A stretch of DNA of 64,000 nt from Thalassobaculum sp. OXR-137 (lineage in GTDB: Bacteria > Pseudomonadota > Alphaproteobacteria > Thalassobaculales > Thalassobaculaceae): the NCBI RefSeq assembly GCF_034377285.1, contig NZ_CP139715.1:1968001-2032000 (forward strand), written 5' to 3'. Shown piece by piece: positions 1-64,000 of the stretch. The position numbers and the translations under genes were made by a program. The notes beneath the pieces were generated by a model. That model was not told the DNA's origin, did not search any database, and saw only the letters and a program-made list of their open reading frames with translations. How positions within the stretch are numbered: position 1 is the stretch's first letter; each line of letters opens with the position of its first letter.

Positions 1-2906
1 GCCGGGCGGGACGGGGCAAGCGGGCGCGGCGGGGTCGGCTCGCGCGGCGCGTCGGCCGTGGCCCAGGCGGGCAGGGGAGCCGGACCGGTCGCCGCCGCTT
101 CCGCCTTGGCGGCGGGCAGGGCGGCCTCCTGCGGGGTGGCCAGGACCAGGGTGCCGTCCGCATCCTCGGTGGCGAGACCCGGCAGTCCGGCGCGGGCATG
201 GCCGAACCAGCCCTTGTCGATCGGATCGCGCTTGCCCTTCCAGCCGCAGACGATCAGCCGGTCCTCGGCCCGGGTCATGGCGACATAGAGCAGGCGGCGG
301 TACTCCTCCTCCATCGCCTCGCGCGCCTTCGCCCGCGCACCGGCGGACACGGCATCGGCGCTGGCGCTGGACGGCGCCCACAGGGGCAGGTCGATGCCGT
401 CGGCATGCCACACGACGGCGTCGCGAAGCTGCGGCGGGCGCACGGTGTCGGGCAGGATGACGATCGGCGCCTGCAGGCCCTTGGCCCCGTGCACGGTCAT
501 GACCCGGACTTGGTCGACCTCGCCGCCCTCCAGCTCGCGCTTCACTTCCTGGGCGCTGGTGGCGACCGCGTGCAGGAAGCTCTGCAGCGAGGGCGGGTTC
601 TCGCGCTCGTCGTCCAGGGCCTGGGCCAGGAACTCGTCGATCGCGTCCTCGCAGTCGGGGCCGAGCCGGGCGACCAGCCGCTCGCGGCCGCGCTCGGCCG
701 ACAGGATCTGCTGGTAGAAGGCATGCGGCGGCAGGTGACGGGCCATGGTCGTCCAGCGGGCGAGCCGTCGGGCAGCCCGGGCAAAGACGTCGCGCTCCTC
801 AGCCCGGCGCCACAGCTCGGCCCACAGACGGCGCTCCCGGCGGCCCTGGGCGAGGTCCAGCAGGTCGTCCTCGCTCAGCCCGACCAGCGGGCTCTTCAGC
901 ACCGTGGCGAGGGTGAGATCGTCATCGGGCAGCAGCAGCGCCTCGCCGAGCGCGATCAGGTCGCGCACCGCCATCTGTTCGGTCAGCACCATGCGGTCGA
1001 CGCCGGCCACCGGCACGCCGGCGGCCTTCAGCGCCCGCACCAGCTCGGCAACGAAGGCGCCGCGGCGGCGGACCAGCACCATGACGTCGCCCGGCCGGAT
1101 CGGCCGGTTCTGCGCTTCCAGGATCTCGCCCGAGGCGATCCAGCCGGCGATGCGGCCGGCGACACGCTGGGCCAGGCGGGTGACCGGCGCGTCCATGGCG
1201 GCGCGGGTCAGGGGTGGCGACCAGAAATCGGCCTCCTCCTCGTCCATCGGCTCGATCACCGGCCAGAGCTCGACCCGTCCCGCTTGGCCGGTGCGGCTGG
1301 CCCGGTGCGCGATCTCGCGGGCGACGCCGGCCACCACCTCGGCCACGCCCTGGCGGGCGTCCTCGCGGGCGAAGACCGCATCCACCGCCCCCAGCACCGC
1401 CGCGGTGGAGCGGAAGGAGACCTGCATCTGCACGTCGCGGAAGCGCTGCTCGGCGGCGGTGACCCGCGCGGCGAAATGCAGGCGCGCCCGGGTGAAGCCG
1501 GCCGGGTCGGCACCCTGGAAGCTGTAGATCGACTGCTTGACGTCGCCCACGGCGAAGATGGTGCGGGGCCGGTCCGGGGCGCGCTCCGCGGCGGCGCCGA
1601 TGCCGGAGAAGAACTCCTCGGCGAGCGCGCGCACGATCTCCCATTGGGCCGGGCTGGTGTCCTGGGCCTCGTCGATCAGGATGTGCTCCAGCCCCTCGTC
1701 CAGCTTGAACAGCACCCAGCCGGCGGTGCCGGGGGCGGCTAGCAGCCGGCGGGCCCGTTCCACCAGATCCTCGAAATCGAGCAGGGCACGGCGGGACTTG
1801 GCGGTGGCATAGGCGTCGATGATGGCGGTGGACAGCCGGATCAGGGCGGCCGAGCGCAGGGCGGTGTCCAGGGCCTTGCGCCGCTCCTCCACCTCCAGGA
1901 TCCGCTCCGCCTCCCGCGTCAGGTCGTCGACCACGCTCGGCGCGCGCTCCTGCACCCCCTTGGTCGCGAGCCGGGCCTGGACCGTGCCCTCCTGGGTCAG
2001 CAGCGCGCGCTTGTAGTCGTCCCAGGCCACCGCCCGGGCATCGCCGTCGGGCAGGGCGAGCCAGGCGAACAGGGCGTCGGCCCGCTTGGCGTCGGTCTTG
2101 CCGCCGGCCGCCAGCGCGCTCGCCGCGTCGTGCAGGGCGTCCCGGTCGAAGGCGCCGTCCTCGCTGGCCACCCGGCGCAGGGTCCAGTCGGTCTGGTCCG
2201 GGTCGGTTCCGAAGGTGGCGTGCAGCCGGGCGGCGATCGCGTCGACTCCGCCGGCGGCCTCCACCGAGCGGGTCAGGCGGGTGCGCTGGACCAGCATGGT
2301 CTTCAGCAGGTCGCGCACGGTCTGCTCCGCCGCCCGCTCGGTCACCACGGCGAGCGCGTCGGCCAGATCGCCGTCGGCCCCGCTGCGCGCCCGTTCGAGC
2401 ACGGTGCGCTCGGCATCCTCCAGCAGGCTCGCCGCCGCCCGGTCGTCGGCCAGACGGAAGTTCGGCGGCACGCCGGCCTCGAGCGGGAAGCGGCCGAGCA
2501 GGGACTGGGCGAAGGCGTGGATGGTTTGGATCTTCAGCCCGCCCGGCGCATCCAGCACCTCGGCGAACAGGCGGCGCGCCTTGGCCATGCGGTCCTGGCT
2601 CGCAACCCGGCCGTCCAGGGCTTCCAGTTCCTTGCCGAGAGCGTCGGCGTCGAGCACGGTCCATTTCGCCAGGGTGCGCGACAGGCGGGTCGCCATTTCC
2701 GCCGCCGCCGCCTTGGTGAAGGTCAGGCAGAGCAGCCGCTGCGGCTTGGTGCCGGCCAGCAGCAGGTTCAGCAGCCGGTCGGTCAGCACCTTGGTCTTGC
2801 CGGAGCCGGCGGAGGCTGCGACCCAGGCGGAGACCGACGGATCGGCGGCCTCGCGCTGGTTGCGGGTGGCTTCCTCGACTGCACTGACCGAGTCGATGAC
2901 GCTCAT
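1..2906 (-). CDS. addA: AddA, double-strand-break repair helicase-nuclease subunit (C-terminus outside window)
   Basis: ATP-dependent helicase subunit of the AddAB enzyme, which resects double-strand breaks to load RecA. The first 968 codons are inside the window and the reading frame stays open to the edge, so the C-terminal nuclease domain is not visible. The N-terminus reads MSVIDSVSAVEEATRNQ and is followed by a UvrD-type Walker A, AASAGSGKTKVL, at about residues 30-41, then LCLTFTKAAAAEMATRL, typical of superfamily 1 helicases. The start ATG (2906-2904) overlaps the addB stop in an ATGA, so the two are translationally coupled with addB upstream. Start and family are clear; the nuclease half is inferred from the family. 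Confidence 0.95.
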   Translation of the reverse strand, partial: MSVIDSVSAVEEATRNQREAADPSVSAWVAASAGSGKTKVLTDRLLNLLLAGTKPQRLLCLTFTKAAAAEMATRLSRTLAKWTVLDADALGKELEALDGRVASQDRMAKARRLFAEVLDAPGGLKIQTIHAFAQSLLGRFPLEAGVPPNFRLADDRAAASLLEDAERTVLERARSGADGDLADALAVVTERAAEQTVRDLLKTMLVQRTRLTRSVEAAGGVDAIAARLHATFGTDPDQTDWTLRRVASEDGAFDRDALHDAASALAAGGKTDAKRADALFAWLALPDGDARAVAWDDYKRALLTQEGTVQARLATKGVQERAPSVVDDLTREAERILEVEERRKALDTALRSAALIRLSTAIIDAYATAKSRRALLDFEDLVERARRLLAAPGTAGWVLFKLDEGLEHILIDEAQDTSPAQWEIVRALAEEFFSGIGAAAERAPDRPRTIFAVGDVKQSIYSFQGADPAGFTRARLHFAARVTAAEQRFRDVQMQVSFRSTAAVLGAVDAVFAREDARQGVAEVVAGVAREIAHRASRTGQAGRVELWPVIEPMDEEEADFWSPPLTRAAMDAPVTRLAQRVAGRIAGWIASGEILEAQNRPIRPGDVMVLVRRRGAFVAELVRALKAAGVPVAGVDRMVLTEQMAVRDLIALGEALLLPDDDLTLATVLKSPLVGLSEDDLLDLAQGRRERRLWAELWRRAEERDVFARAARRLARWTTMARHLPPHAFYQQILSAERGRERLVARLGPDCEDAIDEFLAQALDDERENPPSLQSFLHAVATSAQEVKRELEGGEVDQVRVMTVHGAKGLQAPIVILPDTVRPPQLRDAVVWHADGIDLPLWAPSSASADAVSAGARAKAREAMEEEYRRLLYVAMTRAEDRLIVCGWKGKRDPIDKGWFGHARAGLPGLATEDADGTLVLATPQEAALPAAKAEAAATGPAPLPAWATADAPREPTPPRPLAPSRP

Positions 2907-5900
2907 CCCTCGCCCTCCTCGCCGGCCGACCAGTCGCCGGTGCGCGCCAGGTGGTCGTAGTCGTTGAAGCGCAGGCTGCGGCGCGGGTCCGGGGCGGCGT
3001 GATAGGGGGTGGTCTCGTCGTCGAAGGCGGCGATCAGCGCCTCCAGTCCCTCGCGGGCGCCCTGCACCAGCTCCGGCACGATCGCATCGACCGCGTCGAT
3101 CTTGCCCGGTGGGGTGCCGCCGCCGACCCGCCAGTATTCCAACGAGGCCACGTCGGCCGCCGCCATCTCCGGGAAGCCGCCGGCCATCAGGATCATCGCC
3201 TCCAGCGGAAGCTGCGGCGCGCGGCCGGCCTTCAGGTCGCTCAAGCTCGGGTTCGAGCCGGTCTTGTAGTCGACAATCGCGTAGGTGCCATCGCCGCGCT
3301 TATCTATCCGGTCGGCGGTGCCGAACAGCTCGAACGGACCGCCGGGGCCGGCCAGGGTCATCGCGCCCTGCCGCTCGGTGGCGGAATAGTCGAGCGACCT
3401 GCGGCGCTCCCGCTCGGTCTCCACGAACCAGCGGGCCACCCGCTCGAAGCGCGGCCACCAGAACGCCCAGACACCGGGTCGGTCCATATGGCCGGCGAAG
3501 CTGCGCTTGCCGTATTCGATCAGAACCTCGGCCGGATCGGGCGGCAGGTCGCGGGGATAGTCCTGCACGAAGGCGTCCAGCGCCTCGTGGATGGCGTTGC
3601 CGCGCTCGATGGCGCCGACCTCCATGTCCAACGGGTCGAGTTTGCGCAGATCGAGAATGTAGCGGGCGTAGATCGAATAGGGGTCGCGCAGCCATGTGTC
3701 GATCCGGGTGACGGACAGCCGGCGGGGCCGCTGATCCAGGCGCGGGCGCGGCTCCGGCGGACGGCCGGGGTCGGGGGCGGCGGGGGTGTCGAGCAGCGCG
3801 TGCCAGCGGGCGGGTGCGGGCCAGGAAGCCAGCCGCTCCTCGCTGTGCAGGGCGCGGGCGACGGTATCGAGCCGCAGCAGCCAGCGCGAGGGAATGGTCG
3901 GGCTGCCGTCGACCCGCTGGGCGCGGGTCAGGAAGACCTCGCGCCCGCCCATGGCCATGGCGACGTCATGGGCGGCCTTGCCGATGGCGAGATCGATGGA
4001 GGGCAGGCCGAAATCCCGGCGCATGGGCCGGCTCATCCATGGGTCCGGCTTCGGCTCGGCCGGCCAGGTGCCTTCGTTCAGCCCGCCCAGAATCACCCGG
4101 TCGAAGGCCAACAGACGGGCCTCCAGCACGCCGAGGATGTGCAGGCGCGGGTGGCTGCCGTAGCGCGGGCGCACGACCCGGCCTTCCAGCAGGGCGTCGA
4201 ACAGGCCGGGCCAGTCGCGGCCGGCGATCGGCTCCATGCCGGCCGCCCCGTCGGCGAACTCGTTGGACAGCCGGGCCAGGGCCTCGCCCGCCTCGCCGAC
4301 CCACAGGCGCAGACTGCCATGGGTGTCCTGGGAGGTGGCCAGGATCTCCGCCGCGCGCAGATGGGCGTCGAGGATCTCCGGCACGGCGACCGAGGGTTGG
4401 GACAACGCCGCCTCCAGCGGACCCAGCGCGTCGGCCAGCCGGTCGCAGAAGCCGATCAGTGCGGCCATGGGGTCCGACTTCAGGCCGGAGAGCGCCACCG
4501 CCCGGCGCAGCCCGGCAAGACCGGGGGCGGGGCGGGGGCCGCGCAGGATGTCCCGGTCCAGCCGTTCCACCAGCCGCTCGAACCGCTCCGGCGGCAGACC
4601 GGCGCCGCTGAGGGGATGCTTCAGCAGCGACAGCAGGGCAACCGGCGCGCAGTCGACCGAAGCCCTGGCCAGCAGACGCAGGAACACCGCCGGCGCGCTG
4701 TTGGACAGCGGCGCGCCGCCGGAATCGTTCACCTCCAGCCGCTCGCCGTCGCCGGCCTCGATCCGCCAGCGGCGCAGCTCGACGGCGACCCGGCGGGCGA
4801 GCCGGCGGTCGGGGGTGACCAGGGCGGCGGTCTTGCCCGGATGCTCCAGCACCTCGCGCATCAGCAGGGCGATGATCCCGGCCTCCTCGCGCGGCGAGGC
4901 GGCGTCGATCCGGGTGATGCCGTCGAAGGCGGCCGGGGTGGGGGCGTCGGGCGCGGTGGACAGGCCGCGCCAGGCCTCGGTCGTGGCCGCCGGGCGCATG
5001 GTCTCGCGGATCAGCCGGTCGCGGCCGCCGGTCACGGCGGGGGACCAGTCGCGCACCTGCTCGCGGTCGATGCCGAGGCTGCGCAGCAGGCTGTGCAGGC
5101 CGTGCTGGGGGTGAGTCGGGTCGTCGCCGATGGCGGCCCAGCTCGCCGTATCGCTGTCCCGGTCGAGTCCCGGCAGCACGATGGCGCCGGCCGGCAGCTC
5201 CAGCACCGCGCGCATCAGCTCGGCGGTGGCCGGAATCGACCCGGTCGAGCCGGCGACGATGACCGGCGTCGCCGGACGGCTGGCGCGCAGGGCGGCGGCC
5301 TCCGCCCGCATCAGGGCGTCGCGCCGGGCCATGGGATCGATCGCCGCCAGCTCCTCCAGCCGGGCCGGCCAGATCTCGGTGACGATCTTCAGGAAGGCGA
5401 TGGTCTTGTCCCAATGGGCGGCATAGGCATCCGGGGCGAGATCCTTCAGGCCGGCGAATTCCAGCCCGTGCATCTGCACCTCGTCGATCAGCCGCGCCAG
5501 GGCCGCGGCCAGACGGTAGGCGTGCTCCGGCGCGTCCGGCGTGGCGCTGTCCGGATCGGACCGCAGGAAGGCCGTCACCAGCCGCATCAGCTCCAGATGG
5601 CGCTGCAGGTCGGGGATGGCGGGCGGGATCTCCAGGGCGCCGGCGGCACCGGCCTCCGAGCCCATCTCCACGTCCAGCAGGTCCTCGTCCACGTCGGAGA
5701 CGGTGGAGAGCTTGGGCAGCAGCATCGGCCGTCCGTCGCCGAAGCGCAGGAAGGCATCCGCCGCCGAGCGTACCGCGCGGCGGGTCGGCAGCAGCAGGCG
5801 GACGTCGGTCAGGGCGATCGGATCGCCGGCCACCCGCTCCCACACGCCGGCCGCCAGCCGGTCGAGGAACGGCGTGCCGATGGGAATAGTGTAGACGCGG

Positions 5901-5908
5901 TCGGTCAT
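2903..5908 (-). CDS. addB: AddB, double-strand-break repair protein
   Basis: Partner subunit of AddA in the AddAB helicase-nuclease. The protein has 1001 residues, normal for alphaproteobacterial AddB. The N-terminal part (LLLPTRRAVRSAADAFLR, about residues 38-55) is the degenerate helicase-like region. The C-terminus has a RecB/PD-(D/E)XK nuclease core, with AIVDYKTGSNPSLSDL near residue 895 carrying the D-x-K catalytic signature. It lies directly downstream of murU, with about 20 bases between, and overlaps addA by 4 bases, so all belong to one leftward transcription unit. I see no obvious cysteine cluster for an iron-sulfur site. Confidence 0.96.
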   Translation of the reverse strand: MTDRVYTIPIGTPFLDRLAAGVWERVAGDPIALTDVRLLLPTRRAVRSAADAFLRFGDGRPMLLPKLSTVSDVDEDLLDVEMGSEAGAAGALEIPPAIPDLQRHLELMRLVTAFLRSDPDSATPDAPEHAYRLAAALARLIDEVQMHGLEFAGLKDLAPDAYAAHWDKTIAFLKIVTEIWPARLEELAAIDPMARRDALMRAEAAALRASRPATPVIVAGSTGSIPATAELMRAVLELPAGAIVLPGLDRDSDTASWAAIGDDPTHPQHGLHSLLRSLGIDREQVRDWSPAVTGGRDRLIRETMRPAATTEAWRGLSTAPDAPTPAAFDGITRIDAASPREEAGIIALLMREVLEHPGKTAALVTPDRRLARRVAVELRRWRIEAGDGERLEVNDSGGAPLSNSAPAVFLRLLARASVDCAPVALLSLLKHPLSGAGLPPERFERLVERLDRDILRGPRPAPGLAGLRRAVALSGLKSDPMAALIGFCDRLADALGPLEAALSQPSVAVPEILDAHLRAAEILATSQDTHGSLRLWVGEAGEALARLSNEFADGAAGMEPIAGRDWPGLFDALLEGRVVRPRYGSHPRLHILGVLEARLLAFDRVILGGLNEGTWPAEPKPDPWMSRPMRRDFGLPSIDLAIGKAAHDVAMAMGGREVFLTRAQRVDGSPTIPSRWLLRLDTVARALHSEERLASWPAPARWHALLDTPAAPDPGRPPEPRPRLDQRPRRLSVTRIDTWLRDPYSIYARYILDLRKLDPLDMEVGAIERGNAIHEALDAFVQDYPRDLPPDPAEVLIEYGKRSFAGHMDRPGVWAFWWPRFERVARWFVETERERRRSLDYSATERQGAMTLAGPGGPFELFGTADRIDKRGDGTYAIVDYKTGSNPSLSDLKAGRAPQLPLEAMILMAGGFPEMAAADVASLEYWRVGGGTPPGKIDAVDAIVPELVQGAREGLEALIAAFDDETTPYHAAPDPRRSLRFNDYDHLARTGDWSAGEEGEG

Positions 5909-5928
5909 CCGGCTCCGCCGGTCAGGCT

Positions 5929-6693
5929 TCAGAAGAAGGGCACGTCGGCCAGATGCCCCGCGGCAAAGCGCTGATTGGCGCGCTCCAGGTCGGCCGGCGT
6001 GGAGATATGGTACCAGAGCCCGTCATGCAGCGCGCCGAAAAGCCGGCCTTCTTCCTCGGCCTTGTCGTACAGCTTGCGCATGGAGAAGGCGCCCTCCGGC
6101 GCGTCGGCGAAGATCCGCGGGTGGACGATGGACACGCCCATATAGGCATAGGGGGCGACCCGCACCTCGTCGCGGCTGGTCAGCCGGCCGATCTCGTCCA
6201 TGGTGTAGTCGCCATAGCCGTGCCAGCCGAGTACCCGGGCGAAGGGGTAGAGGAGCAACTGGATATCCATCTTCTCCGCGTCCCAGGTATCGGCGAAGCG
6301 GTGCAGGGCGTTCCGCAAGCCGTCGAGCCAGACGCTGTCGCCGTTGATGACGAAGAACGGCTCGTCGCCGAGCTGGGGCAGGGCGTTCTTCACCCCGCCG
6401 CCGGTCTCCAGCACATTGTCCTCGTGGATGACGGTGATCGCCGGGTCCTTGCGGCGCTCGATATAGCGGGTGACGTAGTCGGACAGGTAGTGGGTGTTGA
6501 CCACCACCCGCTTCACCCCGGCGTCCTTCAGGTGCTCCAGCGTGCGTTCCAGGATCGGCACGTCGCCGACCGGGACCATGGGCTTGGGCAGGTTGTCGGT
6601 GATCGGCGCCAGGCGGGTTCCGCGGCCGGCGCAGAGCACCATCGCGGTCTCGGGCAGCCAGTCGGGCCGGCGGCTCAGTCCGGGCAGCAGCAT
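5929..6693 (-). CDS. murU: MurU-type N-acetylmuramate-1-phosphate uridylyltransferase
   Basis: Nucleotidyltransferase of the peptidoglycan recycling shortcut: it converts MurNAc-1-phosphate and UTP to UDP-MurNAc, bypassing de novo UDP-MurNAc synthesis. The 254-residue protein has the sugar-nucleotidyltransferase signature AMVLCAGRGTRLAPIT near residues 17-32, followed by LPKPMVPVG, and an INGDSVW metal-binding segment. It directly follows amgK in the same direction. That pairing, kinase then uridylyltransferase, distinguishes it from glucose-1-phosphate enzymes, which are longer and sit in different contexts. A mannose-1-phosphate guanylyltransferase label is the usual alternative annotation, but the amgK neighbour argues against it. 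Confidence 0.9.
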   Translation of the reverse strand: MLLPGLSRRPDWLPETAMVLCAGRGTRLAPITDNLPKPMVPVGDVPILERTLEHLKDAGVKRVVVNTHYLSDYVTRYIERRKDPAITVIHEDNVLETGGGVKNALPQLGDEPFFVINGDSVWLDGLRNALHRFADTWDAEKMDIQLLLYPFARVLGWHGYGDYTMDEIGRLTSRDEVRVAPYAYMGVSIVHPRIFADAPEGAFSMRKLYDKAEEEGRLFGALHDGLWYHISTPADLERANQRFAAGHLADVPFF

Positions 6694-6714
6694 GCGTGTG
6701 TCCTCACCGGTCTT

Positions 6715-7764
6715 TCATCGTTTGATCTCGGGGCTGATCGAACTGGGCAGGCGCCTGTCCGGCTCGGGGATGCGGCGTACGGCGGACGGCATCTCCCGGT
6801 CGAGCCACGCGGCCACGCCGTCCAGGCCGGCCCGTGTCAGATCGGCCTCTATATGGGCCCAGCAGCGCGGGATATGAACCATGTAGCTGGTCCGTCCGAA
6901 GAAGCCCTGCTGGCGGCCGAACTGCCCCAGGATCTTGATCGCCCGCTGGGCGCCGAGCGCGTGATAGGCGCGCAGGAAGGCGTCCCAGTCCGAGACGTTC
7001 CGCCGGTCGCGATAGCGCTCCAGCATCGCCGCCTCCAGCCCCGGCGCCAGGTCGCGCCGCGCGTCCTGCAGCAGCGAGACCAGATCGTAGGCGGGGCTGC
7101 CGGACAGGGCGTCCTGGAAGTCCAGCAGGCCGCAGCGCGCCAGGCCCTCACGGCCCTCCAGGATCATCAGGTTGTCGACGTGGAAATCGCGCAGCACCAG
7201 GGTGTCGTCGCCGAAGGTCATCACCGGCACGGCGTCCTGCCAGGCGGCTCGATACGACTCGGCCGCGTCGTCGGGCACCACATCGCCCAGGGTCAGCGGT
7301 GCGTACCAGCGCAACATCCGGTCGGCCTCCTCCACCAGCCGTCCGCCGTCATAGGGCGGGGCCGAGAAGCCGATCTCCGGCGCGCGGTCGTGCAGGTCGG
7401 CCAGCAGATCGACGGCGATGGCGTACAGCGCCTCCTCGCTCCAGGCCCGCTCGTTCGGATCGGCCAGGATGCGGGTGAAGGTGCGGTCGCCGAAATCCTC
7501 CAGCAGCAGCAGGCCGGCGGGCACGTCCTCGGCCAGGACAGCCGGGGCGGAATAGCCGAATCGGCGCAGCTGGCCGGCGATGTCGAGGAACGGCCGCACG
7601 TCCTCCAGGGTCGGCGGGGCGTCCATCAGCACGGCTCGGGCGCCGTCGCGCAGCACCCGGTGATAGACCCGGTAGGACGCATCCTTGGCCAGCAGCGTGA
7701 CCTCGGCCCCGCTCCAGCCCGCATTCTCCAGGAATGTCTTGATCTCGGTCTCGCGGTCACTCAC
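6715..7764 (-). CDS. amgK: AmgK-type N-acetylmuramate/N-acetylglucosamine anomeric kinase
   Basis: Cytoplasmic sugar kinase of the aminoglycoside-phosphotransferase fold that phosphorylates recovered MurNAc at C1, making the substrate of MurU. LLLLEDFGDRTF lies in the N-lobe. DFHVDNLMI is the Brenner catalytic loop and LLDFQDAL the metal-binding segment. I place the start at the GTG at 7764 (reading V-S-D-R-E-T-E-I). It overlaps the tsaE stop by 8 bases, and the resulting 349 residues fit the family; an upstream in-frame ATG would extend well into tsaE. The tsaE-amgK-murU order supports the recycling role and, by family knowledge, intrinsic fosfomycin tolerance. Confidence 0.9.
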   Translation of the reverse strand: MSDRETEIKTFLENAGWSGAEVTLLAKDASYRVYHRVLRDGARAVLMDAPPTLEDVRPFLDIAGQLRRFGYSAPAVLAEDVPAGLLLLEDFGDRTFTRILADPNERAWSEEALYAIAVDLLADLHDRAPEIGFSAPPYDGGRLVEEADRMLRWYAPLTLGDVVPDDAAESYRAAWQDAVPVMTFGDDTLVLRDFHVDNLMILEGREGLARCGLLDFQDALSGSPAYDLVSLLQDARRDLAPGLEAAMLERYRDRRNVSDWDAFLRAYHALGAQRAIKILGQFGRQQGFFGRTSYMVHIPRCWAHIEADLTRAGLDGVAAWLDREMPSAVRRIPEPDRRLPSSISPEIKR

Positions 7765-8248
7765 CCGGCAGGGTTCCCGTCTCAATCTCGCCAAGGCGGT
7801 CGGCCCAGCGCCCATGGGGCGTCAGGCGGGCGATCCGCCGGTCGTTTCCATGGCATATTTCGAGCGCGAGTTCGAGCCGATCCGACGGAAGGTGTGCCCC
7901 CAACCTGTCCGGCCATTCCACCAGCACCACGGCCTCGGAGAACGCCTCCAGCAGTCCGAGCTCTTCCACTTCGTCCGGATCGCCGAGCCTGTACAGGTCG
8001 CAATGCCACACGGTGCCGCGTTCGCCCTCGTAGGGCTGAACCAGGGTGAAGGTGGGGCTGGGCACCTCCGCCTCGGGGTCGTCCAGCCAGGCGCGAACGA
8101 AGGCGCGGGCGAGCTCGCTCTTGCCGGCGCCCAGCGGTCCGGTCAGCAGGATGGCCATGCCCGGCTCGGCCCTGTCGGCTAGAGAGGCGGCGAGGCGGTG
8201 GGTAGCGTCCAGGTGGTCCAGGGAGAGGGGCGGCGGCAGGAACGTCAC
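7757..8248 (-). CDS. tsaE: TsaE, tRNA t6A biosynthesis ATPase
   Basis: ATPase component of the complex that makes N6-threonylcarbamoyladenosine at position 37 of ANN-decoding tRNAs. The 163-residue protein has the P-loop LLTGPLGAGKSELARAF (about residues 34-50), then SPTFTLVQ and HCDLYRLGDPDEVEELGL, all diagnostic of TsaE. The start is a GTG that overlaps the divL stop (GTGA), and its stop overlaps the amgK start, so it is embedded in the leftward operon. Confidence 0.96.
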   Translation of the reverse strand: MTFLPPPLSLDHLDATHRLAASLADRAEPGMAILLTGPLGAGKSELARAFVRAWLDDPEAEVPSPTFTLVQPYEGERGTVWHCDLYRLGDPDEVEELGLLEAFSEAVVLVEWPDRLGAHLPSDRLELALEICHGNDRRIARLTPHGRWADRLGEIETGTLPGE

Positions 8249-10197
8249 TCGGTGTCGTCTCCGGCTTCTTCGGTCTCCATCTTCCGCGGATGGCGCGGGA
8301 CCGTGCAGATCACCTCGGTGCCTTCGCCCGGCGCGGAGGTCAGGGCGACGGTGCCGTCATGCAGCTCGATAAGCGATTTCACCAGGGCCAGGCCGAGACC
8401 GGCGCCGCTGGAGCGGCCGCGGCGCTCGAACCGTTCGAACACCCGGCTCTGGTCGTCGAGCGCGATCCCGACGCCGGTGTCCTTGACGATGAAGGCGACC
8501 GTGTCGCCCCGGTCCTCCACCGACATCATCACGTCGCCCCCTTCCGGGGTGAAGGCGATGGCGTTGGAGACGACGTTGTACAGCGCCTGGGTCAGGCGGC
8601 GCTCGTCCACCTCGATCGGCGCCAGATCAGCCGGGCAGTTGACCGACAGGCCGACCCCGCGTGCCCGAACGCGCTCGCGCGCCAGGGACTCCACGGCGGT
8701 GACAAGGGCGGACGGGGCGATCTTCTCGCGTTCCAACTCCAGATAGCCGGCCTCGATGGAGGCGAGGTCGAGGATGTCGTTCACCAGTCGGACGAGCCGG
8801 TTCGACGAGCCGAGAATGGCGTTGGCATAGTCCTTCTGCCGCTCGTTCATCGGCCCGGCATATTCCTGCTCGAGAACTTCCGAGAAGCCGATGATGGCGT
8901 TCAGCGGCGTGCGCAGCTCGTAGGAGACGTTGGCCAGGAACTCGCTCTTCAGCCGGTCGGCTGTCTCCAGCGCCTCGGTGCGTTCCTGCAGGGCGGTCTG
9001 GACGGCCAGGGTGTCGGTGACGTCGCGGAAGTTCAGCAGGGTCGCGCCGTCGGGCAGCGGCACGATGGCGAAGTCGAGCGCGCGGCCGTCGGTCAGGTGA
9101 AGCGTTCCGCTGGTCGCCTCGCGCCCGGCGAGGTAGCTCATCCACTCCGCCTTGATGTCGGTCCAGGGCCGGTCGGTCGGGAATTTCGGCCGCATCGCCT
9201 GGAACACGACTTCCGCCGGCGGTTCGGGTTCCAGGAACACCGGATCGTCCGGCGTGCCGCGCAAGCCCCATTGGGCGCGGAACGTCGGGTTGGACAGTTT
9301 CATGCGGCTGTCCACGCCGAACACCACGATGCCCTCGTACAGATTGTCCAGCGTCTCCTGCTGCACGGCGGTCAGCGTGTTGTAGGAGCGCTCCAGGGTC
9401 AGCCGGTCGGTCACGTCCTCGAAGGTCATCAGCAGCCCGCCGAACGGATGCGGCGTGACCACCATGCGCACGGTGCTGTCGTCGGGCAGGAACAGCAGCT
9501 CCTCATGGGCGTCGATCAGGGTGGTGAAGAGCCGGTTGAAGTCGTCCCGCCAGGCCCGGAAATCCGACTGTTCCGGCAGGCGTCGGCTTTCCCGCGCCAT
9601 GTCGAGGACCTCGGACAGGGTCGGGCCGATCTCCAGGCGGGCGGACTCGATCTGCCACATCCGGGCGAAGGCGGTGTTGGCGAAGACCACGCGGCGGTCG
9701 GGGCCGAAGACGGCGATCGCGCTGTTCAGTTTCTCCAACACCTCCGCATGGGCGTCCACATGGCGGGCGAGGTCCGATTGGATCTGCTCCAGGCCGGTCA
9801 CGTCCCGGCCCAGGCCGATCGTGCCGGCACCGGCGCTGGCCGCCAGCGGCGTCTCGAAGATCTCGAACAGCCGCCGGTCGCCGTCGATCACCAGGTTGCG
9901 GCTCTCGCTCTGAGCCCGACCGGTCTCCTGGGCCCGCGCGGCGAGGGCGGTGCTGCGGTCCAGGTCGTCGGCCAGCGGGACCGCGGCGGCATTGACGAAG
10001 GAAACGGCTCCGCTCGGGTCGCGGCGCCAGGCCGGGCTGGGAAGGGCCGCCAGGGTTGAATCGGGCGCCTGTCGCCGGGTCCGCTCCAACTCGGCTTCCA
10101 GCGCGGCGACCCGTTGGGAGCGCCGGTAGGCGATCCAGCCCAGGCAGGCGGATGTCAAACCCAGCAGCGCGATCGCGCCCCAGGACAGCGGGGTCAT
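8245..10197 (-). CDS. divL: DivL-type PAS sensor pseudo-histidine kinase with tyrosine in the phosphoacceptor position
   Basis: Membrane-anchored cell-cycle signalling protein of 650 residues. An N-terminal transmembrane helix (about residues 5-22) is followed by a coiled segment, PAS-like domains near residues 145 and 275, a further PAS-like segment, a HisKA dimerisation helix and a HATPase domain. The H-box reads NVSYELRTPLN: the usual histidine is Tyr426 (codon TAC). The ATPase keeps its N box (NAIAFTP), G1 (DTGVGI), F box (FERFER) and G2 (GAGLGLALVK). In Caulobacter, DivL has the same His-to-Tyr change and controls CckA together with DivK. Its place upstream of tsaE-amgK-murU also supports orthology. 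Confidence 0.85.
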   Translation of the reverse strand: MTPLSWGAIALLGLTSACLGWIAYRRSQRVAALEAELERTRRQAPDSTLAALPSPAWRRDPSGAVSFVNAAAVPLADDLDRSTALAARAQETGRAQSESRNLVIDGDRRLFEIFETPLAASAGAGTIGLGRDVTGLEQIQSDLARHVDAHAEVLEKLNSAIAVFGPDRRVVFANTAFARMWQIESARLEIGPTLSEVLDMARESRRLPEQSDFRAWRDDFNRLFTTLIDAHEELLFLPDDSTVRMVVTPHPFGGLLMTFEDVTDRLTLERSYNTLTAVQQETLDNLYEGIVVFGVDSRMKLSNPTFRAQWGLRGTPDDPVFLEPEPPAEVVFQAMRPKFPTDRPWTDIKAEWMSYLAGREATSGTLHLTDGRALDFAIVPLPDGATLLNFRDVTDTLAVQTALQERTEALETADRLKSEFLANVSYELRTPLNAIIGFSEVLEQEYAGPMNERQKDYANAILGSSNRLVRLVNDILDLASIEAGYLELEREKIAPSALVTAVESLARERVRARGVGLSVNCPADLAPIEVDERRLTQALYNVVSNAIAFTPEGGDVMMSVEDRGDTVAFIVKDTGVGIALDDQSRVFERFERRGRSSGAGLGLALVKSLIELHDGTVALTSAPGEGTEVICTVPRHPRKMETEEAGDDTE

Positions 10198-10442
10198 GGC
10201 CGCTTTCTCCCCTTCGACGGCGGGCCGGTGAGGGGCGGCGCGCCACGATCGAATTTTTTATTGGAAACCTTTTTCACATCCGAAGCCTAGCCGCCTGCGC
10301 AGCGCAAGTCGACGCTCGCCGGAAGCGCTCCGGCATGTGCAACTTCCCATAGTCGCGCTGCGGTACTGTGTGCTCTTCAATGGCGTATTCTCGGACTCGG
10401 GGTTCGAGGCGGCCGGCGTCGTGAGCCGGATGGAGGGTGGCG
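10198..10442. promoter_or_regulatory. Divergent intergenic region between divL and the hybrid kinase gene
   Basis: A gap of about 245 bases between two diverging signalling genes must carry both promoters. It contains a local AT-rich patch near 10250-10275 and a perfect hairpin with arms GCCGGA and TCCGGC at 10318-10334. A strong ribosome binding site, GGAGGG (10432-10437), lies five bases before the ATG at 10443. I see no CtrA-type TTAA-N7-TTAA site. Confidence 0.5.
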
Positions 10443-13400
10443 ATGACGGTGGTCGGGGATGTCGAGACGGGAGGTGGCGGGCCCGCCGGTGCCGCGGGCC
10501 GGGAGGCGATGGAGTTCCGCGTCCTCGGAGAGCAGCTCCGGTTCTTCTTCGGCCAGACGCGGGACGCCGTGGCGGGCCACACGGTCCTGGCCATCGCGGT
10601 CTTCCTGCTGCTGATCAACCAGCCGGTCGACCAGACGGCGCTGATCGTCTGGCTCGGCGTCGCCCTGTCGGTGGCCGCGTCCCGCCTGCTGCTCTATCGC
10701 CGCTTCCCCCGCGAGAACCTCACGCCCGAGGAAACCCGGCGCTGGCGACGCTGGTTCGAAGCTATCTCCTTCGCCTCCGGCGGGCTGTTCGGCCTGCTGC
10801 CGGTGCTGTTTCTGGATCCGGAGAACTTTCAGGTCACCGCCTGGATCCTGCTGATCATGTCGGGCATGGCCGGCGGCGCGCTCGGCACGCTGTCGGCCTA
10901 TGCGAACGCGTTCCGATTCTACCTGTTCGCCTCCATGGCGCCGCTGTTGCTGCTGCTGCTGGAGCTCTGGTACCTCGACGCAAATCTCGACCTGCTCATC
11001 ATCGCCGTTCTTTGCGCGATCATGTGCGGGTTCTTTCTGCGGTTTTCCCGCCGGTTCGAGCGGGCGCTGGTCGACCAGATCAAGGGACGTCTGGAGAATG
11101 TCGATCTCGCCGACCGGGTCGCACGACAGGGCGCCGTGCTGCAATCCGTCCTCCAGGCGATTCCCAACGCGATCGCCGTTGTCGATCCCCAGGGCCGTGT
11201 CGTCTACGCCAACGACCGGTTCCAGACGATGTTCGACCTGCCGGACAATCTCCTCGACGGGACACTGAACCACCGCCAGTTCAACGAGTTCCGGTCCGAA
11301 CGGGGCGATTTCGACCACCTCGACCCGGCCCAGATGGAGGCCCAGATCGCCCATTGGGAGCGGCTCAGCGGAGGCGGTAGCCCCTTCGGCTACGAGCGGC
11401 TTCTGCCGGACGGGCGGGTTCTGCGCGTCGACAACCGTCCGATGCCCGACGGCGGCTGGGTGCGGTCCTGGACCGACGTCTCCGACGAACGCGCGGCCGA
11501 ACGCGAGACGGCGCGCTGGACCCGCATGCTTCAACTCACCCTCGACAGCATCGACCAGGGTCTGTCCATCGTCGATGCGGAGGGCGACCAGGTCCTCGCG
11601 AACCGGCGCTACTGCGAACTGCTGGGATTGCCGGAGGACTACAGCCGCCGCCCGGTGCCGCTGCAGCAGGTCCTGGACGATCTGGAGGCGCGCGGAGAAC
11701 TGGTCGGGCTCTCGCCCGAGCTCAACGCCTGCATCGATCGCTGGGAGACCGGCGAAGACCCGTCGCCCAGGCTGATCTACGAGCGCCGGCAGCCGAACGG
11801 CAACTGGCTGCTGATCGTCGCCAACCGGCTTCCCGAGGGCGGCCATGTCCGCACCTTCACCGACATCACCAGCCGCAAGCTGGCGGAAATCTCCGCGGCG
11901 GAACGGCGGGAACTGCTGGAGACGACCCTGGCCAGCATCGACCAGGGCGTGATCATGCGCGACGCGGACGACAACGTTCTGGTGTTCAACGACCGGCTGG
12001 CGGATCTGCTCGGCGTCCCGCTGGACCTGTACCGGGAGAACCGGCCGTCCTCCGTGGTCTACGCCCATCATCTGGCGCAGACAGAGGTCGAGATCCCGGC
12101 CGAGCTCAACCGCCGGATCGACGACTGGCTCGCGCGCCATCAGAGCGGCGAGACGGTGGAACGGCTCGAATACGACCGCATGGTGCCGAACGGCCGGTGG
12201 ATACATGCGGTCTTCCAGCCGCTGGCCCACGGCCGGGTGATCCGCACCTTCAGCGACATCACCGAGGCGCGGCGGTCCCGGCAGGCCCTGGTGGAGAAGA
12301 CCGAGTTCCTCGAAACGGTACTGGCCGCGATGGAGCAGGGTGTCCTGGTGGCCGACGCGCGCGGCCGGATCATCCTGTGGAACGACCGGGCGCGTGAGAT
12401 CCTGGCCCTGCCGGTCTCGGCCATGGAAGGGCAGCCGACGATCGAGGAACTGCGGGAGGTGCGCCGGCGTCTCGGCGAATTCGACACCGCCGATCCGCAG
12501 ATCGCCGCCTATGTGGATCACTGGAACGACTGGGTCGGCAGCGACACCTCCGACATCTTCATCCACGAGCGGGAGTTCCGTCGCGGGAACTGGATGCTGG
12601 TCTATGGCCGCAAGCTGAGCGGCGGCGGCACGGTGCGTACCCTGACCGACATCACCCAACGCAAGCGCGGCGAGGCCGAGGCGGTGGCGGCGCGCGAGGA
12701 GGCCGAGGAGACCCGGGAGCGGATCCGCGCCATCCTGCAGTCCATCCCGGTCGGCGTGCTGGTCTACGACGCCAGCATGCACGTGGCGTTCTGGAACGAC
12801 GCGTACTGCAACTTCACCGGCATCCCGGCGGAGGCGCTAGTGGATCGCCCTCATTTCCGCGACTACTCCCGCTACATCTACGATGCCCACGACCGCCGCC
12901 GCCATATGAGCCTGGACAGGTTCATGGCGTTCCGCCGGCAGGTCTACGACTCGGACGAGCGCTTCACGACCGAGTTCTTCTTCGACGGCACCGGCCTGGA
13001 CGTCCAGTACATCGTCGCCTCCCTGCCGGACGGTGGGCGGGTGAATGTCATCGTCGACATCTCCCAGCAGAAGCAGGCCGAGCGCACGGCCCTGGACGCC
13101 CGCGACACGGCGGAGGAGGCGACCCGGGCGAAGTCGGCCTTCCTGGCGGCGATGAGCCACGAGATCCGCACCCCGCTGAACGGCGTCATCGGCATGGCCG
13201 AAGTGCTGGAGCAGACCGGCCTGGACGACGACCAGCGGGCCATCACGGCCACGATCCGCGATTCCGGGGAGGTGCTGCTGCGGATCATCGACGACATCCT
13301 CGACTTCTCCAAGATCGAGGCGGGCCGCCTGGACCTGGAGGTGGAACAGATCGATCTGCGGGCGGTCTGCGAGGCCGTGCTCGACACGCTGGCGCCCGCC

Positions 13401-15044
13401 GCGGAGGCGAAGGATCTGGACCTGGTGCTGCAGATCGATCCGTCGGCGCCGGCGGTCTTCGTCGGCGATCCGACCCGGGTGCGGCAGATCCTCATGAACC
13501 TCGCGGGCAACGCGGTGAAGTTCACCCGGACCGGCTCGGTGGCGATCCATGCCTCGGCCCGACCGGACGACGATCTGGCATCGCGGATGCGGCTGCGGCT
13601 GGAGATCAGGGATACCGGGGTCGGCATCGAGGCCGACCGGCTGGACCAGCTCTTCGAGCCGTTCAGCCAGGCGGAGGTATCCACCACCAGACGATACGGC
13701 GGAACCGGTCTCGGCCTCTCCATCTGCCGCCGCCTGGTCGGCATGATGCAGGGCCTGATCGGTGTCGAGAGCGAGCCGGGGGCGGGCTCGACCTTCTGGG
13801 TCGATATCCCGGTGGAACCGGCGATCCTGGAAGCGAGGTCCGACGTCGACGCCATCGATCTGAGCGGCGTTCCGGCACTGGTCGCGATCCGGCCGGGACC
13901 GCTGGGCGATCAGGTCGCCGCCCTGCTGTCCGACAGGGGCATGGTCGTGTCCCGCGTGGGCGATGCCGATGCGGTGCTGCCGGACCCTGGCGGAGCGGCG
14001 ATCGTCGACGGCCGGCTGGGGACGGACCTGTTGCGCCGGCTGATCCCTTCCGGCGCCTGGGGACACGATGTCTCCGGCCATGAAACCCGGGCTCTTTGGG
14101 TCGCCAGCGCCGGAGCCCCGGACATGATGCCCATCGCCGTCCTCCGGCCGGTGCGCCGCGCCCCTCTGCTGCAGGCGGTGGCGGCGAGCGTCGGCCGTGC
14201 CTTCCCGGAGGCGCCGAAGGCGGTTCCGCGGCGGGACCGGACGACGGATGTCGCCGAAGCGCCCTCCGTCGAGGAGGCCGCCGCCGCGGGGCGGCTGATC
14301 CTGGTGGTCGAGGACAACGCCACCAACCGCATGGTCGTCGAGCGCCAGCTCGGCTTCCTGCGTCTCGCCGCGGAGACGGCTGTCGACGGGGTGGAGGCGC
14401 TGAGGATGTGGCGCGAGAAGCCCTACGGCCTCGTGCTCACCGACTGCCACATGCCGAACATGGACGGATACGAGCTGACGGCGGCGATCCGGGAGGCGGA
14501 GAAGGGAACCGGACGCCGGGTGCCGATCGTCGCCCTGACCGCGAACGCCCTGGTGGGCGAGGCGGAACGGTGTCTGGCGGCGGGGATGGACGATTACCTG
14601 GCCAAACCGGTGACGCTGGAGACCATGGGGGCCACCCTCAACCGCTGGCTCGATGCCGCGACCCGGCCTGTCGCGGGGGCAGAGGCGGACGGCGCCGCCG
14701 ACAGTCCGATCGATTTCGGGCAGCTCAGGCTGATCCTCGGCAGCACCGACCCGGCTTTCACCGCCTCGATGCTCGACCTCTTCGCGGAGAGCTTCCGGTC
14801 GCTGAACGCGGAGATGCGGGCTGCGATCGAGGCCGGCGATATGGGGCTGCTGCGGGAGACCGCCCACGCGGCCAAGGGGGCTTCGGCAAATGCGTGCGCC
14901 AACCGCCTGCGCGCCGCCCTGGAGGCCCTCCAGCTCGCGGCGACCGACGGAGACGAGGGCTCGGTCGCGCGCCTGTTCGGAGAGGTGGAGAGCCGCAGCG
15001 CGGAGGTGTTCGACTATCTGCGACGCACGAAGGCGCCGACCTGA
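10443..15044 (+). CDS. Multi-PAS hybrid sensor histidine kinase with receiver and Hpt domains
   Basis: Unorthodox phosphorelay kinase of 1533 residues. It begins with about six membrane helices (residues 35-215). Five consecutive PAS domains follow, starting near residues 232, 363, 491, 623 and 763; several share the DQGL/DQGV form of PAS_7. Next come HisKA with the phosphoacceptor His906 in MSHEIRTPLN, a HATPase domain with DTGVGIEADRL and GGTGLGLSICRRLVG, and a degenerate receiver (about 1140-1260). A true receiver with Asp1334 in LTDCHMPNMDGYE and a C-terminal Hpt domain with His1475 in ETAHAAKGAS complete it. The domain order implies a His-Asp-His relay to an unknown response regulator. 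The ATG at 10443 is preferred over the GTG six bases earlier because of the ribosome binding site. Confidence 0.92.
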   Translation: MTVVGDVETGGGGPAGAAGREAMEFRVLGEQLRFFFGQTRDAVAGHTVLAIAVFLLLINQPVDQTALIVWLGVALSVAASRLLLYRRFPRENLTPEETRRWRRWFEAISFASGGLFGLLPVLFLDPENFQVTAWILLIMSGMAGGALGTLSAYANAFRFYLFASMAPLLLLLLELWYLDANLDLLIIAVLCAIMCGFFLRFSRRFERALVDQIKGRLENVDLADRVARQGAVLQSVLQAIPNAIAVVDPQGRVVYANDRFQTMFDLPDNLLDGTLNHRQFNEFRSERGDFDHLDPAQMEAQIAHWERLSGGGSPFGYERLLPDGRVLRVDNRPMPDGGWVRSWTDVSDERAAERETARWTRMLQLTLDSIDQGLSIVDAEGDQVLANRRYCELLGLPEDYSRRPVPLQQVLDDLEARGELVGLSPELNACIDRWETGEDPSPRLIYERRQPNGNWLLIVANRLPEGGHVRTFTDITSRKLAEISAAERRELLETTLASIDQGVIMRDADDNVLVFNDRLADLLGVPLDLYRENRPSSVVYAHHLAQTEVEIPAELNRRIDDWLARHQSGETVERLEYDRMVPNGRWIHAVFQPLAHGRVIRTFSDITEARRSRQALVEKTEFLETVLAAMEQGVLVADARGRIILWNDRAREILALPVSAMEGQPTIEELREVRRRLGEFDTADPQIAAYVDHWNDWVGSDTSDIFIHEREFRRGNWMLVYGRKLSGGGTVRTLTDITQRKRGEAEAVAAREEAEETRERIRAILQSIPVGVLVYDASMHVAFWNDAYCNFTGIPAEALVDRPHFRDYSRYIYDAHDRRRHMSLDRFMAFRRQVYDSDERFTTEFFFDGTGLDVQYIVASLPDGGRVNVIVDISQQKQAERTALDARDTAEEATRAKSAFLAAMSHEIRTPLNGVIGMAEVLEQTGLDDDQRAITATIRDSGEVLLRIIDDILDFSKIEAGRLDLEVEQIDLRAVCEAVLDTLAPAAEAKDLDLVLQIDPSAPAVFVGDPTRVRQILMNLAGNAVKFTRTGSVAIHASARPDDDLASRMRLRLEIRDTGVGIEADRLDQLFEPFSQAEVSTTRRYGGTGLGLSICRRLVGMMQGLIGVESEPGAGSTFWVDIPVEPAILEARSDVDAIDLSGVPALVAIRPGPLGDQVAALLSDRGMVVSRVGDADAVLPDPGGAAIVDGRLGTDLLRRLIPSGAWGHDVSGHETRALWVASAGAPDMMPIAVLRPVRRAPLLQAVAASVGRAFPEAPKAVPRRDRTTDVAEAPSVEEAAAAGRLILVVEDNATNRMVVERQLGFLRLAAETAVDGVEALRMWREKPYGLVLTDCHMPNMDGYELTAAIREAEKGTGRRVPIVALTANALVGEAERCLAAGMDDYLAKPVTLETMGATLNRWLDAATRPVAGAEADGAADSPIDFGQLRLILGSTDPAFTASMLDLFAESFRSLNAEMRAAIEAGDMGLLRETAHAAKGASANACANRLRAALEALQLAATDGDEGSVARLFGEVESRSAEVFDYLRRTKAPT

Positions 15045-15051
15045 TCGCCGC

Positions 15052-15432
15052 TCAGCAGGCGCAGCCGGTGGGGGCGTTTTCCAGAAGCTGGTCGCCGTCC
15101 CGGTTGGGATCCGGCTTCAGGCAGGCGGCGGCGCCGTCGCGCAGCTCGGTGTTCAGGGTCCCGCGGATCGCGCTCTGGTTCCAGCCGGTCCGGACCCGGT
15201 AGTCGACGGTCATCCGACAGATATCGGTGTCGCAGGTGAAGGCCTTCTGCGTGCCCTGGCGGATGGCCAGGGCCAGCGCGGCCGGCGGCGATCCGGCGGG
15301 GGATGTCTGACTGAAGACCTTGATGTCCGCCATGGCCAGCGCGCTGCAGTTCTTGAAAAATACCGTTCCGGCGGAGGCGGACGCGGACAGGCCCAAGAAC
15401 AAGGCCAAGGATAACGCGACGGATCTGATCAA
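15052..15432 (-). CDS. Small secreted protein of unknown function
   Basis: I do not recognise a family. The product has a clear Sec signal peptide (IRSVALSLALFLGLSASASA), then about 105 mature residues with several cysteines and a Cys-Ala-Cys end, suggesting a disulfide-bonded periplasmic or exported protein. An ATG at 15462 is in frame. I prefer the TTG at 15432, because a GGGAGGG site precedes it at the right distance and translation then begins at the signal peptide. The gene converges on the hybrid kinase gene with a gap of only seven bases. Confidence 0.6.
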   Translation of the reverse strand: MIRSVALSLALFLGLSASASAGTVFFKNCSALAMADIKVFSQTSPAGSPPAALALAIRQGTQKAFTCDTDICRMTVDYRVRTGWNQSAIRGTLNTELRDGAAACLKPDPNRDGDQLLENAPTGCAC

Positions 15433-15717
15433 GATGCCCTCCCGGCAAGGTGGAACCCGCATTCGAGCGGCTGGTGTCGCCTGCGGACCCGCGCGCGACC
15501 CGAAGTCCGTTTCACTGGCCGACTATGGCGCCGACGCTGCGTATACCGCAGGGTAATCATTGGCTTTCTTTCGCAGCGACGCGCATTTGCGCGCAAACCG
15601 TCCGGGTCGAAGCGCGCCGGGTGGAGCCCGCTACCTGGCACCCGACCCCTGGGCATTCGGGCGGCCGGGACCACTTAGGGTGGAAAGCCTGTCCAATCGT
15701 CGACATGGAGAGATGCC

Positions 15718-16101
15718 ATGACCCGATCCCTGCGTGCCGCTGCTCTGTCCCTTGCCGCCGCCCTGCTGGCGGCTCCGTTCCTGATCCCGCAGGCCATCGC
15801 CCATCACGGATGGAGCTGGACCACCGGCGGCAATATCGAGCTGACCGGCATCATCCGCGAGGCCAAGCTCGGCAATCCCCACGGGGTCCTCAAGGTGGAT
15901 GCGGACGGCGAGGTCTGGACCGTCGAAGTCGGCCAGCCCTGGCGCAACGAGCGGGCGGGGCTGAGCGACGCCGATTTCGCCGCCGGTACCGAGATCACCA
16001 TCATCGGCGAACCCTCCGCCGATCCGGCTGCGAAACTGCTGAAGGCCGAGCGGATCATCCTCGACGGTAAGGAGCACCCGCTCTATCCGGACCGGAGCTG
16101 A
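15718..16101 (+). CDS. DUF6152 family exported protein
   Basis: This 127-residue protein has a signal peptide ending near AIA at residue 28. The mature part opens with HHGWSWTTGG and has the IELTGIIREAKLGNPHG segment typical of DUF6152, a small beta-rich OB-like fold of unknown function. It is followed 18 bases later by a small membrane protein gene in the same direction, a pairing common for this family. The start has a nearby GAGAG ribosome binding site (GGAGAGATGCC context). Confidence 0.8.
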   Translation: MTRSLRAAALSLAAALLAAPFLIPQAIAHHGWSWTTGGNIELTGIIREAKLGNPHGVLKVDADGEVWTVEVGQPWRNERAGLSDADFAAGTEITIIGEPSADPAAKLLKAERIILDGKEHPLYPDRS

Positions 16102-16119
16102 GCGGCCCCGGCGGCGCCG

Positions 16120-16590
16120 GTGGACGGCCTGCTGAGCGCCCTTGCGGCGAGCGAGGCGGCGACCGCCCTGCGGTTTTCGCGCTGGAGCTACGCGGCGGCG
16201 AACACGGCCCATGTCCTGGGCGTCGCCGTGCTGGTCGGCGGGATCCTGCCGCTCGACCTGCGCCTGCTCGGGCTCTGGCCACGGGTCGAGGCGGGCGGCC
16301 TGGTCCGGGTGCTGGTGCCGATGGCGGCTGCCGGGTTGGGGCTGGCCGTGATTTCCGGGTTCCTGCTCTTCGTCGTGCGGCCGCTGGACTACGCCGGCAA
16401 TACGGCCTTTCTGACGAAGATCGGGCTGATTTCCGTCGGCGCGGCCTCCGCCCTGTCGGCCCATGCGGTGTGGGGACGGTGGCTGGAGCGTGCCGGCGGC
16501 TCCGTACGGGCGCGGGTCGGGGCGGTCTCGATGCTGTGCTGGATCGGTGCGCTGATCGCCGGCCGGATGATCGCGTTCACCGGCGACTAG
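16120..16590 (+). CDS. Small integral membrane protein, DUF6644/DUF2214-like
   Basis: A 156-residue protein with four or more hydrophobic helices and a GTG start. Motifs include SRWSYAAANTAHVLGVAVLVGGI and FLTKIGLISVGAASALSAHA, with histidines inside predicted helices. This suggests a cytochrome- or copper-handling-like membrane fold, as in the uncharacterised DUF6644/DUF2214 proteins. It sits in a two-gene unit with the DUF6152 protein. The function is unknown, and the family assignment rests on general resemblance. Confidence 0.65.
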   Translation: MDGLLSALAASEAATALRFSRWSYAAANTAHVLGVAVLVGGILPLDLRLLGLWPRVEAGGLVRVLVPMAAAGLGLAVISGFLLFVVRPLDYAGNTAFLTKIGLISVGAASALSAHAVWGRWLERAGGSVRARVGAVSMLCWIGALIAGRMIAFTGD

Positions 16591-16596
16591 GGTGGC

Positions 16597-17316
16597 CTAG
16601 CCGGCGGCACGGGCGAGATAGACCGTCTGGGTCACCGTGTCGCCGAGATACGGATTGTCGAACACCACCGGCTCCGCCCGCGCCTCGGCATAGACGCCGG
16701 CCAGGCGGTCGGTGAACGCGGCGTCCGGAGGGGCGTCGGACCAGAGGCCGAAGACGCCGCCGGGCTTCAGATGCCGGGTGAGGGCGGCAAGACCTTCGGC
16801 CGTGTAGAAACCGGCACTGCCCTGGTCGAGCAGGAAGTCGGGCGCGTGGTCGATATCCACCAGGATGGCGTCCAGCGTGCGGCCCGGCCGGTCCGGGTCG
16901 AACCCGGTCTCCGACGCGGCGAGCGCGAAGAAATCCCCCTGCTGCAGCCGGCAGCGGGGGTCGGCCGTAAGCACCGGTCCGAGGGGGATCAGGCCTTCGC
17001 GGTGCCAGTCGATTACCGCGTCGAGCAGGTCGACCACCCGCAGGGAGGCGACCCGCGGGTCTTCGAGCACGGCTGCGGCGGTGTAGCCCAGCCCGAGCCC
17101 GCCGACGACCACGTCCGGCGCCGGCGACCGCACCTCGGCCAGCCCGAGGCGGGCCAGGGCGATCTCCGAGGCGGTGAAGTGGCTCGACATCAGGAACTCG
17201 TCGCCGAGCTTGATCTCGAGCACGTCCTGGCCGAGCCGGAGGTCGCGGCGGCGGCGCAGGCTGATCGCGCCGATCGGCGTCACGCGGTAGTCGAGCTCTT
17301 CGAACATCGGGGTCAT
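16597..17316 (-). CDS. Spermidine-synthase-like SAM-dependent methyltransferase fold protein
   Basis: A 239-residue protein with the Rossmann methyltransferase core VVVGGLGLGYTAAAVLE, an acidic residue after strand 2 (VVDLLDAVIDW), a QGDFFALA segment and DAILVDIDHAPDFLL. It resembles the catalytic domain of polyamine synthases, but it is shorter than true SpeE and a bona fide speE lies at 52.5 kb, so the substrate is unknown. The start at 17316 (MTPMFEELDYRV) is chosen because upstream in-frame codons would run into the divergent phosphatase promoter. Confidence 0.75.
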   Translation of the reverse strand: MTPMFEELDYRVTPIGAISLRRRRDLRLGQDVLEIKLGDEFLMSSHFTASEIALARLGLAEVRSPAPDVVVGGLGLGYTAAAVLEDPRVASLRVVDLLDAVIDWHREGLIPLGPVLTADPRCRLQQGDFFALAASETGFDPDRPGRTLDAILVDIDHAPDFLLDQGSAGFYTAEGLAALTRHLKPGGVFGLWSDAPPDAAFTDRLAGVYAEARAEPVVFDNPYLGDTVTQTVYLARAAG

Positions 17317-17419
17317 CCGGGTTCTTAGCACGCCACTACCGGTCGCGCGACGACTGGACCGGTCGGACGACCGCCCTAGGTCGGTGCCGGGTACCGTCGA
17401 TCCTGTCAGAGAGGACTCC

Positions 17420-18007
17420 ATGTTCCAACGCGCTTTCACCCTGCTCCCGATCCTTTTCCTGGCGCTGGCCGGGACGATTTTCGGCTTCTCGGCCCCCGCT
17501 TCCGCTTCGCCGCAGGCGTGGGAGGCGATGCGGCGTCCCGGCGCGATCGCCGTGATGCGCCACGCCTACGCTCCCGGCACGGGCGATCCGGACGCGTTCC
17601 GACTCGGCGACTGCTCGACCCAGCGCAACCTGAACGACGAGGGCAGAGACCAGGCCCGACGGATCGGCGAGGCGTTCCGGCAGAACGGAATCGAGATCCA
17701 CCGGGTCCTGACGAGCCAGTGGTGCCGGTCGGCGGAGACGGCGGAACTGCTGGGCCTCGGCAAGCCCGAACCGCTGCCTTCCCTGAACTCCTTCTTCGAC
17801 GCGCGCGGACGACGCGACGAGCAGACCGCGGCGACCGTCGCCTTCCTGCGCGACCAGCCGGCGGACCGGCGCCTGGTTCTCGTCACCCACCAGGTGAACA
17901 TCAGCGCGCTGACGGGGCGGGGGACCGCGTCCGGCGAGTTCGTCATCATCGATGTGACCGAGGACGGGACGGTGGAGGTGCTGGGCGAGATCCTGGTCGG
18001 CCGATAG
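17420..18007 (+). CDS. Histidine phosphatase family protein, exported
   Basis: A 195-residue protein with an N-terminal signal peptide or anchor (TLLPILFLALAGTIFGF). The phosphoglycerate-mutase-like domain has the catalytic RH in IAVMRHAYAPG, the RSAETAELL arginine motif and the second histidine in VLVTHQVNISAL. It probably removes phosphate from a periplasmic substrate that cannot be told from sequence. The ATG at 17420 follows a GAGAGGA ribosome binding site; the earlier in-frame ATG would add residues before the signal peptide. Confidence 0.85.
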   Translation: MFQRAFTLLPILFLALAGTIFGFSAPASASPQAWEAMRRPGAIAVMRHAYAPGTGDPDAFRLGDCSTQRNLNDEGRDQARRIGEAFRQNGIEIHRVLTSQWCRSAETAELLGLGKPEPLPSLNSFFDARGRRDEQTAATVAFLRDQPADRRLVLVTHQVNISALTGRGTASGEFVIIDVTEDGTVEVLGEILVGR

Positions 18008-18130
18008 GAGGCCGGCCGTCCGCAATGCGCGTCCATCCCGCACCGGGTCGCGGTCCGGACGGTTTTCTTGATGGCGGGGCGACGATCCGACACTCTGCCC
18101 GAAAGAAGACGAATGTTCGGGGAGGGAGCG

Positions 18131-18991
18131 ATGGCCGCAACGCTGGGGCGTTCGGTGCTGGTCGGACTGATAGGCCGGGGCACGGCGCTGTCGCGGACTC
18201 CGCTGATGCACGAGGCGGAGGGCGCGCGGCAAGGTCTGCGCTATGTCTATCGCCGCATCGACCCCGCCGAGATGGCCGCCACCCCCAGTTTCGAGGAGAT
18301 GCTGCGGGCGGCGGAGATCTGCGGCTATGCCGGCGTGAACGTCACCCATCCCTACAAACAGGAGGCCGTCTCCTATCTGGACGACATGTCGGAGGAGGCG
18401 CGGGCCGTCGGCGCGGTCAACACGATCGTGCTGAAGGACGGCCGGCGGGTCGGCCATAACACCGACCTGTCGGGCTTTGCCGAGAGCTTCCGGCGCAGCA
18501 TGGGCGGGGAGCCGAAGGGACGGGTGCTGCTGATCGGCGCCGGTGGCGCCGGGTCCGCCGTCGCGCACGCGCTGCTCGACAGCGGGGTCGGGACCCTGCT
18601 GATCGCCGATACGAACCGCGCCGGTGCCGAGAAATTGGTTGCCGCCCTGGAAGGCCGTTTCGGCCGTGGCCGCGCCGCCGTCGCGCCGAGCGCGGAAGCG
18701 GCGGCCCCCGACGCGGACGGGATCGTGAACGCGACCCCCATCGGCATGGCCGACCATCCGGGCATGCCGCTGCCGGTCTCGCTTCTGGACGGGCGGCACT
18801 GGGTGATCGATATCATCTATTTCCCGATGGAGACCGCGTTCGTGCGCGCCGCCAAGGCGGCCGGCTGCCGGACCGCCACCGGGGCCGGGATGGCGCTGTT
18901 CCAGGCGGTGAAGGCGTTCGAGCTGTTCACCGGGTTGCCGGCGGACCCGGAGGCCATGCGCGCCACCTTCGACAGTTTCGGTGCGGAATAA
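18131..18991 (+). CDS. aroE: Shikimate/quinate dehydrogenase (AroE family)
   Basis: NADP-type dehydrogenase interconverting 3-dehydroshikimate and shikimate, or acting on quinate. The substrate domain shows LIGRGTALSRTPLMHE, VNVTHPYKQ with the catalytic lysine, and GAVNTIV. The nucleotide domain shows LLIGAGGAGSAVAHAL and the C-terminal TGAGMALFQAVKAFELFTG. The ATG at 18131 follows GGAGGGAG; an in-frame ATG 63 bases earlier lacks a site. It lies 11 bases ahead of a QuiC1-like dehydroshikimate dehydratase gene. Its job is therefore more likely hydroaromatic catabolism than the housekeeping aromatic pathway. Confidence 0.9.
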   Translation: MAATLGRSVLVGLIGRGTALSRTPLMHEAEGARQGLRYVYRRIDPAEMAATPSFEEMLRAAEICGYAGVNVTHPYKQEAVSYLDDMSEEARAVGAVNTIVLKDGRRVGHNTDLSGFAESFRRSMGGEPKGRVLLIGAGGAGSAVAHALLDSGVGTLLIADTNRAGAEKLVAALEGRFGRGRAAVAPSAEAAAPDADGIVNATPIGMADHPGMPLPVSLLDGRHWVIDIIYFPMETAFVRAAKAAGCRTATGAGMALFQAVKAFELFTGLPADPEAMRATFDSFGAE

Positions 18992-19002
18992 GGAGAATTC
19001 GG

Positions 19003-20895
19003 GTGAAGACGTCTATCGCGACCGTGTCGATCAGCGGCGATTTCCAGGAGAAGCTGACCTCCATCGCCGCCGCCGGCTTTGACGGGCTGGAGATCTTCGA
19101 GAACGATTTCCTGGCCTATGACGGCGGCCCGAAGGAAGTCGGGCAGATGATCCGCGATGCCGGGCTGGAGATCACCCTGTTCCAGCCGTTCCGCGACTTC
19201 GAGGGGATGGGCGAACCGCACCGCGCCCGTGCCTTCGACCGGGCCGAACGCAAGTTCGACGTGATGCAGGAACTCGGCACCGACCTGATGCTGATCTGCT
19301 CCAACACCTCCCAGGCCGCACTGGGCGGCATCGACCGGGCGGCGGACGATCTGGCCGAGCTGGGCGAGCGGGCGGCCAAGCGCGGCCTGCGGGTGGGTTA
19401 CGAGGCGCTGGCCTGGGGTCGCCACGTCAACGACCACCGCGACGCCTGGGAGATCGTGCGTCGGGCCGATCACCCGAACGTCGGGCTGATCCTGGACAGT
19501 TTCCACACCCTGGCGCGCAAGACCGACGTGAACACCATTCGGTCGATCCCGAAGGACAAGATCTTCATCGTCCAGCTCGCCGATGCGCCGCTGATCGACA
19601 TGGACCTGCTCTACTGGAGCCGGCATTTCCGTACCATGCCGGGGCAGGGCGACCTGGACGTGGTCGGCTTCATGCGGGCGGTGGCGGCCACCGGCTATGA
19701 CGGCGTGCTGTCCCTGGAGATCTTCAACGACCAGTTCCGCGGCGGCTCGCCCAAGTCCATCTCCATCGACGGGCGGCGCGCCCTGCTGAACCTGATGGAT
19801 GCGGTCGGGCGCAGCGAGCCGGAGATCGCCCTCACGCCGCCGGCCATGCCGGCGCCGATTTCCGTCTCCGGGATCGAGTTCGTGGAGTTCACCGCCGACG
19901 AGCGGGAAGCCTCGGAGCTGACCGGCCTGTTCCGCAGCCTCGGCTTCACCCGTGCCGGCCGCCACGTCGCCAAGGATGTGGAGGTCTGGCGCCAGGGCGA
20001 CATCAATCTGGTGATCAACACCGAGAAGGAGGGCTTCGCCCATTCCGCCTACCTGATGCACGGCACCTCGGTCTGCGATATCGGCCTGAAGGTGGAGGAC
20101 GCCTCGGCCACCGTTACCCGGGCGCGGGCCCTGCTGGCCGACCTCTTCGAGCAGCCGACCGGACCGGGCGAGCTGAAGATCCCGGCGATCCGCGGCGTCG
20201 GCGGCGGTGTCATGCACTTCATCGACGACAAGACGGAGCTCTCCCGGGTCTGGGAGATCGAGTTCACGCCGGTGGCGGACGACGGGCAGGACGGCAGTGC
20301 GGGCCTGACCCGGATCGACCACTTGGCCCAGACCATGAACTACGAGGAGATGCTGACCTGGATGCTGTTCTACACGGCGATCTTCGACACCGCGAAGATG
20401 CCGATGGTGGACGTCATCGACCCGGCCGGCGTGGTCCGCAGCCAGGCGATCGAGAGCCCGGACGCCGCCCTGCGCCTGACCCTGAACGGGGCGGAGAACA
20501 AGCGCACGCTCGCTGGCCGCTTCGTGTCGGAGAGCTTCGGGTCTTCGGTCCAGCACATCGCCTTTCAGACCGGCGACATGCTGGCCACGGCGGAGGCGTT
20601 GGCGGTCAAAGGGTTCCAGGTGCTGGAGATCCCGGCGAACTACTACGGCGACGTGGAGGCGCGGTTCGGGCTCGACCCGGATTTCGTGGCCACCCTGCGG
20701 GCGCGCAACATCCTCTACGACCGCGACGATCAGGGCGAGTTCTTCCAGCTCTACAGCCGGCTCTACGGCGACGGGTTCTTCTTCGAGGTGGTGGAGCGGC
20801 GCGGCGGTTATCGCGGCTACGGGGCGGCCAATGCGCCGTTCCGCATCGCCGCCCAGCAGCGCCTCGCCCGGCCGAAAGGCATGCCGAAGGAATAG
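19003..20895 (+). CDS. quiC1: QuiC1-type 3-dehydroshikimate dehydratase fused to an HPPD-like domain
   Basis: Two-domain protein of 630 residues. Residues 1-275 form a sugar-phosphate-isomerase TIM barrel with metal-ligand segments YEALAWGRHVND, GLILDSFHTLAR, VQLADAPLIDMD and VLSLEIFNDQFR, the arrangement known for dehydroshikimate dehydratase. Residues 285-630 form a double VOC domain like 4-hydroxyphenylpyruvate dioxygenase, keeping the two iron histidines (RIDHLAQTM and SSVQHIAFQT) and a glutamate near FFFEVVERRGG. The known reaction of this fused family is 3-dehydroshikimate to protocatechuate; whether the C-terminal half is catalytic is unclear. The GTG start follows AGGAGA, and the gene is co-transcribed with the dehydrogenase upstream. 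Confidence 0.88.
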   Translation: MKTSIATVSISGDFQEKLTSIAAAGFDGLEIFENDFLAYDGGPKEVGQMIRDAGLEITLFQPFRDFEGMGEPHRARAFDRAERKFDVMQELGTDLMLICSNTSQAALGGIDRAADDLAELGERAAKRGLRVGYEALAWGRHVNDHRDAWEIVRRADHPNVGLILDSFHTLARKTDVNTIRSIPKDKIFIVQLADAPLIDMDLLYWSRHFRTMPGQGDLDVVGFMRAVAATGYDGVLSLEIFNDQFRGGSPKSISIDGRRALLNLMDAVGRSEPEIALTPPAMPAPISVSGIEFVEFTADEREASELTGLFRSLGFTRAGRHVAKDVEVWRQGDINLVINTEKEGFAHSAYLMHGTSVCDIGLKVEDASATVTRARALLADLFEQPTGPGELKIPAIRGVGGGVMHFIDDKTELSRVWEIEFTPVADDGQDGSAGLTRIDHLAQTMNYEEMLTWMLFYTAIFDTAKMPMVDVIDPAGVVRSQAIESPDAALRLTLNGAENKRTLAGRFVSESFGSSVQHIAFQTGDMLATAEALAVKGFQVLEIPANYYGDVEARFGLDPDFVATLRARNILYDRDDQGEFFQLYSRLYGDGFFFEVVERRGGYRGYGAANAPFRIAAQQRLARPKGMPKE

Positions 20896-20897
20896 GC

Positions 20898-21359
20898 CTA
20901 CAGCGTCTTGCGGTAGAGGATGAATCCGGGCCGGTCGGCGACGCCGTCGTAGAGCCGTTGCGCCGTCGCGTTGGTCTCATGGGTCTGCCAGTAGACCCGC
21001 TCGCCGCCGCCGGCCCGCGCATGGGCGTAGACCGCCTCGATCAGAGCGCGCCCGACCCCCTGGCCGCGCGCCTCGGCCGTAGTGAACAGGTCCTGCAGGT
21101 AGCAGGTCGGGCCGATCATCGTCGTGTTGCGGTGATAGATGATATGGGCGAGGCCCAGCAGCGCGCCCGCCCGTTCCGCCACCAGCGCATGCATCGGCTC
21201 GTAGGCGTCGAAGAACCGGGACCAGGTCAACCGGGTGACGGCCTCTGGGACCGCCGTCGGGCCGACCCGCTCGTAGAACGCGTTGTAGCCGGCCCAGAGC
21301 GGGAGCCACCGCTCGAAATCCTCGGGGCGCACTTCGCGGACGATGAGCGTATCGGACAT
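20898..21359 (-). CDS. GNAT family N-acetyltransferase
   Basis: A 153-residue acetyl-CoA-dependent acetyltransferase. It has the GNAT core with LQDLFTTAEARGQGVGRALIEAVY, where the Q/R-x-x-G-x-G/A acetyl-CoA loop is ARGQGVGRA, and the late NATAQRLYDGVADRPGFILYRK segment. The substrate is unknown. It converges on the dehydratase gene with two bases between the stops, and its start faces another acetyltransferase gene. Confidence 0.88.
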   Translation of the reverse strand: MSDTLIVREVRPEDFERWLPLWAGYNAFYERVGPTAVPEAVTRLTWSRFFDAYEPMHALVAERAGALLGLAHIIYHRNTTMIGPTCYLQDLFTTAEARGQGVGRALIEAVYAHARAGGGERVYWQTHETNATAQRLYDGVADRPGFILYRKTL

Positions 21360-21535
21360 GATCTCGGTTCCTCGGGAATGGATGTCCTTTCGTGTATCGT
21401 CAATATTGGCATTCTGATGGTGCCAAGATCGGCCGTCGGCGTTGGTTGGACCGTCGGGCGGTTCGGCGTTGGATCTACGAGGGCCAATGGGAAAGGCGCA
21501 TGGAGGAGATCCAAGTCATCCGCCGGAGCCCCGCC

Positions 21536-22255
21536 ATGACCACCCGCATCAACGACCTCGGCCAGCCGATCGGCTGGGCCGTCGCCGACTGGACACCCTG
21601 CCCGCGCCCGCCGCGCACGCCCATGGAGGGCCGCACCGTCCGGCTGGAGCCGCTCGACCCGGCGAAACACGGCGACGAACTCTGGGCGGCCTTCGAGGCG
21701 GACGAGACCGGTCGGATGTGGACCTACCTGCCGGTCGGCCCCTATGCGGACCGCGGCGCCTTCGATGCCGCGCTGGCGACCAACGCCAAGAGCGAGGACC
21801 CGCTGTTCCACACGGTGATCGACCTCGCCACGGGCAAGGCGGTCGGGTTCTGCACCTATCTGCGGATCGATCCGAACAACGGGGTGATCGAGGTCGGGTT
21901 CATCACCTTCTCGCCGCTGATGCAGCGCACGACCGGCTCGACCGAGGCGATGTATCTGATGATGGCCCGCGTCTTCGACGAGCTCGGCTACCGGCGCTAC
22001 GAGTGGAAATGCGACAGCCTCAACGCCCCGTCCAAGGCGGCGGCGGCCCGGCTCGGTTTCACCTATGAGGGGTTGTTCCGCCAGGCGGTGATGTACAAGG
22101 GCCGCAACCGCGACACGGCGTGGTTCTCGATCCTCGACAGCGAGTGGCCGGGGATCAAGGCGGGCTTCCAGGCCTGGATGGATCCGGCGAATTTCGACGC
22201 CGACGGCAAGCAGAAGCGCGGGCTGGCGGCGCTGATCTCGGAACGGCGGGAATAA
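21536..22255 (+). CDS. GNAT acetyltransferase, RimJ/RimL-like
   Basis: A 239-residue protein of the RimL-type branch, which acetylates amino groups of proteins or small molecules. It shows VRLEPLDPAKHGDELWAAF at the domain start, GFCTYLRIDPNNGVIEVGFI, and the characteristic YEWKCDSLNAPSKAAAARLGF followed by YEGLFRQAVMYKGRNRDTAWFS. The start at 21536 (MTTRINDLGQPIG) is where similarity to the family would begin; ATGs further upstream add a low-complexity arginine-rich stretch and overlap the divergent promoter. The target is unknown. Confidence 0.88.
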   Translation: MTTRINDLGQPIGWAVADWTPCPRPPRTPMEGRTVRLEPLDPAKHGDELWAAFEADETGRMWTYLPVGPYADRGAFDAALATNAKSEDPLFHTVIDLATGKAVGFCTYLRIDPNNGVIEVGFITFSPLMQRTTGSTEAMYLMMARVFDELGYRRYEWKCDSLNAPSKAAAARLGFTYEGLFRQAVMYKGRNRDTAWFSILDSEWPGIKAGFQAWMDPANFDADGKQKRGLAALISERRE

Positions 22256-22262
22256 GCAAAGC

Positions 22263-22388
22263 CATCCCGTCATCCCGGCGAACCCCGGGCACGACCCGGG
22301 GATCGGCCGGGACCCCGTATCTTGCGCCTGTGGCTAGGTCCCGGGCAGCCCCCGGATCAGGTCCGGGGTCTCCCGGGATGACGGGATG
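22263..22388. repeat. Palindromic interspersed element with 16-bp perfect terminal inverted repeats
   Basis: The element is bounded by CATCCCGTCATCCCGG (22263-22278) and its exact reverse complement (22373-22388). Two internal hairpins, CCCGG-type arms around 22283-22302 and the CCCCCGGATCAGGTCCGGGG region, lie between. It fills the gap between two genes, on the convergent side of both, so it may also act as a transcription end. Confidence 0.8.
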
Positions 22389-22481
22389 GTCGTGCCCATT
22401 ACGGCGCGGAGCGTGGAAAGAAAAATCCCGGGCAGCGCAAGCCGGCCCGGGATCCAAACCTCTCAGCGAGGAGCGCCGCGC

Positions 22482-23048
22482 TTACGGCAGCTCGCTGATC
22501 GACTCGAGCTGCTGCTCCGGCGGGACCCTGGTGCCGCCGGCCTTCTCGATGGCGGCGTCGAGATCGCGCTGGCTGCACAGGCCCAGGAACACCGGGTGAC
22601 GCGCCTGGATGTTCTGAGAGTTCCAGTGGGTGCGCTCGCGGACCTTGTTGATCGTGTCCTTGGTCGTGCCGACCAGCTTGGCGATCTGGGAATCCTTCAG
22701 CTCCTCATGGTGCTTCAGGAGCCAGGCGATCGCGTCCGGCTTGTCGCCGCGCTTGGCGACCGGCACGTATTTCGGGCCCTTGGTGCGCTCCACCGGCTTC
22801 GGCAGCGTCGACTTCGCCATCATCAGGCGGGTCTTCGGGTCCTTCTCGCACCGTTCGATTTCCGCGCGCGTCAGCTGGCCGTTCAGAACCGGATCGAAAC
22901 CCTGGATACCGGTGCTCACCTCGCCATCGGCGATGGCCTGGACTTCCAGCGCGTGCAACTCGCAGAAGGTGGCGATCTGGTCGAAGGTCAAGGCGGTGTT
23001 GTCGATCAGCCAGACGGCGGTCGCCTTGGGCATCAGCGGCTGCGTCAT
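22482..23048 (-). CDS. DUF1013 family protein, TrcR-like cell-cycle regulator
   Basis: A 188-residue soluble protein of the DUF1013 family, found almost only in Alphaproteobacteria and named TrcR in some annotations for a proposed role in cell-cycle transcription. Its parts are the N-terminal MPKATAVWLIDNTALTFDQIATFC, the basic middle segment and KDSQIAKLVGTTKDTINKVRERTHWN, a helix-turn-helix-like segment at about residues 118-145. The ending GLCSQRDLDAAIEKA is also typical. It diverges from a DUF1192 gene across a locally AT-rich promoter region (23100-23175). Confidence 0.85.
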   Translation of the reverse strand: MTQPLMPKATAVWLIDNTALTFDQIATFCELHALEVQAIADGEVSTGIQGFDPVLNGQLTRAEIERCEKDPKTRLMMAKSTLPKPVERTKGPKYVPVAKRGDKPDAIAWLLKHHEELKDSQIAKLVGTTKDTINKVRERTHWNSQNIQARHPVFLGLCSQRDLDAAIEKAGGTRVPPEQQLESISELP

Positions 23049-23189
23049 GATAGTCTCTCCCTTGCCGTCGGGTTCTTCCCGCGTGAGCAGGCTGCATGGA
23101 ATTGGTTGTTACGGATTCGGGAGGTTATATAGAGGCCCCCGTGTGACAAGCAAACGCATTGTGAAGCTATTCGCTTGAAGGAGGCGGTA

Positions 23190-23375
23190 ATGGTCGATCT
23201 GGATGAGCTGGAACCCGGCAAACGTCCAAAGAAGCCGCGCGATCTCTCCACCTGGAATATTGAAGATTTACAGGATTACATTCAGGCAATGGAGGCGGAG
23301 ATCATTCGCGCTCGGGAAATGATCGACCGGAAAAAGGGCGTGGCCAGTGCCGCCAATGCGTTGTTCAAATCGTAA
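23190..23375 (+). CDS. DUF1192 family small protein
   Basis: A 61-residue cytoplasmic protein with two predicted helices: DLDELEPGKRPKKPRDLSTW, then NIEDLQDYIQAMEAEIIRAR and KKGVASAANALFK. This is the DUF1192 pattern of Alphaproteobacteria, of unknown function. The ATG at 23190 follows GAAGGAGG, a strong ribosome binding site. An in-frame codon 15 bases earlier overlaps that site and is unlikely to be the start. Confidence 0.85.
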   Translation: MVDLDELEPGKRPKKPRDLSTWNIEDLQDYIQAMEAEIIRAREMIDRKKGVASAANALFKS

Positions 23376-23679
23376 TCGGAATGTCGAATACAGGACAGCT
23401 CTAAGGGTTGTGAGTTACGCCACATCATGATGCTTGACGGACAGATCAACGCTCGATAGCGTCTGGACCGAACAAGTTGGGCAGGGAGCTCACAGCGTAG
23501 AAATCGGGCGGGGTCGTGCAATTGCACGGCCCCGTAACCGTATCTGGATCCCGCGAATCCCATTTCGGGACACTCGAGCAGGACGACGACCGTTTCCATC
23601 GGCTAGACTGCCCCGGCACGGCGATCACTTCTACCGACCATGTCGGATATGGAAAAATTCCAAATCAGGGACGATAGCG
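23376..23679 (+). promoter_or_regulatory. Structured leader upstream of metY
   Basis: About 300 bases with no supported gene. On the plus strand it holds three hairpins. The first has arms GGGGTCGTGC and GCACGGCCCC around an AATT loop (23510-23533). The second has arms TCCCG and CGGGA with extension (23549-23570). The third is a short GGAA-AAA-TTCC hairpin (23651-23661) shortly before the metY start. None is followed by a T-run, so these are not ordinary terminators. I do not recognise the conserved core of the SAM-II or SAM/SAH riboswitch. Confidence 0.45.
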
Positions 23680-25023
23680 ATGAGTTCCGACGGTAACGTC
23701 TTCGGCTTCGACACGCTGAGCCTGCACGCGGGCCAGCAGCCGGATCCGACCACCGGTGCCAGGGCGGTGCCGATCTACCAGACCACCTCCTACGTGTTCA
23801 AAGACGTCGACCATGCCGCGTCGCTGTTCAATCTGGAGCGCGCCGGTCACATCTATTCGCGCATCTCCAACCCCACCGTGGCGGTGCTGGAGGAGCGGGT
23901 GGCGGCCCTGGAGGGCGGCGTCGGCGCGGTGGCGACGGCGAGCGGCCACGCGGCCCTGTTCCTGGCGATCAGCACCCTGATGGGCCAGGGCGGGCATATC
24001 GTCGCCTCCTCCGCCCTCTATGGCGGCAGCCACAACCTGTTCAGCCACACCCTGCCGCGCTTCGGGATCGAGACCACCAAGGTCCATCCCCGCGACCTGG
24101 ACGGCTTCCGCAAGGCGATCCGGCCGGAGACCCGGCTGATCTTCGGCGAGACCATCGGCAATCCGGGCCTGGAGGTGATGGACATCGCCGCCCTGGCGCA
24201 GATCGCCCATAAGGCGGGCATCCCGCTGATGGTCGACAGCACCTTCGCCACACCGCATCTGTGCCGGCCGATTGACCACGGCGCCGACCTGATCATGCAT
24301 TCGGCCACCAAGTGGCTCGGCGGCCATGGCGTCGCGCTGGGCGGTGTGCTGGTCGACGGCGGCACCTTCGACTGGGAGGCGTCCGGCAAGTTCCCGACGC
24401 TAACCGAGCCCTATGCCGGCTATCACGGCCTCGACTTCGCCGAGGAATACGGTCCCCAGGCGCTGCTGATGCGCGCCCGGGCCGAGGGGCTGCGCGATTT
24501 CGGCGCCTGCATGAGCCCGGCCAACGCCTTCCACATCCTGCAGGGGATCGAGACCCTGCCGCTGCGCATGGACCGCCACGTGGCCAATGCCCGCGCCGTC
24601 GTCGCCTTCCTGAAGGGCGCGGAGGAGGTGGAGTGGGTGGCCTATCCGGAGCTGGAGGATCACCCAGACCATGCGATCGCCGCCAGGCTGCTGCCCAAGG
24701 GCACCGGTTCCATGATCGCCTTCGGCATCAAGGGCGGCCGCGAGGCGGGCCGGGTGTTCATCGAATCCCTGCGCTTGTGGTCGCATCTGGCCAATGTCGG
24801 CGACGCCAAGTCCCTGGTCCTGCATCCGGCAAGCACCACCCACCAGCAGCTCGACGCCGAGACCATGAAGGCGGCCGGGCTGAGCGAGGATCTGGTGCGT
24901 CTGTCGGTCGGCCTGGAAGACCCCAAGGACATCGTGGACGACCTGAAACAGGCCCTGCGCGCGGCTGCCCGCGCCACCCAGCCGAAAACCCCCGTCAAAC
25001 TCGCTGGAGCCGCCGGCGCATGA
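23680..25023 (+). CDS. metY: O-acetylhomoserine sulfhydrylase / cystathionine-gamma-synthase family PLP enzyme
   Basis: A 447-residue PLP enzyme of the Cys/Met metabolism family that makes homocysteine from O-acetylhomoserine and sulfide. Features include GFDTLSLHAGQQPDPTTGAR at the N-terminus, YSRISNPTVAVLEERVAALEGG, the aspartate in MVDSTFATPHLCRP, and the PLP lysine Lys211 in HSATKWLGGHG. An open frame extends upstream to 23434, but the family start is the ATG at 23680 (MSSDGNVFGFDTLS). Its stop overlaps the next ATG (ATGA). Confidence 0.93.
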   Translation: MSSDGNVFGFDTLSLHAGQQPDPTTGARAVPIYQTTSYVFKDVDHAASLFNLERAGHIYSRISNPTVAVLEERVAALEGGVGAVATASGHAALFLAISTLMGQGGHIVASSALYGGSHNLFSHTLPRFGIETTKVHPRDLDGFRKAIRPETRLIFGETIGNPGLEVMDIAALAQIAHKAGIPLMVDSTFATPHLCRPIDHGADLIMHSATKWLGGHGVALGGVLVDGGTFDWEASGKFPTLTEPYAGYHGLDFAEEYGPQALLMRARAEGLRDFGACMSPANAFHILQGIETLPLRMDRHVANARAVVAFLKGAEEVEWVAYPELEDHPDHAIAARLLPKGTGSMIAFGIKGGREAGRVFIESLRLWSHLANVGDAKSLVLHPASTTHQQLDAETMKAAGLSEDLVRLSVGLEDPKDIVDDLKQALRAAARATQPKTPVKLAGAAGA

Positions 25024-25820
25024 AGCTGACTGTCGAAGGGAGCGAGGCTTTCGCCGCCACCGGCGGACGCCCGTTCGATCCCGCACGCCCCGCCCTGGTC
25101 TTCGTCCATGGCGCCGGGATGGACCATACGGTCTGGACTCTGCAGACCCGCTACTTCGCCCATCACGGCTGGTCGGTGCTGGCGTTGGATCTGCCGGGCC
25201 ATGGCGGCAGTGCAGGCCCTGCGCTGGAGGACGTGCCGGCCATGGCCGCCTGGGTGCTGAAGGCGGTGAAAGCCGCCGGTGCCGAGACATTCGCGCTGGC
25301 CGGCCATTCGCTGGGCGCGCTGATCGCGCTGGAGGCGGCGTCCCAGGCGGGCGACGCGGCGCTCGGGCTGATGATGCTGGGGGCTGCCGCGGCGATGCCG
25401 GTGAACCCGGCCCTGCAGGGCGCGGCCGACAAGGGCGAGCACGGCGCGGTGGAAGCGATGATCGGCTGGGGCTTCGGCCGTCCGGCGCAGATCGGCGGCA
25501 ACCGCGCGCCGGGCGCCTGGATGCCGGGGGCGGGCCTGCGCACGTTGGAGCGTGGGCTGAAGGGGCCGCTGGGCGTCGACCTGAAGGCCTCCAACGGCTA
25601 TGCAGGTGCCACCGAGGCGGCGGGGAAGGTCGCCTGCCCGGTCCTGATCGTCGCCGGCGACGACGACCGCATGACCCCGCTGAAGGGCGCGAAGGCCCTG
25701 GCCGGATCGTTCGCCGATGCCCGCCTCGCGGTGCTGCCGGCGACCGGCCACATGATGTCGATCGAGCGGCCGGACGAGGTGCTGGACACCCTGCGCGACT
25801 TCCTCAAGGGGATCGGGTGA
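25020..25820 (+). CDS. Alpha/beta hydrolase
   Basis: A 266-residue alpha/beta hydrolase. The oxyanion segment FVHGAGMDHTVW, the nucleophile elbow AGHSLGAL with Ser97, the acidic residue region VAGDDDRMTP and the catalytic histidine in ATGHMMSIERPDE form a complete triad. The start overlaps the metY stop and its own stop overlaps the next start, so three genes are translationally coupled. A role next to metY could be hydrolysis of an acyl ester, but the substrate is unknown. Confidence 0.88.
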   Translation: MKLTVEGSEAFAATGGRPFDPARPALVFVHGAGMDHTVWTLQTRYFAHHGWSVLALDLPGHGGSAGPALEDVPAMAAWVLKAVKAAGAETFALAGHSLGALIALEAASQAGDAALGLMMLGAAAAMPVNPALQGAADKGEHGAVEAMIGWGFGRPAQIGGNRAPGAWMPGAGLRTLERGLKGPLGVDLKASNGYAGATEAAGKVACPVLIVAGDDDRMTPLKGAKALAGSFADARLAVLPATGHMMSIERPDEVLDTLRDFLKGIG

Positions 25821-26257
25821 TGGCGGGCGAGCCGGAACTCACGCGGGCCGACTACCGGCATTTCCTGGAGATCCCGACCCGCTGGATGGACAACGACGTC
25901 TACGGGCATGTGAACAATGTCGAGTACTACTCGTATTTCGACACGGTGGTGAACCAGTACCTGATCGAACAGGGCGGGCTCGACTATTTGAACGGGGAGA
26001 CCGTCGGCTTCGTGGTCGAGACGCGCTGTTCCTACAAGCGCCCGATCGCCTTCCCCGACGTGGTCGAGGCCGGGATCCGGGTGGCGCGGATCGGCACCTC
26101 CTCGGTGACCTACGAGGTCGGGCTGTTCAAGAAGGGCCAGGAGGCGATCTGCGCCTTCGGGCATTTCGTCCATGTCTATGTGGACCGGGCCACGAACAAA
26201 TCCGCCCCGATCCCGGAGAAGGCCCGGGCGGCGATGGAAGCGATCAGGGCGGGTTAG
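25820..26257 (+). CDS. Acyl-CoA thioesterase, 4-hydroxybenzoyl-CoA thioesterase (hotdog) family
   Basis: A 145-residue single hotdog-fold thioesterase. RWMDNDVYGHVNNVEYYSYFDT carries the conserved D-x-x-x-H-x-N-N catalytic segment, followed by the VETRCSYKRPIAFPDVVEAGIRV core. It hydrolyses acyl-CoA esters; the chain type is not evident. The ATG at 25820 overlaps the hydrolase TGA as TGATG; a GTG three bases earlier is an alternative. It is the last gene of the metY unit, with an array of palindromic repeats behind it. Confidence 0.88.
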   Translation: MAGEPELTRADYRHFLEIPTRWMDNDVYGHVNNVEYYSYFDTVVNQYLIEQGGLDYLNGETVGFVVETRCSYKRPIAFPDVVEAGIRVARIGTSSVTYEVGLFKKGQEAICAFGHFVHVYVDRATNKSAPIPEKARAAMEAIRAG

Positions 26258-26293
26258 GGTTTCCCGTCCCTCCTGTCCCCTTCTCCCTCCCAA

Positions 26294-26410
26294 ACCGACT
26301 TCCTGGAAGTGCGGGACGCGCTATCCAGGATCCTGAACGGGACGCGGACACAGCGGGGCACGGTCCTGGATCGCTCCTGCGGAGCGTCCAGGAAGTCGGG
26401 TAAGGGAGGC
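26294..26410. repeat. Palindromic repeat, copy 1 of 3
   Basis: Unit of about 117 bases bounded by ACCGACTTCCTGGA and its inverted copy TCCAGGAAGTCGGGT, with nested internal complementarity (CCAGGATCC against GGTCCTGGATCG). It could fold into a long stem on either strand. Nothing in it is coding. Confidence 0.8.
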
Positions 26411-26479
26411 GGGGACGGTGGAGTGCCAGCAATAGCGGCATCAGGCGTTTTCCCCTTCATCGCTTCGAACTTCCCCCAC

Positions 26480-26596
26480 ACCGACTTCCGGGAAGCGCGG
26501 GACGCGCTATCCAGGACCTTGATCCGGACGCGGATACAGCAGGGGCACGATCCTGGATCGCTCCTGTGGAGCGTCCAGGAAGTCGGGTTAGGGAAG
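26480..26596. repeat. Palindromic repeat, copy 2 of 3
   Basis: Second unit in the same orientation, starting 186 bases after copy 1. The left arm has a substitution (ACCGACTTCCGGGA), and the right arm reads TCCAGGAAGTCGGGT. The spacer before it also resembles the spacer before copy 3 (GGGG-CGGTG-AG-GCCAGCA, then TTCCCCTTC), so the repeated unit includes the spacers. Confidence 0.8.
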
Positions 26597-26693
26597 CGGG
26601 GTCGGTGCAGCGCCAGCACTGGGGAGGCGAAAAGACTAGCGTCACCAGGCTGTTCCCCTTCTTGGTCCCCCAACTCACCCCACACCGACTTCC

Positions 26694-26809
26694 TGGAAGC
26701 GCGGGGCGCGCTATCCAGGACCCTGAACCGGACGCGCATACCGCGGGGCACGGTCCTGGATCGCTCCTGTGGAGCGTCCAGGAAGTCGGGTAAGGGACGC
26801 GGGGTAGAG
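26694..26809. repeat. Palindromic repeat, copy 3 of 3
   Basis: Third unit, starting 214 bases after copy 2, with intact arms ACCGACTTCCTGGA and TCCAGGAAGTCGGGT. The three copies fill the 588-base gap between the thioesterase gene and the GFA gene, where I see no coding sequence. Confidence 0.8.
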
Positions 26810-26845
26810 AGAGAAGACCGCCCCTCGGAACGCTCTCCTGTCGGC

Positions 26846-27259
26846 TCACTCTGAGCCGAGGTCGACGGCCACCCAGGGATGCCGCCGCTCGGTATAGACC
26901 GCCTTGCTCGGCGCAGGAAAGGCCGGGTCGGCGAAGGCGCCGAGCGCGACGGCCACCAGTCCCGGCCTGAAATGCGGGCGCCAGTAGACGCTGCTGCCGC
27001 AGGTCGGACAGAAATGGAACTCGATCTCGTGGCCGCTGTCGCCCATGCGCCGGTATTCCGAGGACACGCCATCGACAGCCACGGCCGTTTCGGCAAAGAA
27101 CGCCGCCACGCCGAACGGCGCGCCGGTGCGCTTCTGGCATTCCAGGCAGTGGCACAGTGCCACCAACGCCGGCTCTCCCGTGCAGGTCACGCTGAGCGAT
27201 CCGCAGGAACAGGCGGCTGTCCGCGTTATCGCCTCTGAGTCGGGCGCCTTCGGGTCCAT
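26846..27259 (-). CDS. GFA family (glutathione-dependent formaldehyde-activating-like) zinc protein
   Basis: A 137-residue protein with the zinc-binding pattern of the GFA/CENP-V fold: CSCGSLSVTC, CHCLECQKRTGAPFG and FCPTCGSSVYW. All expected cysteines are present. The family is named after a formaldehyde-binding enzyme, but most members are uncharacterised, so no reaction is assigned. It lies 10 bases downstream of the CocE-type hydrolase gene in the same direction. Confidence 0.88.
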   Translation of the reverse strand: MDPKAPDSEAITRTAACSCGSLSVTCTGEPALVALCHCLECQKRTGAPFGVAAFFAETAVAVDGVSSEYRRMGDSGHEIEFHFCPTCGSSVYWRPHFRPGLVAVALGAFADPAFPAPSKAVYTERRHPWVAVDLGSE

Positions 27260-27269
27260 CGTTCCTCCG

Positions 27270-29261
27270 TCACATCATGTCCCGCGGGATGGTCTGGGCG
27301 AAGGTTTTGTCGAAGATCGGCTCGCCATTCTCGAACGCCTCGACCCGGGCCTCGATCATCCAATCCTCCGCCGTGCAGGACAGCGCGCAGGTGCTCACCG
27401 TCTTCGCCTCCACGTCATCGCGCCGGATGATGCAGGTGCGCTCGATCCGGCCGGTGGCCGAGAGCGGGTCGCCGTCGCGGATGCTCCAGACCTCCTCCTG
27501 GGTCTCCCCGGCCACCAGCCCGTTGCCGGGATGCCGGGTCAGCCCGGTATCCTCGGAGATCCGGTGCTCGGTCGTGCCGGTGGTCAGATTGCGCCGGATC
27601 TCCCGGGTCGCATTTCCGGGGGCGAGTGGCTCGTAGACCGGCAGCGGGTTCTCGGTCTCCGGCTCGGCCACCTCGATCCGCTTGTGGTCGCCGAGCAGCG
27701 GCAGGGCCAGGCGCAGGGAGGCGGGCTCGATCGTCAGCGTGGCGTCATAGGGCGGCGGCAGGATCGTCGGCCAATAGGCGCTGGAGAGCGACAGCCGCAG
27801 CCGGTGCCCCGGCGCCAGCCGATAGCCGCAGGCATCCAGGGTCAGGGCGATGTCCGTCGCCTTTCCCGGCGTCAGCGGCGTGGGATGCTCGTTGCCGTCG
27901 CGATGGGCGAGATTGAGGACGCCGAAGGCGATCCGGGTCGCCGTGCCGTCCGGGTGCAGGTCCACCAGTCGGGCGCAGAGATTGGCCAGCGGCGCGTCGC
28001 TCGACAGCGTGAGCGACACGGACGCCCGGCCCAGCAGCAGGATCTCCTCCGCCAACGCCGCCGTGTCGAAGACCAGCGAACCCATGTCGTCGCCGCGCTG
28101 GTCGCCGGCCATCTCGGCATCCGGCTTCAGCGTGAACCACTCGCCCGAGCCGGTGCCGGTATCCAGCGGCGAGCGCAGGGTCAGCGGGTGTGCAGACGCG
28201 GCGGGCGTGTCGCTCAGCCGGCCGTCCCCGTCGATGCCGAGCACCCGGGTCTCGGGCGTGGACCAGTCCTGCTTGGCGACCCAGAAGCCTGGATCGCGGT
28301 CGCGCCAGCGCGCCGGCTTCGGGCCGTCGAGGATGAAGGCGCGCATCTGCGGCGTGTCCTCCGCGCCGTTCGGCTCGCCGCGCAGCCAGCGGTTCCACCA
28401 GCGGATCGCCTCGCCGTGGAAATCGGCGCGCGGCTTCGGCCAGGCGAAATGCGGATACTTGTGGATCCAGGGGCCGACCAGGGCCTTGGCTTTGCCGGGC
28501 ATGCCCTCCACGGCCTTGAACGGGGTGTTGCGGTAGCCGTCGGCCCAGCCGGAGATCACCAGGGCCGGAACCGGGAAGCCGGCGAAATCCTCGCCGATGG
28601 AGCCGTGTTTCCAGAAGGCGTCGCGGCGCTGGTGGGTCAGCCATTCCTCCATCATGAACGGCTCGCCTTCCAGCCGCTCCAGCCACAGGGCCCGCCAGTC
28701 CTCGCCGACGATCTCCGGGTCGGGCGAGCGGGACTGATAGGCCAGCATGGTCGCCGCCCAGGAGAGCTGGGCCGACAGGTGGCAGCCGTCCTTGTAGTGG
28801 ATGTCGTCGTTATAGCGGTCGACGGACGAGGCGATGGAGATCACCGCCTTCAGCGCCGGTGGTTTGAGGGCCGCGACCTGCAGGCAGTTGAAGCCGCCCC
28901 AGGAGATGCCCATCATTCCGACGCTGCCGTTCGACCAGGGCTGGGTCGCGATCCAGTCGATCACCTCGCAGGCGTCGGACAGCTCGCGTTCGGTGTATTC
29001 GCCGTCGATCACCCCGTCGGATTCGCCCGAGCCCCGAATGTCCACCCGCACCCCGGCGATCCCGGCGGCGGCGAAGACCGGATAGGTGGACTCGTCGCGC
29101 GGCGCCGTGCCGTTGCGCTTGCGGTAGGGCAGATACTCCAGCACGGCCGGCACCGGATCGGCCTCGGTGTCTTCAGGCATCCAGATCCGGGCGGCCAGCC
29201 GGGTCCCGTCCTTGAGGATGATCCACTCGTTCTCGTGAACCTCGAACGCGCGCTCGGTCAT
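27270..29261 (-). CDS. CocE/NonD family hydrolase (X-Pro dipeptidyl-peptidase-like)
   Basis: A 663-residue serine hydrolase of the CocE/NonD family. The N-terminal alpha/beta hydrolase domain has RVDIRGSGESDG and the nucleophile Ser120 in MMGISWGGFN. A cap-containing middle segment and a C-terminal jelly-roll domain (LSLTLSSDAPLANLCARLVD, then YRLAPGHRLRLSLSSAYWP) follow. Such enzymes cleave acyl esters or amides, for example peptide-like or beta-lactam acyl groups; the substrate here is unknown. There is no signal peptide. The gene follows argE by 29 bases. Confidence 0.88.
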   Translation of the reverse strand: MTERAFEVHENEWIILKDGTRLAARIWMPEDTEADPVPAVLEYLPYRKRNGTAPRDESTYPVFAAAGIAGVRVDIRGSGESDGVIDGEYTERELSDACEVIDWIATQPWSNGSVGMMGISWGGFNCLQVAALKPPALKAVISIASSVDRYNDDIHYKDGCHLSAQLSWAATMLAYQSRSPDPEIVGEDWRALWLERLEGEPFMMEEWLTHQRRDAFWKHGSIGEDFAGFPVPALVISGWADGYRNTPFKAVEGMPGKAKALVGPWIHKYPHFAWPKPRADFHGEAIRWWNRWLRGEPNGAEDTPQMRAFILDGPKPARWRDRDPGFWVAKQDWSTPETRVLGIDGDGRLSDTPAASAHPLTLRSPLDTGTGSGEWFTLKPDAEMAGDQRGDDMGSLVFDTAALAEEILLLGRASVSLTLSSDAPLANLCARLVDLHPDGTATRIAFGVLNLAHRDGNEHPTPLTPGKATDIALTLDACGYRLAPGHRLRLSLSSAYWPTILPPPYDATLTIEPASLRLALPLLGDHKRIEVAEPETENPLPVYEPLAPGNATREIRRNLTTGTTEHRISEDTGLTRHPGNGLVAGETQEEVWSIRDGDPLSATGRIERTCIIRRDDVEAKTVSTCALSCTAEDWMIEARVEAFENGEPIFDKTFAQTIPRDMM

Positions 29262-29290
29262 CGGGATTCCCCTCTCAGTCTGCCGTCATC

Positions 29291-30469
29291 TTAGTCCGCC
29301 GTTTGGGCCCACTCGATCAGGTCGACCATGAAATCGACGCACTGCGCCATCTGGTCGATGGGGATGTACTCGTCGGCCTTGTGGGCCACGTCGATGCTGC
29401 CGGGGCCGAAGATCACCGCCGGCATCCCCGCCTGCTGGAAGGCGCCGGCCTCGGTGCCGAAGGACACCACGCTCGACTGGTTCAGCCCGGTGAGCTGGCG
29501 CACCAGGGTTTCGGCGGCGGAATGCTCGTCGGGCTGCAGGCCGATCACGTCCACCAGCTTGTGGTGCTCGAAGCCGCAATGGGGGGCGACGGCCTTCATC
29601 GCCGGCTCCAGCGCCTCGCGGCAATAGGTGCGGATCCGCTCCTCGTAGACATCGGCGTCGTCGGAGGGGAGCACCCGCATGCCCCAGGTGATGTCGCAGA
29701 ATTCCGGGATGATGTTGTGGGCGGTGCCGCCCTCGATTACGCCGACGCTCATCGTGGTATGCGGCGGGTCGAACTCGGTCTCGCCATGGGGGCCGGCGGC
29801 GATTTCCTGGCCCAGATCGTCGATGAAGGCGATCATCCGGCTGGCGGCGATGATGGCGTTGGCGCCGTTGCGCGGGTCGCTGGAATGGCCCGGCACGCCG
29901 GTGACGCGGGTCTTGTAGATGCGCGTGCCCTTGTTGCCGCCGATCAGCTTCATCTCGGTCGGCTCGCCGACGATCACCGCGCGCGGCAGCGGCAGGTTGG
30001 CGACCACGTCGGCGATGATGTGCTGCACGCCGAAGCAGCCGACTTCCTCGTCGAAGGAGAAGGCGAAGTGGATCGGCACCTGAAGCTTGGCCGCCGCCAT
30101 TTCCGGGGCCAGCGACAGGGCGATGGCGACGAAGCCCTTCATGTCCGCGGTGCCGCGCCCATAGAGGTTGTCGCCCCGACGGGTCAGGGTGAACGGGTCG
30201 GAGGTCCAATCCTGGCCGTCGACCGGGACGACGTCGGTATGGCCGGACAGCACGATGCCGCCGCGTTCCTGCGGGCCGATGGTGCACCACAGGTTGGCCT
30301 TGGCGCCGTCATGGTCGTAGGTGAGGCGCGAGGCGATGCCGAGATCCGCCAGATAGGCCTTCACGTCCTCGATCAGCGCCAGATTGGAGTTCCGGGAGGT
30401 GGTGTCGAACGCGATCAGGCGTTCGGTCATGGCGATGGCGCGTTCGAGACGCTCTGAGGAGGTCGGCAT
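29291..30469 (-). CDS. argE: Acetylornithine deacetylase
   Basis: M20-family metallohydrolase releasing ornithine from N-acetylornithine in arginine synthesis. Metal ligands are visible in LSGHTDVVPVDG, YGRGTADMKGF, FDEEVGCFG (with the catalytic Glu) and the terminal GPGSIDVAHKADEYI; the dimerisation domain includes GVPGHSSDP. The start at 30469 (MPTSSERLERA) gives 392 residues, the family length, and follows AAGGACC. An upstream in-frame ATG at 30604 would place 45 extra residues inside the gap and into the neighbouring permease gene. Confidence 0.92.
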   Translation of the reverse strand: MPTSSERLERAIAMTERLIAFDTTSRNSNLALIEDVKAYLADLGIASRLTYDHDGAKANLWCTIGPQERGGIVLSGHTDVVPVDGQDWTSDPFTLTRRGDNLYGRGTADMKGFVAIALSLAPEMAAAKLQVPIHFAFSFDEEVGCFGVQHIIADVVANLPLPRAVIVGEPTEMKLIGGNKGTRIYKTRVTGVPGHSSDPRNGANAIIAASRMIAFIDDLGQEIAAGPHGETEFDPPHTTMSVGVIEGGTAHNIIPEFCDITWGMRVLPSDDADVYEERIRTYCREALEPAMKAVAPHCGFEHHKLVDVIGLQPDEHSAAETLVRQLTGLNQSSVVSFGTEAGAFQQAGMPAVIFGPGSIDVAHKADEYIPIDQMAQCVDFMVDLIEWAQTAD

Positions 30470-30545
30470 GCGGGGTCCTTGCGTTGGGTGGCCCCACAGA
30501 TATACGCGATGGGCCGGCCGGGGCGACCCTTTTACGACGGCCGGA

Positions 30546-31481
30546 TCATTGCGCGGCGGCAGCGTGGCCGGTGCGGCGACGGCGCGGGCCGATGAGGCAG
30601 GCAAGCCCGAGTTGCACGCCGGCGACGGTGGCGATCATTCCGGCCGCGCTGACCGCGTAGGGCGAGCCGAACCAGAGCGGGCCGTAGCCGGCGAAGACAT
30701 AGCCGGCGATGGCGGCGGTGGTGGCGAAAAGCACGCTCCAGGCGATCTGCCGGCCCAGCCGGTCGGTCATCAGCCGGGCGGTGGCCGGCGGACAGACGAA
30801 CATGGCGATGACGATGATCGAGCCGACCGCGTCGAAGGCGGCGACCGCGGCGATCGCGGCGGCGACTACCAGCGCGAAGCCGACGCTGCCGGTGCGGATG
30901 CCGATGCTGCGGGCGAATTCCGGATCGAAGGTAGAGATCGCCAGTTCCTTCCAGAAGGCGACCATGAACAGGACAATGACCGCCAGGACGACGGCCAGGC
31001 GGAAGAGCTGCGGCGGCAGGCCGGCCAGGGCGTCCAGGTCGAGCAGCGACGACCAGCCCGTGGCGCTGAACCAGATCAGGCTTTCCAGATTGCCGTAGAG
31101 CGCGTGCTCCACGTCGATATGCACGCCGCTGGTGTCCGATTGTTCCAGCAGCAGCACGCCGGCGGCGAACAGGGTGGTGAAGACCACGCCCATGGCCGCA
31201 CCCGGCTCGACCCGGCCGAGCCGCTTGATCGCCTCGATCAGGCCGACCGCGACAACGGCGGCCCCGGCGGCACCGACCATCATCGGCCAGGCGGCGATGG
31301 TGCCGGTGACCAGGAAGGCGACGACGATGCCCGGCAGAGCCACATGGCTGATCGCGTCTCCGATCAGCGCCTGACGGCGCAGCAGCAGGAAGTTGCCAGG
31401 CAGCGCGCAGGCGACGGCGGCCAGGATGCCGATCAGGATCGGCGCCAGGCTGAGCTGGACGAATTCGGCTCCCATGTCCAT
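30546..31481 (-). CDS. Metal ABC transporter permease (MntD-type)
   Basis: A 311-residue permease of the ABC-3 (ZnuB/MntD/SitD) family with about eight to nine membrane helices. Diagnostic segments are LLLRRQALIGDAISHVALPGIVVAF near residue 33, STFDPEFARSIGIRTG near residue 178, and GSIIVIAMFVCPPATARLM near residue 222. It follows the first permease gene by 13 bases. With the solute-binding protein type and the MntR gene, manganese is the most likely substrate. Confidence 0.9.
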   Translation of the reverse strand: MDMGAEFVQLSLAPILIGILAAVACALPGNFLLLRRQALIGDAISHVALPGIVVAFLVTGTIAAWPMMVGAAGAAVVAVGLIEAIKRLGRVEPGAAMGVVFTTLFAAGVLLLEQSDTSGVHIDVEHALYGNLESLIWFSATGWSSLLDLDALAGLPPQLFRLAVVLAVIVLFMVAFWKELAISTFDPEFARSIGIRTGSVGFALVVAAAIAAVAAFDAVGSIIVIAMFVCPPATARLMTDRLGRQIAWSVLFATTAAIAGYVFAGYGPLWFGSPYAVSAAGMIATVAGVQLGLACLIGPRRRRTGHAAAAQ

Positions 31482-31494
31482 CAGCGCTGCGCCC

Positions 31495-32709
31495 TCATGT
31501 GGATTCCGGTTTCGGCAGGAGGCTGTCCAGATGCGCGACCTGATCGCTGGTCAGGTGCTCGTCGATCGGGGTCAGCCCGTCGTAGCGCTCCAGCACCGGG
31601 TCGTCGGCGCGCAACCGGCGGGCGGTCGACCACCGGGTCTCGTCGAGCTGGGCGCGGCCGGCGGCGCCGCGGCCCTCCTGCGTGATCACCCCGTCGCCGC
31701 GGATCAGGCCGCGCCGACGCAGGATGGCGAGGGTCAGTCGGTCGTAGATCGCCTCGCCCCTCGCCATCGCCAGCAGACCCTGGCGCAGGTGCACCCGATG
31801 CTGGAACCGGCGGTGCCGCAGGGCCGAGGCGAGCACGCCGCGGCGGGGAGAGAAGGCGAGGGAGACGGCGAACAGGGCGAAGGCGACCAGCACGATGATC
31901 GGGCCGGTCGGCATGTCGGCGGCGGCGGCGGACAAGGCGGCACCCAGATAGCCCGAGACCCCGCCGATGGCGGCGGAGATCAGGATCAGCCGGTCGACCC
32001 GGTCGGTCCAGAACCGGGCGGCGACCGGCGGGATGATCAGCATGGCGACCACCAGGATCAGCCCGACCACCTTGAGGCCGATGACGGTGACGATCAGCGC
32101 GAGGCCCATCATCGCCAGGTCGGTGCGGCGCACGTCGATGCCCAGCGTGGCGGCGTAGTCCGGATCGAAGGCGACCATGGTCATCGGCCGGCGCAGCAAC
32201 ACCACGAGGCCGACCGCGACCGCGCCAGCGGCGGCGATCAGCACCGCCTCGCCGATCAGCATGCCGGCGGTGGAGCCGAGCAGGAAGCTGTCGAGCCCGG
32301 CCTGCTTGCCGCCCTCCATGGTCTGGATGACGGTCAGCAGCACGATGCCCAGACCGAAGAACACCGAGAGCACGGCACCGATGGCGGCGTCCTCGCCCAG
32401 GCGGGTGCGGGCGGTGATCCATTCCACCGCCATGAGGCCGATGGCCGCCGAGGCGGCGGATCCCAGGATCAGTCCCGGCAGCCAGCGCCCGTCGCCGCCG
32501 AGCAGCACCATGACGATGAAGGCGATGGCGACGCCCGGCAGGGTGGCATGGGTGACGGCGTCGGAGACCAGCGCGCGCTTGCGCAGGAACACGAAGGCCC
32601 CCGCCCCGCCGCCGGCGATGCCGAGCAGCCCGGCGCCGACAGCGACCAGCGCCGAATTGTACCCGGCCTGCAGGGTGAGGGCGGTCAGGAAGTGCTCAAG
32701 GGCGGTCAT
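31495..32709 (-). CDS. Metal ABC transporter permease (MntC-type) with C-terminal winged-helix/DtxR-like extension
   Basis: A 404-residue ABC-3 family permease. The membrane part (about residues 1-285) has FLRKRALVSDAVTHATLPGVAIAF, MVAFDPDYAATLGIDVRRTD and LILVVAMLIIPPVAARF. Beyond the last helix is a soluble tail of about 120 residues. Its LTLAILRRRGLIRGDGVIT segment looks like a winged helix, and DEHLTSDQVAHLDSLLP resembles the end of DtxR/MntR proteins. Similar tails occur on other MntC/TroC-type permeases. The start at 32709 (MTALEHFL) is preferred over 32745, which lies in the repeat. Confidence 0.9.
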   Translation of the reverse strand: MTALEHFLTALTLQAGYNSALVAVGAGLLGIAGGGAGAFVFLRKRALVSDAVTHATLPGVAIAFIVMVLLGGDGRWLPGLILGSAASAAIGLMAVEWITARTRLGEDAAIGAVLSVFFGLGIVLLTVIQTMEGGKQAGLDSFLLGSTAGMLIGEAVLIAAAGAVAVGLVVLLRRPMTMVAFDPDYAATLGIDVRRTDLAMMGLALIVTVIGLKVVGLILVVAMLIIPPVAARFWTDRVDRLILISAAIGGVSGYLGAALSAAAADMPTGPIIVLVAFALFAVSLAFSPRRGVLASALRHRRFQHRVHLRQGLLAMARGEAIYDRLTLAILRRRGLIRGDGVITQEGRGAAGRAQLDETRWSTARRLRADDPVLERYDGLTPIDEHLTSDQVAHLDSLLPKPEST

Positions 32710-32742
32710 CTGGAGCTGTTCCTCCCAAGACCATCCATAACC

Positions 32743-32855
32743 CACTCCCCGGATTTATTCCGGGGCAATCGGGTGAGGGTGGACCGGGCTGCGGGGGCGA
32801 TGTCGTGACGCCCGCGCACGCCGAAGCGTGGACCCCGGAATGAATCCGGGGAGTG
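32743..32855. repeat. Palindromic interspersed element between mnt genes
   Basis: A 113-base element with near-perfect 23-bp terminal inverted repeats (CACTCCCCGGATTTATTCCGGGG at 32743-32765 against its complement at 32833-32855, one mismatch). Each arm is itself a hairpin. It separates the ATPase gene from the first permease gene inside a single-direction cluster, so it may affect transcript stability or read-through. Confidence 0.8.
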
Positions 32856-32921
32856 CGGGAGGGGGATCGAGGACAGGGAGTGGAGAGCGGCAGACATCTC
32901 GGCGTGTCCCGGTCGTCGCCC

Positions 32922-33758
32922 TCAGGCCGTTCCCAGATGCAGCTCGGCGATCTGGGTGTCGGCCAGACGGCCGCCATAGGTCGCCTGCAGGGTCTCCGGC
33001 GTGAACGCCTCGGCGATCGGGCCTTCCGCCTGCTTGCGCATGTTGATCAGCAGGACCCGGTCGAAATAGGCGGTCACCGTGGACAGGTCGTGATGCACGC
33101 AGACGACCGTCTTGCCGGCCGCCTTCAGGTCCTTCAGCACCGAGACGATTGCGTGCTCCGTGGCGGCATCCACCCCGGCGAAAGGCTCGTCCAGCAGGTA
33201 GAGCTCGGCATCCTGGGCCAGGGCGCGGGCGAGGAAGACGCGCTGCTGCTGGCCGCCGGAGAGCTGGCCGATCTGGCGCTCGGCGAAGTCCTGCATGCCG
33301 ACCCGCTCCAGGCACGCCATGGCCCGGGCCCGGTGGCGCGCGCCGGTGAAGCGGAACAACCCGACCTCGCGGTACAGGCCCATCGTCACCACGTCGATCA
33401 CCCGGGCGGGAAAGTCCCAGTCGACCGAGGCGCGCTGGGGCACATAGGCGACGTCGCGGCGGACCGCCTTGAACGGCTGGCCGAAGAACCGGACCTCGCC
33501 GGCCAGGCGCGGCACGATGCCGAGGGTACCCTTCAGGAAGGTCGACTTTCCGGCGCCGTTGGGGCCGACGATGGCGGTCATGCTGGCCGAGGGGAAGCGG
33601 GCATCGACCGAGAACACCGCCGGCTTCTCGCCGTAGGAGACGGTCAGGCCGCGCACATCCAGCGGACAGGTCTTGCCGTCCGTCTCGACCCATCGGCCGT
33701 CGGATGTCACCAGTTCGATCTGCGCATCGGGGGTCACGATCAGTCCTCCTGCGGTCAC
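32922..33758 (-). CDS. Metal ABC transporter ATP-binding protein (MntB-type)
   Basis: A 278-residue ABC ATPase. Walker A is IVGPNGAGKSTFLKG (about residues 64-78), the Q-loop is AYVPQRASVDWDFP, the signature is QLSGGQQQRVFLARAL, Walker B is LYLLDEPFAGVD and the H-loop is VCVHHDLSTV. The PQR-x-x-VDWDFP segment is characteristic of Mn/Zn/Fe chelate importers. A leader of about 30 residues precedes the domain. Its start overlaps the solute-binding-protein stop by 4 bases. Confidence 0.93.
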   Translation of the reverse strand: MTAGGLIVTPDAQIELVTSDGRWVETDGKTCPLDVRGLTVSYGEKPAVFSVDARFPSASMTAIVGPNGAGKSTFLKGTLGIVPRLAGEVRFFGQPFKAVRRDVAYVPQRASVDWDFPARVIDVVTMGLYREVGLFRFTGARHRARAMACLERVGMQDFAERQIGQLSGGQQQRVFLARALAQDAELYLLDEPFAGVDAATEHAIVSVLKDLKAAGKTVVCVHHDLSTVTAYFDRVLLINMRKQAEGPIAEAFTPETLQATYGGRLADTQIAELHLGTA

Positions 33759-34738
33759 GATCCGGCCGCCAGCCGCCCCTGCATGCCCCGGGCCGGAGCG
33801 TCGCCGCCCAGGGCCCGGGCGATGCCGGTGACGTTGTGGTCGATCATGCCGGTATAGGTTCCTTCATAGGTGCCGGTCGGTCCCATGGCGTCGGAGAACA
33901 GCTCCCCGCCGATGGTCACGGTGTGGCCGCGCGCCGCGGCTCCCTCGATCAGGGCGCGGACGTTGCGCGCCGACACCGAACTTTCCACGAAGACCGCGGT
34001 GATTCCGCGGGTCACCAGCGTGTCCACCAACTCCTCGATGCGCCGCAACCCGGCCTCGGACTCGGTGGAGATGCCCTGGATGCCGAGCACCTCGAAGTCG
34101 AAGGCGCGGCCGAAATAGTTGAAGGCGTCATGCGCCGTCACCAGCACGCGCCGCTCCGCCGGCACGGTGGCCAGCCGCTCGGCCGCATAGGCGTTCAGCG
34201 CGTCGACCTCTTCCAGATGCCGCTCGACCCCGGCGGCATAGGCATCGGCGCCGGCCGGATCGATCTCGCTCAGGGCGTCGCGCACCGCCAGAACCACGGA
34301 GCGCCACAGGCCGGGATCCATCCAGATGTGCGGGTCGAACCGGTTGGCGTAGTCGGAATGGGCGATCAGCCGGTCGCGTGGGACTGCCTCGCCAACGGCG
34401 AAGACCCGCTTGTGCTTGCCCAGATCCAGCAGGAATTCCTCGAGCTGCGCTTCCAGATACAGGCCGTGCCACAGCACCGCATCGACGCGCAGCATGTTGG
34501 CGATGTCGCTGCGGGTCTGGCGGTAGGCATGGGGGTCGACACCGGGACCCATCAGCGCGGTAACGGCGACTCGCGCGCCGCCGACCTGACGGGCCGCGTC
34601 GGCGATCATCGAGGTCGTCGCGACCACCGATAGGGCCGGCGCCGCCAAGGCGCGCGTCCAGGCCGTCATACCGCCGGCCGCCGCCAGAACCACGCCGGAA
34701 GCATGAAGATATTTCAACAGGTTACGTCGAGTGACCAT
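33755..34738 (-). CDS. Manganese-type ABC transporter solute-binding protein (ZnuA/MntA family) with Tat-like signal
   Basis: A 327-residue cluster A-I periplasmic metal-binding protein. Apparent ligands are histidines in GVDPHAYRQTRSD and RFDPHIWMDPGLW, a glutamate in AVFVESSVSARN and an aspartate in GELFSDAMGP. This His-His-Glu-Asp set is the manganese/iron type, and the His-rich loop of zinc proteins is absent. The N-terminus at 34738 reads MVTRRNLLKYLHASG, a twin-arginine motif before a hydrophobic stretch, which suggests Tat export. Promoter and operator candidates lie directly upstream, facing mntR. Confidence 0.9.
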   Translation of the reverse strand: MVTRRNLLKYLHASGVVLAAAGGMTAWTRALAAPALSVVATTSMIADAARQVGGARVAVTALMGPGVDPHAYRQTRSDIANMLRVDAVLWHGLYLEAQLEEFLLDLGKHKRVFAVGEAVPRDRLIAHSDYANRFDPHIWMDPGLWRSVVLAVRDALSEIDPAGADAYAAGVERHLEEVDALNAYAAERLATVPAERRVLVTAHDAFNYFGRAFDFEVLGIQGISTESEAGLRRIEELVDTLVTRGITAVFVESSVSARNVRALIEGAAARGHTVTIGGELFSDAMGPTGTYEGTYTGMIDHNVTGIARALGGDAPARGMQGRLAAGS

Positions 34739-34780
34739 AAGACGGGAAACGCTCCGATCCGCCAGGGATTGCAGCACTGT

Positions 34781-34822
34781 CCAACAATAGTTGGGGTGCC
34801 TCCAAATGTTAGTCAAGCCTAA
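34781..34822. promoter_or_regulatory. Candidate MntR operator and mnt promoter region
   Basis: Two palindromes lie between the divergent mnt transporter and mntR genes: CCAACAATAGTTGG (34781-34794) and TTAGTCAAGCCTAA (34809-34822). The second, read on the minus strand as TTAGGCTTGACTAA, resembles DtxR-family boxes (TTAGG...CTAA) and contains a TTGACT -35-like hexamer pointing toward the solute-binding protein gene. The first palindrome falls about where the -10 region would be. Repressor binding there would shut off the transporter promoter; this is inferred from position and symmetry. Confidence 0.5.
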
Positions 34823-34880
34823 ATTGCCAGAACGCGCATCCCGTCGTACTGTCCGACCCGGGATTGGCGCCGAGGATGGG

Positions 34881-35318
34881 ATGGCGGACGAAGACAGCTT
34901 GCGGTCGATCGAAGACCACGCTCAGACCTTCAAGCGCCTGCGGGACGAGCATGCCCGCGAGGTCACCGAAGATTACGTGGAAATGATCGCCGACCTGATC
35001 GATCAGGACGGCGAGGCGCGCGCGGTGGCGCTGGCCGAGCGGTTCGGGGTGACCCCGGCGACGGTGAACAACACGGTCAAGCGGCTCGAGCGCGACGGCT
35101 ACGTCACCAGCAAGCCGTACCGCGCGATCTTCCTGACCGATGACGGCCGAGCCCTGGCCGAGATGTGCAAGGAGCGTCACCGGCTCGTCTGCGACTTCCT
35201 GATCGCGATCGGCGTCGACCGCGATGTGGCAGAGGCGGACGCCGAGGGCATCGAGCACCATGTCAGCGAGGCGACCCTGTCGGTATTCCGCGCCTTCGTG
35301 GAGAAGCAGGCCCGCTAG
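34881..35318 (+). CDS. mntR: MntR, DtxR-family manganese-responsive regulator
   Basis: A 145-residue metal-dependent repressor. The winged-helix DNA-binding domain includes LAERFGVTPATVNNTVKRLERDGYV (about residues 49-73). The metal and dimerisation half has MCKERHRLVCDFLIAIGVD and ADAEGIEHHVSEATL, which are typical MntR segments. The ATG at 34881 follows GAGG and gives the normal length. Earlier in-frame ATGs (34791, 34806) lie in or next to the palindromic operator and would add an atypical basic extension. Confidence 0.92.
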   Translation: MADEDSLRSIEDHAQTFKRLRDEHAREVTEDYVEMIADLIDQDGEARAVALAERFGVTPATVNNTVKRLERDGYVTSKPYRAIFLTDDGRALAEMCKERHRLVCDFLIAIGVDRDVAEADAEGIEHHVSEATLSVFRAFVEKQAR

Positions 35319-35387
35319 TTTCGCTTTGACCGGGCGGTGCGAAGCCCCATCTTGCGGAAATCATGGCTTAACCCCCCAAGGTTCCCC

Positions 35388-37298
35388 TTGAGCGACAACA
35401 CCGGCTCCCGATCGGCCCAGAGCGACGGCACGACCCATCCCCAGGACCGGCCGAAGGGCCGGGACCTCGCGATCCTGAAGCGGGTCATGGGCTTTGTCGC
35501 CCCGTATCGCGGCCGGGTGGTGCTGGCGGCGATCGCCCTGGCGGTCACGGCGGGCGCCATGCTGGCCGTGGGCCAGGGCCTTCGGATCCTGGTGGACCAG
35601 GGCTTCGCCAGCGGCGACCCCGGGCAGCTCGACCGGGCGCTGGTGGCGCTGCTCGGGCTGGCCGTCGTCCTGTCGGTCGGGACCTACTCGCGGTTCTACC
35701 TGGTCTCCTGGCTCGGCGAGCGGATTGTCGCCGACCTGCGCAATGCCATCTTCCAGCGGGTGGTCGCCCTGCATCCGGGGTTCTTCGAGGTCACCCGCAC
35801 GGGCGAGGTACTGTCGCGGCTGACCACCGACACCACCCTGCTGCAGTCGATCATCGGCTCCAGCGCCTCGATGGCGCTGCGCAATCTGCTGGCCCTGGTC
35901 GGCGGGCTGATCATGCTGTTCATCACCAACGCCAAGCTGGCCGGCCTGCTGATGCTGGTGGTGCCGGTCATCGTGGTGCCGATCCTGGTGATCGGTCGCA
36001 AGGTGCGCCGGCTGGGGCGCGAGTCCCAGGACCGGGTGGCCGATGTCGGCGCTTTCGCCGAGGAGAGTTTCGCCGCGATCCGAACGGTCCAGGCGTTTAC
36101 CCACGAGGAGGAGGACCGCCGCCGCTTCGGGCGCGAGGTCGCCAACGCCTTCACCACGGCGATCCGGCGCATCCACCTGCGCGGCGTGCTGTCGTCCACG
36201 GTGATTGTGCTGGTCTTCGCCTCGGTCGGCTTCGTGCTCTGGGTCGGCGGCAACGACGTCATGGCCGGGCGGATGTCGGCGGGAGAGCTGACCGCCTTCG
36301 TGTTCTACGGCGTCACCGTCGCCTTCTCGGTCGGCATCATCTCCGAGGTCTATGGCGAGCTGCTGCGCGCCGCCGGGGCGACCGAACGTCTGATCGAACT
36401 GCTGGAGGCCGAGCCGGAGATCCGCGCGCCGGAACACCCGGTCGCCCTGCCGTCGCCGGCGGAAGGGCGGGTGGCGTTCGAGGACGTTGTGTTCCGCTAT
36501 CCGTCGCGCCCGGAGACCTCCGCCCTCAACGACTTCTCCCTGACCGTGGCACCGGGCGAGACGGTGGCCCTGGTCGGGCCGTCCGGGGCCGGCAAGACGA
36601 CCGTGTTCCAGCTTCTGCTGCGGTTCTACGACCCGGCGCAGGGTCGGGTGATGATCGACGGCGTCGATGCCCGCACCGCCGAGCCGACCGACCTGCGTCG
36701 GCGCATCGCCCTGGTTTCCCAGGACCCGGTGGTGTTCGCCACCAGCGCGATGGAGAACATCCGCTACGGCCGGCCCGACGCCTCGGACGACGAGGTGATC
36801 GCCGCAGCCCGGGACGCCGCGGCCCACGAGTTCATCACCGCGCTGCCGGACGGCTATGACAGTTTCCTCGGCGAGAAGGGGGTGCGCCTGTCCGGCGGCG
36901 AGCGCCAGCGGATCTCCATCGCCCGCGCCCTGCTGCGGGATCCGGCGATCCTGCTGCTGGACGAGGCGACCAGCGCGCTCGACGCGGAGAACGAGCGGCT
37001 GGTGCAGAACGCGCTCGACCGGCTGATGCAAGGCCGCACGACCTTGGTGATCGCCCACCGGCTGGCCACGGTGGTGGAGGCGGACCGGATCTGCGTGATC
37101 GAAGCGGGGCGGCTGGTTGCCGACGGCCCGCATGCGGAGCTGATGCGGACCAGCCCACTCTACCGCCGCCTGGCGGAGCTGCAGTTTGGCCAGGGCGGCA
37201 GTGCATCCCCGTCGTCCGCGTCACTCCCCGGCCTCGTGCCGGGGCCTACGTCGCAGGGTGACGGGTCGGCGCCCCATCTGGACCGCAACGCGGGCTGA
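35388..37298 (+). CDS. ABC exporter, fused transmembrane and ATP-binding domains (subfamily B)
   Basis: A half-transporter of about 636 residues that would act as a homodimer. Six membrane helices span roughly residues 40-330. The ATPase domain has Walker A LVGPSGAGKTTVFQLLL, Q-loop ALVSQDPVVFATS, signature RLSGGERQRISIARAL, Walker B ILLLDEATSALDAENE and H-loop VIAHRLATV. It resembles MsbA- and BmrA-like exporters; the substrate is unknown. I favour the TTG at 35388, just after AAGG, over the ATG at 35337. The last 25 or so residues are encoded by a palindromic repeat and are not part of the family. Confidence 0.88.
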   Translation: MSDNTGSRSAQSDGTTHPQDRPKGRDLAILKRVMGFVAPYRGRVVLAAIALAVTAGAMLAVGQGLRILVDQGFASGDPGQLDRALVALLGLAVVLSVGTYSRFYLVSWLGERIVADLRNAIFQRVVALHPGFFEVTRTGEVLSRLTTDTTLLQSIIGSSASMALRNLLALVGGLIMLFITNAKLAGLLMLVVPVIVVPILVIGRKVRRLGRESQDRVADVGAFAEESFAAIRTVQAFTHEEEDRRRFGREVANAFTTAIRRIHLRGVLSSTVIVLVFASVGFVLWVGGNDVMAGRMSAGELTAFVFYGVTVAFSVGIISEVYGELLRAAGATERLIELLEAEPEIRAPEHPVALPSPAEGRVAFEDVVFRYPSRPETSALNDFSLTVAPGETVALVGPSGAGKTTVFQLLLRFYDPAQGRVMIDGVDARTAEPTDLRRRIALVSQDPVVFATSAMENIRYGRPDASDDEVIAAARDAAAHEFITALPDGYDSFLGEKGVRLSGGERQRISIARALLRDPAILLLDEATSALDAENERLVQNALDRLMQGRTTLVIAHRLATVVEADRICVIEAGRLVADGPHAELMRTSPLYRRLAELQFGQGGSASPSSASLPGLVPGPTSQGDGSAPHLDRNAG

Positions 37299-37332
37299 CC
37301 CGCGGACCCCGGAATGAATCCGGGGAGTGACG
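37219..37332. repeat. Palindromic interspersed element overlapping the 3' end of the ABC exporter gene
   Basis: A 114-base element whose ends are CGTCACTCCCCGGCC and the inverted CCGGGGAGTGACG (to 37332), with hairpins in both arms. It belongs to the same family as the elements at 32.7 and 44.3 kb. The exporter stop codon at 37296-37298 lies inside it. Confidence 0.8.
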
Positions 37333-37355
37333 TAAGGGAATGGAAAGCATGGCGT

Positions 37356-38807
37356 CTACTTCCGCCAGAAGGTCGGCGTTATCAGCACCAGCACGGTGAA
37401 CAGCTCAAGCCGGCCCAGCAGCATGGCGAAGCAGAGCAGCCATTTCGCCCCGTCGGGCAGCGGATCGAAGTTCCCCGCCGGGCCGATGATCGGCCCCAGT
37501 CCCGGACCCACATTGCTGATCGCCGTTGCCGAGCCGGACAGGGCGGTGACGATGTCGAGTCCCATCGCCGCCAGCGCCATGGCGACCAGGCCGAAGCACA
37601 GGATGTACAGGAAGAAGAACCCCATCACCGCCTCGGACACCGCTTCCGGAATGGGCTTGCGGTTGTAATAGGGGATGAACACGCCGTGCGGCCGCAGCAG
37701 CCGGGCCAACTGGACCCGGGCGGTGGCGTAGAGCACCTGGAAGCGGAAGATCTTGATCCCGCAGGTGGTCGATCCGGCGCAGCCGCCGACGAACATCAGG
37801 ATCAGCATCATGGTCGCCACGAAGCCGCCCCAGGCGCCGAAATCGGTTGTCGCGTAGCCGGTGCCGGTGATCACCGAGACCACGTTGAAGGCGGCGTAGC
37901 GCAGCGCGTCATGGGTGCCCAGGCCGATCTGGAAGAGGATCCAGACGGCGACCAGCGACACGCAGATGACGACGATGCTCAGGAACCAGCGGACCTGGCT
38001 GTCCCGCAGGATGCTGCGGCTGTCGCCCCGGGCGATGCGCAGATAGTGCACGAAGGGCAGGCTGCCCACGATCATGCCGACCGTGATGATCCAGTCGATC
38101 GCCGGGGTGTTGAAATAGCCGACCGAGGCGTCCTTGGTCGAATAGCCGCCCGTCGCGATGGTGGTCATCGCATGGGCGACGGCGTCGAAACCCTCCATCC
38201 CGGCCAGCCACAGGGCCACGGCGCAGACGAAGGTCAGGCCGAGATACAGGCTGCCGATGCCGCCGGCGAGCTGGGCGGCGCGGGGCAGCACCTTGTCCGG
38301 CGTATCGAACGCCTCGGTGACGAAGAGCTGCATGCCGCCGACGCTCAGCATCGGCAGCACGGCGAGCGCCATGACGATGATGCCGATGCCGCCGAGCCAC
38401 TGCAGCAGGGCGCGCCACAGCAGGATGCCCGGCGGCGCCCCGTCCAGGTTCGAGATCACCGTGGCCCCGGTCGTGGTCACGCCGGACATGGACTCGAAGA
38501 AGGCATCCGCGGCCGACATGTCGAGTTCGGAGAAGGCGAAGGGCAGCGATCCGAAGGCGGCGATGGAGACCCAGCTCATGGTGGTGAGGATGAAGGCCTG
38601 CCGCAGTCCGAGCTTCGCCCCGCGTACCGTCCGGGTGGCCAGCATCATCGACACGCCGATGAACAGCGTGATTCCGCCGGCGCCGAGGAAGACCTGCCAG
38701 TCCGGATGGCCGGTCGCCAGATCCACGGCCGCCGGAACGCACATCGCCACCGACAGAAAGGTCAGCAGCATGCCGACGATGAAGAAGACCGGTCCAAAAT
38801 CGATCAC
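37356..38807 (-). CDS. trkH: TrkH family potassium uptake protein
   Basis: A 483-residue potassium-translocating membrane subunit. The four pore loops are visible: SGVTTTGATVI, TTIATGGYST, SVITGTGYATTDFG and ATAISNVGPGLGP. Each carries a selectivity-filter glycine. LLWRALLQWLGGIGIIVMALAVLP and GGCAGSTTCGIKIFR are also conserved. The regulatory NAD-binding TrkA partner is not in this window. The gene converges on the ABC exporter gene with a repeat between. Confidence 0.94.
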   Translation of the reverse strand: MIDFGPVFFIVGMLLTFLSVAMCVPAAVDLATGHPDWQVFLGAGGITLFIGVSMMLATRTVRGAKLGLRQAFILTTMSWVSIAAFGSLPFAFSELDMSAADAFFESMSGVTTTGATVISNLDGAPPGILLWRALLQWLGGIGIIVMALAVLPMLSVGGMQLFVTEAFDTPDKVLPRAAQLAGGIGSLYLGLTFVCAVALWLAGMEGFDAVAHAMTTIATGGYSTKDASVGYFNTPAIDWIITVGMIVGSLPFVHYLRIARGDSRSILRDSQVRWFLSIVVICVSLVAVWILFQIGLGTHDALRYAAFNVVSVITGTGYATTDFGAWGGFVATMMLILMFVGGCAGSTTCGIKIFRFQVLYATARVQLARLLRPHGVFIPYYNRKPIPEAVSEAVMGFFFLYILCFGLVAMALAAMGLDIVTALSGSATAISNVGPGLGPIIGPAGNFDPLPDGAKWLLCFAMLLGRLELFTVLVLITPTFWRK

Positions 38808-38897
38808 GCGGTTTCCGCCGGAAGGGTGGTCAGACCGGCGGGATGATTGACCATCGCCGCCGGGCTGTCCACCGGCAGGCAGTGGCCGACGCTCGCG

Positions 38898-39356
38898 CTA
38901 CCCTTTGAGGCTCCGCCACTCGGACAGGGACATGATCTTCTGGTCCGGACGCGGCTTGTCCGGCAGCATGGCGATGAATTCCAGCGCGTGCCCGTCCGGG
39001 TCGTCGAAATACACGCTGGCCGCCGGCATCCACGTCAGCACGATCGGCTCGTCGATCGGCGTGCCGTTGAAATGCGGGGTGATACCGGCGGCGCGCAGGG
39101 CGCCGACCGACCGCTCCACGTCCGGCAGATCGACCGTGAAGGCGATATGCAGCTTCATCGACATCGGCGCGGTCCCGACCGCCCAGATGCCGAGCATGGC
39201 AGTCTCCGGCTTCGGAACCCAGAAGAAGGCGACATTGCGCGCCGGGATTACGGTCGCCAGTGGCAGCCCCAGGGCATCGCGGTAGAAGGCGATGGAGCGG
39301 TCGAGATCCCGCACGGTCAGATGCGCTTCGTAGAGGCTTTTGATCGGCACGACCAT
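38898..39356 (-). CDS. VOC family (glyoxalase/bleomycin-resistance fold) protein
   Basis: A 152-residue single VOC domain. It has SLYEAHLTVRDLDRSIAFYRDALGLPLA at the N-terminus, a histidine in MKLHIAFTVDLPDVE, and SVYFDDPDGHALEFIAM with a glutamate, which together give the H-H/E metal-binding framework. It could be a lyase, dioxygenase or thiol-transferase-like protein; no specific reaction can be assigned. It stands alone between trkH and folE. Confidence 0.85.
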   Translation of the reverse strand: MVVPIKSLYEAHLTVRDLDRSIAFYRDALGLPLATVIPARNVAFFWVPKPETAMLGIWAVGTAPMSMKLHIAFTVDLPDVERSVGALRAAGITPHFNGTPIDEPIVLTWMPAASVYFDDPDGHALEFIAMLPDKPRPDQKIMSLSEWRSLKG

Positions 39357-39468
39357 CGACGGTTCCTCATATTAAACAAGAACTATCTTGCAAAATACGA
39401 GGATCGCCGTGGGAAGGCAAGCGGCCGCTTAGGGGCGGCCGTGTGCGTCAGGCCCGGTGGGCTCAGGG

Positions 39469-40101
39469 TCAGGAAGGCTTGCCGATCAGCTGGTAGAACT
39501 CGCGTCGCCGCTCCGGGTCTTCCTTGAAGCAGCCGAGCATCCGGGTGGTGACCATGCTGACGCCCGACTTCCGCACGCCGCGGGTGCTCATGCAATGATG
39601 TTCGGACTCGATGACGACTGCCACGCCGCGAGGCTGCAGCACGGATTCCACGGCATGGGCGATCTGGGCGGTCAGCCGCTCCTGGATCTGCATGCGCTTG
39701 GCATAGGCGTCGATCACCCGGGCGAGCTTGGAGATTCCGACCACCCGGTCGTTCGGGAAATAGGCCACATGGGCGGTGCCGATGATTGGCAGCATGTGGT
39801 GCTCACAGAAGGATTCGAAGCGAACGTCCCGCAGCAGCACGATCTCGTCGTACTCCTCGACCTCCTCGAAGGTGCGCGCGAGGATGTCCGCCGGGTCATA
39901 GAGGTACCCGGAAAACAGTTCCTCGTAGGATTTCACGACACGCTTGGGCGTGTCCTGAAGTCCTTCGCGGTCGGGGTTCTCGCCGACGAACTCGATCAGC
40001 GTGCGCACGGCGCGTTCCGCCTGCTCGCGCGTCGGGCGGGGGGCGGCGGGCGTGACCGTTCCGGCCTCGTCGTTGGCGAGGGCTTGGTCATAGGGGGTCA
40101 T
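39469..40101 (-). CDS. folE: GTP cyclohydrolase I
   Basis: Opens GTP to dihydroneopterin triphosphate, the first step of folate synthesis. The 210-residue protein has the zinc ligands in [20 protein letters not shown] and [16 protein letters not shown], together with [15 protein letters not shown] and [10 protein letters not shown]. The start at 40101 ([11 protein letters not shown]) follows AGGATCC-type sequence; an in-frame ATG at 40197 would add a basic stretch without family similarity. A gap of 202 bases without a gene lies upstream, before apaG. Confidence 0.95.
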
Positions 40102-40303
40102 ACGGGATCCTTTGCTTCGGGAGGGGATGCCCCCTTGCCCTACCTTTCCGGGACTTCGAGGACAGAGCCAGTTGCCGAATATCGCCTTTCGACGCACGGT
40201 ACTGCTTATACGACGTAGCTTCCGTCCGGATCAAAGCAACCTTCGATCAATCGGGTAAAGCATCCGTGATCGCGGGGCGATCCTTGTGCCGAGTCTGTTC
40301 CGG

Positions 40304-40696
40304 TCAGTTCGGCCGGATGGTTTCGTGCGGACTGTCCAGGGAAAAGGCCGGGATCGCCACGTCGAACAGGGCGCCGTCGGCATTCTCCATCGAGTAGCTG
40401 CCGACCATCAGACCCGACGGCGTGGCCAGGGGACAGCCGCTGGTATACTCGAAATGCTCCCCCGGACCGAGGAGCGGCTGCTCGCCGACGACGCCGGGTC
40501 CCCGCACTTCCTGGGTGTGGCCGGTCGCGTCGGTGATCCGCCAGTGACGGGTCCGCAGCCGCACGGTCTCCCGGCCGATATTCTCGATCCGCACCTGATA
40601 GGCCCAGACATAATGGTTCTCCGATGGGCTGGACTGGCCGTCCAGATACATCGGCGTCACCGTCACCTGGATGTCGCGCGTGGTTTCGCTGTACAT
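40304..40696 (-). CDS. apaG: ApaG (Co2+/Mg2+ efflux-associated domain protein)
   Basis: A 130-residue beta-sandwich protein of the ApaG family. Recognisable segments are [74 protein letters not shown] and [12 protein letters not shown]. In enterobacteria the mutant phenotype relates to cobalt resistance, but the molecular role is still unclear. It is a single gene transcribed leftward. Confidence 0.93.
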
Positions 40697-40782
40697 CGCC
40701 CGCCTCCTCTCGCAAGCGCACTAAGGTGCCGCGAGGCAGGGGGTGAAAGCAACCACTCCAGCGGAGAGCCGTGTCCCGGGCC

Positions 40783-41442
40783 TCAGGCGGGGACCAGATC
40801 GACCCGGTTTCCCCCGGCCGCGGCGGCATCGTCGGGATCGTGGGTGACCAGCAGCACCGGCAGACTGCGCCGGGTGGCATGGTCGAACACGAAGCGGCGG
40901 ATCCGGTCGCGCAGGGCGTGGTCCAGGCGGCTGAACGGCTCGTCCAGCAACAGAGCGCGCGGGCGCGACAGCAGGGTGCGCATCAGCGCGACCCGTGTGC
41001 GCTGGCCGCCCGACAGGGTCGCCGGGTCGCGCGCCTCGAACCCGGAGAGTTCCGCCTCCTCCAGCGCCTCGCGCACCTGCTCGAGCCGCTCGGCCATGGA
41101 CTGTCCTGCCGGCACGCCGAACAGCAGGTTGTCGCGCACCGACAGATGGGGAAACAGCAGGTCGTCCTGGAACAGCAGGCCCACACCCCGCGCTTCCGGC
41201 GGAAGGCCGAGGAGCGAACGGTCGCCGATCCGCACGTCGCCGCCTGCGGTCAGGGCGGGATCCAGCAGCCCCGCGATCAGCGACAGCAGCGATGACTTGC
41301 CCGACCCGCTCGGCCCCATCACCGCGGCGACGCTGCCGGGGGCCACGGTGAGGCTGAGCGGCGCGAAGAGCGGCCGGCCGGCGATCGACGGGGACACGTC
41401 CAGCAGATGGAGCGCACCGGTGTCGACACCCGGCTCAGCCAA
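40783..41442 (-). CDS. ynjD: ABC transporter ATP-binding protein, YnjD-like
   Basis: A 219-residue ABC ATPase with Walker A VMGPSGSGKSSLLSLIAG, Q-loop LFQDDLLFPHLSVRDN, signature TLSGGQRTRVALMRTLL, Walker B ALLLDEPFSRLD and H-loop LVTHDPDD. It matches the YnjD type, whose usual partners YnjB and YnjC are encoded at 43.0-46.1 kb on the other strand. The start is a TTG overlapping the RTX gene stop by 8 bases, with no strong ribosome binding site. Translation may therefore depend on reading of the RTX gene upstream. Confidence 0.85.
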   Translation of the reverse strand: MAEPGVDTGALHLLDVSPSIAGRPLFAPLSLTVAPGSVAAVMGPSGSGKSSLLSLIAGLLDPALTAGGDVRIGDRSLLGLPPEARGVGLLFQDDLLFPHLSVRDNLLFGVPAGQSMAERLEQVREALEEAELSGFEARDPATLSGGQRTRVALMRTLLSRPRALLLDEPFSRLDHALRDRIRRFVFDHATRRSLPVLLVTHDPDDAAAAGGNRVDLVPA

Positions 41443-42655
41443 TCGTGAACCAGTCGCTGGTGATCGACGCGCTGGCGACGCCGCTCAGGGTGACGGTCGC
41501 CCCGGTGGACAGGGTGACCAGCGCCCCGCCGGTGACGTCCGAGGTGGTGTAGGTGATCGCGGTGGCGATGTGCATCCGGTCGCCGTCGGCGAAGGAGAAG
41601 TCGGTGATCGTGTCCGCGCCCGAGCCCGCGAACAGGCCGAAGCGGTCGCCGCCCGTGCCGCCGGTCATGAGGTCGTTGCCCAGGTTGCCGGCGATGTAGT
41701 CCGCCCCGGCACCGCCCGACAGGGTGTCGTTGCCCTGGCCGCCATACAGGCTGTCGGCATCGGCGTCGCCCCAGATCGCGTCGTCGCTGACATTGCCGTA
41801 GAGGACGTCGTTGCCGGCTCCGCCGCTCAGCGTGTCGCCGTCGCGGCCGCCGAAGGCGCGGTCCGCGCCGTTGCCGCCGACCAGCGTGTCGGCGCCGATA
41901 TTGCCGTACAGGACATCGTTGCCCTCGCCGCCGTGCAGGGAATCATCGCCCTTACCGCCGTACAACACGTCCGTCCCGGTATTGCCGAACAGCTGGTCGA
42001 TGCCGGTATTGCCGTAGAGATAGTCGTCGCCGTCGCCGCCATTGATCGTGTCGTTCTCGCCGTTGCCCAGCAGCGTGTCGTTGCCGGCGCCGCCGCTCAT
42101 GGTGTCGGCGCCCTGGCCGCCGAATACGGAATCGTTGCCGGCACCGCCAAGAAGCAGGTCGGCGCCGACATTGCCGTAGACCAGATCGTTGCCGTTGCCG
42201 CCGGACAGGCTGTCGTTGCCATCGCCGCCGCGAAGGGTGTCCAGGCCGTTGCCGCCGATCAGGATGTCGTCGCCGTTGCCGGCGCCGCCGTTCAGGGAGT
42301 CGTCGCCATTGCCGCCGCTCAACGTGTCGTCATCGGGGCCGGCGGTCGCCGTGTCGTTGCCTTCCGACAGTGTGACGTTGGCCTTGAGCTGGGTCCCGGT
42401 GAACTCGGCCGCGCTGAAGGTCACGCCGATGGTGCTGGTGACGGTGAGGGTCACCGTGCCGCTGGTGTTCGACAGGATCGTGGAGGGGAGCGAGATCGCG
42501 TGCGCCGCGTTGGACGTGATCGTGATCGTCGAGTATCCGACAATGCTGTTGAGGCTCGCGCTCACCAGCGTTCCGGACGTGATGTTGAGGATATCCGTTC
42601 CGCCGCCGGCGGCGACGCCGCTCAGACCGGTAACCGTAGTATTCACCGTTGCCAT
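41435..42655 (-). CDS. RTX calcium-binding repeat protein, probably secreted by type I system
   Basis: A 406-residue acidic protein. Residues 1-100 are Ser/Thr/Val-rich without cysteine. From about residue 100 to 350 there is a run of glycine-aspartate nonapeptides (GGxGxDxLx), many in the form YGNxGxDxLxGG, which bind calcium as a parallel beta-roll. The C-terminus (SDWFTIG end) is an uncleaved secretion-signal type, and there is no N-terminal signal peptide. No type I ABC or membrane-fusion gene is nearby. Function beyond calcium binding is unknown. Confidence 0.88.
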   Translation of the reverse strand: MATVNTTVTGLSGVAAGGGTDILNITSGTLVSASLNSIVGYSTITITSNAAHAISLPSTILSNTSGTVTLTVTSTIGVTFSAAEFTGTQLKANVTLSEGNDTATAGPDDDTLSGGNGDDSLNGGAGNGDDILIGGNGLDTLRGGDGNDSLSGGNGNDLVYGNVGADLLLGGAGNDSVFGGQGADTMSGGAGNDTLLGNGENDTINGGDGDDYLYGNTGIDQLFGNTGTDVLYGGKGDDSLHGGEGNDVLYGNIGADTLVGGNGADRAFGGRDGDTLSGGAGNDVLYGNVSDDAIWGDADADSLYGGQGNDTLSGGAGADYIAGNLGNDLMTGGTGGDRFGLFAGSGADTITDFSFADGDRMHIATAITYTTSDVTGGALVTLSTGATVTLSGVASASITSDWFTIG

Positions 42656-42803
42656 GGCTTTCCCAATTCTGCGAGATAGCGGCGTTTTGCCGAGCCAAGT
42701 GTCTTTACGAACAACCGGTTATCATAGCCGCCGTTCGTTGTCATCCGATGCCGCGAAGGACCTTGCACCCGATCGCGTCTTGGCGCATGTTCTGGCTCCC
42801 GGC

Positions 42804-42878
42804 GCGGGTGTAGTTCAGTGGTAGAACGACAGCTTCCCAAGCTGTATGTCGTGGGTTCGATTCCCATCACCCGCTCCA
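42804..42878 (+). tRNA. tRNA-Gly (anticodon CCC), CCA encoded
   Basis: The 75 bases fold as a cloverleaf: acceptor GCGGGTG with CACCCGC, D arm GTTC-AGTGGTA-GAAC, anticodon stem ACAGC/GCTGT with loop TTCCCAA giving anticodon CCC, T arm GTGGG-TTCGATT-CCCAT, then T and an encoded CCA at 42876-42878. It lies between the RTX gene and the solute-binding protein gene. I see no integrase or attachment duplication next to it. Confidence 0.95.
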
Positions 42879-43046
42879 TATGCCCCTTGCGGGCCGCCGG
42901 GACATTCCCCGATCGTGGGTGTTGCCAAGGCGCAACAGTTCTCTTGGATTCGTCCTAATTGAGATGTGATCTGCGTCCGACCGGCCGGCGCGGATAGAAT
43001 TGTCTACGCTGTTCCGCCGTCCTCGATCGCTTTTCGGGAGCCGATC

Positions 43047-44267
43047 ATGATCCTCAGGCGCCTTGCCGTTCTGTTTTTCTTCGTCGCCGCGACCCTCTTC
43101 CCCGCTGGGCGCGGCGAGGCGGCTGAAACCCGAACCTGGGACGAGATCGTCGCCAAGGCGTCCGGTCAGACCGTCCATTTCAACGCCTGGGGCGGGGACG
43201 AGCAGATCAACGGCCACATCGCCTGGGCGGCGGAGCGGGTGCGGGCGCTCCACGGCATCGATCTGGTCCAGGTGAAGCTGTCCGACACCGCCGATGCGGT
43301 CAGTCGGGTGCTCGCGGAGAAGGCGGCCGGGCGCACCGATGGCGGCTCCATCGACCTGGTCTGGATCAACGGCGAGAACTTCGCTGCGATGAAGGCCAAC
43401 GGTCTGCTGCACGGCCCCTGGGTCGACAAAGCGCCGAATTTCGCGTTGGTCGACGTTGCCGGAAAGCCGACAACGGTCAACGATTTCTCGGTGCCGACCG
43501 ACGGGTTGGAGGCGCCCTGGGGCATGGCGCAGTTCACGATGATGTACGACACCGCCTATGTGGACGCGCCGCCGCGCACCGCGCCGGCGTTGCTGGACTG
43601 GGCGCAGGCGAACCCGGGTCGCGTCGCCTACCCGCAGCCGCCGGATTTCCTCGGCACCGCCTTCCTGAAGCAGGTTCTGGTCCTGCGGGTCGCCACCCCG
43701 GCGGCTCTCGCCGAGCCGGTGGATGAGGCCGCGGCCCAGGCGGTGACGGCGCCGCTCTGGGCCTATCTCGACACGCTGCATCCGCACCTGTGGCGCGACG
43801 GTCGGGCGTTTCCGAAGGATGCCGGGGCTCTGCGGCGGTTGCTGGGGGACGGCGAGATCAGCTTCGCCTTTGACTTCAACCCGGCGCGTGCCAGCGCGGC
43901 GATCGAGGCGGGCGAACTGCCGGACACGGTGCGCACCTACGTGTTCGACCGTGGCTCGCTGGGCAACACGCATTTCCTCGCCGTGCCGTTCAACGCGTCG
44001 GCGCGGGAAGGGGCGATGGTCGTCGCCGATTTCCTGATGTCGCCCGAGGCGCAGATCCGCAAGCAGGACCCGAGGGTCTGGGGCGACTTCACCGTGCTCG
44101 ACGTGGCCGCGCTGCCGAAGGCCGACCGGGACGCCTTCGCTGCCCTGCCGCTCGGCGTCGCAACCCTGTCGCCGGAAGAACTGGGCCCGGTGCTCCCCGA
44201 GCCGCATCCGAGCTGGGTTTCCTGGCTGGAAAGCGAGTGGGAGCGGCGCTACGCGGCGGGGAAGTAG
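43047..44267 (+). CDS. ynjB: ABC transporter solute-binding protein, YnjB family
   Basis: A 406-residue periplasmic binding protein with a signal peptide (RRLAVLFFFVAATLFPAGRGEA). The YnjB signature is present: QTVHFNAWGGDEQINGHIAW near residue 40, then GSIDLVWINGENFAAMK and PTDGLEAPWGMAQFTMMYD. The ligand is not established for this family; thiamine- or metal-like substrates have been suggested by distant similarity only. The ATG at 43047 follows GGGAG. The permease gene follows after a palindromic repeat. Confidence 0.9.
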   Translation: MILRRLAVLFFFVAATLFPAGRGEAAETRTWDEIVAKASGQTVHFNAWGGDEQINGHIAWAAERVRALHGIDLVQVKLSDTADAVSRVLAEKAAGRTDGGSIDLVWINGENFAAMKANGLLHGPWVDKAPNFALVDVAGKPTTVNDFSVPTDGLEAPWGMAQFTMMYDTAYVDAPPRTAPALLDWAQANPGRVAYPQPPDFLGTAFLKQVLVLRVATPAALAEPVDEAAAQAVTAPLWAYLDTLHPHLWRDGRAFPKDAGALRRLLGDGEISFAFDFNPARASAAIEAGELPDTVRTYVFDRGSLGNTHFLAVPFNASAREGAMVVADFLMSPEAQIRKQDPRVWGDFTVLDVAALPKADRDAFAALPLGVATLSPEELGPVLPEPHPSWVSWLESEWERRYAAGK

Positions 44268-44290
44268 GGTGGTTTCTGGCGTCTCTCTCT

Positions 44291-44387
44291 ACACTCCCCG
44301 GCCTCGTGCCGGGGCCCACGGATGGGGCGACGCTACAGGTCGACGTGCACACCCAACCGTAGACCCCGGCGCGAGGCCGGGGAGTGT
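44291..44387. repeat. Palindromic interspersed element between ynjB and ynjC
   Basis: A 97-base element with inverted ends ACACTCCCCGGCC (from 44291) and GGCCGGGGAGTGT (to 44387), in which the left CCCCGGCCTCGTGCCGGGG and right CCCCGGCGCGAGGCCGGGG form hairpins. Same family as the elements at 32.7 and 37.2 kb. Confidence 0.8.
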
Positions 44388-44438
44388 GCAATGGGGGGAG
44401 GGGGTGAGAGGGACCGTCGCAGCCCAAAGGCGCCGCCG

Positions 44439-46100
44439 ATGATCCGTCTCGCCCCGGTGCTTGCCGTGCTGGTGATGATCGGGCCAGTCGCGGCCGGCCT
44501 GGTGGGGACGCTGCTGCCGGCGCTCGGGTGGCTGCCGGTGCTCGGCGGCCATAGGGTCTCCCTCGATACCTTCCGCGCCCTGCTGGCCGAACCCGGCCTG
44601 GAGACCAGCGTCTGGCTGTCGCTCTCCGTCGGGCTTGGATCGACGCTCGCGGCGTTCTGCCTCGCGGTCGGTTTCACCGCCGCGGCGCATGGAACGCGAC
44701 TGTTTCGGGCGGCGCGACGGCTGATCTCGCCGCTGCTGTCGGTGCCGCACGTGACCCTGGCGCTCGGTCTCGCCTTCCTGATCGCGCCGAGCGGCTGGGC
44801 GGCGCGGCTGCTGTCGCCGTGGGCGACCGGGTGGCAGCGGCCGCCGGATCTGCTGATCGTCCAGGACCCGAACGGTCTGTCCCTGGCCCTCGGCCTGGTG
44901 CTGAAGGAGACGCCGTTCCTGTTCCTGATGCTGTTGGCCGCACTGGGCGGCCTGCCCACCGACCGGATCCTCTCCGCGACCCGCACCCTCGGCTACCGGC
45001 CGATGACCGGATGGCTCAAGGCGGTGTTGCCGCAGGCCTATCCCCGCCTGCGCCTGCCGATCTTCGCCGTGCTCGCGTTCGCGACCTCAACCGTGGACAT
45101 GGCGATCCTGCTCGGACCCTCAACGCCGGCCCCGCTGGCGGTGCGGGTGGTCCAGTGGATGGGCGATCCGGATCTGGCACGCCGGTTCGTCGGCTCGGCG
45201 GGCGCCGTGCTGCAGGCCGGGATCGCCGCTGCCGCCATCCTGCTGTGGATCGCCGGCGAGCGGCTGATTGCCTGGGCTGGGGGCGCCTGGATCCGGCGCG
45301 GCGGCCGGGGCCGGGGCGACACGGCGGTGCGGGCGGCGGCGATGGCCGCGATGACCGCTCTGGGGATGCTGGCAGTCCTGGCTCTGGCCGCGCTGGCGGT
45401 CTGGGCGGTGGCCGGGCCGTGGCGCTTTCCCGCCGCGTTGCCGGCGACCCTGTCGGCCGAGGGCTGGCTGCGGGATGGCGATGCGCTGTGGGCGGCGGCC
45501 GGAACGACGGCGACGGTCGCCCTGGCGGCGACGGCGATCGCCCTGGTGCTGGTCGTCGGATGCCTGGAGCGGGAGACGCGCACCGGAAGCCGTCCGGGCC
45601 GGGCGGTGGACTGGCTGCTCTACGCGCCGCTGATCGTGCCGCAGGTGGCGTTCCTGTTCGGCGTGCAGGTCCTGCTCGTGGTCGCCCGCCTGGACGGAAG
45701 CTGGCTCGCCGTCGTGTGGAGCCACCTGGTCTTCGTCCTGCCCTACGTTTTCCTGTCCCTGGCCGGGGCGTGGCGCCGGTTCGACACCCGCTACATCGCC
45801 GTCGCTCGCAGCCTCGGCCGCAGCGCGACCGCCGTGCTGATCTCGGTCACCTTGCCGATGCTGGCGCGGCCGGTGGCCACCGCGGCGGCGGTCGGCGCGG
45901 CGGTGTCGGTGGCGCTCTATCTGCCCACCCTGTTCGCCGGAGCAGGGCGAATCGAGACGCTGACAACGGAAGCGGTGGCCCGGTCGGCCTCGGGAGACCG
46001 GCGCGTGATCGCCGCCTACGGTCTTCTCCAGATCTGCTTGCCGCTGGCCGGATTCGCCTTGGCCGGCCTTGCGGCCCGTCGCTTTTCTCGACCGCGTTAA
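44439..46100 (+). CDS. ynjC: ABC transporter permease, YnjC-like, two fused permease halves
   Basis: A 553-residue membrane protein with about 12 helices in two homologous halves. Each half carries the permease loop that contacts the ATPase: SATRTLGYRPMTGWLKAVLPQ near residue 182 and AVARSLGRSATAVLISVTLP near residue 457. Fused permeases of this kind are typical of the YnjC/ThiP/FbpB group. The ATG at 44439 opens a hydrophobic helix (LAPVLAVLVMIGPVAAGLV). It completes the importer with ynjB and the displaced ynjD. Confidence 0.9.
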   Translation: MIRLAPVLAVLVMIGPVAAGLVGTLLPALGWLPVLGGHRVSLDTFRALLAEPGLETSVWLSLSVGLGSTLAAFCLAVGFTAAAHGTRLFRAARRLISPLLSVPHVTLALGLAFLIAPSGWAARLLSPWATGWQRPPDLLIVQDPNGLSLALGLVLKETPFLFLMLLAALGGLPTDRILSATRTLGYRPMTGWLKAVLPQAYPRLRLPIFAVLAFATSTVDMAILLGPSTPAPLAVRVVQWMGDPDLARRFVGSAGAVLQAGIAAAAILLWIAGERLIAWAGGAWIRRGGRGRGDTAVRAAAMAAMTALGMLAVLALAALAVWAVAGPWRFPAALPATLSAEGWLRDGDALWAAAGTTATVALAATAIALVLVVGCLERETRTGSRPGRAVDWLLYAPLIVPQVAFLFGVQVLLVVARLDGSWLAVVWSHLVFVLPYVFLSLAGAWRRFDTRYIAVARSLGRSATAVLISVTLPMLARPVATAAAVGAAVSVALYLPTLFAGAGRIETLTTEAVARSASGDRRVIAAYGLLQICLPLAGFALAGLAARRFSRPR

Positions 46101-46312
46101 CGGTTCGGTTACTGCTGCGTTGCACAATGTCGCACCACACCGCCCTTGAATTATCCGACGGAGGGCGCTAAGTGACGCGTTCAAGATTCCACACCGTCAA
46201 CGCGCCATAGGCAGTCCGACCTTTCGGGCGCCTGCGCGTCTTGTCTGCCGAGCGCCTCTGCTTGCACCGGTGCCGGGTGGGCTGACACGTTATCATCAAA
46301 GAGGAGGACCGC

Positions 46313-46882
46313 ATGGCAGATAAGCCGCTCGCCGGACGTACCATTGCAATTATGCTCGCCAACGGATTTGACGAGATCGAGTTCACCGAGCCCCAGAAGA
46401 AGCTGATCGAGGCCGGCGCGACCACCAAGGTGGTGTCGCGCGCCAACGGTCTGGTCAACGGCTGGTACGAGGGCTCCTGGGGCCACTTCTTCCCCGTCGA
46501 CGTCGATCTGGCCGAAACGCTGGCAGTCGACTATGACGGCCTGGTTATTCCGGGTGGCATGCGCGCCGTCGACAAGATGGCCGATGATCCCCACAGCCAG
46601 CGCGTCCTGAAGGCGTTCATGCGCGCTTCCATGCCGGTCGCCGTCGTCGGCGACGCGGGCAAGCTGCTGGCGCAGACCGACACCGCCAAGGGCCGCACCG
46701 TGACCTCCTCCGAGGACGTCCGGGCCGAGCTCGAGGCCGCCGGCGCGAGTTGGGAAGCCACCCCGTTCGTGGTCGAAGGCGCCCTGGTCACCGCCAATGG
46801 CGTTGAGGGCGTGCGCGACGCGATGGACGCGTTCGTCGCCGTCGTCGCCGCTTACGAAGGCGAAGACGCCAAGGCCGCCTGA
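46313..46882 (+). CDS. DJ-1/PfpI family protein lacking the nucleophile cysteine
   Basis: A 189-residue flavodoxin-like protein of the DJ-1/PfpI superfamily. The conserved glutamate is kept in MLANGFDEIEF and YDGLVIPGGMRAVDKM is typical. The nucleophile elbow, normally ICHG, reads VVGDAGKLL (Gly113, Asp114), and the whole protein has no cysteine, so glyoxalase- or protease-type chemistry through a thiolate is not possible. It may be a binding or structural member. A strong GAGGAGG site precedes the ATG. The 212 bases upstream contain no gene. Confidence 0.85.
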   Translation: MADKPLAGRTIAIMLANGFDEIEFTEPQKKLIEAGATTKVVSRANGLVNGWYEGSWGHFFPVDVDLAETLAVDYDGLVIPGGMRAVDKMADDPHSQRVLKAFMRASMPVAVVGDAGKLLAQTDTAKGRTVTSSEDVRAELEAAGASWEATPFVVEGALVTANGVEGVRDAMDAFVAVVAAYEGEDAKAA

Positions 46883-47008
46883 TCCGGCTTCGGAAGAAAT
46901 CTGGCGCCGGACCTCCGGCGCCGCATAAAAGTCTGGAAGCGACGTCGGTGAATGCATCGGCGTCGCTTTCGTTTTTGCACCGCATCGATCAGCCGATAGA
47001 GTGCCGCC

Positions 47009-47257
47009 ATGACCAGTGAATCGCCCCGCCCTGTCGCCACCATCCCGAGTCCCTGCGTCGGCGTCTGCTCGATCGACCGCGAGACCCGGTTCTGCCTGGG
47101 ATGCCATCGCTCGATGGAAGAGATCGCCCACTGGTCGCGCTACGACGATGCGCGCCGTCTCGAGGTGATCGAGGCGCTGCGGCAGCGTCAGACAGAGGCC
47201 GGCGAGAACCGCCGCCGCATGACCAAGCGCCGCCGTCTGGCGGGCTCCACGGAATAG
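47009..47257 (+). CDS. DUF1289 family small cysteine protein
   Basis: An 82-residue protein with the DUF1289 motif SPCVGVCSIDRETRFCLGCHRSMEEI: four cysteines that probably hold a metal or iron-sulfur site. The C-terminal half is basic (RRRMTKRRRL). The function is unknown. It sits 11 bases ahead of the methyltransferase gene and likely shares its transcript. Confidence 0.88.
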   Translation: MTSESPRPVATIPSPCVGVCSIDRETRFCLGCHRSMEEIAHWSRYDDARRLEVIEALRQRQTEAGENRRRMTKRRRLAGSTE

Positions 47258-47268
47258 GGGACACCCGC

Positions 47269-48315
47269 GTGTCGAATGCGTTGCTGGAGCTGCTGGCCGA
47301 GCGTGGCCATCTGATCGCCGACGGGGCCATGGGCACCAACCTGTTCGCCCTGGGTCTGGAGACCGGCGACTCGCCGGAGCTCTGGAACGTGCAGGAACCG
47401 GCCAAGGTCGCCACCGTGCACCGGGATTTCCTTGTGGCCGGATCGGACATCGTGCTGACCAACAGTTTCGGCGGCACCGCCCACCGGCTGAAGCTGCACG
47501 GCGCCCAGGACCGGGTGAAGGAACTCAACGCCGCGGCCGCCCGGATCTGCCGCACCGAAGTGGACCGCTGGAAACAGGAGACCGGCAAGACCTGTCTCGT
47601 GGCCGGGTCCATGGGGCCGACCGGCGAGCTGTTCGAGCCGCTCGGCGCACTGACGCCGGAGACGGGCGAGGCGGCCTTCGCCGCCCAGGCGGAAGGGCTG
47701 GCCGAGGGCGGGGCCGACATCCTGTGGATCGAGACCATGTCGGCGGCCGAGGAGATGGCCGCCGCCGTGGCCGGTGCCGCGCGGGTCGGCCTGCCGATCG
47801 TCGCCACCATGACCTTCGACACCAATGCCCGCACCATGATGGGGCTGACGCCGGCGGATTTCGCTGCCCTGGCGAAGACCCTGGCCACGCCGCCCAGTGC
47901 CATCGGCGCCAATTGCGGCGTCGGCCCGGCAGAATTGGCGCAGACCGTGCTCGCCCTGACCGAGGCCGATCCGCTGGCGGTGGTCGTGGCCAAGGGCAAT
48001 TGCGGCATTCCGCAATTTGTCGATGGCGCCATCGTCTATGACGGCACGCCGGAGGCGATGGCCCTCTATGCCCGGATCGTCCGTGATGCCGGGGCGCGGA
48101 TCGTCGGCGGCTGCTGCGGCTCCAAGCCGGACCATGTCCGGGCCATCGCCGAGGCGCTGAAGGGCTACACGCCGGGCGACCGGCCGACGTTGGAGCGGAT
48201 CACCGAGGAATTGGGCGCGCCCTGGTCCAAGGGCGGCCGGCTGTCGGCCCATGCGCCGGAGGGCATCGAGGACGACGGCGCCCGCCGTCGCGGACGCCGC
48301 CGGCGGGCCAGCTGA
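47269..48315 (+). CDS. bmt: Homocysteine S-methyltransferase, betaine-homocysteine type
   Basis: A 348-residue zinc enzyme that transfers a methyl group from betaine or a related donor to homocysteine, giving methionine. The zinc cysteines lie in GANCGVGPAEL and VGGCCGSKPDHV, and the N-terminus has LIADGAMGTNLFALGL. It is a stand-alone homocysteine-binding barrel with no cobalamin domain. The C-terminus is an arginine-rich tail. The GTG start follows AGGGGAC. Together with metY it gives the organism two methionine-related enzymes in this window. Confidence 0.9.
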   Translation: MSNALLELLAERGHLIADGAMGTNLFALGLETGDSPELWNVQEPAKVATVHRDFLVAGSDIVLTNSFGGTAHRLKLHGAQDRVKELNAAAARICRTEVDRWKQETGKTCLVAGSMGPTGELFEPLGALTPETGEAAFAAQAEGLAEGGADILWIETMSAAEEMAAAVAGAARVGLPIVATMTFDTNARTMMGLTPADFAALAKTLATPPSAIGANCGVGPAELAQTVLALTEADPLAVVVAKGNCGIPQFVDGAIVYDGTPEAMALYARIVRDAGARIVGGCCGSKPDHVRAIAEALKGYTPGDRPTLERITEELGAPWSKGGRLSAHAPEGIEDDGARRRGRRRRAS

Positions 48316-48332
48316 GTTCTGGGGAGGGGAAC

Positions 48333-48731
48333 GTGAGCGCACCGATCTTTCACATGCTGGCGGGCGCTCCGGCTCCCGTCGCCCCCTATAGTCATGCGGT
48401 GGAGGTGGACGGCTGGGTGCTGGTCACCGGCCAGCTCGCCACCGACCCGGACGACGATTCCGCGCCGCTGCCCGAGGGCGTCGAGGCGCAGACGATCAAG
48501 ACCATGGAGAACCTGAAGCGGGTGCTCGCCGGGCTCGGCCTCGGCTTCGAGCATGTGGTGCAGGCCCGGGTGTTCATCACCGAGTTCGAGCGCGACTACG
48601 CCGCCATGAACGCGGTCTATGCCACGTATTTCGCCGAGGACCGCCGCCCGGCCCGCACCTGTATCGGGGTGACGGGCCTGGCGCGCGGCGCGCTGGTGGA
48701 GATCGACTTCGTGGTCAAGCGGCCGGACTGA
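48333..48731 (+). CDS. RidA family enamine/imine deaminase
   Basis: A 132-residue RidA/YjgF/UK114 protein, which hydrolyses reactive enamines and imines from PLP enzymes. PYSHAVEVDGWVLVTGQLATDP opens the fold and the active-site arginine is in RPARTCIGVTGLARGALVEID. The GTG start follows GGAGGGG. It is the last gene of the DUF1289-methyltransferase-RidA run and is followed by a palindromic element. Confidence 0.92.
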   Translation: MSAPIFHMLAGAPAPVAPYSHAVEVDGWVLVTGQLATDPDDDSAPLPEGVEAQTIKTMENLKRVLAGLGLGFEHVVQARVFITEFERDYAAMNAVYATYFAEDRRPARTCIGVTGLARGALVEIDFVVKRPD

Positions 48732-48745
48732 GCCGTCGGCGGGCC

Positions 48746-48871
48746 CTTCGACACGCGCTCCCGGATCAGGTCCGGGAACGCTGCTCAGGGCGAGGTCATC
48801 TCAAAAAAATAGAAAGACGTCGCCCTGAGCAGCCCCGCCCCGGACTTGAGCCGGGGCGGGGCGTGTCGAAG
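48746..48871. repeat. Palindromic element with nested inverted repeats
   Basis: A 126-base element with outer arms CTTCGACACGC (48746-48756) and GCGTGTCGAAG (48861-48871). A perfect 14-bp inner pair, GCTGCTCAGGGCGA (48780-48793) and TCGCCCTGAGCAGC (48820-48833), surrounds an A-rich loop. It lies between converging genes and can fold as a long hairpin on both strands, so it may act as a bidirectional transcription end. Confidence 0.8.
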
Positions 48872-48889
48872 GGTGGGCCGCTTATGCCG

Positions 48890-49474
48890 TTAGCCCTCGT
48901 TGATCGCCAGACCGGAGAGAACATCGGCGATGGTGTCGTTGGCCACCGCGTCGTTCGGATTGGCGCAGGCGAAGCCCCAGGTCGCCCGGTTGCCGGCTTC
49001 CACGATCTCGGTCTTGCCCTGATCCCAGGTGCGGGTGAAGGCAAAGCACAGATCCGCGCCGCTGGAGAACCGACGCACGGTGAACTGCCGGGTACCGGTG
49101 ATTACGTCGAAGGACTCGCTGAACTCCGGCTTCGCGCCGCGTGTCTGGCCGATGAGGTTGGCGATCTGATCCGGATCCTTCGGCGTGTGCAGGCGGTCGC
49201 CGCTGGAGATCTCCTCATAGACCACGAGGGCACGGGCGAGCCGCGTCTCAGGGGACTGATACATGGCGGCATGCTGGGTCGCCGGGCTGCCGCCCTGCTG
49301 CCGGGTGGTGTAGGTGGCCTGGGTGTTCTCCACGATCGGGTGGGTCAGGCGGATCTTGGACTCCGCGCTGCGCACCTTGGCCCATTGGGCTTCGGCCGGA
49401 GAGGCGGACAGTACCGCGCCGCCGGCGGCGACGAGCGCTACGGCGAAAAACAGACGTCTCAGGGAATCGCGCAT
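48890..49474 (-). CDS. Exported protein of unknown function, paralogue of the next gene
   Basis: A 194-residue protein with a signal peptide (LFFAVALVAAGGAVLSASPAEA). The mature part begins WAKVRSAESKI and has RALVVYEEISSGDRL, then two cysteines in ADLCFAF and WGFACAN. I do not recognise a named family. The same W-x-x-VRS, KI, RA-x-VVY-x-E and paired cysteine features recur in the 191-residue protein encoded upstream, so the two are likely old duplicates. Confidence 0.7.
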   Translation of the reverse strand: MRDSLRRLFFAVALVAAGGAVLSASPAEAQWAKVRSAESKIRLTHPIVENTQATYTTRQQGGSPATQHAAMYQSPETRLARALVVYEEISSGDRLHTPKDPDQIANLIGQTRGAKPEFSESFDVITGTRQFTVRRFSSGADLCFAFTRTWDQGKTEIVEAGNRATWGFACANPNDAVANDTIADVLSGLAINEG

Positions 49475-49615
49475 ACTTCCTCACTCTTGAGTTGTCGGCG
49501 CCGCGGACCTGCCGCCGACGCTCCTCGCATACCCGCCCCCAGGATCCCTCGGCCTTAACCTCTCCGGCGCCCCGATGCAACCCACGGCCGATCCGGGGCG
49601 GCGCGGATCGCGGCG

Positions 49616-50191
49616 TCAGTCGCGGACGTGGATGGCCTGCGCCACGGCGAGCAGACGGTCGGTCGTCACCGCGACGTCGGGCGCCTCGCAGAGATAGCCG
49701 AGAAGCTGGTCGGTGCCGGCCGATGAGAGCTCGCCGCCGGACACGCCCCAGGTCTGCGCGATCGCCGCACACTCCACGTTGTTTTCGAAACGGAAGCGCT
49801 GAACGTCGAGGAGTCCCCGGTCGGTCGTCAGCTGGAGCCGCTGGCCAAGATCGATATCGGCGCCCTGCAGGGAGCGCCATTTCAGGACCCGCTCGGCCGT
49901 CCGGGCGATGCGGAAATGGTAGCCGGGCTGCAGCTCGATATAGACCAGCATCGCCCGGTCCAGCTTGAACTTGTCGGTCTTGTAGCGGGCGACGTGGAAG
50001 GTGCTGCTGAAGCTGTCGTCGGATGCCTTCAGGAAGATGCCGTGTCCCGTCGCCTCCGGCAGGTCGATCAGGATCTTCGTGTCGTTGGACCGCACCGATT
50101 GCCAGTCAAGCCCGGCATCCTGCGCCGCGGCGGCGCTTATGCCCTGAAGGACGAGGGGGCAGAGAAGGAGGGCAGCGAGAAAAAGTCTCAT
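49616..50191 (-). CDS. Exported protein of unknown function, paralogue of the preceding gene
   Basis: A 191-residue protein with a signal peptide (LFLAALLLCPLVLQGISAAAA). The mature part begins near LDWQSVRSNDTKI and has LDRAMLVYIELQPGYHF, with cysteines in NNVECAAIAQTWG and LLGYLCEAPD, the likely disulfide pair. Family unknown. It lies 9 bases downstream of the DUF2927 lipoprotein gene and shares its direction, which suggests a three-gene envelope unit. Confidence 0.7.
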   Translation of the reverse strand: MRLFLAALLLCPLVLQGISAAAAQDAGLDWQSVRSNDTKILIDLPEATGHGIFLKASDDSFSSTFHVARYKTDKFKLDRAMLVYIELQPGYHFRIARTAERVLKWRSLQGADIDLGQRLQLTTDRGLLDVQRFRFENNVECAAIAQTWGVSGGELSSAGTDQLLGYLCEAPDVAVTTDRLLAVAQAIHVRD

Positions 50192-50200
50192 CGGATCCTC

Positions 50201-50875
50201 TCAGTTGGTTGCCGTACGTGACGCCTCGCGATCCGCATAGGCTTGGAGGGCGGGAAACATGCGTTCGACCTCTGCCAGGGCTTCGTTCCGCGGCGTTCCC
50301 GCCTGAAGCCGGTCCGACATCAGCGCCCGCAGCGCCATGATATCCCACCGGCTCAGGGTCATCTGTTCGTGGAATGGGCTCATCACCGAGGCGATGGCGG
50401 CGGAATGGAAACGGAAGCCGAGCGCGTGCATCATCTCATGGTCGATGCAGCGGATGATGCGCTCCTCGGTGTCCTCGGCGATCCAGATGCTGGCGCGGAT
50501 GATCTCGTCGCCGGCATAGGACAGCCGCACGAAACACGAGGTCAGGTTCTCCTGGACCGGATAGGCGGTACCGATCGGGTCCTGGCGGAAGCGGATCACT
50601 CCGTTCTCCCGCACCTGAACCGAGTCGCGGCCGGCGATGCCGGCGATCCGGTCCATGCGCGACGCCGCGATCCGGGTGAACGTCTCGGATCCCTCCGCCG
50701 TCCATTCGAGCGGGCCTTCCCAGCGGCGGGCGGTGCGCTGTTTGTCCGCCGCGCCGTCCGCGCCGCTGCCGAAGGTCAGCTCGTCGAAGAACCGCACGAA
50801 GCGGTCGTCTCTCACCGCGGTCGTCTGACAGGCACCGAGCAGGACCGCGAGCAGGACGAGGACGGCGACCTTCAC
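50201..50875 (-). CDS. DUF2927 lipoprotein with zincin-like HExxH motif
   Basis: A 224-residue protein with a lipobox (VLLAVLLGACQ), so probably lipid-anchored. The body carries a metallopeptidase-like DHEMMHALGFRFHSA segment, i.e. HExxH plus the following glycine, near residues 158-172, in agreement with DUF2927. Whether it is a protease is not shown. The GTG start at 50875 overlaps the LysE-type gene stop as GTGA. An in-frame open stretch continues upstream, but that region codes for the transporter in another frame. Confidence 0.78.
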   Translation of the reverse strand: MKVAVLVLLAVLLGACQTTAVRDDRFVRFFDELTFGSGADGAADKQRTARRWEGPLEWTAEGSETFTRIAASRMDRIAGIAGRDSVQVRENGVIRFRQDPIGTAYPVQENLTSCFVRLSYAGDEIIRASIWIAEDTEERIIRCIDHEMMHALGFRFHSAAIASVMSPFHEQMTLSRWDIMALRALMSDRLQAGTPRNEALAEVERMFPALQAYADREASRTATN

Positions 50876-51510
50876 GTCCGCCTCAGGGCGGCCGTGAGAA
50901 CGCCGGCGCCGATCAGGCAGCCGGCCCCGACCCGGTTGACCGTGCGCAGCGCCGCGGGAGAGCGCAGCCGGGTGCGGGCGGCGCTCGCGGCCAGGACATA
51001 GAGGCTGTTGGTGATCACCGACACGCCCAGGAAGGTGGGAGCGAGCACCAGGAGCTGCGGCAGCACCGGGGCGTGCGGCGTCATGAACTGCGGCAGGAAG
51101 GCAATGAAGAAGGCGATCAGCTTCGGGTTCAGCGCCGTGACCACGAAGCCGTGTAGCGCCCGGCGACGGCCCTTCGACCGGTCCGCGACGGCGCCCGCCT
51201 GGGCCGCGTCGACCGCATGGGGGTCGACGGGCGCGCGCCACATCTTCACGCCGAGCCAGATCAGGTAGGCGGCCCCGGCGAACTTCATCACCGTGAACAC
51301 GACGGCGGAACTTGCCAGGATCGCGCCCAGTCCAACGGCGGAGATGGCGAGGGCTGCGAGGTCGCCCGCCAACACGCCGCCGACGGCACCGAAGGCCGCC
51401 CGCCGGCCGTCGCCAAGGGCATAGCCGACGATAAGCATGGTGGTCGGTCCAGGCAGCAGAAGAATGGCCACAGAGGCGGTGACGAAGGCTAGCCACAGAT
51501 CGATGGGCAT
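50872..51510 (-). CDS. LysE family amino-acid/metabolite exporter
   Basis: A 212-residue membrane protein with six hydrophobic helices. It has the LysE/RhtB signature AILLLPGPTTMLIVGYALGDGRRAAFGAVGG near the N-terminus, AGAAYLIWLGVKMWR, and GFVVTALNPKLIAFFIAFLPQF. It exports amino acids or similar compounds; the substrate is not predictable. The start at 51510 (MPIDLWLAF) is preferred over the codon four residues earlier. It is the first gene of a unit ending in the three envelope proteins. Confidence 0.9.
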   Translation of the reverse strand: MPIDLWLAFVTASVAILLLPGPTTMLIVGYALGDGRRAAFGAVGGVLAGDLAALAISAVGLGAILASSAVVFTVMKFAGAAYLIWLGVKMWRAPVDPHAVDAAQAGAVADRSKGRRRALHGFVVTALNPKLIAFFIAFLPQFMTPHAPVLPQLLVLAPTFLGVSVITNSLYVLAASAARTRLRSPAALRTVNRVGAGCLIGAGVLTAALRRT

Positions 51511-51783
51511 CGGCGTCTCCACAGCCGGTTTATTCCCTGAAAGCTAGCCCCGAGCCATGCGTTAGGGTCAAGCCCGACATACCGTTGACACCCACACGAA
51601 TCCCCTTGACCCATCGGCAATTCGTCTCCATGTTCCGCTTCAGAAGGCGGGCCGGGAAACGGCGGGGCGGTGCCCCACGGATCCGGGCCTTTCTTTTTGG
51701 GCCGACGGTGGAGACCGGAGGTCCAACTCGTTGGCGTCAGGGGCGAAGCCCCTACGGAGGTGACTCGACGCACTGCCTGCACG

Positions 51784-51837
51784 ATGATCGCCATGCCTTC
51801 GCATGAAGGTGGGGTCCAAACCGGCGAATATTCGTGA
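51784..51837 (+). CDS. Possible 17-residue leader peptide upstream of speD
   Basis: A short frame, MIAMPSHEGGVQTGEYS, ends with TGA three bases before the stem of the terminator at 51840. A ribosome paused at its end would cover the 5' arm of that stem. A GGAGGT lies upstream at 51757-51762, but the distance of about 20 bases is too great for a normal site, so translation is doubtful. It overlaps alternative hairpins. Confidence 0.3.
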   Translation: MIAMPSHEGGVQTGEYS

Positions 51838-51839
51838 TG

Positions 51840-51866
51840 CCCGCCCCCTGTGGGGTGGGTTTTCTT
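51840..51866 (+). terminator. Intrinsic terminator in the speD leader
   Basis: Eight-base-pair stem CCCGCCCC / GGGGTGGG (one G-U pair) with a CTGT loop, directly followed by TTTTCTT. It lies about 100 bases before the speD start and after no gene on this strand, so it fits an attenuator better than the end of an operon. Confidence 0.65.
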
Positions 51867-51965
51867 GTCTGCCCATTCCGCTCGTCCCGTAGGGCTCCTC
51901 GTGGTCCATGGGGGTGGAGGGTCTAAGGGTAGCTGGGTCAATCTTCTGGTTAGGAGGAGTGAGAC

Positions 51966-52468
51966 ATGGAACTCACCGCCAAATTGGGGATGGACTCGGC
52001 CACTCAGCCGAGCGAATTCCAGGACGAATCCGCCCGTCGTCATAGCGACGACAATGTTATCCGGCTCCCCTCCACGGGTTTCAGTAGTTCGGACGAACGC
52101 TTCGACCACTTCGTCAAGCGCGACGGTCTGACCTTCGCCGGCACGCATCTGATCATCGATCTCTGGGGCGCCTCCCGGCTCGACGACATCGAGCATATCG
52201 AGACGGCGCTGAAGAAGTGCGTGACCGAAGCCGGTGCGACCTTGCTGCACATCCACCTGCACCACTTCTCGCCGAATGGCGGCGTGTCGGGCGTGGCCGT
52301 GCTGGCCGAGTCCCACATCTCCGTCCACACCTGGCCGGAATGCGACTACGCGGCGTTCGACGTGTTCATGTGCGGCGACGCGCAGCCGCACAAGGCGATC
52401 GACGTGCTGAAGGAGGCCTTCGAGCCCGAGCGCGTCAATGTCGGCGATCACCGGCGGGGCATGGTGGT

Positions 52469-52472
<4 letters not shown>
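51966..52472 (+). CDS. speD: S-adenosylmethionine decarboxylase proenzyme
   Basis: Makes decarboxylated SAM, the aminopropyl donor for spermidine. The 168-residue proenzyme has [19 protein letters not shown] and the self-cleavage segment [15 protein letters not shown], where the serine becomes the pyruvoyl cofactor, followed by [15 protein letters not shown]. About 55 residues precede the conserved core, more than in short class 1B enzymes. A very strong TAGGAGGAG site ahead of the ATG supports this start. Its stop overlaps the speE start. Confidence 0.95.
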
Positions 52473-53317
<845 letters not shown>

Positions 53318-53342
53318 GTCGGTCCTCGATTACCCGAATTTC

Positions 53343-53379
53343 AAAGCCCGCTCCGGTGCATCCGGGGCGGGCTTTTTCT
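53343..53379 (+). terminator. Intrinsic terminator after speE
   Basis: An 11-base-pair GC-rich stem, GCCCGCTCCGG against CCGGGGCGGGC with a TGCAT loop, flanked by AAA and a TTTTTCTT run. It ends the speD-speE transcript just before the converging AT-rich gene. Confidence 0.9.
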
Positions 53380-53389
53380 TCGTTGCTAT

Positions 53390-55186
53390 TCATTCGGGCA
53401 GAAGGGCCCGGTCATCAACTGCTCCAGGAGGAAACCAGAGAACAACTTCAGCGTCATTGGTCGAAATCGGATCTTTTGATAATAAGTCATTTTTGTATTT
53501 ATTATAGCGCATTTCCATATAATTAAAGCAATTGCTGTAAGTGTTGTAATATTGATTTTTTCCTCCTAGGGAGCAAGTCAACTCGAAAACCTGATCAAAG
53601 TAATCGTGGGCATTCACTACTAGTGTTTTTGCAAAGCTTGGGAGTTGACCTCGATGAACAACCAAATTTCTAGTTCGGTATATACGGTGAATTTGCCATT
53701 CCACTCGGCGTTCGTGATCTTCTACTGCCTTGTGGGTGGCTTGACGAGATTTTAAGGTTTTATGATGGGTATAGGTTCTATATCTGAGAAGGTGAAAATC
53801 TCCCATATTCTTAAATAAATCAGACAGAATATCTTCGTTTTCTTTAAGAGATAGAAGGCAATATAGTTGTTGCAGAAGGTTGTGATCTTCACCGCATTTT
53901 GCGGATTTAATGGCGCGATATGCCAGTTTTCTATTCCACCGTAAAATATCCCCGAGCAAGCAGCGTAGGAGTCTACTCATATAATTTAAACCAATAAAAG
54001 GCAAAACTCCATGGGTAACATTTGATATTGTGCTACCTGAGAATGATTCAGGAGTTATTGTTTCCAGTGCGGTCCAAATGTTTACAAGCTGATTTTCTAC
54101 GGAGGTAGAATTAGTGCTCATTCCATGGAAGCTCACGGCGTTAAAAAATTTTTTCTTATCGGGTCCGTTTGGGAATCGTATTTCCTTCATCATAGTTTCC
54201 ATAGCCCTGGCAGCTCGGGCCGGTAGTTTGTCGCGGACGAACTGCATTCTGTTTAGTGAATTTGAATAAATTCCCTTAATTTCAGTACAGCATTTTTGAA
54301 TGACGTAGGACCCATCGCCGATACTCAAGGAGTGCTTGTGATTAAAAAGCCCATATACGTGATGTAGTCTAGCAATACGATGATTGGCGACTTCGACTGC
54401 CTCGTATGGATCTTTTGCCCGAACATCGTCGCTCACAACAACGCGTTGAAAATACTCACCGCAAACTGGATCTATATGTTCTTTTAAGTCATCTACGTCA
54501 TCTTTGTTTATTATCTTAGCGCCAAACGCACTTAGATAGGAGTCCTCTACTAAATGTACTTTAGAATCTATGGGTGTTACAACTTTGAACCAATGAGTGT
54601 GAGGAAATATAATTTTCCAGAAATTTCGTACATCAATATCGTTTGGTACTTTTTCCTCAAAAAAGAACTTAACAACGGAATTATGAATCCATTGACTGCT
54701 TAGCCCAAGATTAATAAGAGAAGAAACTAACTCTCTGCACAAAAAATCAAGATCTATCTTGCGGTCTAATTTTTCTTCATCCAATATGCGCTGAATTAAT
54801 TTAAAGCATTTAATTGAATATGGGTATTGCTTAATTTCTCCTGATAATACTGACAAGCGTTTAAAAATTTCTTCTGGAGAAGTCTTGTCGACTTGGAAAA
54901 AACTATCTAAATCAATATTCACCATCTCTTTAATTATGGGGTTTCCCCGGGTTCTAGTTTCAAGTTCCTTTAAAAGGTGAAGTGCGCCCGGTAGCGCTTT
55001 TATATTATGCTTTGCATAATCTAATGCATCGAGACACTCTATAACAAGGGTAGGCGGCGTCGCTGTTGGGGGACGGTGGCTGTCTAAAGTATATTCGAAT
55101 GATAATTCATCCATTCTTTGGGCAAAAAATACAAGATTATTTCGTGAATCGGGCGTTTCCCAAGACGTCAAACTCCGATATAGCAT
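53390..55186 (-). CDS. AT-rich foreign gene: probable HEPN (ApeA-like) domain protein, candidate RNase/defence factor
   Basis: A 598-residue cytoplasmic protein with base use unlike everything around it; for example, 53461-53520 has only 16 G or C in 60. No signal peptide or long membrane helix is seen. The C-terminal third looks like an all-helical HEPN domain: a NIWTALETIT segment near residue 370 is followed by the motif RTRNLVVHRG, with Arg506-Asn507 and His511 matching the R-x4-H ribonuclease motif. The N-terminal part has LVSSLINLGLSSQWIHNSV, a pattern I associate with large ApeA-like proteins. ApeA itself is an anti-phage HEPN protein; a defence role here is inference. The start has AAAGG eight bases upstream. 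No partner gene is present. Confidence 0.6.
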   Translation of the reverse strand: MLYRSLTSWETPDSRNNLVFFAQRMDELSFEYTLDSHRPPTATPPTLVIECLDALDYAKHNIKALPGALHLLKELETRTRGNPIIKEMVNIDLDSFFQVDKTSPEEIFKRLSVLSGEIKQYPYSIKCFKLIQRILDEEKLDRKIDLDFLCRELVSSLINLGLSSQWIHNSVVKFFFEEKVPNDIDVRNFWKIIFPHTHWFKVVTPIDSKVHLVEDSYLSAFGAKIINKDDVDDLKEHIDPVCGEYFQRVVVSDDVRAKDPYEAVEVANHRIARLHHVYGLFNHKHSLSIGDGSYVIQKCCTEIKGIYSNSLNRMQFVRDKLPARAARAMETMMKEIRFPNGPDKKKFFNAVSFHGMSTNSTSVENQLVNIWTALETITPESFSGSTISNVTHGVLPFIGLNYMSRLLRCLLGDILRWNRKLAYRAIKSAKCGEDHNLLQQLYCLLSLKENEDILSDLFKNMGDFHLLRYRTYTHHKTLKSRQATHKAVEDHERRVEWQIHRIYRTRNLVVHRGQLPSFAKTLVVNAHDYFDQVFELTCSLGGKNQYYNTYSNCFNYMEMRYNKYKNDLLSKDPISTNDAEVVLWFPPGAVDDRALLPE

Positions 55187-55312
55187 TATTGTGCCTTTCT
55201 ATTCTAAGGTTGTGCTAAATATTTGAAGGTACGCATATTCATTTATGTTTTACGCTTCGCCTTTGGTGGAATTTCAAATTAATTCGAAAGTTAATGCAAG
55301 GCGTTATCGATG
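55187..55312. other. AT-rich island edge without a gene
   Basis: This short region upstream of the AT-rich gene keeps the low GC content until about 55305 and then returns to the usual composition. It must hold the island gene's promoter. The 8-mer TATTCATT at 55236-55243 also occurs at the other island edge (53387-53394). Confidence 0.5.
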
Positions 55313-56455
55313 CTAGTCCGTCAGATGGCTCGACGTCACCGTGACGGGCCGGTTGCTGGCGATCTTGGCCACCGTGGCGCCGGTCGGGGCGAAGCGCTGG
55401 ATGCGGCGGGCATAGACGATGCCGTCGCTCTCGGCGAACAGCTCGGTGCGGCCCTCGGCCGGGTCGTCGGCGGTGGGGTCGATCAGGTCGGCGATCGGCT
55501 GCCCTTCCGTCACCTCGGCTCCCAGCGGCACCCGGAAGCTGATGATGCCCGGGGTCGGCGCCTGCACCCGCTCCATGCCCTCCACCGGAACGGTGCGGAC
55601 GGGGGAGGCGGTATCGATGTCCAGCTCCGCCCCACCGTCGATGATCCCGTAGCGCTGCAGCGTCCGGTACAGCCGGTCGGCATCCTCCTCGGCGAGCGCA
55701 TCGCCCACATCGCCGGCGCCGCGCAGCTCTACCGTCGAGCACAGGCAGCCCGCGCGCATCCCGGCGGCGCTCAGCTCCTCGTCGAGTTGCCGCCACGGGG
55801 TGGTCAAGGCCTCGTCGTAGGACATCGCCCCGGTCGGGTTGGTCAGCAGGGTGACCTCGCTGCCCAGCAGGCGCGGCAGGTCGCTCGCCTGCGGCCAGTG
55901 CATGGTGTCGAGGTAGAGGTGGACCAGCCCTTCCTCCTCGCAGTGCAGGTCTAGGGCGAGGTCGGCGTCGCAGCCCAGGCGCATCAGGGTGATGCGCAGA
56001 TAGTCGATCTCGGTTTCCGCCATGCTGGCTCGGTCGGCCAGGATGTCTGCGATGACCTCGCGCACCAGCGCCACATTGGCGGCGGCATCGCCGCTGAGCC
56101 GGCCGCGCACGGCGTTGGCGACCTCGCCCGCGATGGCCGGATAGCCGCGGTTGAAGTTGGCGCCGTCGGCCTCGGCGAAGCGGCCGGACACGTTGCCGCG
56201 CGTCACCTGGGACAGGCCGATCGGATTGGCGATCGGGACCAGCATGATATGGCCGAGGATCTCGTGCTCGGCCGCGTCGAGCCGGCGGATCAGGTGGTGC
56301 AGCGCCAGCGACCCGGCAAGCTCGCCCGCGTGCACGGCCGCCTGGATATACGCCTTCGGCGTAGCGTCGGGGTCGCCGTAGGTGTGGACGGTGAGATAGC
56401 GCTCGGTGCCGAGGCTCATCGGGGGCAGCGGGAAACGCGAAACGATGCGGGTCAT
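55313..56455 (-). CDS. Succinylglutamate desuccinylase/aspartoacylase family protein
   Basis: A 380-residue M14-like zinc hydrolase. The first zinc motif AAVHAGELAGSLALHHL (H-x-x-E) and the second histidine in DADLALDLHCEEEG are present, with VPIANPIGLSQ and NRGYP between. The C-terminal 100 residues form a beta-barrel domain (PTPGIISFRVPLGAEVTEGQPIADL) like the lipoyl-type end of this family. It probably deacylates an N-acyl amino acid or ectoine-like compound; no astE neighbours are present, so arginine catabolism is not supported. Confidence 0.85.
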   Translation of the reverse strand: MTRIVSRFPLPPMSLGTERYLTVHTYGDPDATPKAYIQAAVHAGELAGSLALHHLIRRLDAAEHEILGHIMLVPIANPIGLSQVTRGNVSGRFAEADGANFNRGYPAIAGEVANAVRGRLSGDAAANVALVREVIADILADRASMAETEIDYLRITLMRLGCDADLALDLHCEEEGLVHLYLDTMHWPQASDLPRLLGSEVTLLTNPTGAMSYDEALTTPWRQLDEELSAAGMRAGCLCSTVELRGAGDVGDALAEEDADRLYRTLQRYGIIDGGAELDIDTASPVRTVPVEGMERVQAPTPGIISFRVPLGAEVTEGQPIADLIDPTADDPAEGRTELFAESDGIVYARRIQRFAPTGATVAKIASNRPVTVTSSHLTD

Positions 56456-56594
56456 TGCGTCCTATGGGGCGGCTCGTTCGAAGGTTGAGGCATTGGCCTG
56501 TCCGACCGCGGGTCTGTCAAGTCCGAGGACGCTCGCACGGGCTTCCCGGCGTGGTAGGGTGAGGCTCCGATTTTCGAGCAAGCGATTTGAGACC

Positions 56595-58496
56595 GTGCCC
56601 GCAGCCCCTCCCGTTGCCTCCATCCTCATCGTCGCCTACCAGTCCGGCCCCGACCTCGCTCGCTGCCTGGAGGCGCTGGACCGTCAGACCCGGCGCGACT
56701 TCGAGGCGATCCTGGTCGACAACGCCTCCACGGACGGGTCGGTGGAGGCGATCCCGCACTACGACTGGCTGACCGTGGTCCGCTCCCCGGACAATCTCGG
56801 TTTCGCCGCCGGCAACAACCTTGCCGCCCGCTCGGCCCGCGGGCGGTATCTGGTCACCCTCAACCCGGATGCCTTCGCGGAACCCGGCTGGCTTGCCGCC
56901 CTGATCGCCGCCGCCGAGCGCCACCCCGGGGCCGCCAGCATTGCCTCGGTGCAACTGCTCGATGCCGATCCGGACCGGCTGGACGGGATGGGGGATCCCT
57001 ATGCCCCCTGGGGGGCGGCCTGGCGCGGCGGGAAGGGCGGCCTGGCGGTCCCGGTCGTCGAGAGCGAGGTCTTCGGCCCCTGCGCCGCCGCGGCGCTGTA
57101 CCGGCGCGAAGCGTTCGAGGCTGTCGGCGGCTTCTGCGAACGGTTCTTCTGCTACTACGAGGACGTGGACCTGGCGCTGCGGCTGCGGCGGGCCGGCTGG
57201 CGTTCGGTGATCACCCCCTGGGCTATCGTGCGCCATGTGGGATCGGGCTCCACCGCCTCGGATTTCGTGCTGCGCCACGCCACCCGGAACCGGGTCTGGA
57301 CCTACATGCGGGGGATGCCGGCGCTGGCCGGGCTGGCCTTCGCGCCGGTGATGGCGGGGCTGGCGCTCGCCGGCGTGCTGGCGGGCGTCCTGCGCGGCGG
57401 TGCCGGTGCGCGGGCGAGGGCGCTGCTGGAGGCGCTGCGGGCGGTCCCGGTGACCCTGCGGGAGCGCGCGGCGATCGCGCAGACGGCAGAAGCGGGCGCG
57501 CTTGCGGCGATGACCTGGTCGCCGCTGCGGTTCCTGCGGCGGGGGATCGACGCCCGGCCGCTGGCCGATCTGCCGGCTCGGCTCTCGGGCGGCGTTGCGG
57601 AGGACCCGCGCGTTTTGGCGGTGATCGTCAGCTACGAGCCCGATGACCGGCTCGACGGCGTGCTGGACGCGGCGCTGGCCCAATGCGCCCAGGTGGTGCT
57701 CGTGGACAACGGCAGCGCGCCCGAGGTTCGCGCCCGGTTGCGCGGCCGGGCCGATCGCTCGGATGCGCTGACGCTGGTGGAGAACGAGGCGAATGTCGGG
57801 CTGGCGGCGGCCCAGAATCAGGGGCTGGAGATCGCCCGCTCAGCCGGGACCGACTGGATCCTGCTGCTGGACGACGACAGCGTGCCGGCGCCCGACATGG
57901 TGGCGCGGCTGCTGGGCGGCTGGACGGAGCTGGCGGATCGCGGGCGCGTCGGCCTGCTGTCGCCGCGGCTCAGCGATGCGGAGGGCACGCTGAAGCCCTA
58001 TCTGCTCTCCAGCGGCACTGGGTGGGATCTTCGGCGGGCGCGGATGGCGCCAGGGGCTGTGGTCCGCGACGGCGTCTTTGCCATCGCCTCGGGCAGCCTG
58101 ATCCGGCGCGACGTGCTGGAGGTGGTCGGGCCGATGGCCGGGCCGTTCTTCATCGACTATGTGGATATCGAGTTCAGCCTGCGCCTGCGCCGGGCCGGGT
58201 TCGAGATTGTCGGCATAGGCGACGCGGTGCTGACCCATCGCCTGGGCGAGTTCCACGAGACCGAGGTGCTGGGCCGCAAGGTGGCGTTGAACACCCACTC
58301 CGCCTGGCGCCGCCGGCTCATCCACCGCAACCGTGTGCGGGTCTGGCGGCGCTTCGCCGCCCAGGTACCGGCCTGGGTCGCCTGGGACGCCACCGCCGCG
58401 CTATACGATGTCTGGAAGGCTGCGGTCTACGAGACCGACAAGGGCGCAAAACTCCGCGCCATTTTCGGCGGTTTCATCGCGGGATGGCGCGACTGA
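56595..58496 (+). CDS. Double GT2 glycosyltransferase, cell-surface polysaccharide
   Basis: A 633-residue protein made of two family 2 glycosyltransferase domains. Domain 1 (about residues 8-290) has ILVDNASTDGSVEAIPHY, LVTLNPDAFAEPGW and FFCYYEDVDLALRLRRAGW. Domain 2 (about 335-600) has VVLVDNGSAPEV, WILLLDDDSVPAPDM and FFIDYVDIEFSLRLRRAGFEI. Both keep acidic residues for metal and sugar nucleotide, so two transfers by one chain are plausible. Rhamnosyltransferases often show the YVDIEF pattern, which fits the dTDP-rhamnose genes nearby. The GTG at 56595 starts the first domain; the longer upstream frame reads into the divergent promoter. Confidence 0.87.
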   Translation: MPAAPPVASILIVAYQSGPDLARCLEALDRQTRRDFEAILVDNASTDGSVEAIPHYDWLTVVRSPDNLGFAAGNNLAARSARGRYLVTLNPDAFAEPGWLAALIAAAERHPGAASIASVQLLDADPDRLDGMGDPYAPWGAAWRGGKGGLAVPVVESEVFGPCAAAALYRREAFEAVGGFCERFFCYYEDVDLALRLRRAGWRSVITPWAIVRHVGSGSTASDFVLRHATRNRVWTYMRGMPALAGLAFAPVMAGLALAGVLAGVLRGGAGARARALLEALRAVPVTLRERAAIAQTAEAGALAAMTWSPLRFLRRGIDARPLADLPARLSGGVAEDPRVLAVIVSYEPDDRLDGVLDAALAQCAQVVLVDNGSAPEVRARLRGRADRSDALTLVENEANVGLAAAQNQGLEIARSAGTDWILLLDDDSVPAPDMVARLLGGWTELADRGRVGLLSPRLSDAEGTLKPYLLSSGTGWDLRRARMAPGAVVRDGVFAIASGSLIRRDVLEVVGPMAGPFFIDYVDIEFSLRLRRAGFEIVGIGDAVLTHRLGEFHETEVLGRKVALNTHSAWRRRLIHRNRVRVWRRFAAQVPAWVAWDATAALYDVWKAAVYETDKGAKLRAIFGGFIAGWRD

Positions 58497-58505
58497 CCGC
58501 CCGGT

Positions 58506-59504
58506 CTATTTGCCGCCGCCGGTCAGCCGAGCGCCGATCCAGGCCAGCGTGATCGGCACCGCCCGTACGGCCAGCCGGGCGAAGATCGCCGCCCCGATGA
58601 TGCGCAGGATCAGGTCCGGATACTGGGGCCGGAAGTGCTTGCGGAAATATTTTGTGGCGCTGATCGACTTGTGCCATTCGACGGTGAAGGGCGAGACCCG
58701 GCTGGTGCCCTTCACATGCATGACGGCGACATCGGGGACGTAGAGGATCTCGCCGCCCGACTTGATCACCCGCATGCAGAGATCGACGTCCTCGACATGG
58801 AGGAAATACTCCTCGTCCATGCCGCCGAGCGCGTTGTAGCTGTCGGTCGGCATCATCATGAACGCGCCGGAGATGCACTGGACCGGGGTCACCTTGTCCA
58901 GCGGCTCGGTCTCGTTCAGGTTCAGACGCTGGAAATGCGGATGGTCCGGCATCAGCTTGTCCAGGCGGAACAGTTCCACCAGACAGGTCCAGGGCGTCAT
59001 CAGGTTGCGCCGGCCGCCGCGCTGCTCGCTGCCGTCCGGGTTCTCGATCCGCACGGTCGCCATGGTGGCGTTCGGCGCGTCGTCGAACACTGAGAAGACC
59101 CGGCCGACGACGCCGGGTCGCAGCACGCAGTCCGGATTGAGCAGCAGGATATAGGCGGTCTTGGCATAGCGGACGCCGAGATTGCAGCCCTTGGAGAAGC
59201 CGACATTCCCCTGGCCGCGCACGACGATCAGCCGTTTGTCTTCGGCGGCAAGCGCATCGATCGCGGCACGGGTATCGGCCGAATTGCCGTTGTCCACCAG
59301 AACGACGGATCGCACCCCGTCTTGTTCAAGGGCGGCGGAAACACTGTCTAGCAGGACGGCACCGGTCCGGTACGACACGACGACCACGGTACAGGCATGG
59401 GCACGCACCGGCTCGCGAGGAGGGTCCGGCATGGTGCTGGCTGCTACCGTCCGGGGTCGCAAGGGAACGACCCGTCGGTCGAAGGGTTCTGTCGTCAGGC
59501 TCAT
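58506..59504 (-). CDS. GT2 family glycosyltransferase
   Basis: A 332-residue rhamnosyltransferase-like GT2 enzyme. The catalytic domain has CTVVVVSYRTGAVLLDSVSAAL, VVLVDNGNSADTRA, YILLLNPDCVLRPGVVG with the acidic motif, and YFLHVEDVDLCMRVIKSGGEI. The C-terminal part has a hydrophobic helix, suggesting membrane association. The start at 59504 (MSLTTEPFDRR) leaves a promoter region facing rfbC; the in-frame ATG at 59585 is within that AT-rich region. It converges on the double GT2 gene, 9 bases apart. Confidence 0.88.
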   Translation of the reverse strand: MSLTTEPFDRRVVPLRPRTVAASTMPDPPREPVRAHACTVVVVSYRTGAVLLDSVSAALEQDGVRSVVLVDNGNSADTRAAIDALAAEDKRLIVVRGQGNVGFSKGCNLGVRYAKTAYILLLNPDCVLRPGVVGRVFSVFDDAPNATMATVRIENPDGSEQRGGRRNLMTPWTCLVELFRLDKLMPDHPHFQRLNLNETEPLDKVTPVQCISGAFMMMPTDSYNALGGMDEEYFLHVEDVDLCMRVIKSGGEILYVPDVAVMHVKGTSRVSPFTVEWHKSISATKYFRKHFRPQYPDLILRIIGAAIFARLAVRAVPITLAWIGARLTGGGK

Positions 59505-59750
59505 CAGGTCCCGATCGGTTTCCTTGCCATTATATTCCGCCCGCCTCCTTATTATCAGGAGTTCGGTAGCATACCATCGTGCCAAAATGCTGCTTTCGCA
59601 AATGATAGCATACAGCGCCGCGGCGAATAAGCGCGGCGGCCTGCGGAGTTGTGGACGTCAGTTGCGCCATGCTATCACCCGCCGCGGTTTCTCGCCCGCC
59701 CTCGAACGATCCCTACCTCTGGGCTGGCCAACGCATGCGGAGGATACGAC
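59505..59750. promoter_or_regulatory. Divergent promoter region of the rhamnose operon
   Basis: About 245 bases with no gene and a locally AT-rich centre (59520-59610). The hexamer TAGCAT occurs at 59577-59582 and 59606-59611 and, inverted, at 59669-59674, the last two within a shared GATAGCAT. GGTAGCATACC at the first site is itself a small palindrome. These could be operator sites for a surface-polysaccharide regulator. The rfbC site GCGGAGGA precedes its GTG. Confidence 0.45.
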
Positions 59751-60308
59751 GTGCAGGTAGAATCGCTGGCAATCCCGGACGTTAAGATCCTGACGCCGAA
59801 GCGGTTCGGAGACGCCCGCGGCTTCTTCTCCGAGACCTACAACAAGGCCACTCTGGCCGGACACGGGCTCGATCTGGAGTTCATCCAGGACAACCATTCC
59901 ATGTCGCAGCCGGTCGGCGTGCTGCGCGGCCTGCATTTCCAGACCCCGCCCTTCGCCCAGGACAAGCTGGTGCGCGTGGTGAAGGGGCGGATCTTCGACG
60001 TGGCGGTGGACATCCGGCAGGGCTCGCCGACCTACGGCAAATGGGTCGGCGCGGAGATCTCGGCGGACGCCTGGAACCAGATCCTGGTGCCGGTCGGCTT
60101 CGCCCACGGTTTCGTCACATTGGAGCCGGACACTGAGGTGATCTACAAGGTCACCGCTCCCTATGCGCCGGAGCACGACAAGGGTCTGGCCTGGAACGAT
60201 CCGGCTATCGGCATCGACTGGCCGCTGAACGGTGTCACGCCGACCCTGTCCGACAAGGACACCAAGCATCCCGGGCTGGCGGATCTGCCGGCCTATTTCT
60301 CGATCTGA
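59751..60308 (+). CDS. rfbC: dTDP-4-dehydrorhamnose 3,5-epimerase
   Basis: Third-step enzyme of dTDP-L-rhamnose synthesis. The 185-residue cupin has [39 protein letters not shown] with the catalytic histidine, and [20 protein letters not shown]. The GTG at 59751 has GGAGGA about six bases before it and gives the family length; an ATG 34 codons earlier would lie in the promoter region. It is the first gene of the rfbC-rfbB-rfbD-rfbA operon. Confidence 0.95.
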
Positions 60309-60328
60309 TCGCGGCGCTGGAGACGAGC

Positions 60329-61411
60329 ATGGCGACACCGAAAACGGTTCTGGTCACGGGCGGCGCCGGCTTCATCGGCTCCGCGGTCATCCGCCTGCTG
60401 ATCGCCGAGACCGACGTCCGGGTGGTCAATGTCGACAAGCTGACCTACGCGGCCAGCGGCACCGCCCTGGCGGAGATCGAGGACAGCAACCGCTACGCCT
60501 TCGAGCAGGTGGACATCACCGACTCGGCGGCGCTGAAGACGGTGTTCGAGACCCACGATCCCGATGCGGTGATGCATCTGGCGGCGGAATCCCATGTCGA
60601 CCGCTCGATCGACGGGCCCGAGGCGTTCATCCACACCAACGTGGTCGGCACTTTCCGCCTGCTGCAGGCGGCGCGCCAGCATTTCGCCACGCTGGAGGGC
60701 GAGCGCAAGGCCGGCTTCCGGTTCCACCACATCTCAACCGACGAGGTGTTCGGCTCGCTCGGCGACGAGGGCATGTTCACCGAGGAGACGGCCTACGATC
60801 CGCGGTCGCCCTATTCCGCATCCAAGGCCTCCTCGGACCATCTGGTGCGCGCCTGGGGCGAGACCTACGGGCTGCCGATCGTCCTGTCGAACTGCTCGAA
60901 CAACTACGGGCCGTTCCACTTCCCCGAGAAGCTGATCCCGCTGATGATCATCAAGGGCCTGCGCGGCGAGCCGCTGCCGGTCTATGGCGACGGTCAGAAC
61001 GTGCGCGACTGGCTCTATGTGGAGGACCACGCCCGCGCCCTGTGGACCGTGCTGTCGAAGGGCACTGCCGGCGAGAGCTACAACATCGGCGGCCACAACG
61101 AGATGTCGAACCTCGCGGTGGTGCAGACCATCTGCGACCTGCTGGACCGCTACGCGCCGCCGCTGGCCGGCGTGACGTCCCGGCGCGAACTGATCACCTT
61201 CGTCACCGACCGGCCCGGCCACGACTTCCGCTATGCCATCGACGCCGCCAAGATCGAGCGCGATCTCGGATGGACCCCGCGCGAGACCTTCGAAAGCGGC
61301 ATCGGCAAGACCGTGCAGTGGTATCTGGCCAACGAGTCCTGGTGGCAGCCGCTGCTGGACCGCAACGTGCTGGCCCGCGTGGGCACCGGCACCACCGGAA
61401 AGACAGGCTGA
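60329..61411 (+). CDS. rfbB: dTDP-glucose 4,6-dehydratase
   Basis: Second step of dTDP-L-rhamnose synthesis. The 360-residue short-chain dehydrogenase has the NAD motif [30 protein letters not shown], the active-site [13 protein letters not shown] and [15 protein letters not shown] with the Tyr-Lys pair, and [18 protein letters not shown]. It lies 20 bases after rfbC and two bases before rfbD. Confidence 0.97.
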
Positions 61412-61413
61412 GC

Positions 61414-62316
61414 ATGCGGGTTCTGGTTACCGGCGTTACCGGGCAGGTCGGCGGCGCGCTCGTCCGGATGGCCGCGGACGACGCGGCGGCGGGCATCGAG
61501 ATCGTCGGGGTGGGTCGGGATCGCCTCGACCTCGCCCAGCCCGGCCTTGTCGACGGCGCGCTGGACGCGGTGCGACCGGACCTGGTGGTCAACCCCGCCG
61601 CCTATACCGCCGTCGACAAGGCCGAGCAGGAACGCGACCTCGCCTTCACCATCAACCGTGACGGCCCGGCCGCCCTGGCGGCGGCCTGTGCTGAGCGGAA
61701 GATCGGTCTGATCCATGTCTCGACGGACTATGTGTTCGACGGCGAGGGAACGCGGCCCTACCGGCCGAGCGATCCGGTGTCCCCGCTGGGCGTCTACGGC
61801 GCCTCCAAGGAGGCCGGCGAGACGGCGATCCGCCACGCGCTGGAGGACCACCTGATCCTGCGCACCGCCTGGGTCTACGCGGCCCGCGGCGCGAACTTCA
61901 TGAACACCATGCTGCGGGTCGGCAAGGATCGCGACGAGCTGCGGGTGGTCGACGACCAGCACGGCACGCCGACGGCGGCGGTCGATATCGCCGCCGCCAT
62001 CCTGGCGCTGGTCCGCGCCCGCATGGAGGCGTCGCCCGTGGCGCCCGGCACCTACCACTACACCGCCGATGGCGAGACCACCTGGCACGGTTTCGCCGAG
62101 GCGATCTTCGCGCGGGCCGAGAGGCACTGGGGCCGGCGGCCGACGGTACAGGCCATTCCCTCCGCGGAATATCCGACCCCGGCGAAGCGGCCGGCCTATT
62201 CGGTGCTCGATACCACCGCGCTGATCGAGGCGCTGCCGACCCTGCCGCACCGGTCGTGGCAGACGGCGCTGGATGAAGTTTTCGCCGCCCGCATGGCGGC
62301 AGAGGAGACGGTCTGA
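61414..62316 (+). CDS. rfbD: dTDP-4-dehydrorhamnose reductase
   Basis: Final step of dTDP-L-rhamnose synthesis. The 300-residue reductase has [48 protein letters not shown] and [14 protein letters not shown] with the Tyr-x3-Lys pair. Its stop overlaps the rfbA ATG by one base (TGATG), so translation is coupled. Confidence 0.97.
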
Positions 62317-63197
62317 TGAAGGGGATCATTCTGGCGGGCGGGTCCGGGACCCGGCTCTACCCGTTGACCATGGTGGCGAGCAAGCAGCTCCTGCCGGTCT
62401 ACGACAAGCCGATGATCTACTACCCGCTGACCACGCTGATGCTGGCCGGCATCCGCGAGATCCTGGTGATCACCACCCCGCAGGACCAGCCCGCCTTCCA
62501 GCACCTGATGGGCGACGGCACCAAGTGGGGCATCGAGATCACCTATGCGGTCCAGCCGGAGCCGAACGGTCTCGCCGAGGCGTTCATCATCGGCCGCGAG
62601 TTCGTCGGCAACGACCCGGTCGCCCTGGTGCTCGGCGACAACATCTTCTACGGCCACGGCCTGACCGACATCCTGCAGCGCGCCCGCGCCGAGGCGTCGG
62701 GCCAGGGCGGGGCGACCGTCTTCGGGTACTATGTCAGCGATCCGGAGCGTTACGGCGTCGTCGATTTCGACGAGGAGGGCCGGGCGACCTCGATCGTCGA
62801 GAAGCCGGCCAACCCCGCCTCCAATTGGGCGGTGACCGGGCTGTATTTCTACGACAACACCGTTCTGGACGTCGCCGCATCGATCAAGCCGTCGCCGCGC
62901 GGCGAGTTGGAGATCACCGACGTGAACAAGGTGTATCTGGACAACGGCACCCTGCGGGTCGAGCGGATGGGCCGCGGCTATGCCTGGCTCGACACCGGCA
63001 CCCATGCGAGCCTGCTGCAGGCCTCGGAGTTCGTGCGCACCGTCGAGGAGCGTCAGGGGCTGAAGATCGCCTGTGTGGAGGAGATCGCCTTCTACATGGA
63101 CTATATCGACGCCGAACAGGTTCTGAAACTCGCCGCACCCCTGGCCAAGTCCGGGTACGGTGAATACCTGCAGAGAATGGTCCGCGCGCGGCACTGA
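62316..63197 (+). CDS. rfbA: Glucose-1-phosphate thymidylyltransferase
   Basis: First step of dTDP-L-rhamnose synthesis, making dTDP-glucose. The 293-residue enzyme has [48 protein letters not shown] and [19 protein letters not shown], all typical of RmlA. All four genes of the pathway are present in order C-B-D-A. Together with the GT2 genes this points to a rhamnose-containing surface polysaccharide. Confidence 0.97.
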
Positions 63198-63230
63198 CGC
63201 GGCGCGCGAAGATCCGGAGGCCGCCCGCCT

Positions 63231-64000
63231 ATGTTCCGTGCCGCACTCGCCCTGATCTTCTGCGCCGCGCTCGCGTCCTTCGCCTACGCGTTCTGGCTCG
63301 TCCTGGCTCCGGAGGGCCATAACTGGAGCGTCGACATTCCGGTCGAGCGCTATCTCGACCGCAAGCAGGATCAGTCGACGGCAGCGCCGGATGCCGCGCC
63401 GCCCACCGCTGCGCCGCCAGCCGCCGAGTCGTCAGCCGCCGAGGCGCCGGCGTCGGTTCAACCTCCGGCCGTCGCGACGACGGATCCCGCACCGGCTCCG
63501 AGTCCAGCACCCGCGCCGCCGCCCGCCGCCGATGATCGGCCGATCACCCTGTCGCTCCCGATCGCCTGCACGCCGGGTACGGATTGCTGGGTGGTGAACT
63601 ACGTGGACCTCGATCCCGGTCCGGGCCGCAGGGACTATCGCTGCGGAGAGATGTCCTATGACGGCCACAAGGGCACGGATATCGGGCTGGCCAACGACGC
63701 GAAGATCGAGGGGGCGGTCCCGGTCCTTGCGGCGGCGCCCGGCAAGGTGATGGGCGCGCGGGACGGCGAGGCGGATCTCGGCACCGCCGGCATCGCGGCG
63801 GCCAAGGCCGCCGGCAAGGAATGCGGCAACGGCGTGCGCATCGATCACGGCAACGGCTGGGCCACCCAGTACTGTCACATGCGCAAGGGCAGCGTGGTTG
63901 CCCATGCGGGCCAGGAGGTCGCCGCCGGAGACGTGCTGGGCGCCGTCGGCCTGTCCGGCATGACGCAGTTCCCCCATGTCCACATGTCGCTGGAGCACAA
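63231..64000 (+). CDS. M23 family metallopeptidase, C-terminus outside window
   Basis: The first 256 codons of a peptidoglycan hydrolase-like protein. An N-terminal signal anchor (LALIFCAALASFAYAFWLVL) is followed by a Pro/Ala-rich spacer (about residues 45-105). The LytM/M23 domain has the first zinc motif CGEMSYDGHKGTDIGL and the later HVHM motif, with GNGVRIDHGNGWATQYCHM between. Extra cysteines suggest a disulfide. The frame is still open at the window end. It lies 33 bases after rfbA. Confidence 0.88.
   Translation, partial: MFRAALALIFCAALASFAYAFWLVLAPEGHNWSVDIPVERYLDRKQDQSTAAPDAAPPTAAPPAAESSAAEAPASVQPPAVATTDPAPAPSPAPAPPPAADDRPITLSLPIACTPGTDCWVVNYVDLDPGPGRRDYRCGEMSYDGHKGTDIGLANDAKIEGAVPVLAAAPGKVMGARDGEADLGTAGIAAAKAAGKECGNGVRIDHGNGWATQYCHMRKGSVVAHAGQEVAAGDVLGAVGLSGMTQFPHVHMSLEH

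Follow-up and report, generated by a model that had tools for sequence, protein, structure and literature searches.

The apeA gene and its insertion site

The window, by which we mean the whole stretch of 64,000 nucleotides of Thalassobaculum sp. OXR-137 DNA that was analysed, carries an apeA-type gene on its minus strand (53390..55186), recognised by its open reading frame, its whole-length match to Ec3ApeA and Ec2ApeA of Escherichia coli, and its match to the PADLOC ApeA model. The frame is intact, begins with ATG and encodes 598 residues. The choice of this ATG is supported by a likely ribosome-binding site read from the sequence, GAAAGG, located 7 nt before it (55194..55199, minus strand), and by the alignment, in which residue 1 of the window protein pairs with residue 1 of both Ec2ApeA and Ec3ApeA. 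An earlier inspection of the letters (the sequence-only reading) had delimited the gene at 53390-55312; the gene is real, but the end at 55312 takes in about 126 nt of non-coding upstream DNA. For apeA, matches to the promoter consensus were no better than chance.

The GC content of apeA is 39.1% (35% at third positions) versus 67.9% for the whole window, and a window scan found no other 900-bp stretch below 56.8% (at about 22.8 kb), in agreement with the earlier claim that no other gene in the window is clearly foreign. The region at about 22600-23300 has the second-lowest GC content, 57-59%, and is far milder in this respect than the apeA insert.

The left neighbours of apeA are speD and speE (AdoMet_dc and Spermine_synth domains), and the right neighbour is a gene of the succinylglutamate desuccinylase/aspartoacylase type (AstE_AspA_cat domain), which confirms the position first assigned to apeA between speE and an aspartoacylase-type gene. 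The speE terminator, consisting of a 14-bp stem and a T run (53343..53375, plus strand), is approached convergently by apeA from the other side, and a stem-loop is also found in the empty sites of congeners. In congener G002, the match to the left flank ends at 53378 and that to the right flank resumes at 55317, with approximately 15 bp between the matched parts; in congener G004, the flanking genes have the identical order and the site is empty. Because the same flanks abut in G002 and the site is empty in G004, these comparisons indicate that about 1.94 kb of DNA (53379..55316, about 1938 bp), with apeA as its sole gene, is inserted just after the speE terminator. Loss of apeA from the congeners, rather than gain in the window genome, is the formal alternative; the low GC content of apeA and the occurrence of its closest kin in another order favour gain. 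At the ends of the insert, a repeat search revealed neither terminal repeats nor a target-site duplication, ORF reading gave no integrase, and a tRNA search found no tRNA nearby.

An imperfect palindrome (55258-55303), with overlapping arms of 27 nt that are 74% complementary, lies in the spacer that separates the start of apeA from the end of the aspartoacylase-type gene. An origin as an integron cassette was considered and rejected: no proper attC core sites were seen by eye, the palindrome does not lie on the side of the gene where an attC site would be expected, and its single-strand folding is little better than that of shuffled sequences (z -1.2).

Homology to ApeA proteins

A phmmer search against PDB sequences matched the window protein to Ec3ApeA (PDB 9hxj) over residues 1-565 (E 1.7e-60) and to Ec2ApeA (9hxi, 9hxd, 9hxe and 9hxb) over residues 1-572 (E 1.1e-55). 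Ec1ApeA (9hxn) and Ec4ApeA (9hxm) gave weaker, partial matches with the single sequence, and a profile of the family spanned most of the length of both. The PADLOC ApeA model PDLC02157 matched with an E value of 2.1e-9 (34.6 bits), pairing residues 355-532 with positions 369-547 of 601, that is, the C-terminal part only. Ec2/Ec3-type proteins themselves score 44-48 bits on this profile (E 1e-12 to 1e-13), and the weak score of the window protein, only a little lower, counts in favour of ApeA. The model represents the defence system named ApeA by Gao et al. 2020.

In Pfam-A, no family matched the window protein at E values up to 10, and Ec2/Ec3-type proteins likewise had no match reaching the Pfam cut-off; NCBIfam and PHROGs gave no match to the window protein. 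Overall, the window protein, which had been called ApeA-like from its C-terminal third, is an ApeA by homology over its whole length. The sequence-only reading also described the N-terminal 350 residues as uncharacterised, which does not hold: the N-terminus of approximately 320 residues is homologous to the N-termini of Ec2ApeA and Ec3ApeA, for which structures have been deposited.

Active site and predicted structure

The predicted RNase active-site motif, R506-N507-x3-H511 (53654..53671, minus strand), closes a long helix formed by residues 481-512. R506 and H511 are present in all 64 aligned sequences and N507 in 62 of them. The R-x4-H pattern alone is weak, as the window protein holds three copies and 78% of shuffles contain it, and even the R[NDH]x3H form occurs in 21% of shuffles; it is conservation that makes the R506/H511 motif meaningful. 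W371, E375, Y402, W497, R501, Y503, R504 and Y529 are likewise invariant in the 64 sequences, and in the N-terminal part E27, E74, Y123, G161 and F175 are kept in at least 62. The invariant E375 (codon 54062..54064, minus strand), predicted to be the acidic residue that assists the HEPN active site, lies upstream of the motif in helix 363-377 of the whole-protein model. It belongs to the TALET segment which, together with the exact positions of R506, N507 and H511 in RTRNLVVHRG, had been pointed out by the sequence-only reading. In catalytic HEPN domains, an arginine, an adjoining polar residue and a histidine stand at the end of helix 3 and take part in catalysis, and a conserved acidic residue stands close to this motif in helix 2 (PMC3710099). 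The pattern of R506, N507, H511 and E375 fits this description.

The whole-protein model has a mean pLDDT of 79.5. The N-terminal part, residues 1-321 (54224..55186, minus strand), is mostly helical in the model with a small alpha/beta stretch at residues 198-308, and is presumed from its homology to Ec2ApeA and Ec3ApeA to be a sensor or regulatory region. The predicted C-terminal HEPN ribonuclease region, residues 322-575 (53462..54223, minus strand), was modelled separately by AlphaFold2 from an alignment of 58 sequences, from which two plasmid-derived rows had been left out, and reached a pLDDT of 92.7; in this model, helix 160-191 ends beside H190, which corresponds to H511. With VIA-align, the best structural neighbour of the domain was the AMPylated HEPN toxin 8xdj (Z 8.0, rmsd 2.6, 105 residues aligned), followed by Csm6 6tug (Z 5.9) and 8pe3 (Z 5.4), among others, and four of the six best neighbours are HEPN RNases. 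The C-terminal part of the whole-protein model similarly resembles the HEPN proteins AbiA, HEPN toxin and Csm6. These neighbours agree with the HEPN fold that had been proposed for this region. Foldseek against the PDB gave nothing significant for either model. A Z score of 8 is modest for helical bundles, and it is sequence homology that carries the assignment to HEPN and ApeA. The 9hx ApeA entries did not appear in the structure-search results; the library ends in April 2026, so their absence is no evidence.

Distribution and genomic context of relatives

A scan of genomes with a family alignment (A2) found relatives at 59 loci in Pseudomonadota, Bacteroidota, Bacillota, Chloroflexota, Planctomycetota, Verrucomicrobiota and methanogenic archaea; 18 loci were found in viral contigs. 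A scan of genome contigs with the single protein, whose peptide patterns are overly specific, found no relatives, and phage records gave no match. The nearest kin, with 65-71% identity, are proteins of Maritimibacter, Rhodobacter and a Rhodobacteraceae MAG (Rhodobacterales). Within the window's own order, represented by 36 genomes of one family, congener G003 is the sole other carrier of a relative. We infer from this distribution that apeA moved between orders.

The GC content of the relatives is below that of their flanks at 47 of 52 loci. This bears on the possibility that the window gene is a decayed or silent passenger, unexpressed and AT-rich through recent arrival from an AT-rich donor. 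AT-rich DNA may be silenced in GC-rich hosts, and the promoter result noted above would suit an unexpressed gene. However, the low GC content is a trait of the family and not peculiar to the window copy, and the frame of 598 codons is intact, the ribosome site is present and all invariant residues are retained. We regard a silent passenger as the least probable of the readings considered here.

Among 145 neighbours of about 50 relatives, no protein family occurred more than three times, which agrees with the earlier description of the gene as having no partners. Stable core-genome surroundings are not the rule for the relatives. Their neighbours include scattered integrases and defence genes such as TIR, HerA and Mads, and several relatives lie in prophages; on two prophage-type contigs (L018 and L029) the relative adjoins tail-completion, lysis and baseplate genes, as cargo between the tail and baseplate genes. 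No other defence gene is directly beside the window apeA. Since only scattered neighbours of the relatives are defence genes, genomic context gives little independent support for a defence role. Genes of the tyrosine recombinase type directly adjoin relatives or stand approximately 1-2 kb away at four loci (L003 118-1452, assigned by ORF reading only; L015 10962-12044; L016 9052-10158; L039 5781-6791), which suggests that several ApeA relatives travel on integrase-driven elements.

These contexts leave some room for a HEPN RNase that serves as a toxin or in general stress, or for a superinfection-exclusion factor that a prophage left behind, with no defence role in the host. HEPN domains fill many toxin and stress roles (PMC3710099), the window gene lies outside any defence island, and relatives are carried in prophages. 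On the other hand, no antitoxin or constant partner adjoins the window gene or its relatives, and the closest characterised relatives are named anti-phage proteins. Moreover, defence genes borne by prophages commonly protect their host. Such a role is highly improbable in our judgement.

Discussion

Our analysis indicates, with a probability of roughly 85%, that the window gene is a horizontally acquired single-gene ApeA whose C-terminal HEPN domain is an RNase and whose N-terminal part senses infection, likely through deoxydinucleotides, so that RNA cutting stops growth. Membership of ApeA, the conserved active-site motif, the HEPN-like predicted fold, the insertion relative to empty congener sites and the lack of a constant partner are results of this study, and they support the single-gene defence reading proposed from the sequence. 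RNase activity, assembly into a dimer or oligomer and an abortive outcome are expected by analogy with relatives and the HEPN superfamily.

In the mechanism that we propose, the N-terminal part would hold the HEPN RNase silent and sense an infection signal. The signal bound would most likely be short DNA breakdown products, deoxydinucleotides, which arise on degradation of host or phage DNA. The active site, comprising R506, N507 and H511 aided by E375, would be formed where two HEPN domains meet. The C-terminal domain would act as a metal-independent endoribonuclease and, once activated, would cut cellular RNA, and growth would stop before phage release.

According to its title, a 2026 preprint cited by PMC13405049 reports activation of ApeA by deoxydinucleotides. 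We infer that this is the likeliest trigger of the window protein as well, with the reserve that its identity to characterised ApeA is 27%; since identity is only at about this level, trigger and target RNA could differ. One alternative is an ApeA homologue that still defends but responds to another trigger, for example a protein of the phage or a signal made of ribonucleotides, and that may cut one particular kind of RNA, for instance tRNA, its N-terminus having diverged in its own clade. The identity to Ec2ApeA and Ec3ApeA is 26-27%, and in the tree the window protein groups with full support with the Maritimibacter and Rhodobacteraceae MAG proteins, apart from the Ec2ApeA/Ec3ApeA clade. In contrast, the N-terminus is collinear end to end with those of Ec2ApeA and Ec3ApeA, without large insertions, and the near-complete conservation of E27, E74, Y123, G161 and F175 suggests a common mechanism. 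We consider such a change of trigger unlikely. That this branch with Rhodobacterales kin forms a separate ApeA line, with the same HEPN RNase and an infection signal unlike that of E. coli ApeA, appears more doubtful still. A deoxydinucleotide-sensing ApeA is the reading that we favour.

The window protein resembles Ec2ApeA and Ec3ApeA in its near-equal length, collinearity over residues 1-572, IYRTRN-x3-H motif and occurrence as single-gene, AT-rich cargo, and differs in its GC-rich host of another lineage and in its position between housekeeping genes rather than in a prophage. Its C-terminal HEPN part matches PADLOC ApeA, Ec1ApeA and Ec4ApeA significantly at collinear positions, whereas the window sequence alone has no significant N-terminal match to them. 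Anantharaman et al. 2013 described an ApeA/BMEI1217 HEPN family with ApeA-NTD1 (PMC3710099), with which the window protein shares a C-terminal HEPN domain, the conserved Rx4-6H and an N-terminal part of approximately 300 residues; in contrast, NTD1 is described as consisting mostly of beta strands, whereas the N-terminus of the window protein is predicted to be mostly helical, and the protein does not match the Pfam models HEPN_ApeA and ApeA-NTD1.

The window gene, a recent insertion, is an ordinary example of an already known, structurally solved defence family, and it makes no long-standing question newly testable. It extends this E. coli family to a GC-rich lineage in the same class as Rhodobacterales, and the 59 genome loci indicate that the ApeA family is broader than Pfam suggests. 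The locus is a clean one-gene insertion with an identified empty site, and divergent ApeA branches provide natural variants useful for mapping the sensor pocket.

The genus also offers observations beyond the window. At the end of contig C120 of G003 (L002/L100), the last approximately 119 codons of another ApeA-like protein are preserved, with the motif IYRCRNLIVH and 33% identity, at a chromosomal site different from that of the window apeA. At another locus of the same genome (L007, G003:C7), the DNA to the right of speE does not match the aspartoacylase-type gene, so the junction that follows the terminator of speE appears to vary within the genus. Two further congeners, G001 and G005, have single-contig genomes of about 1.5 Mb (99% complete) versus 4.7-5.6 Mb in the others, a striking genome reduction inside one genus.
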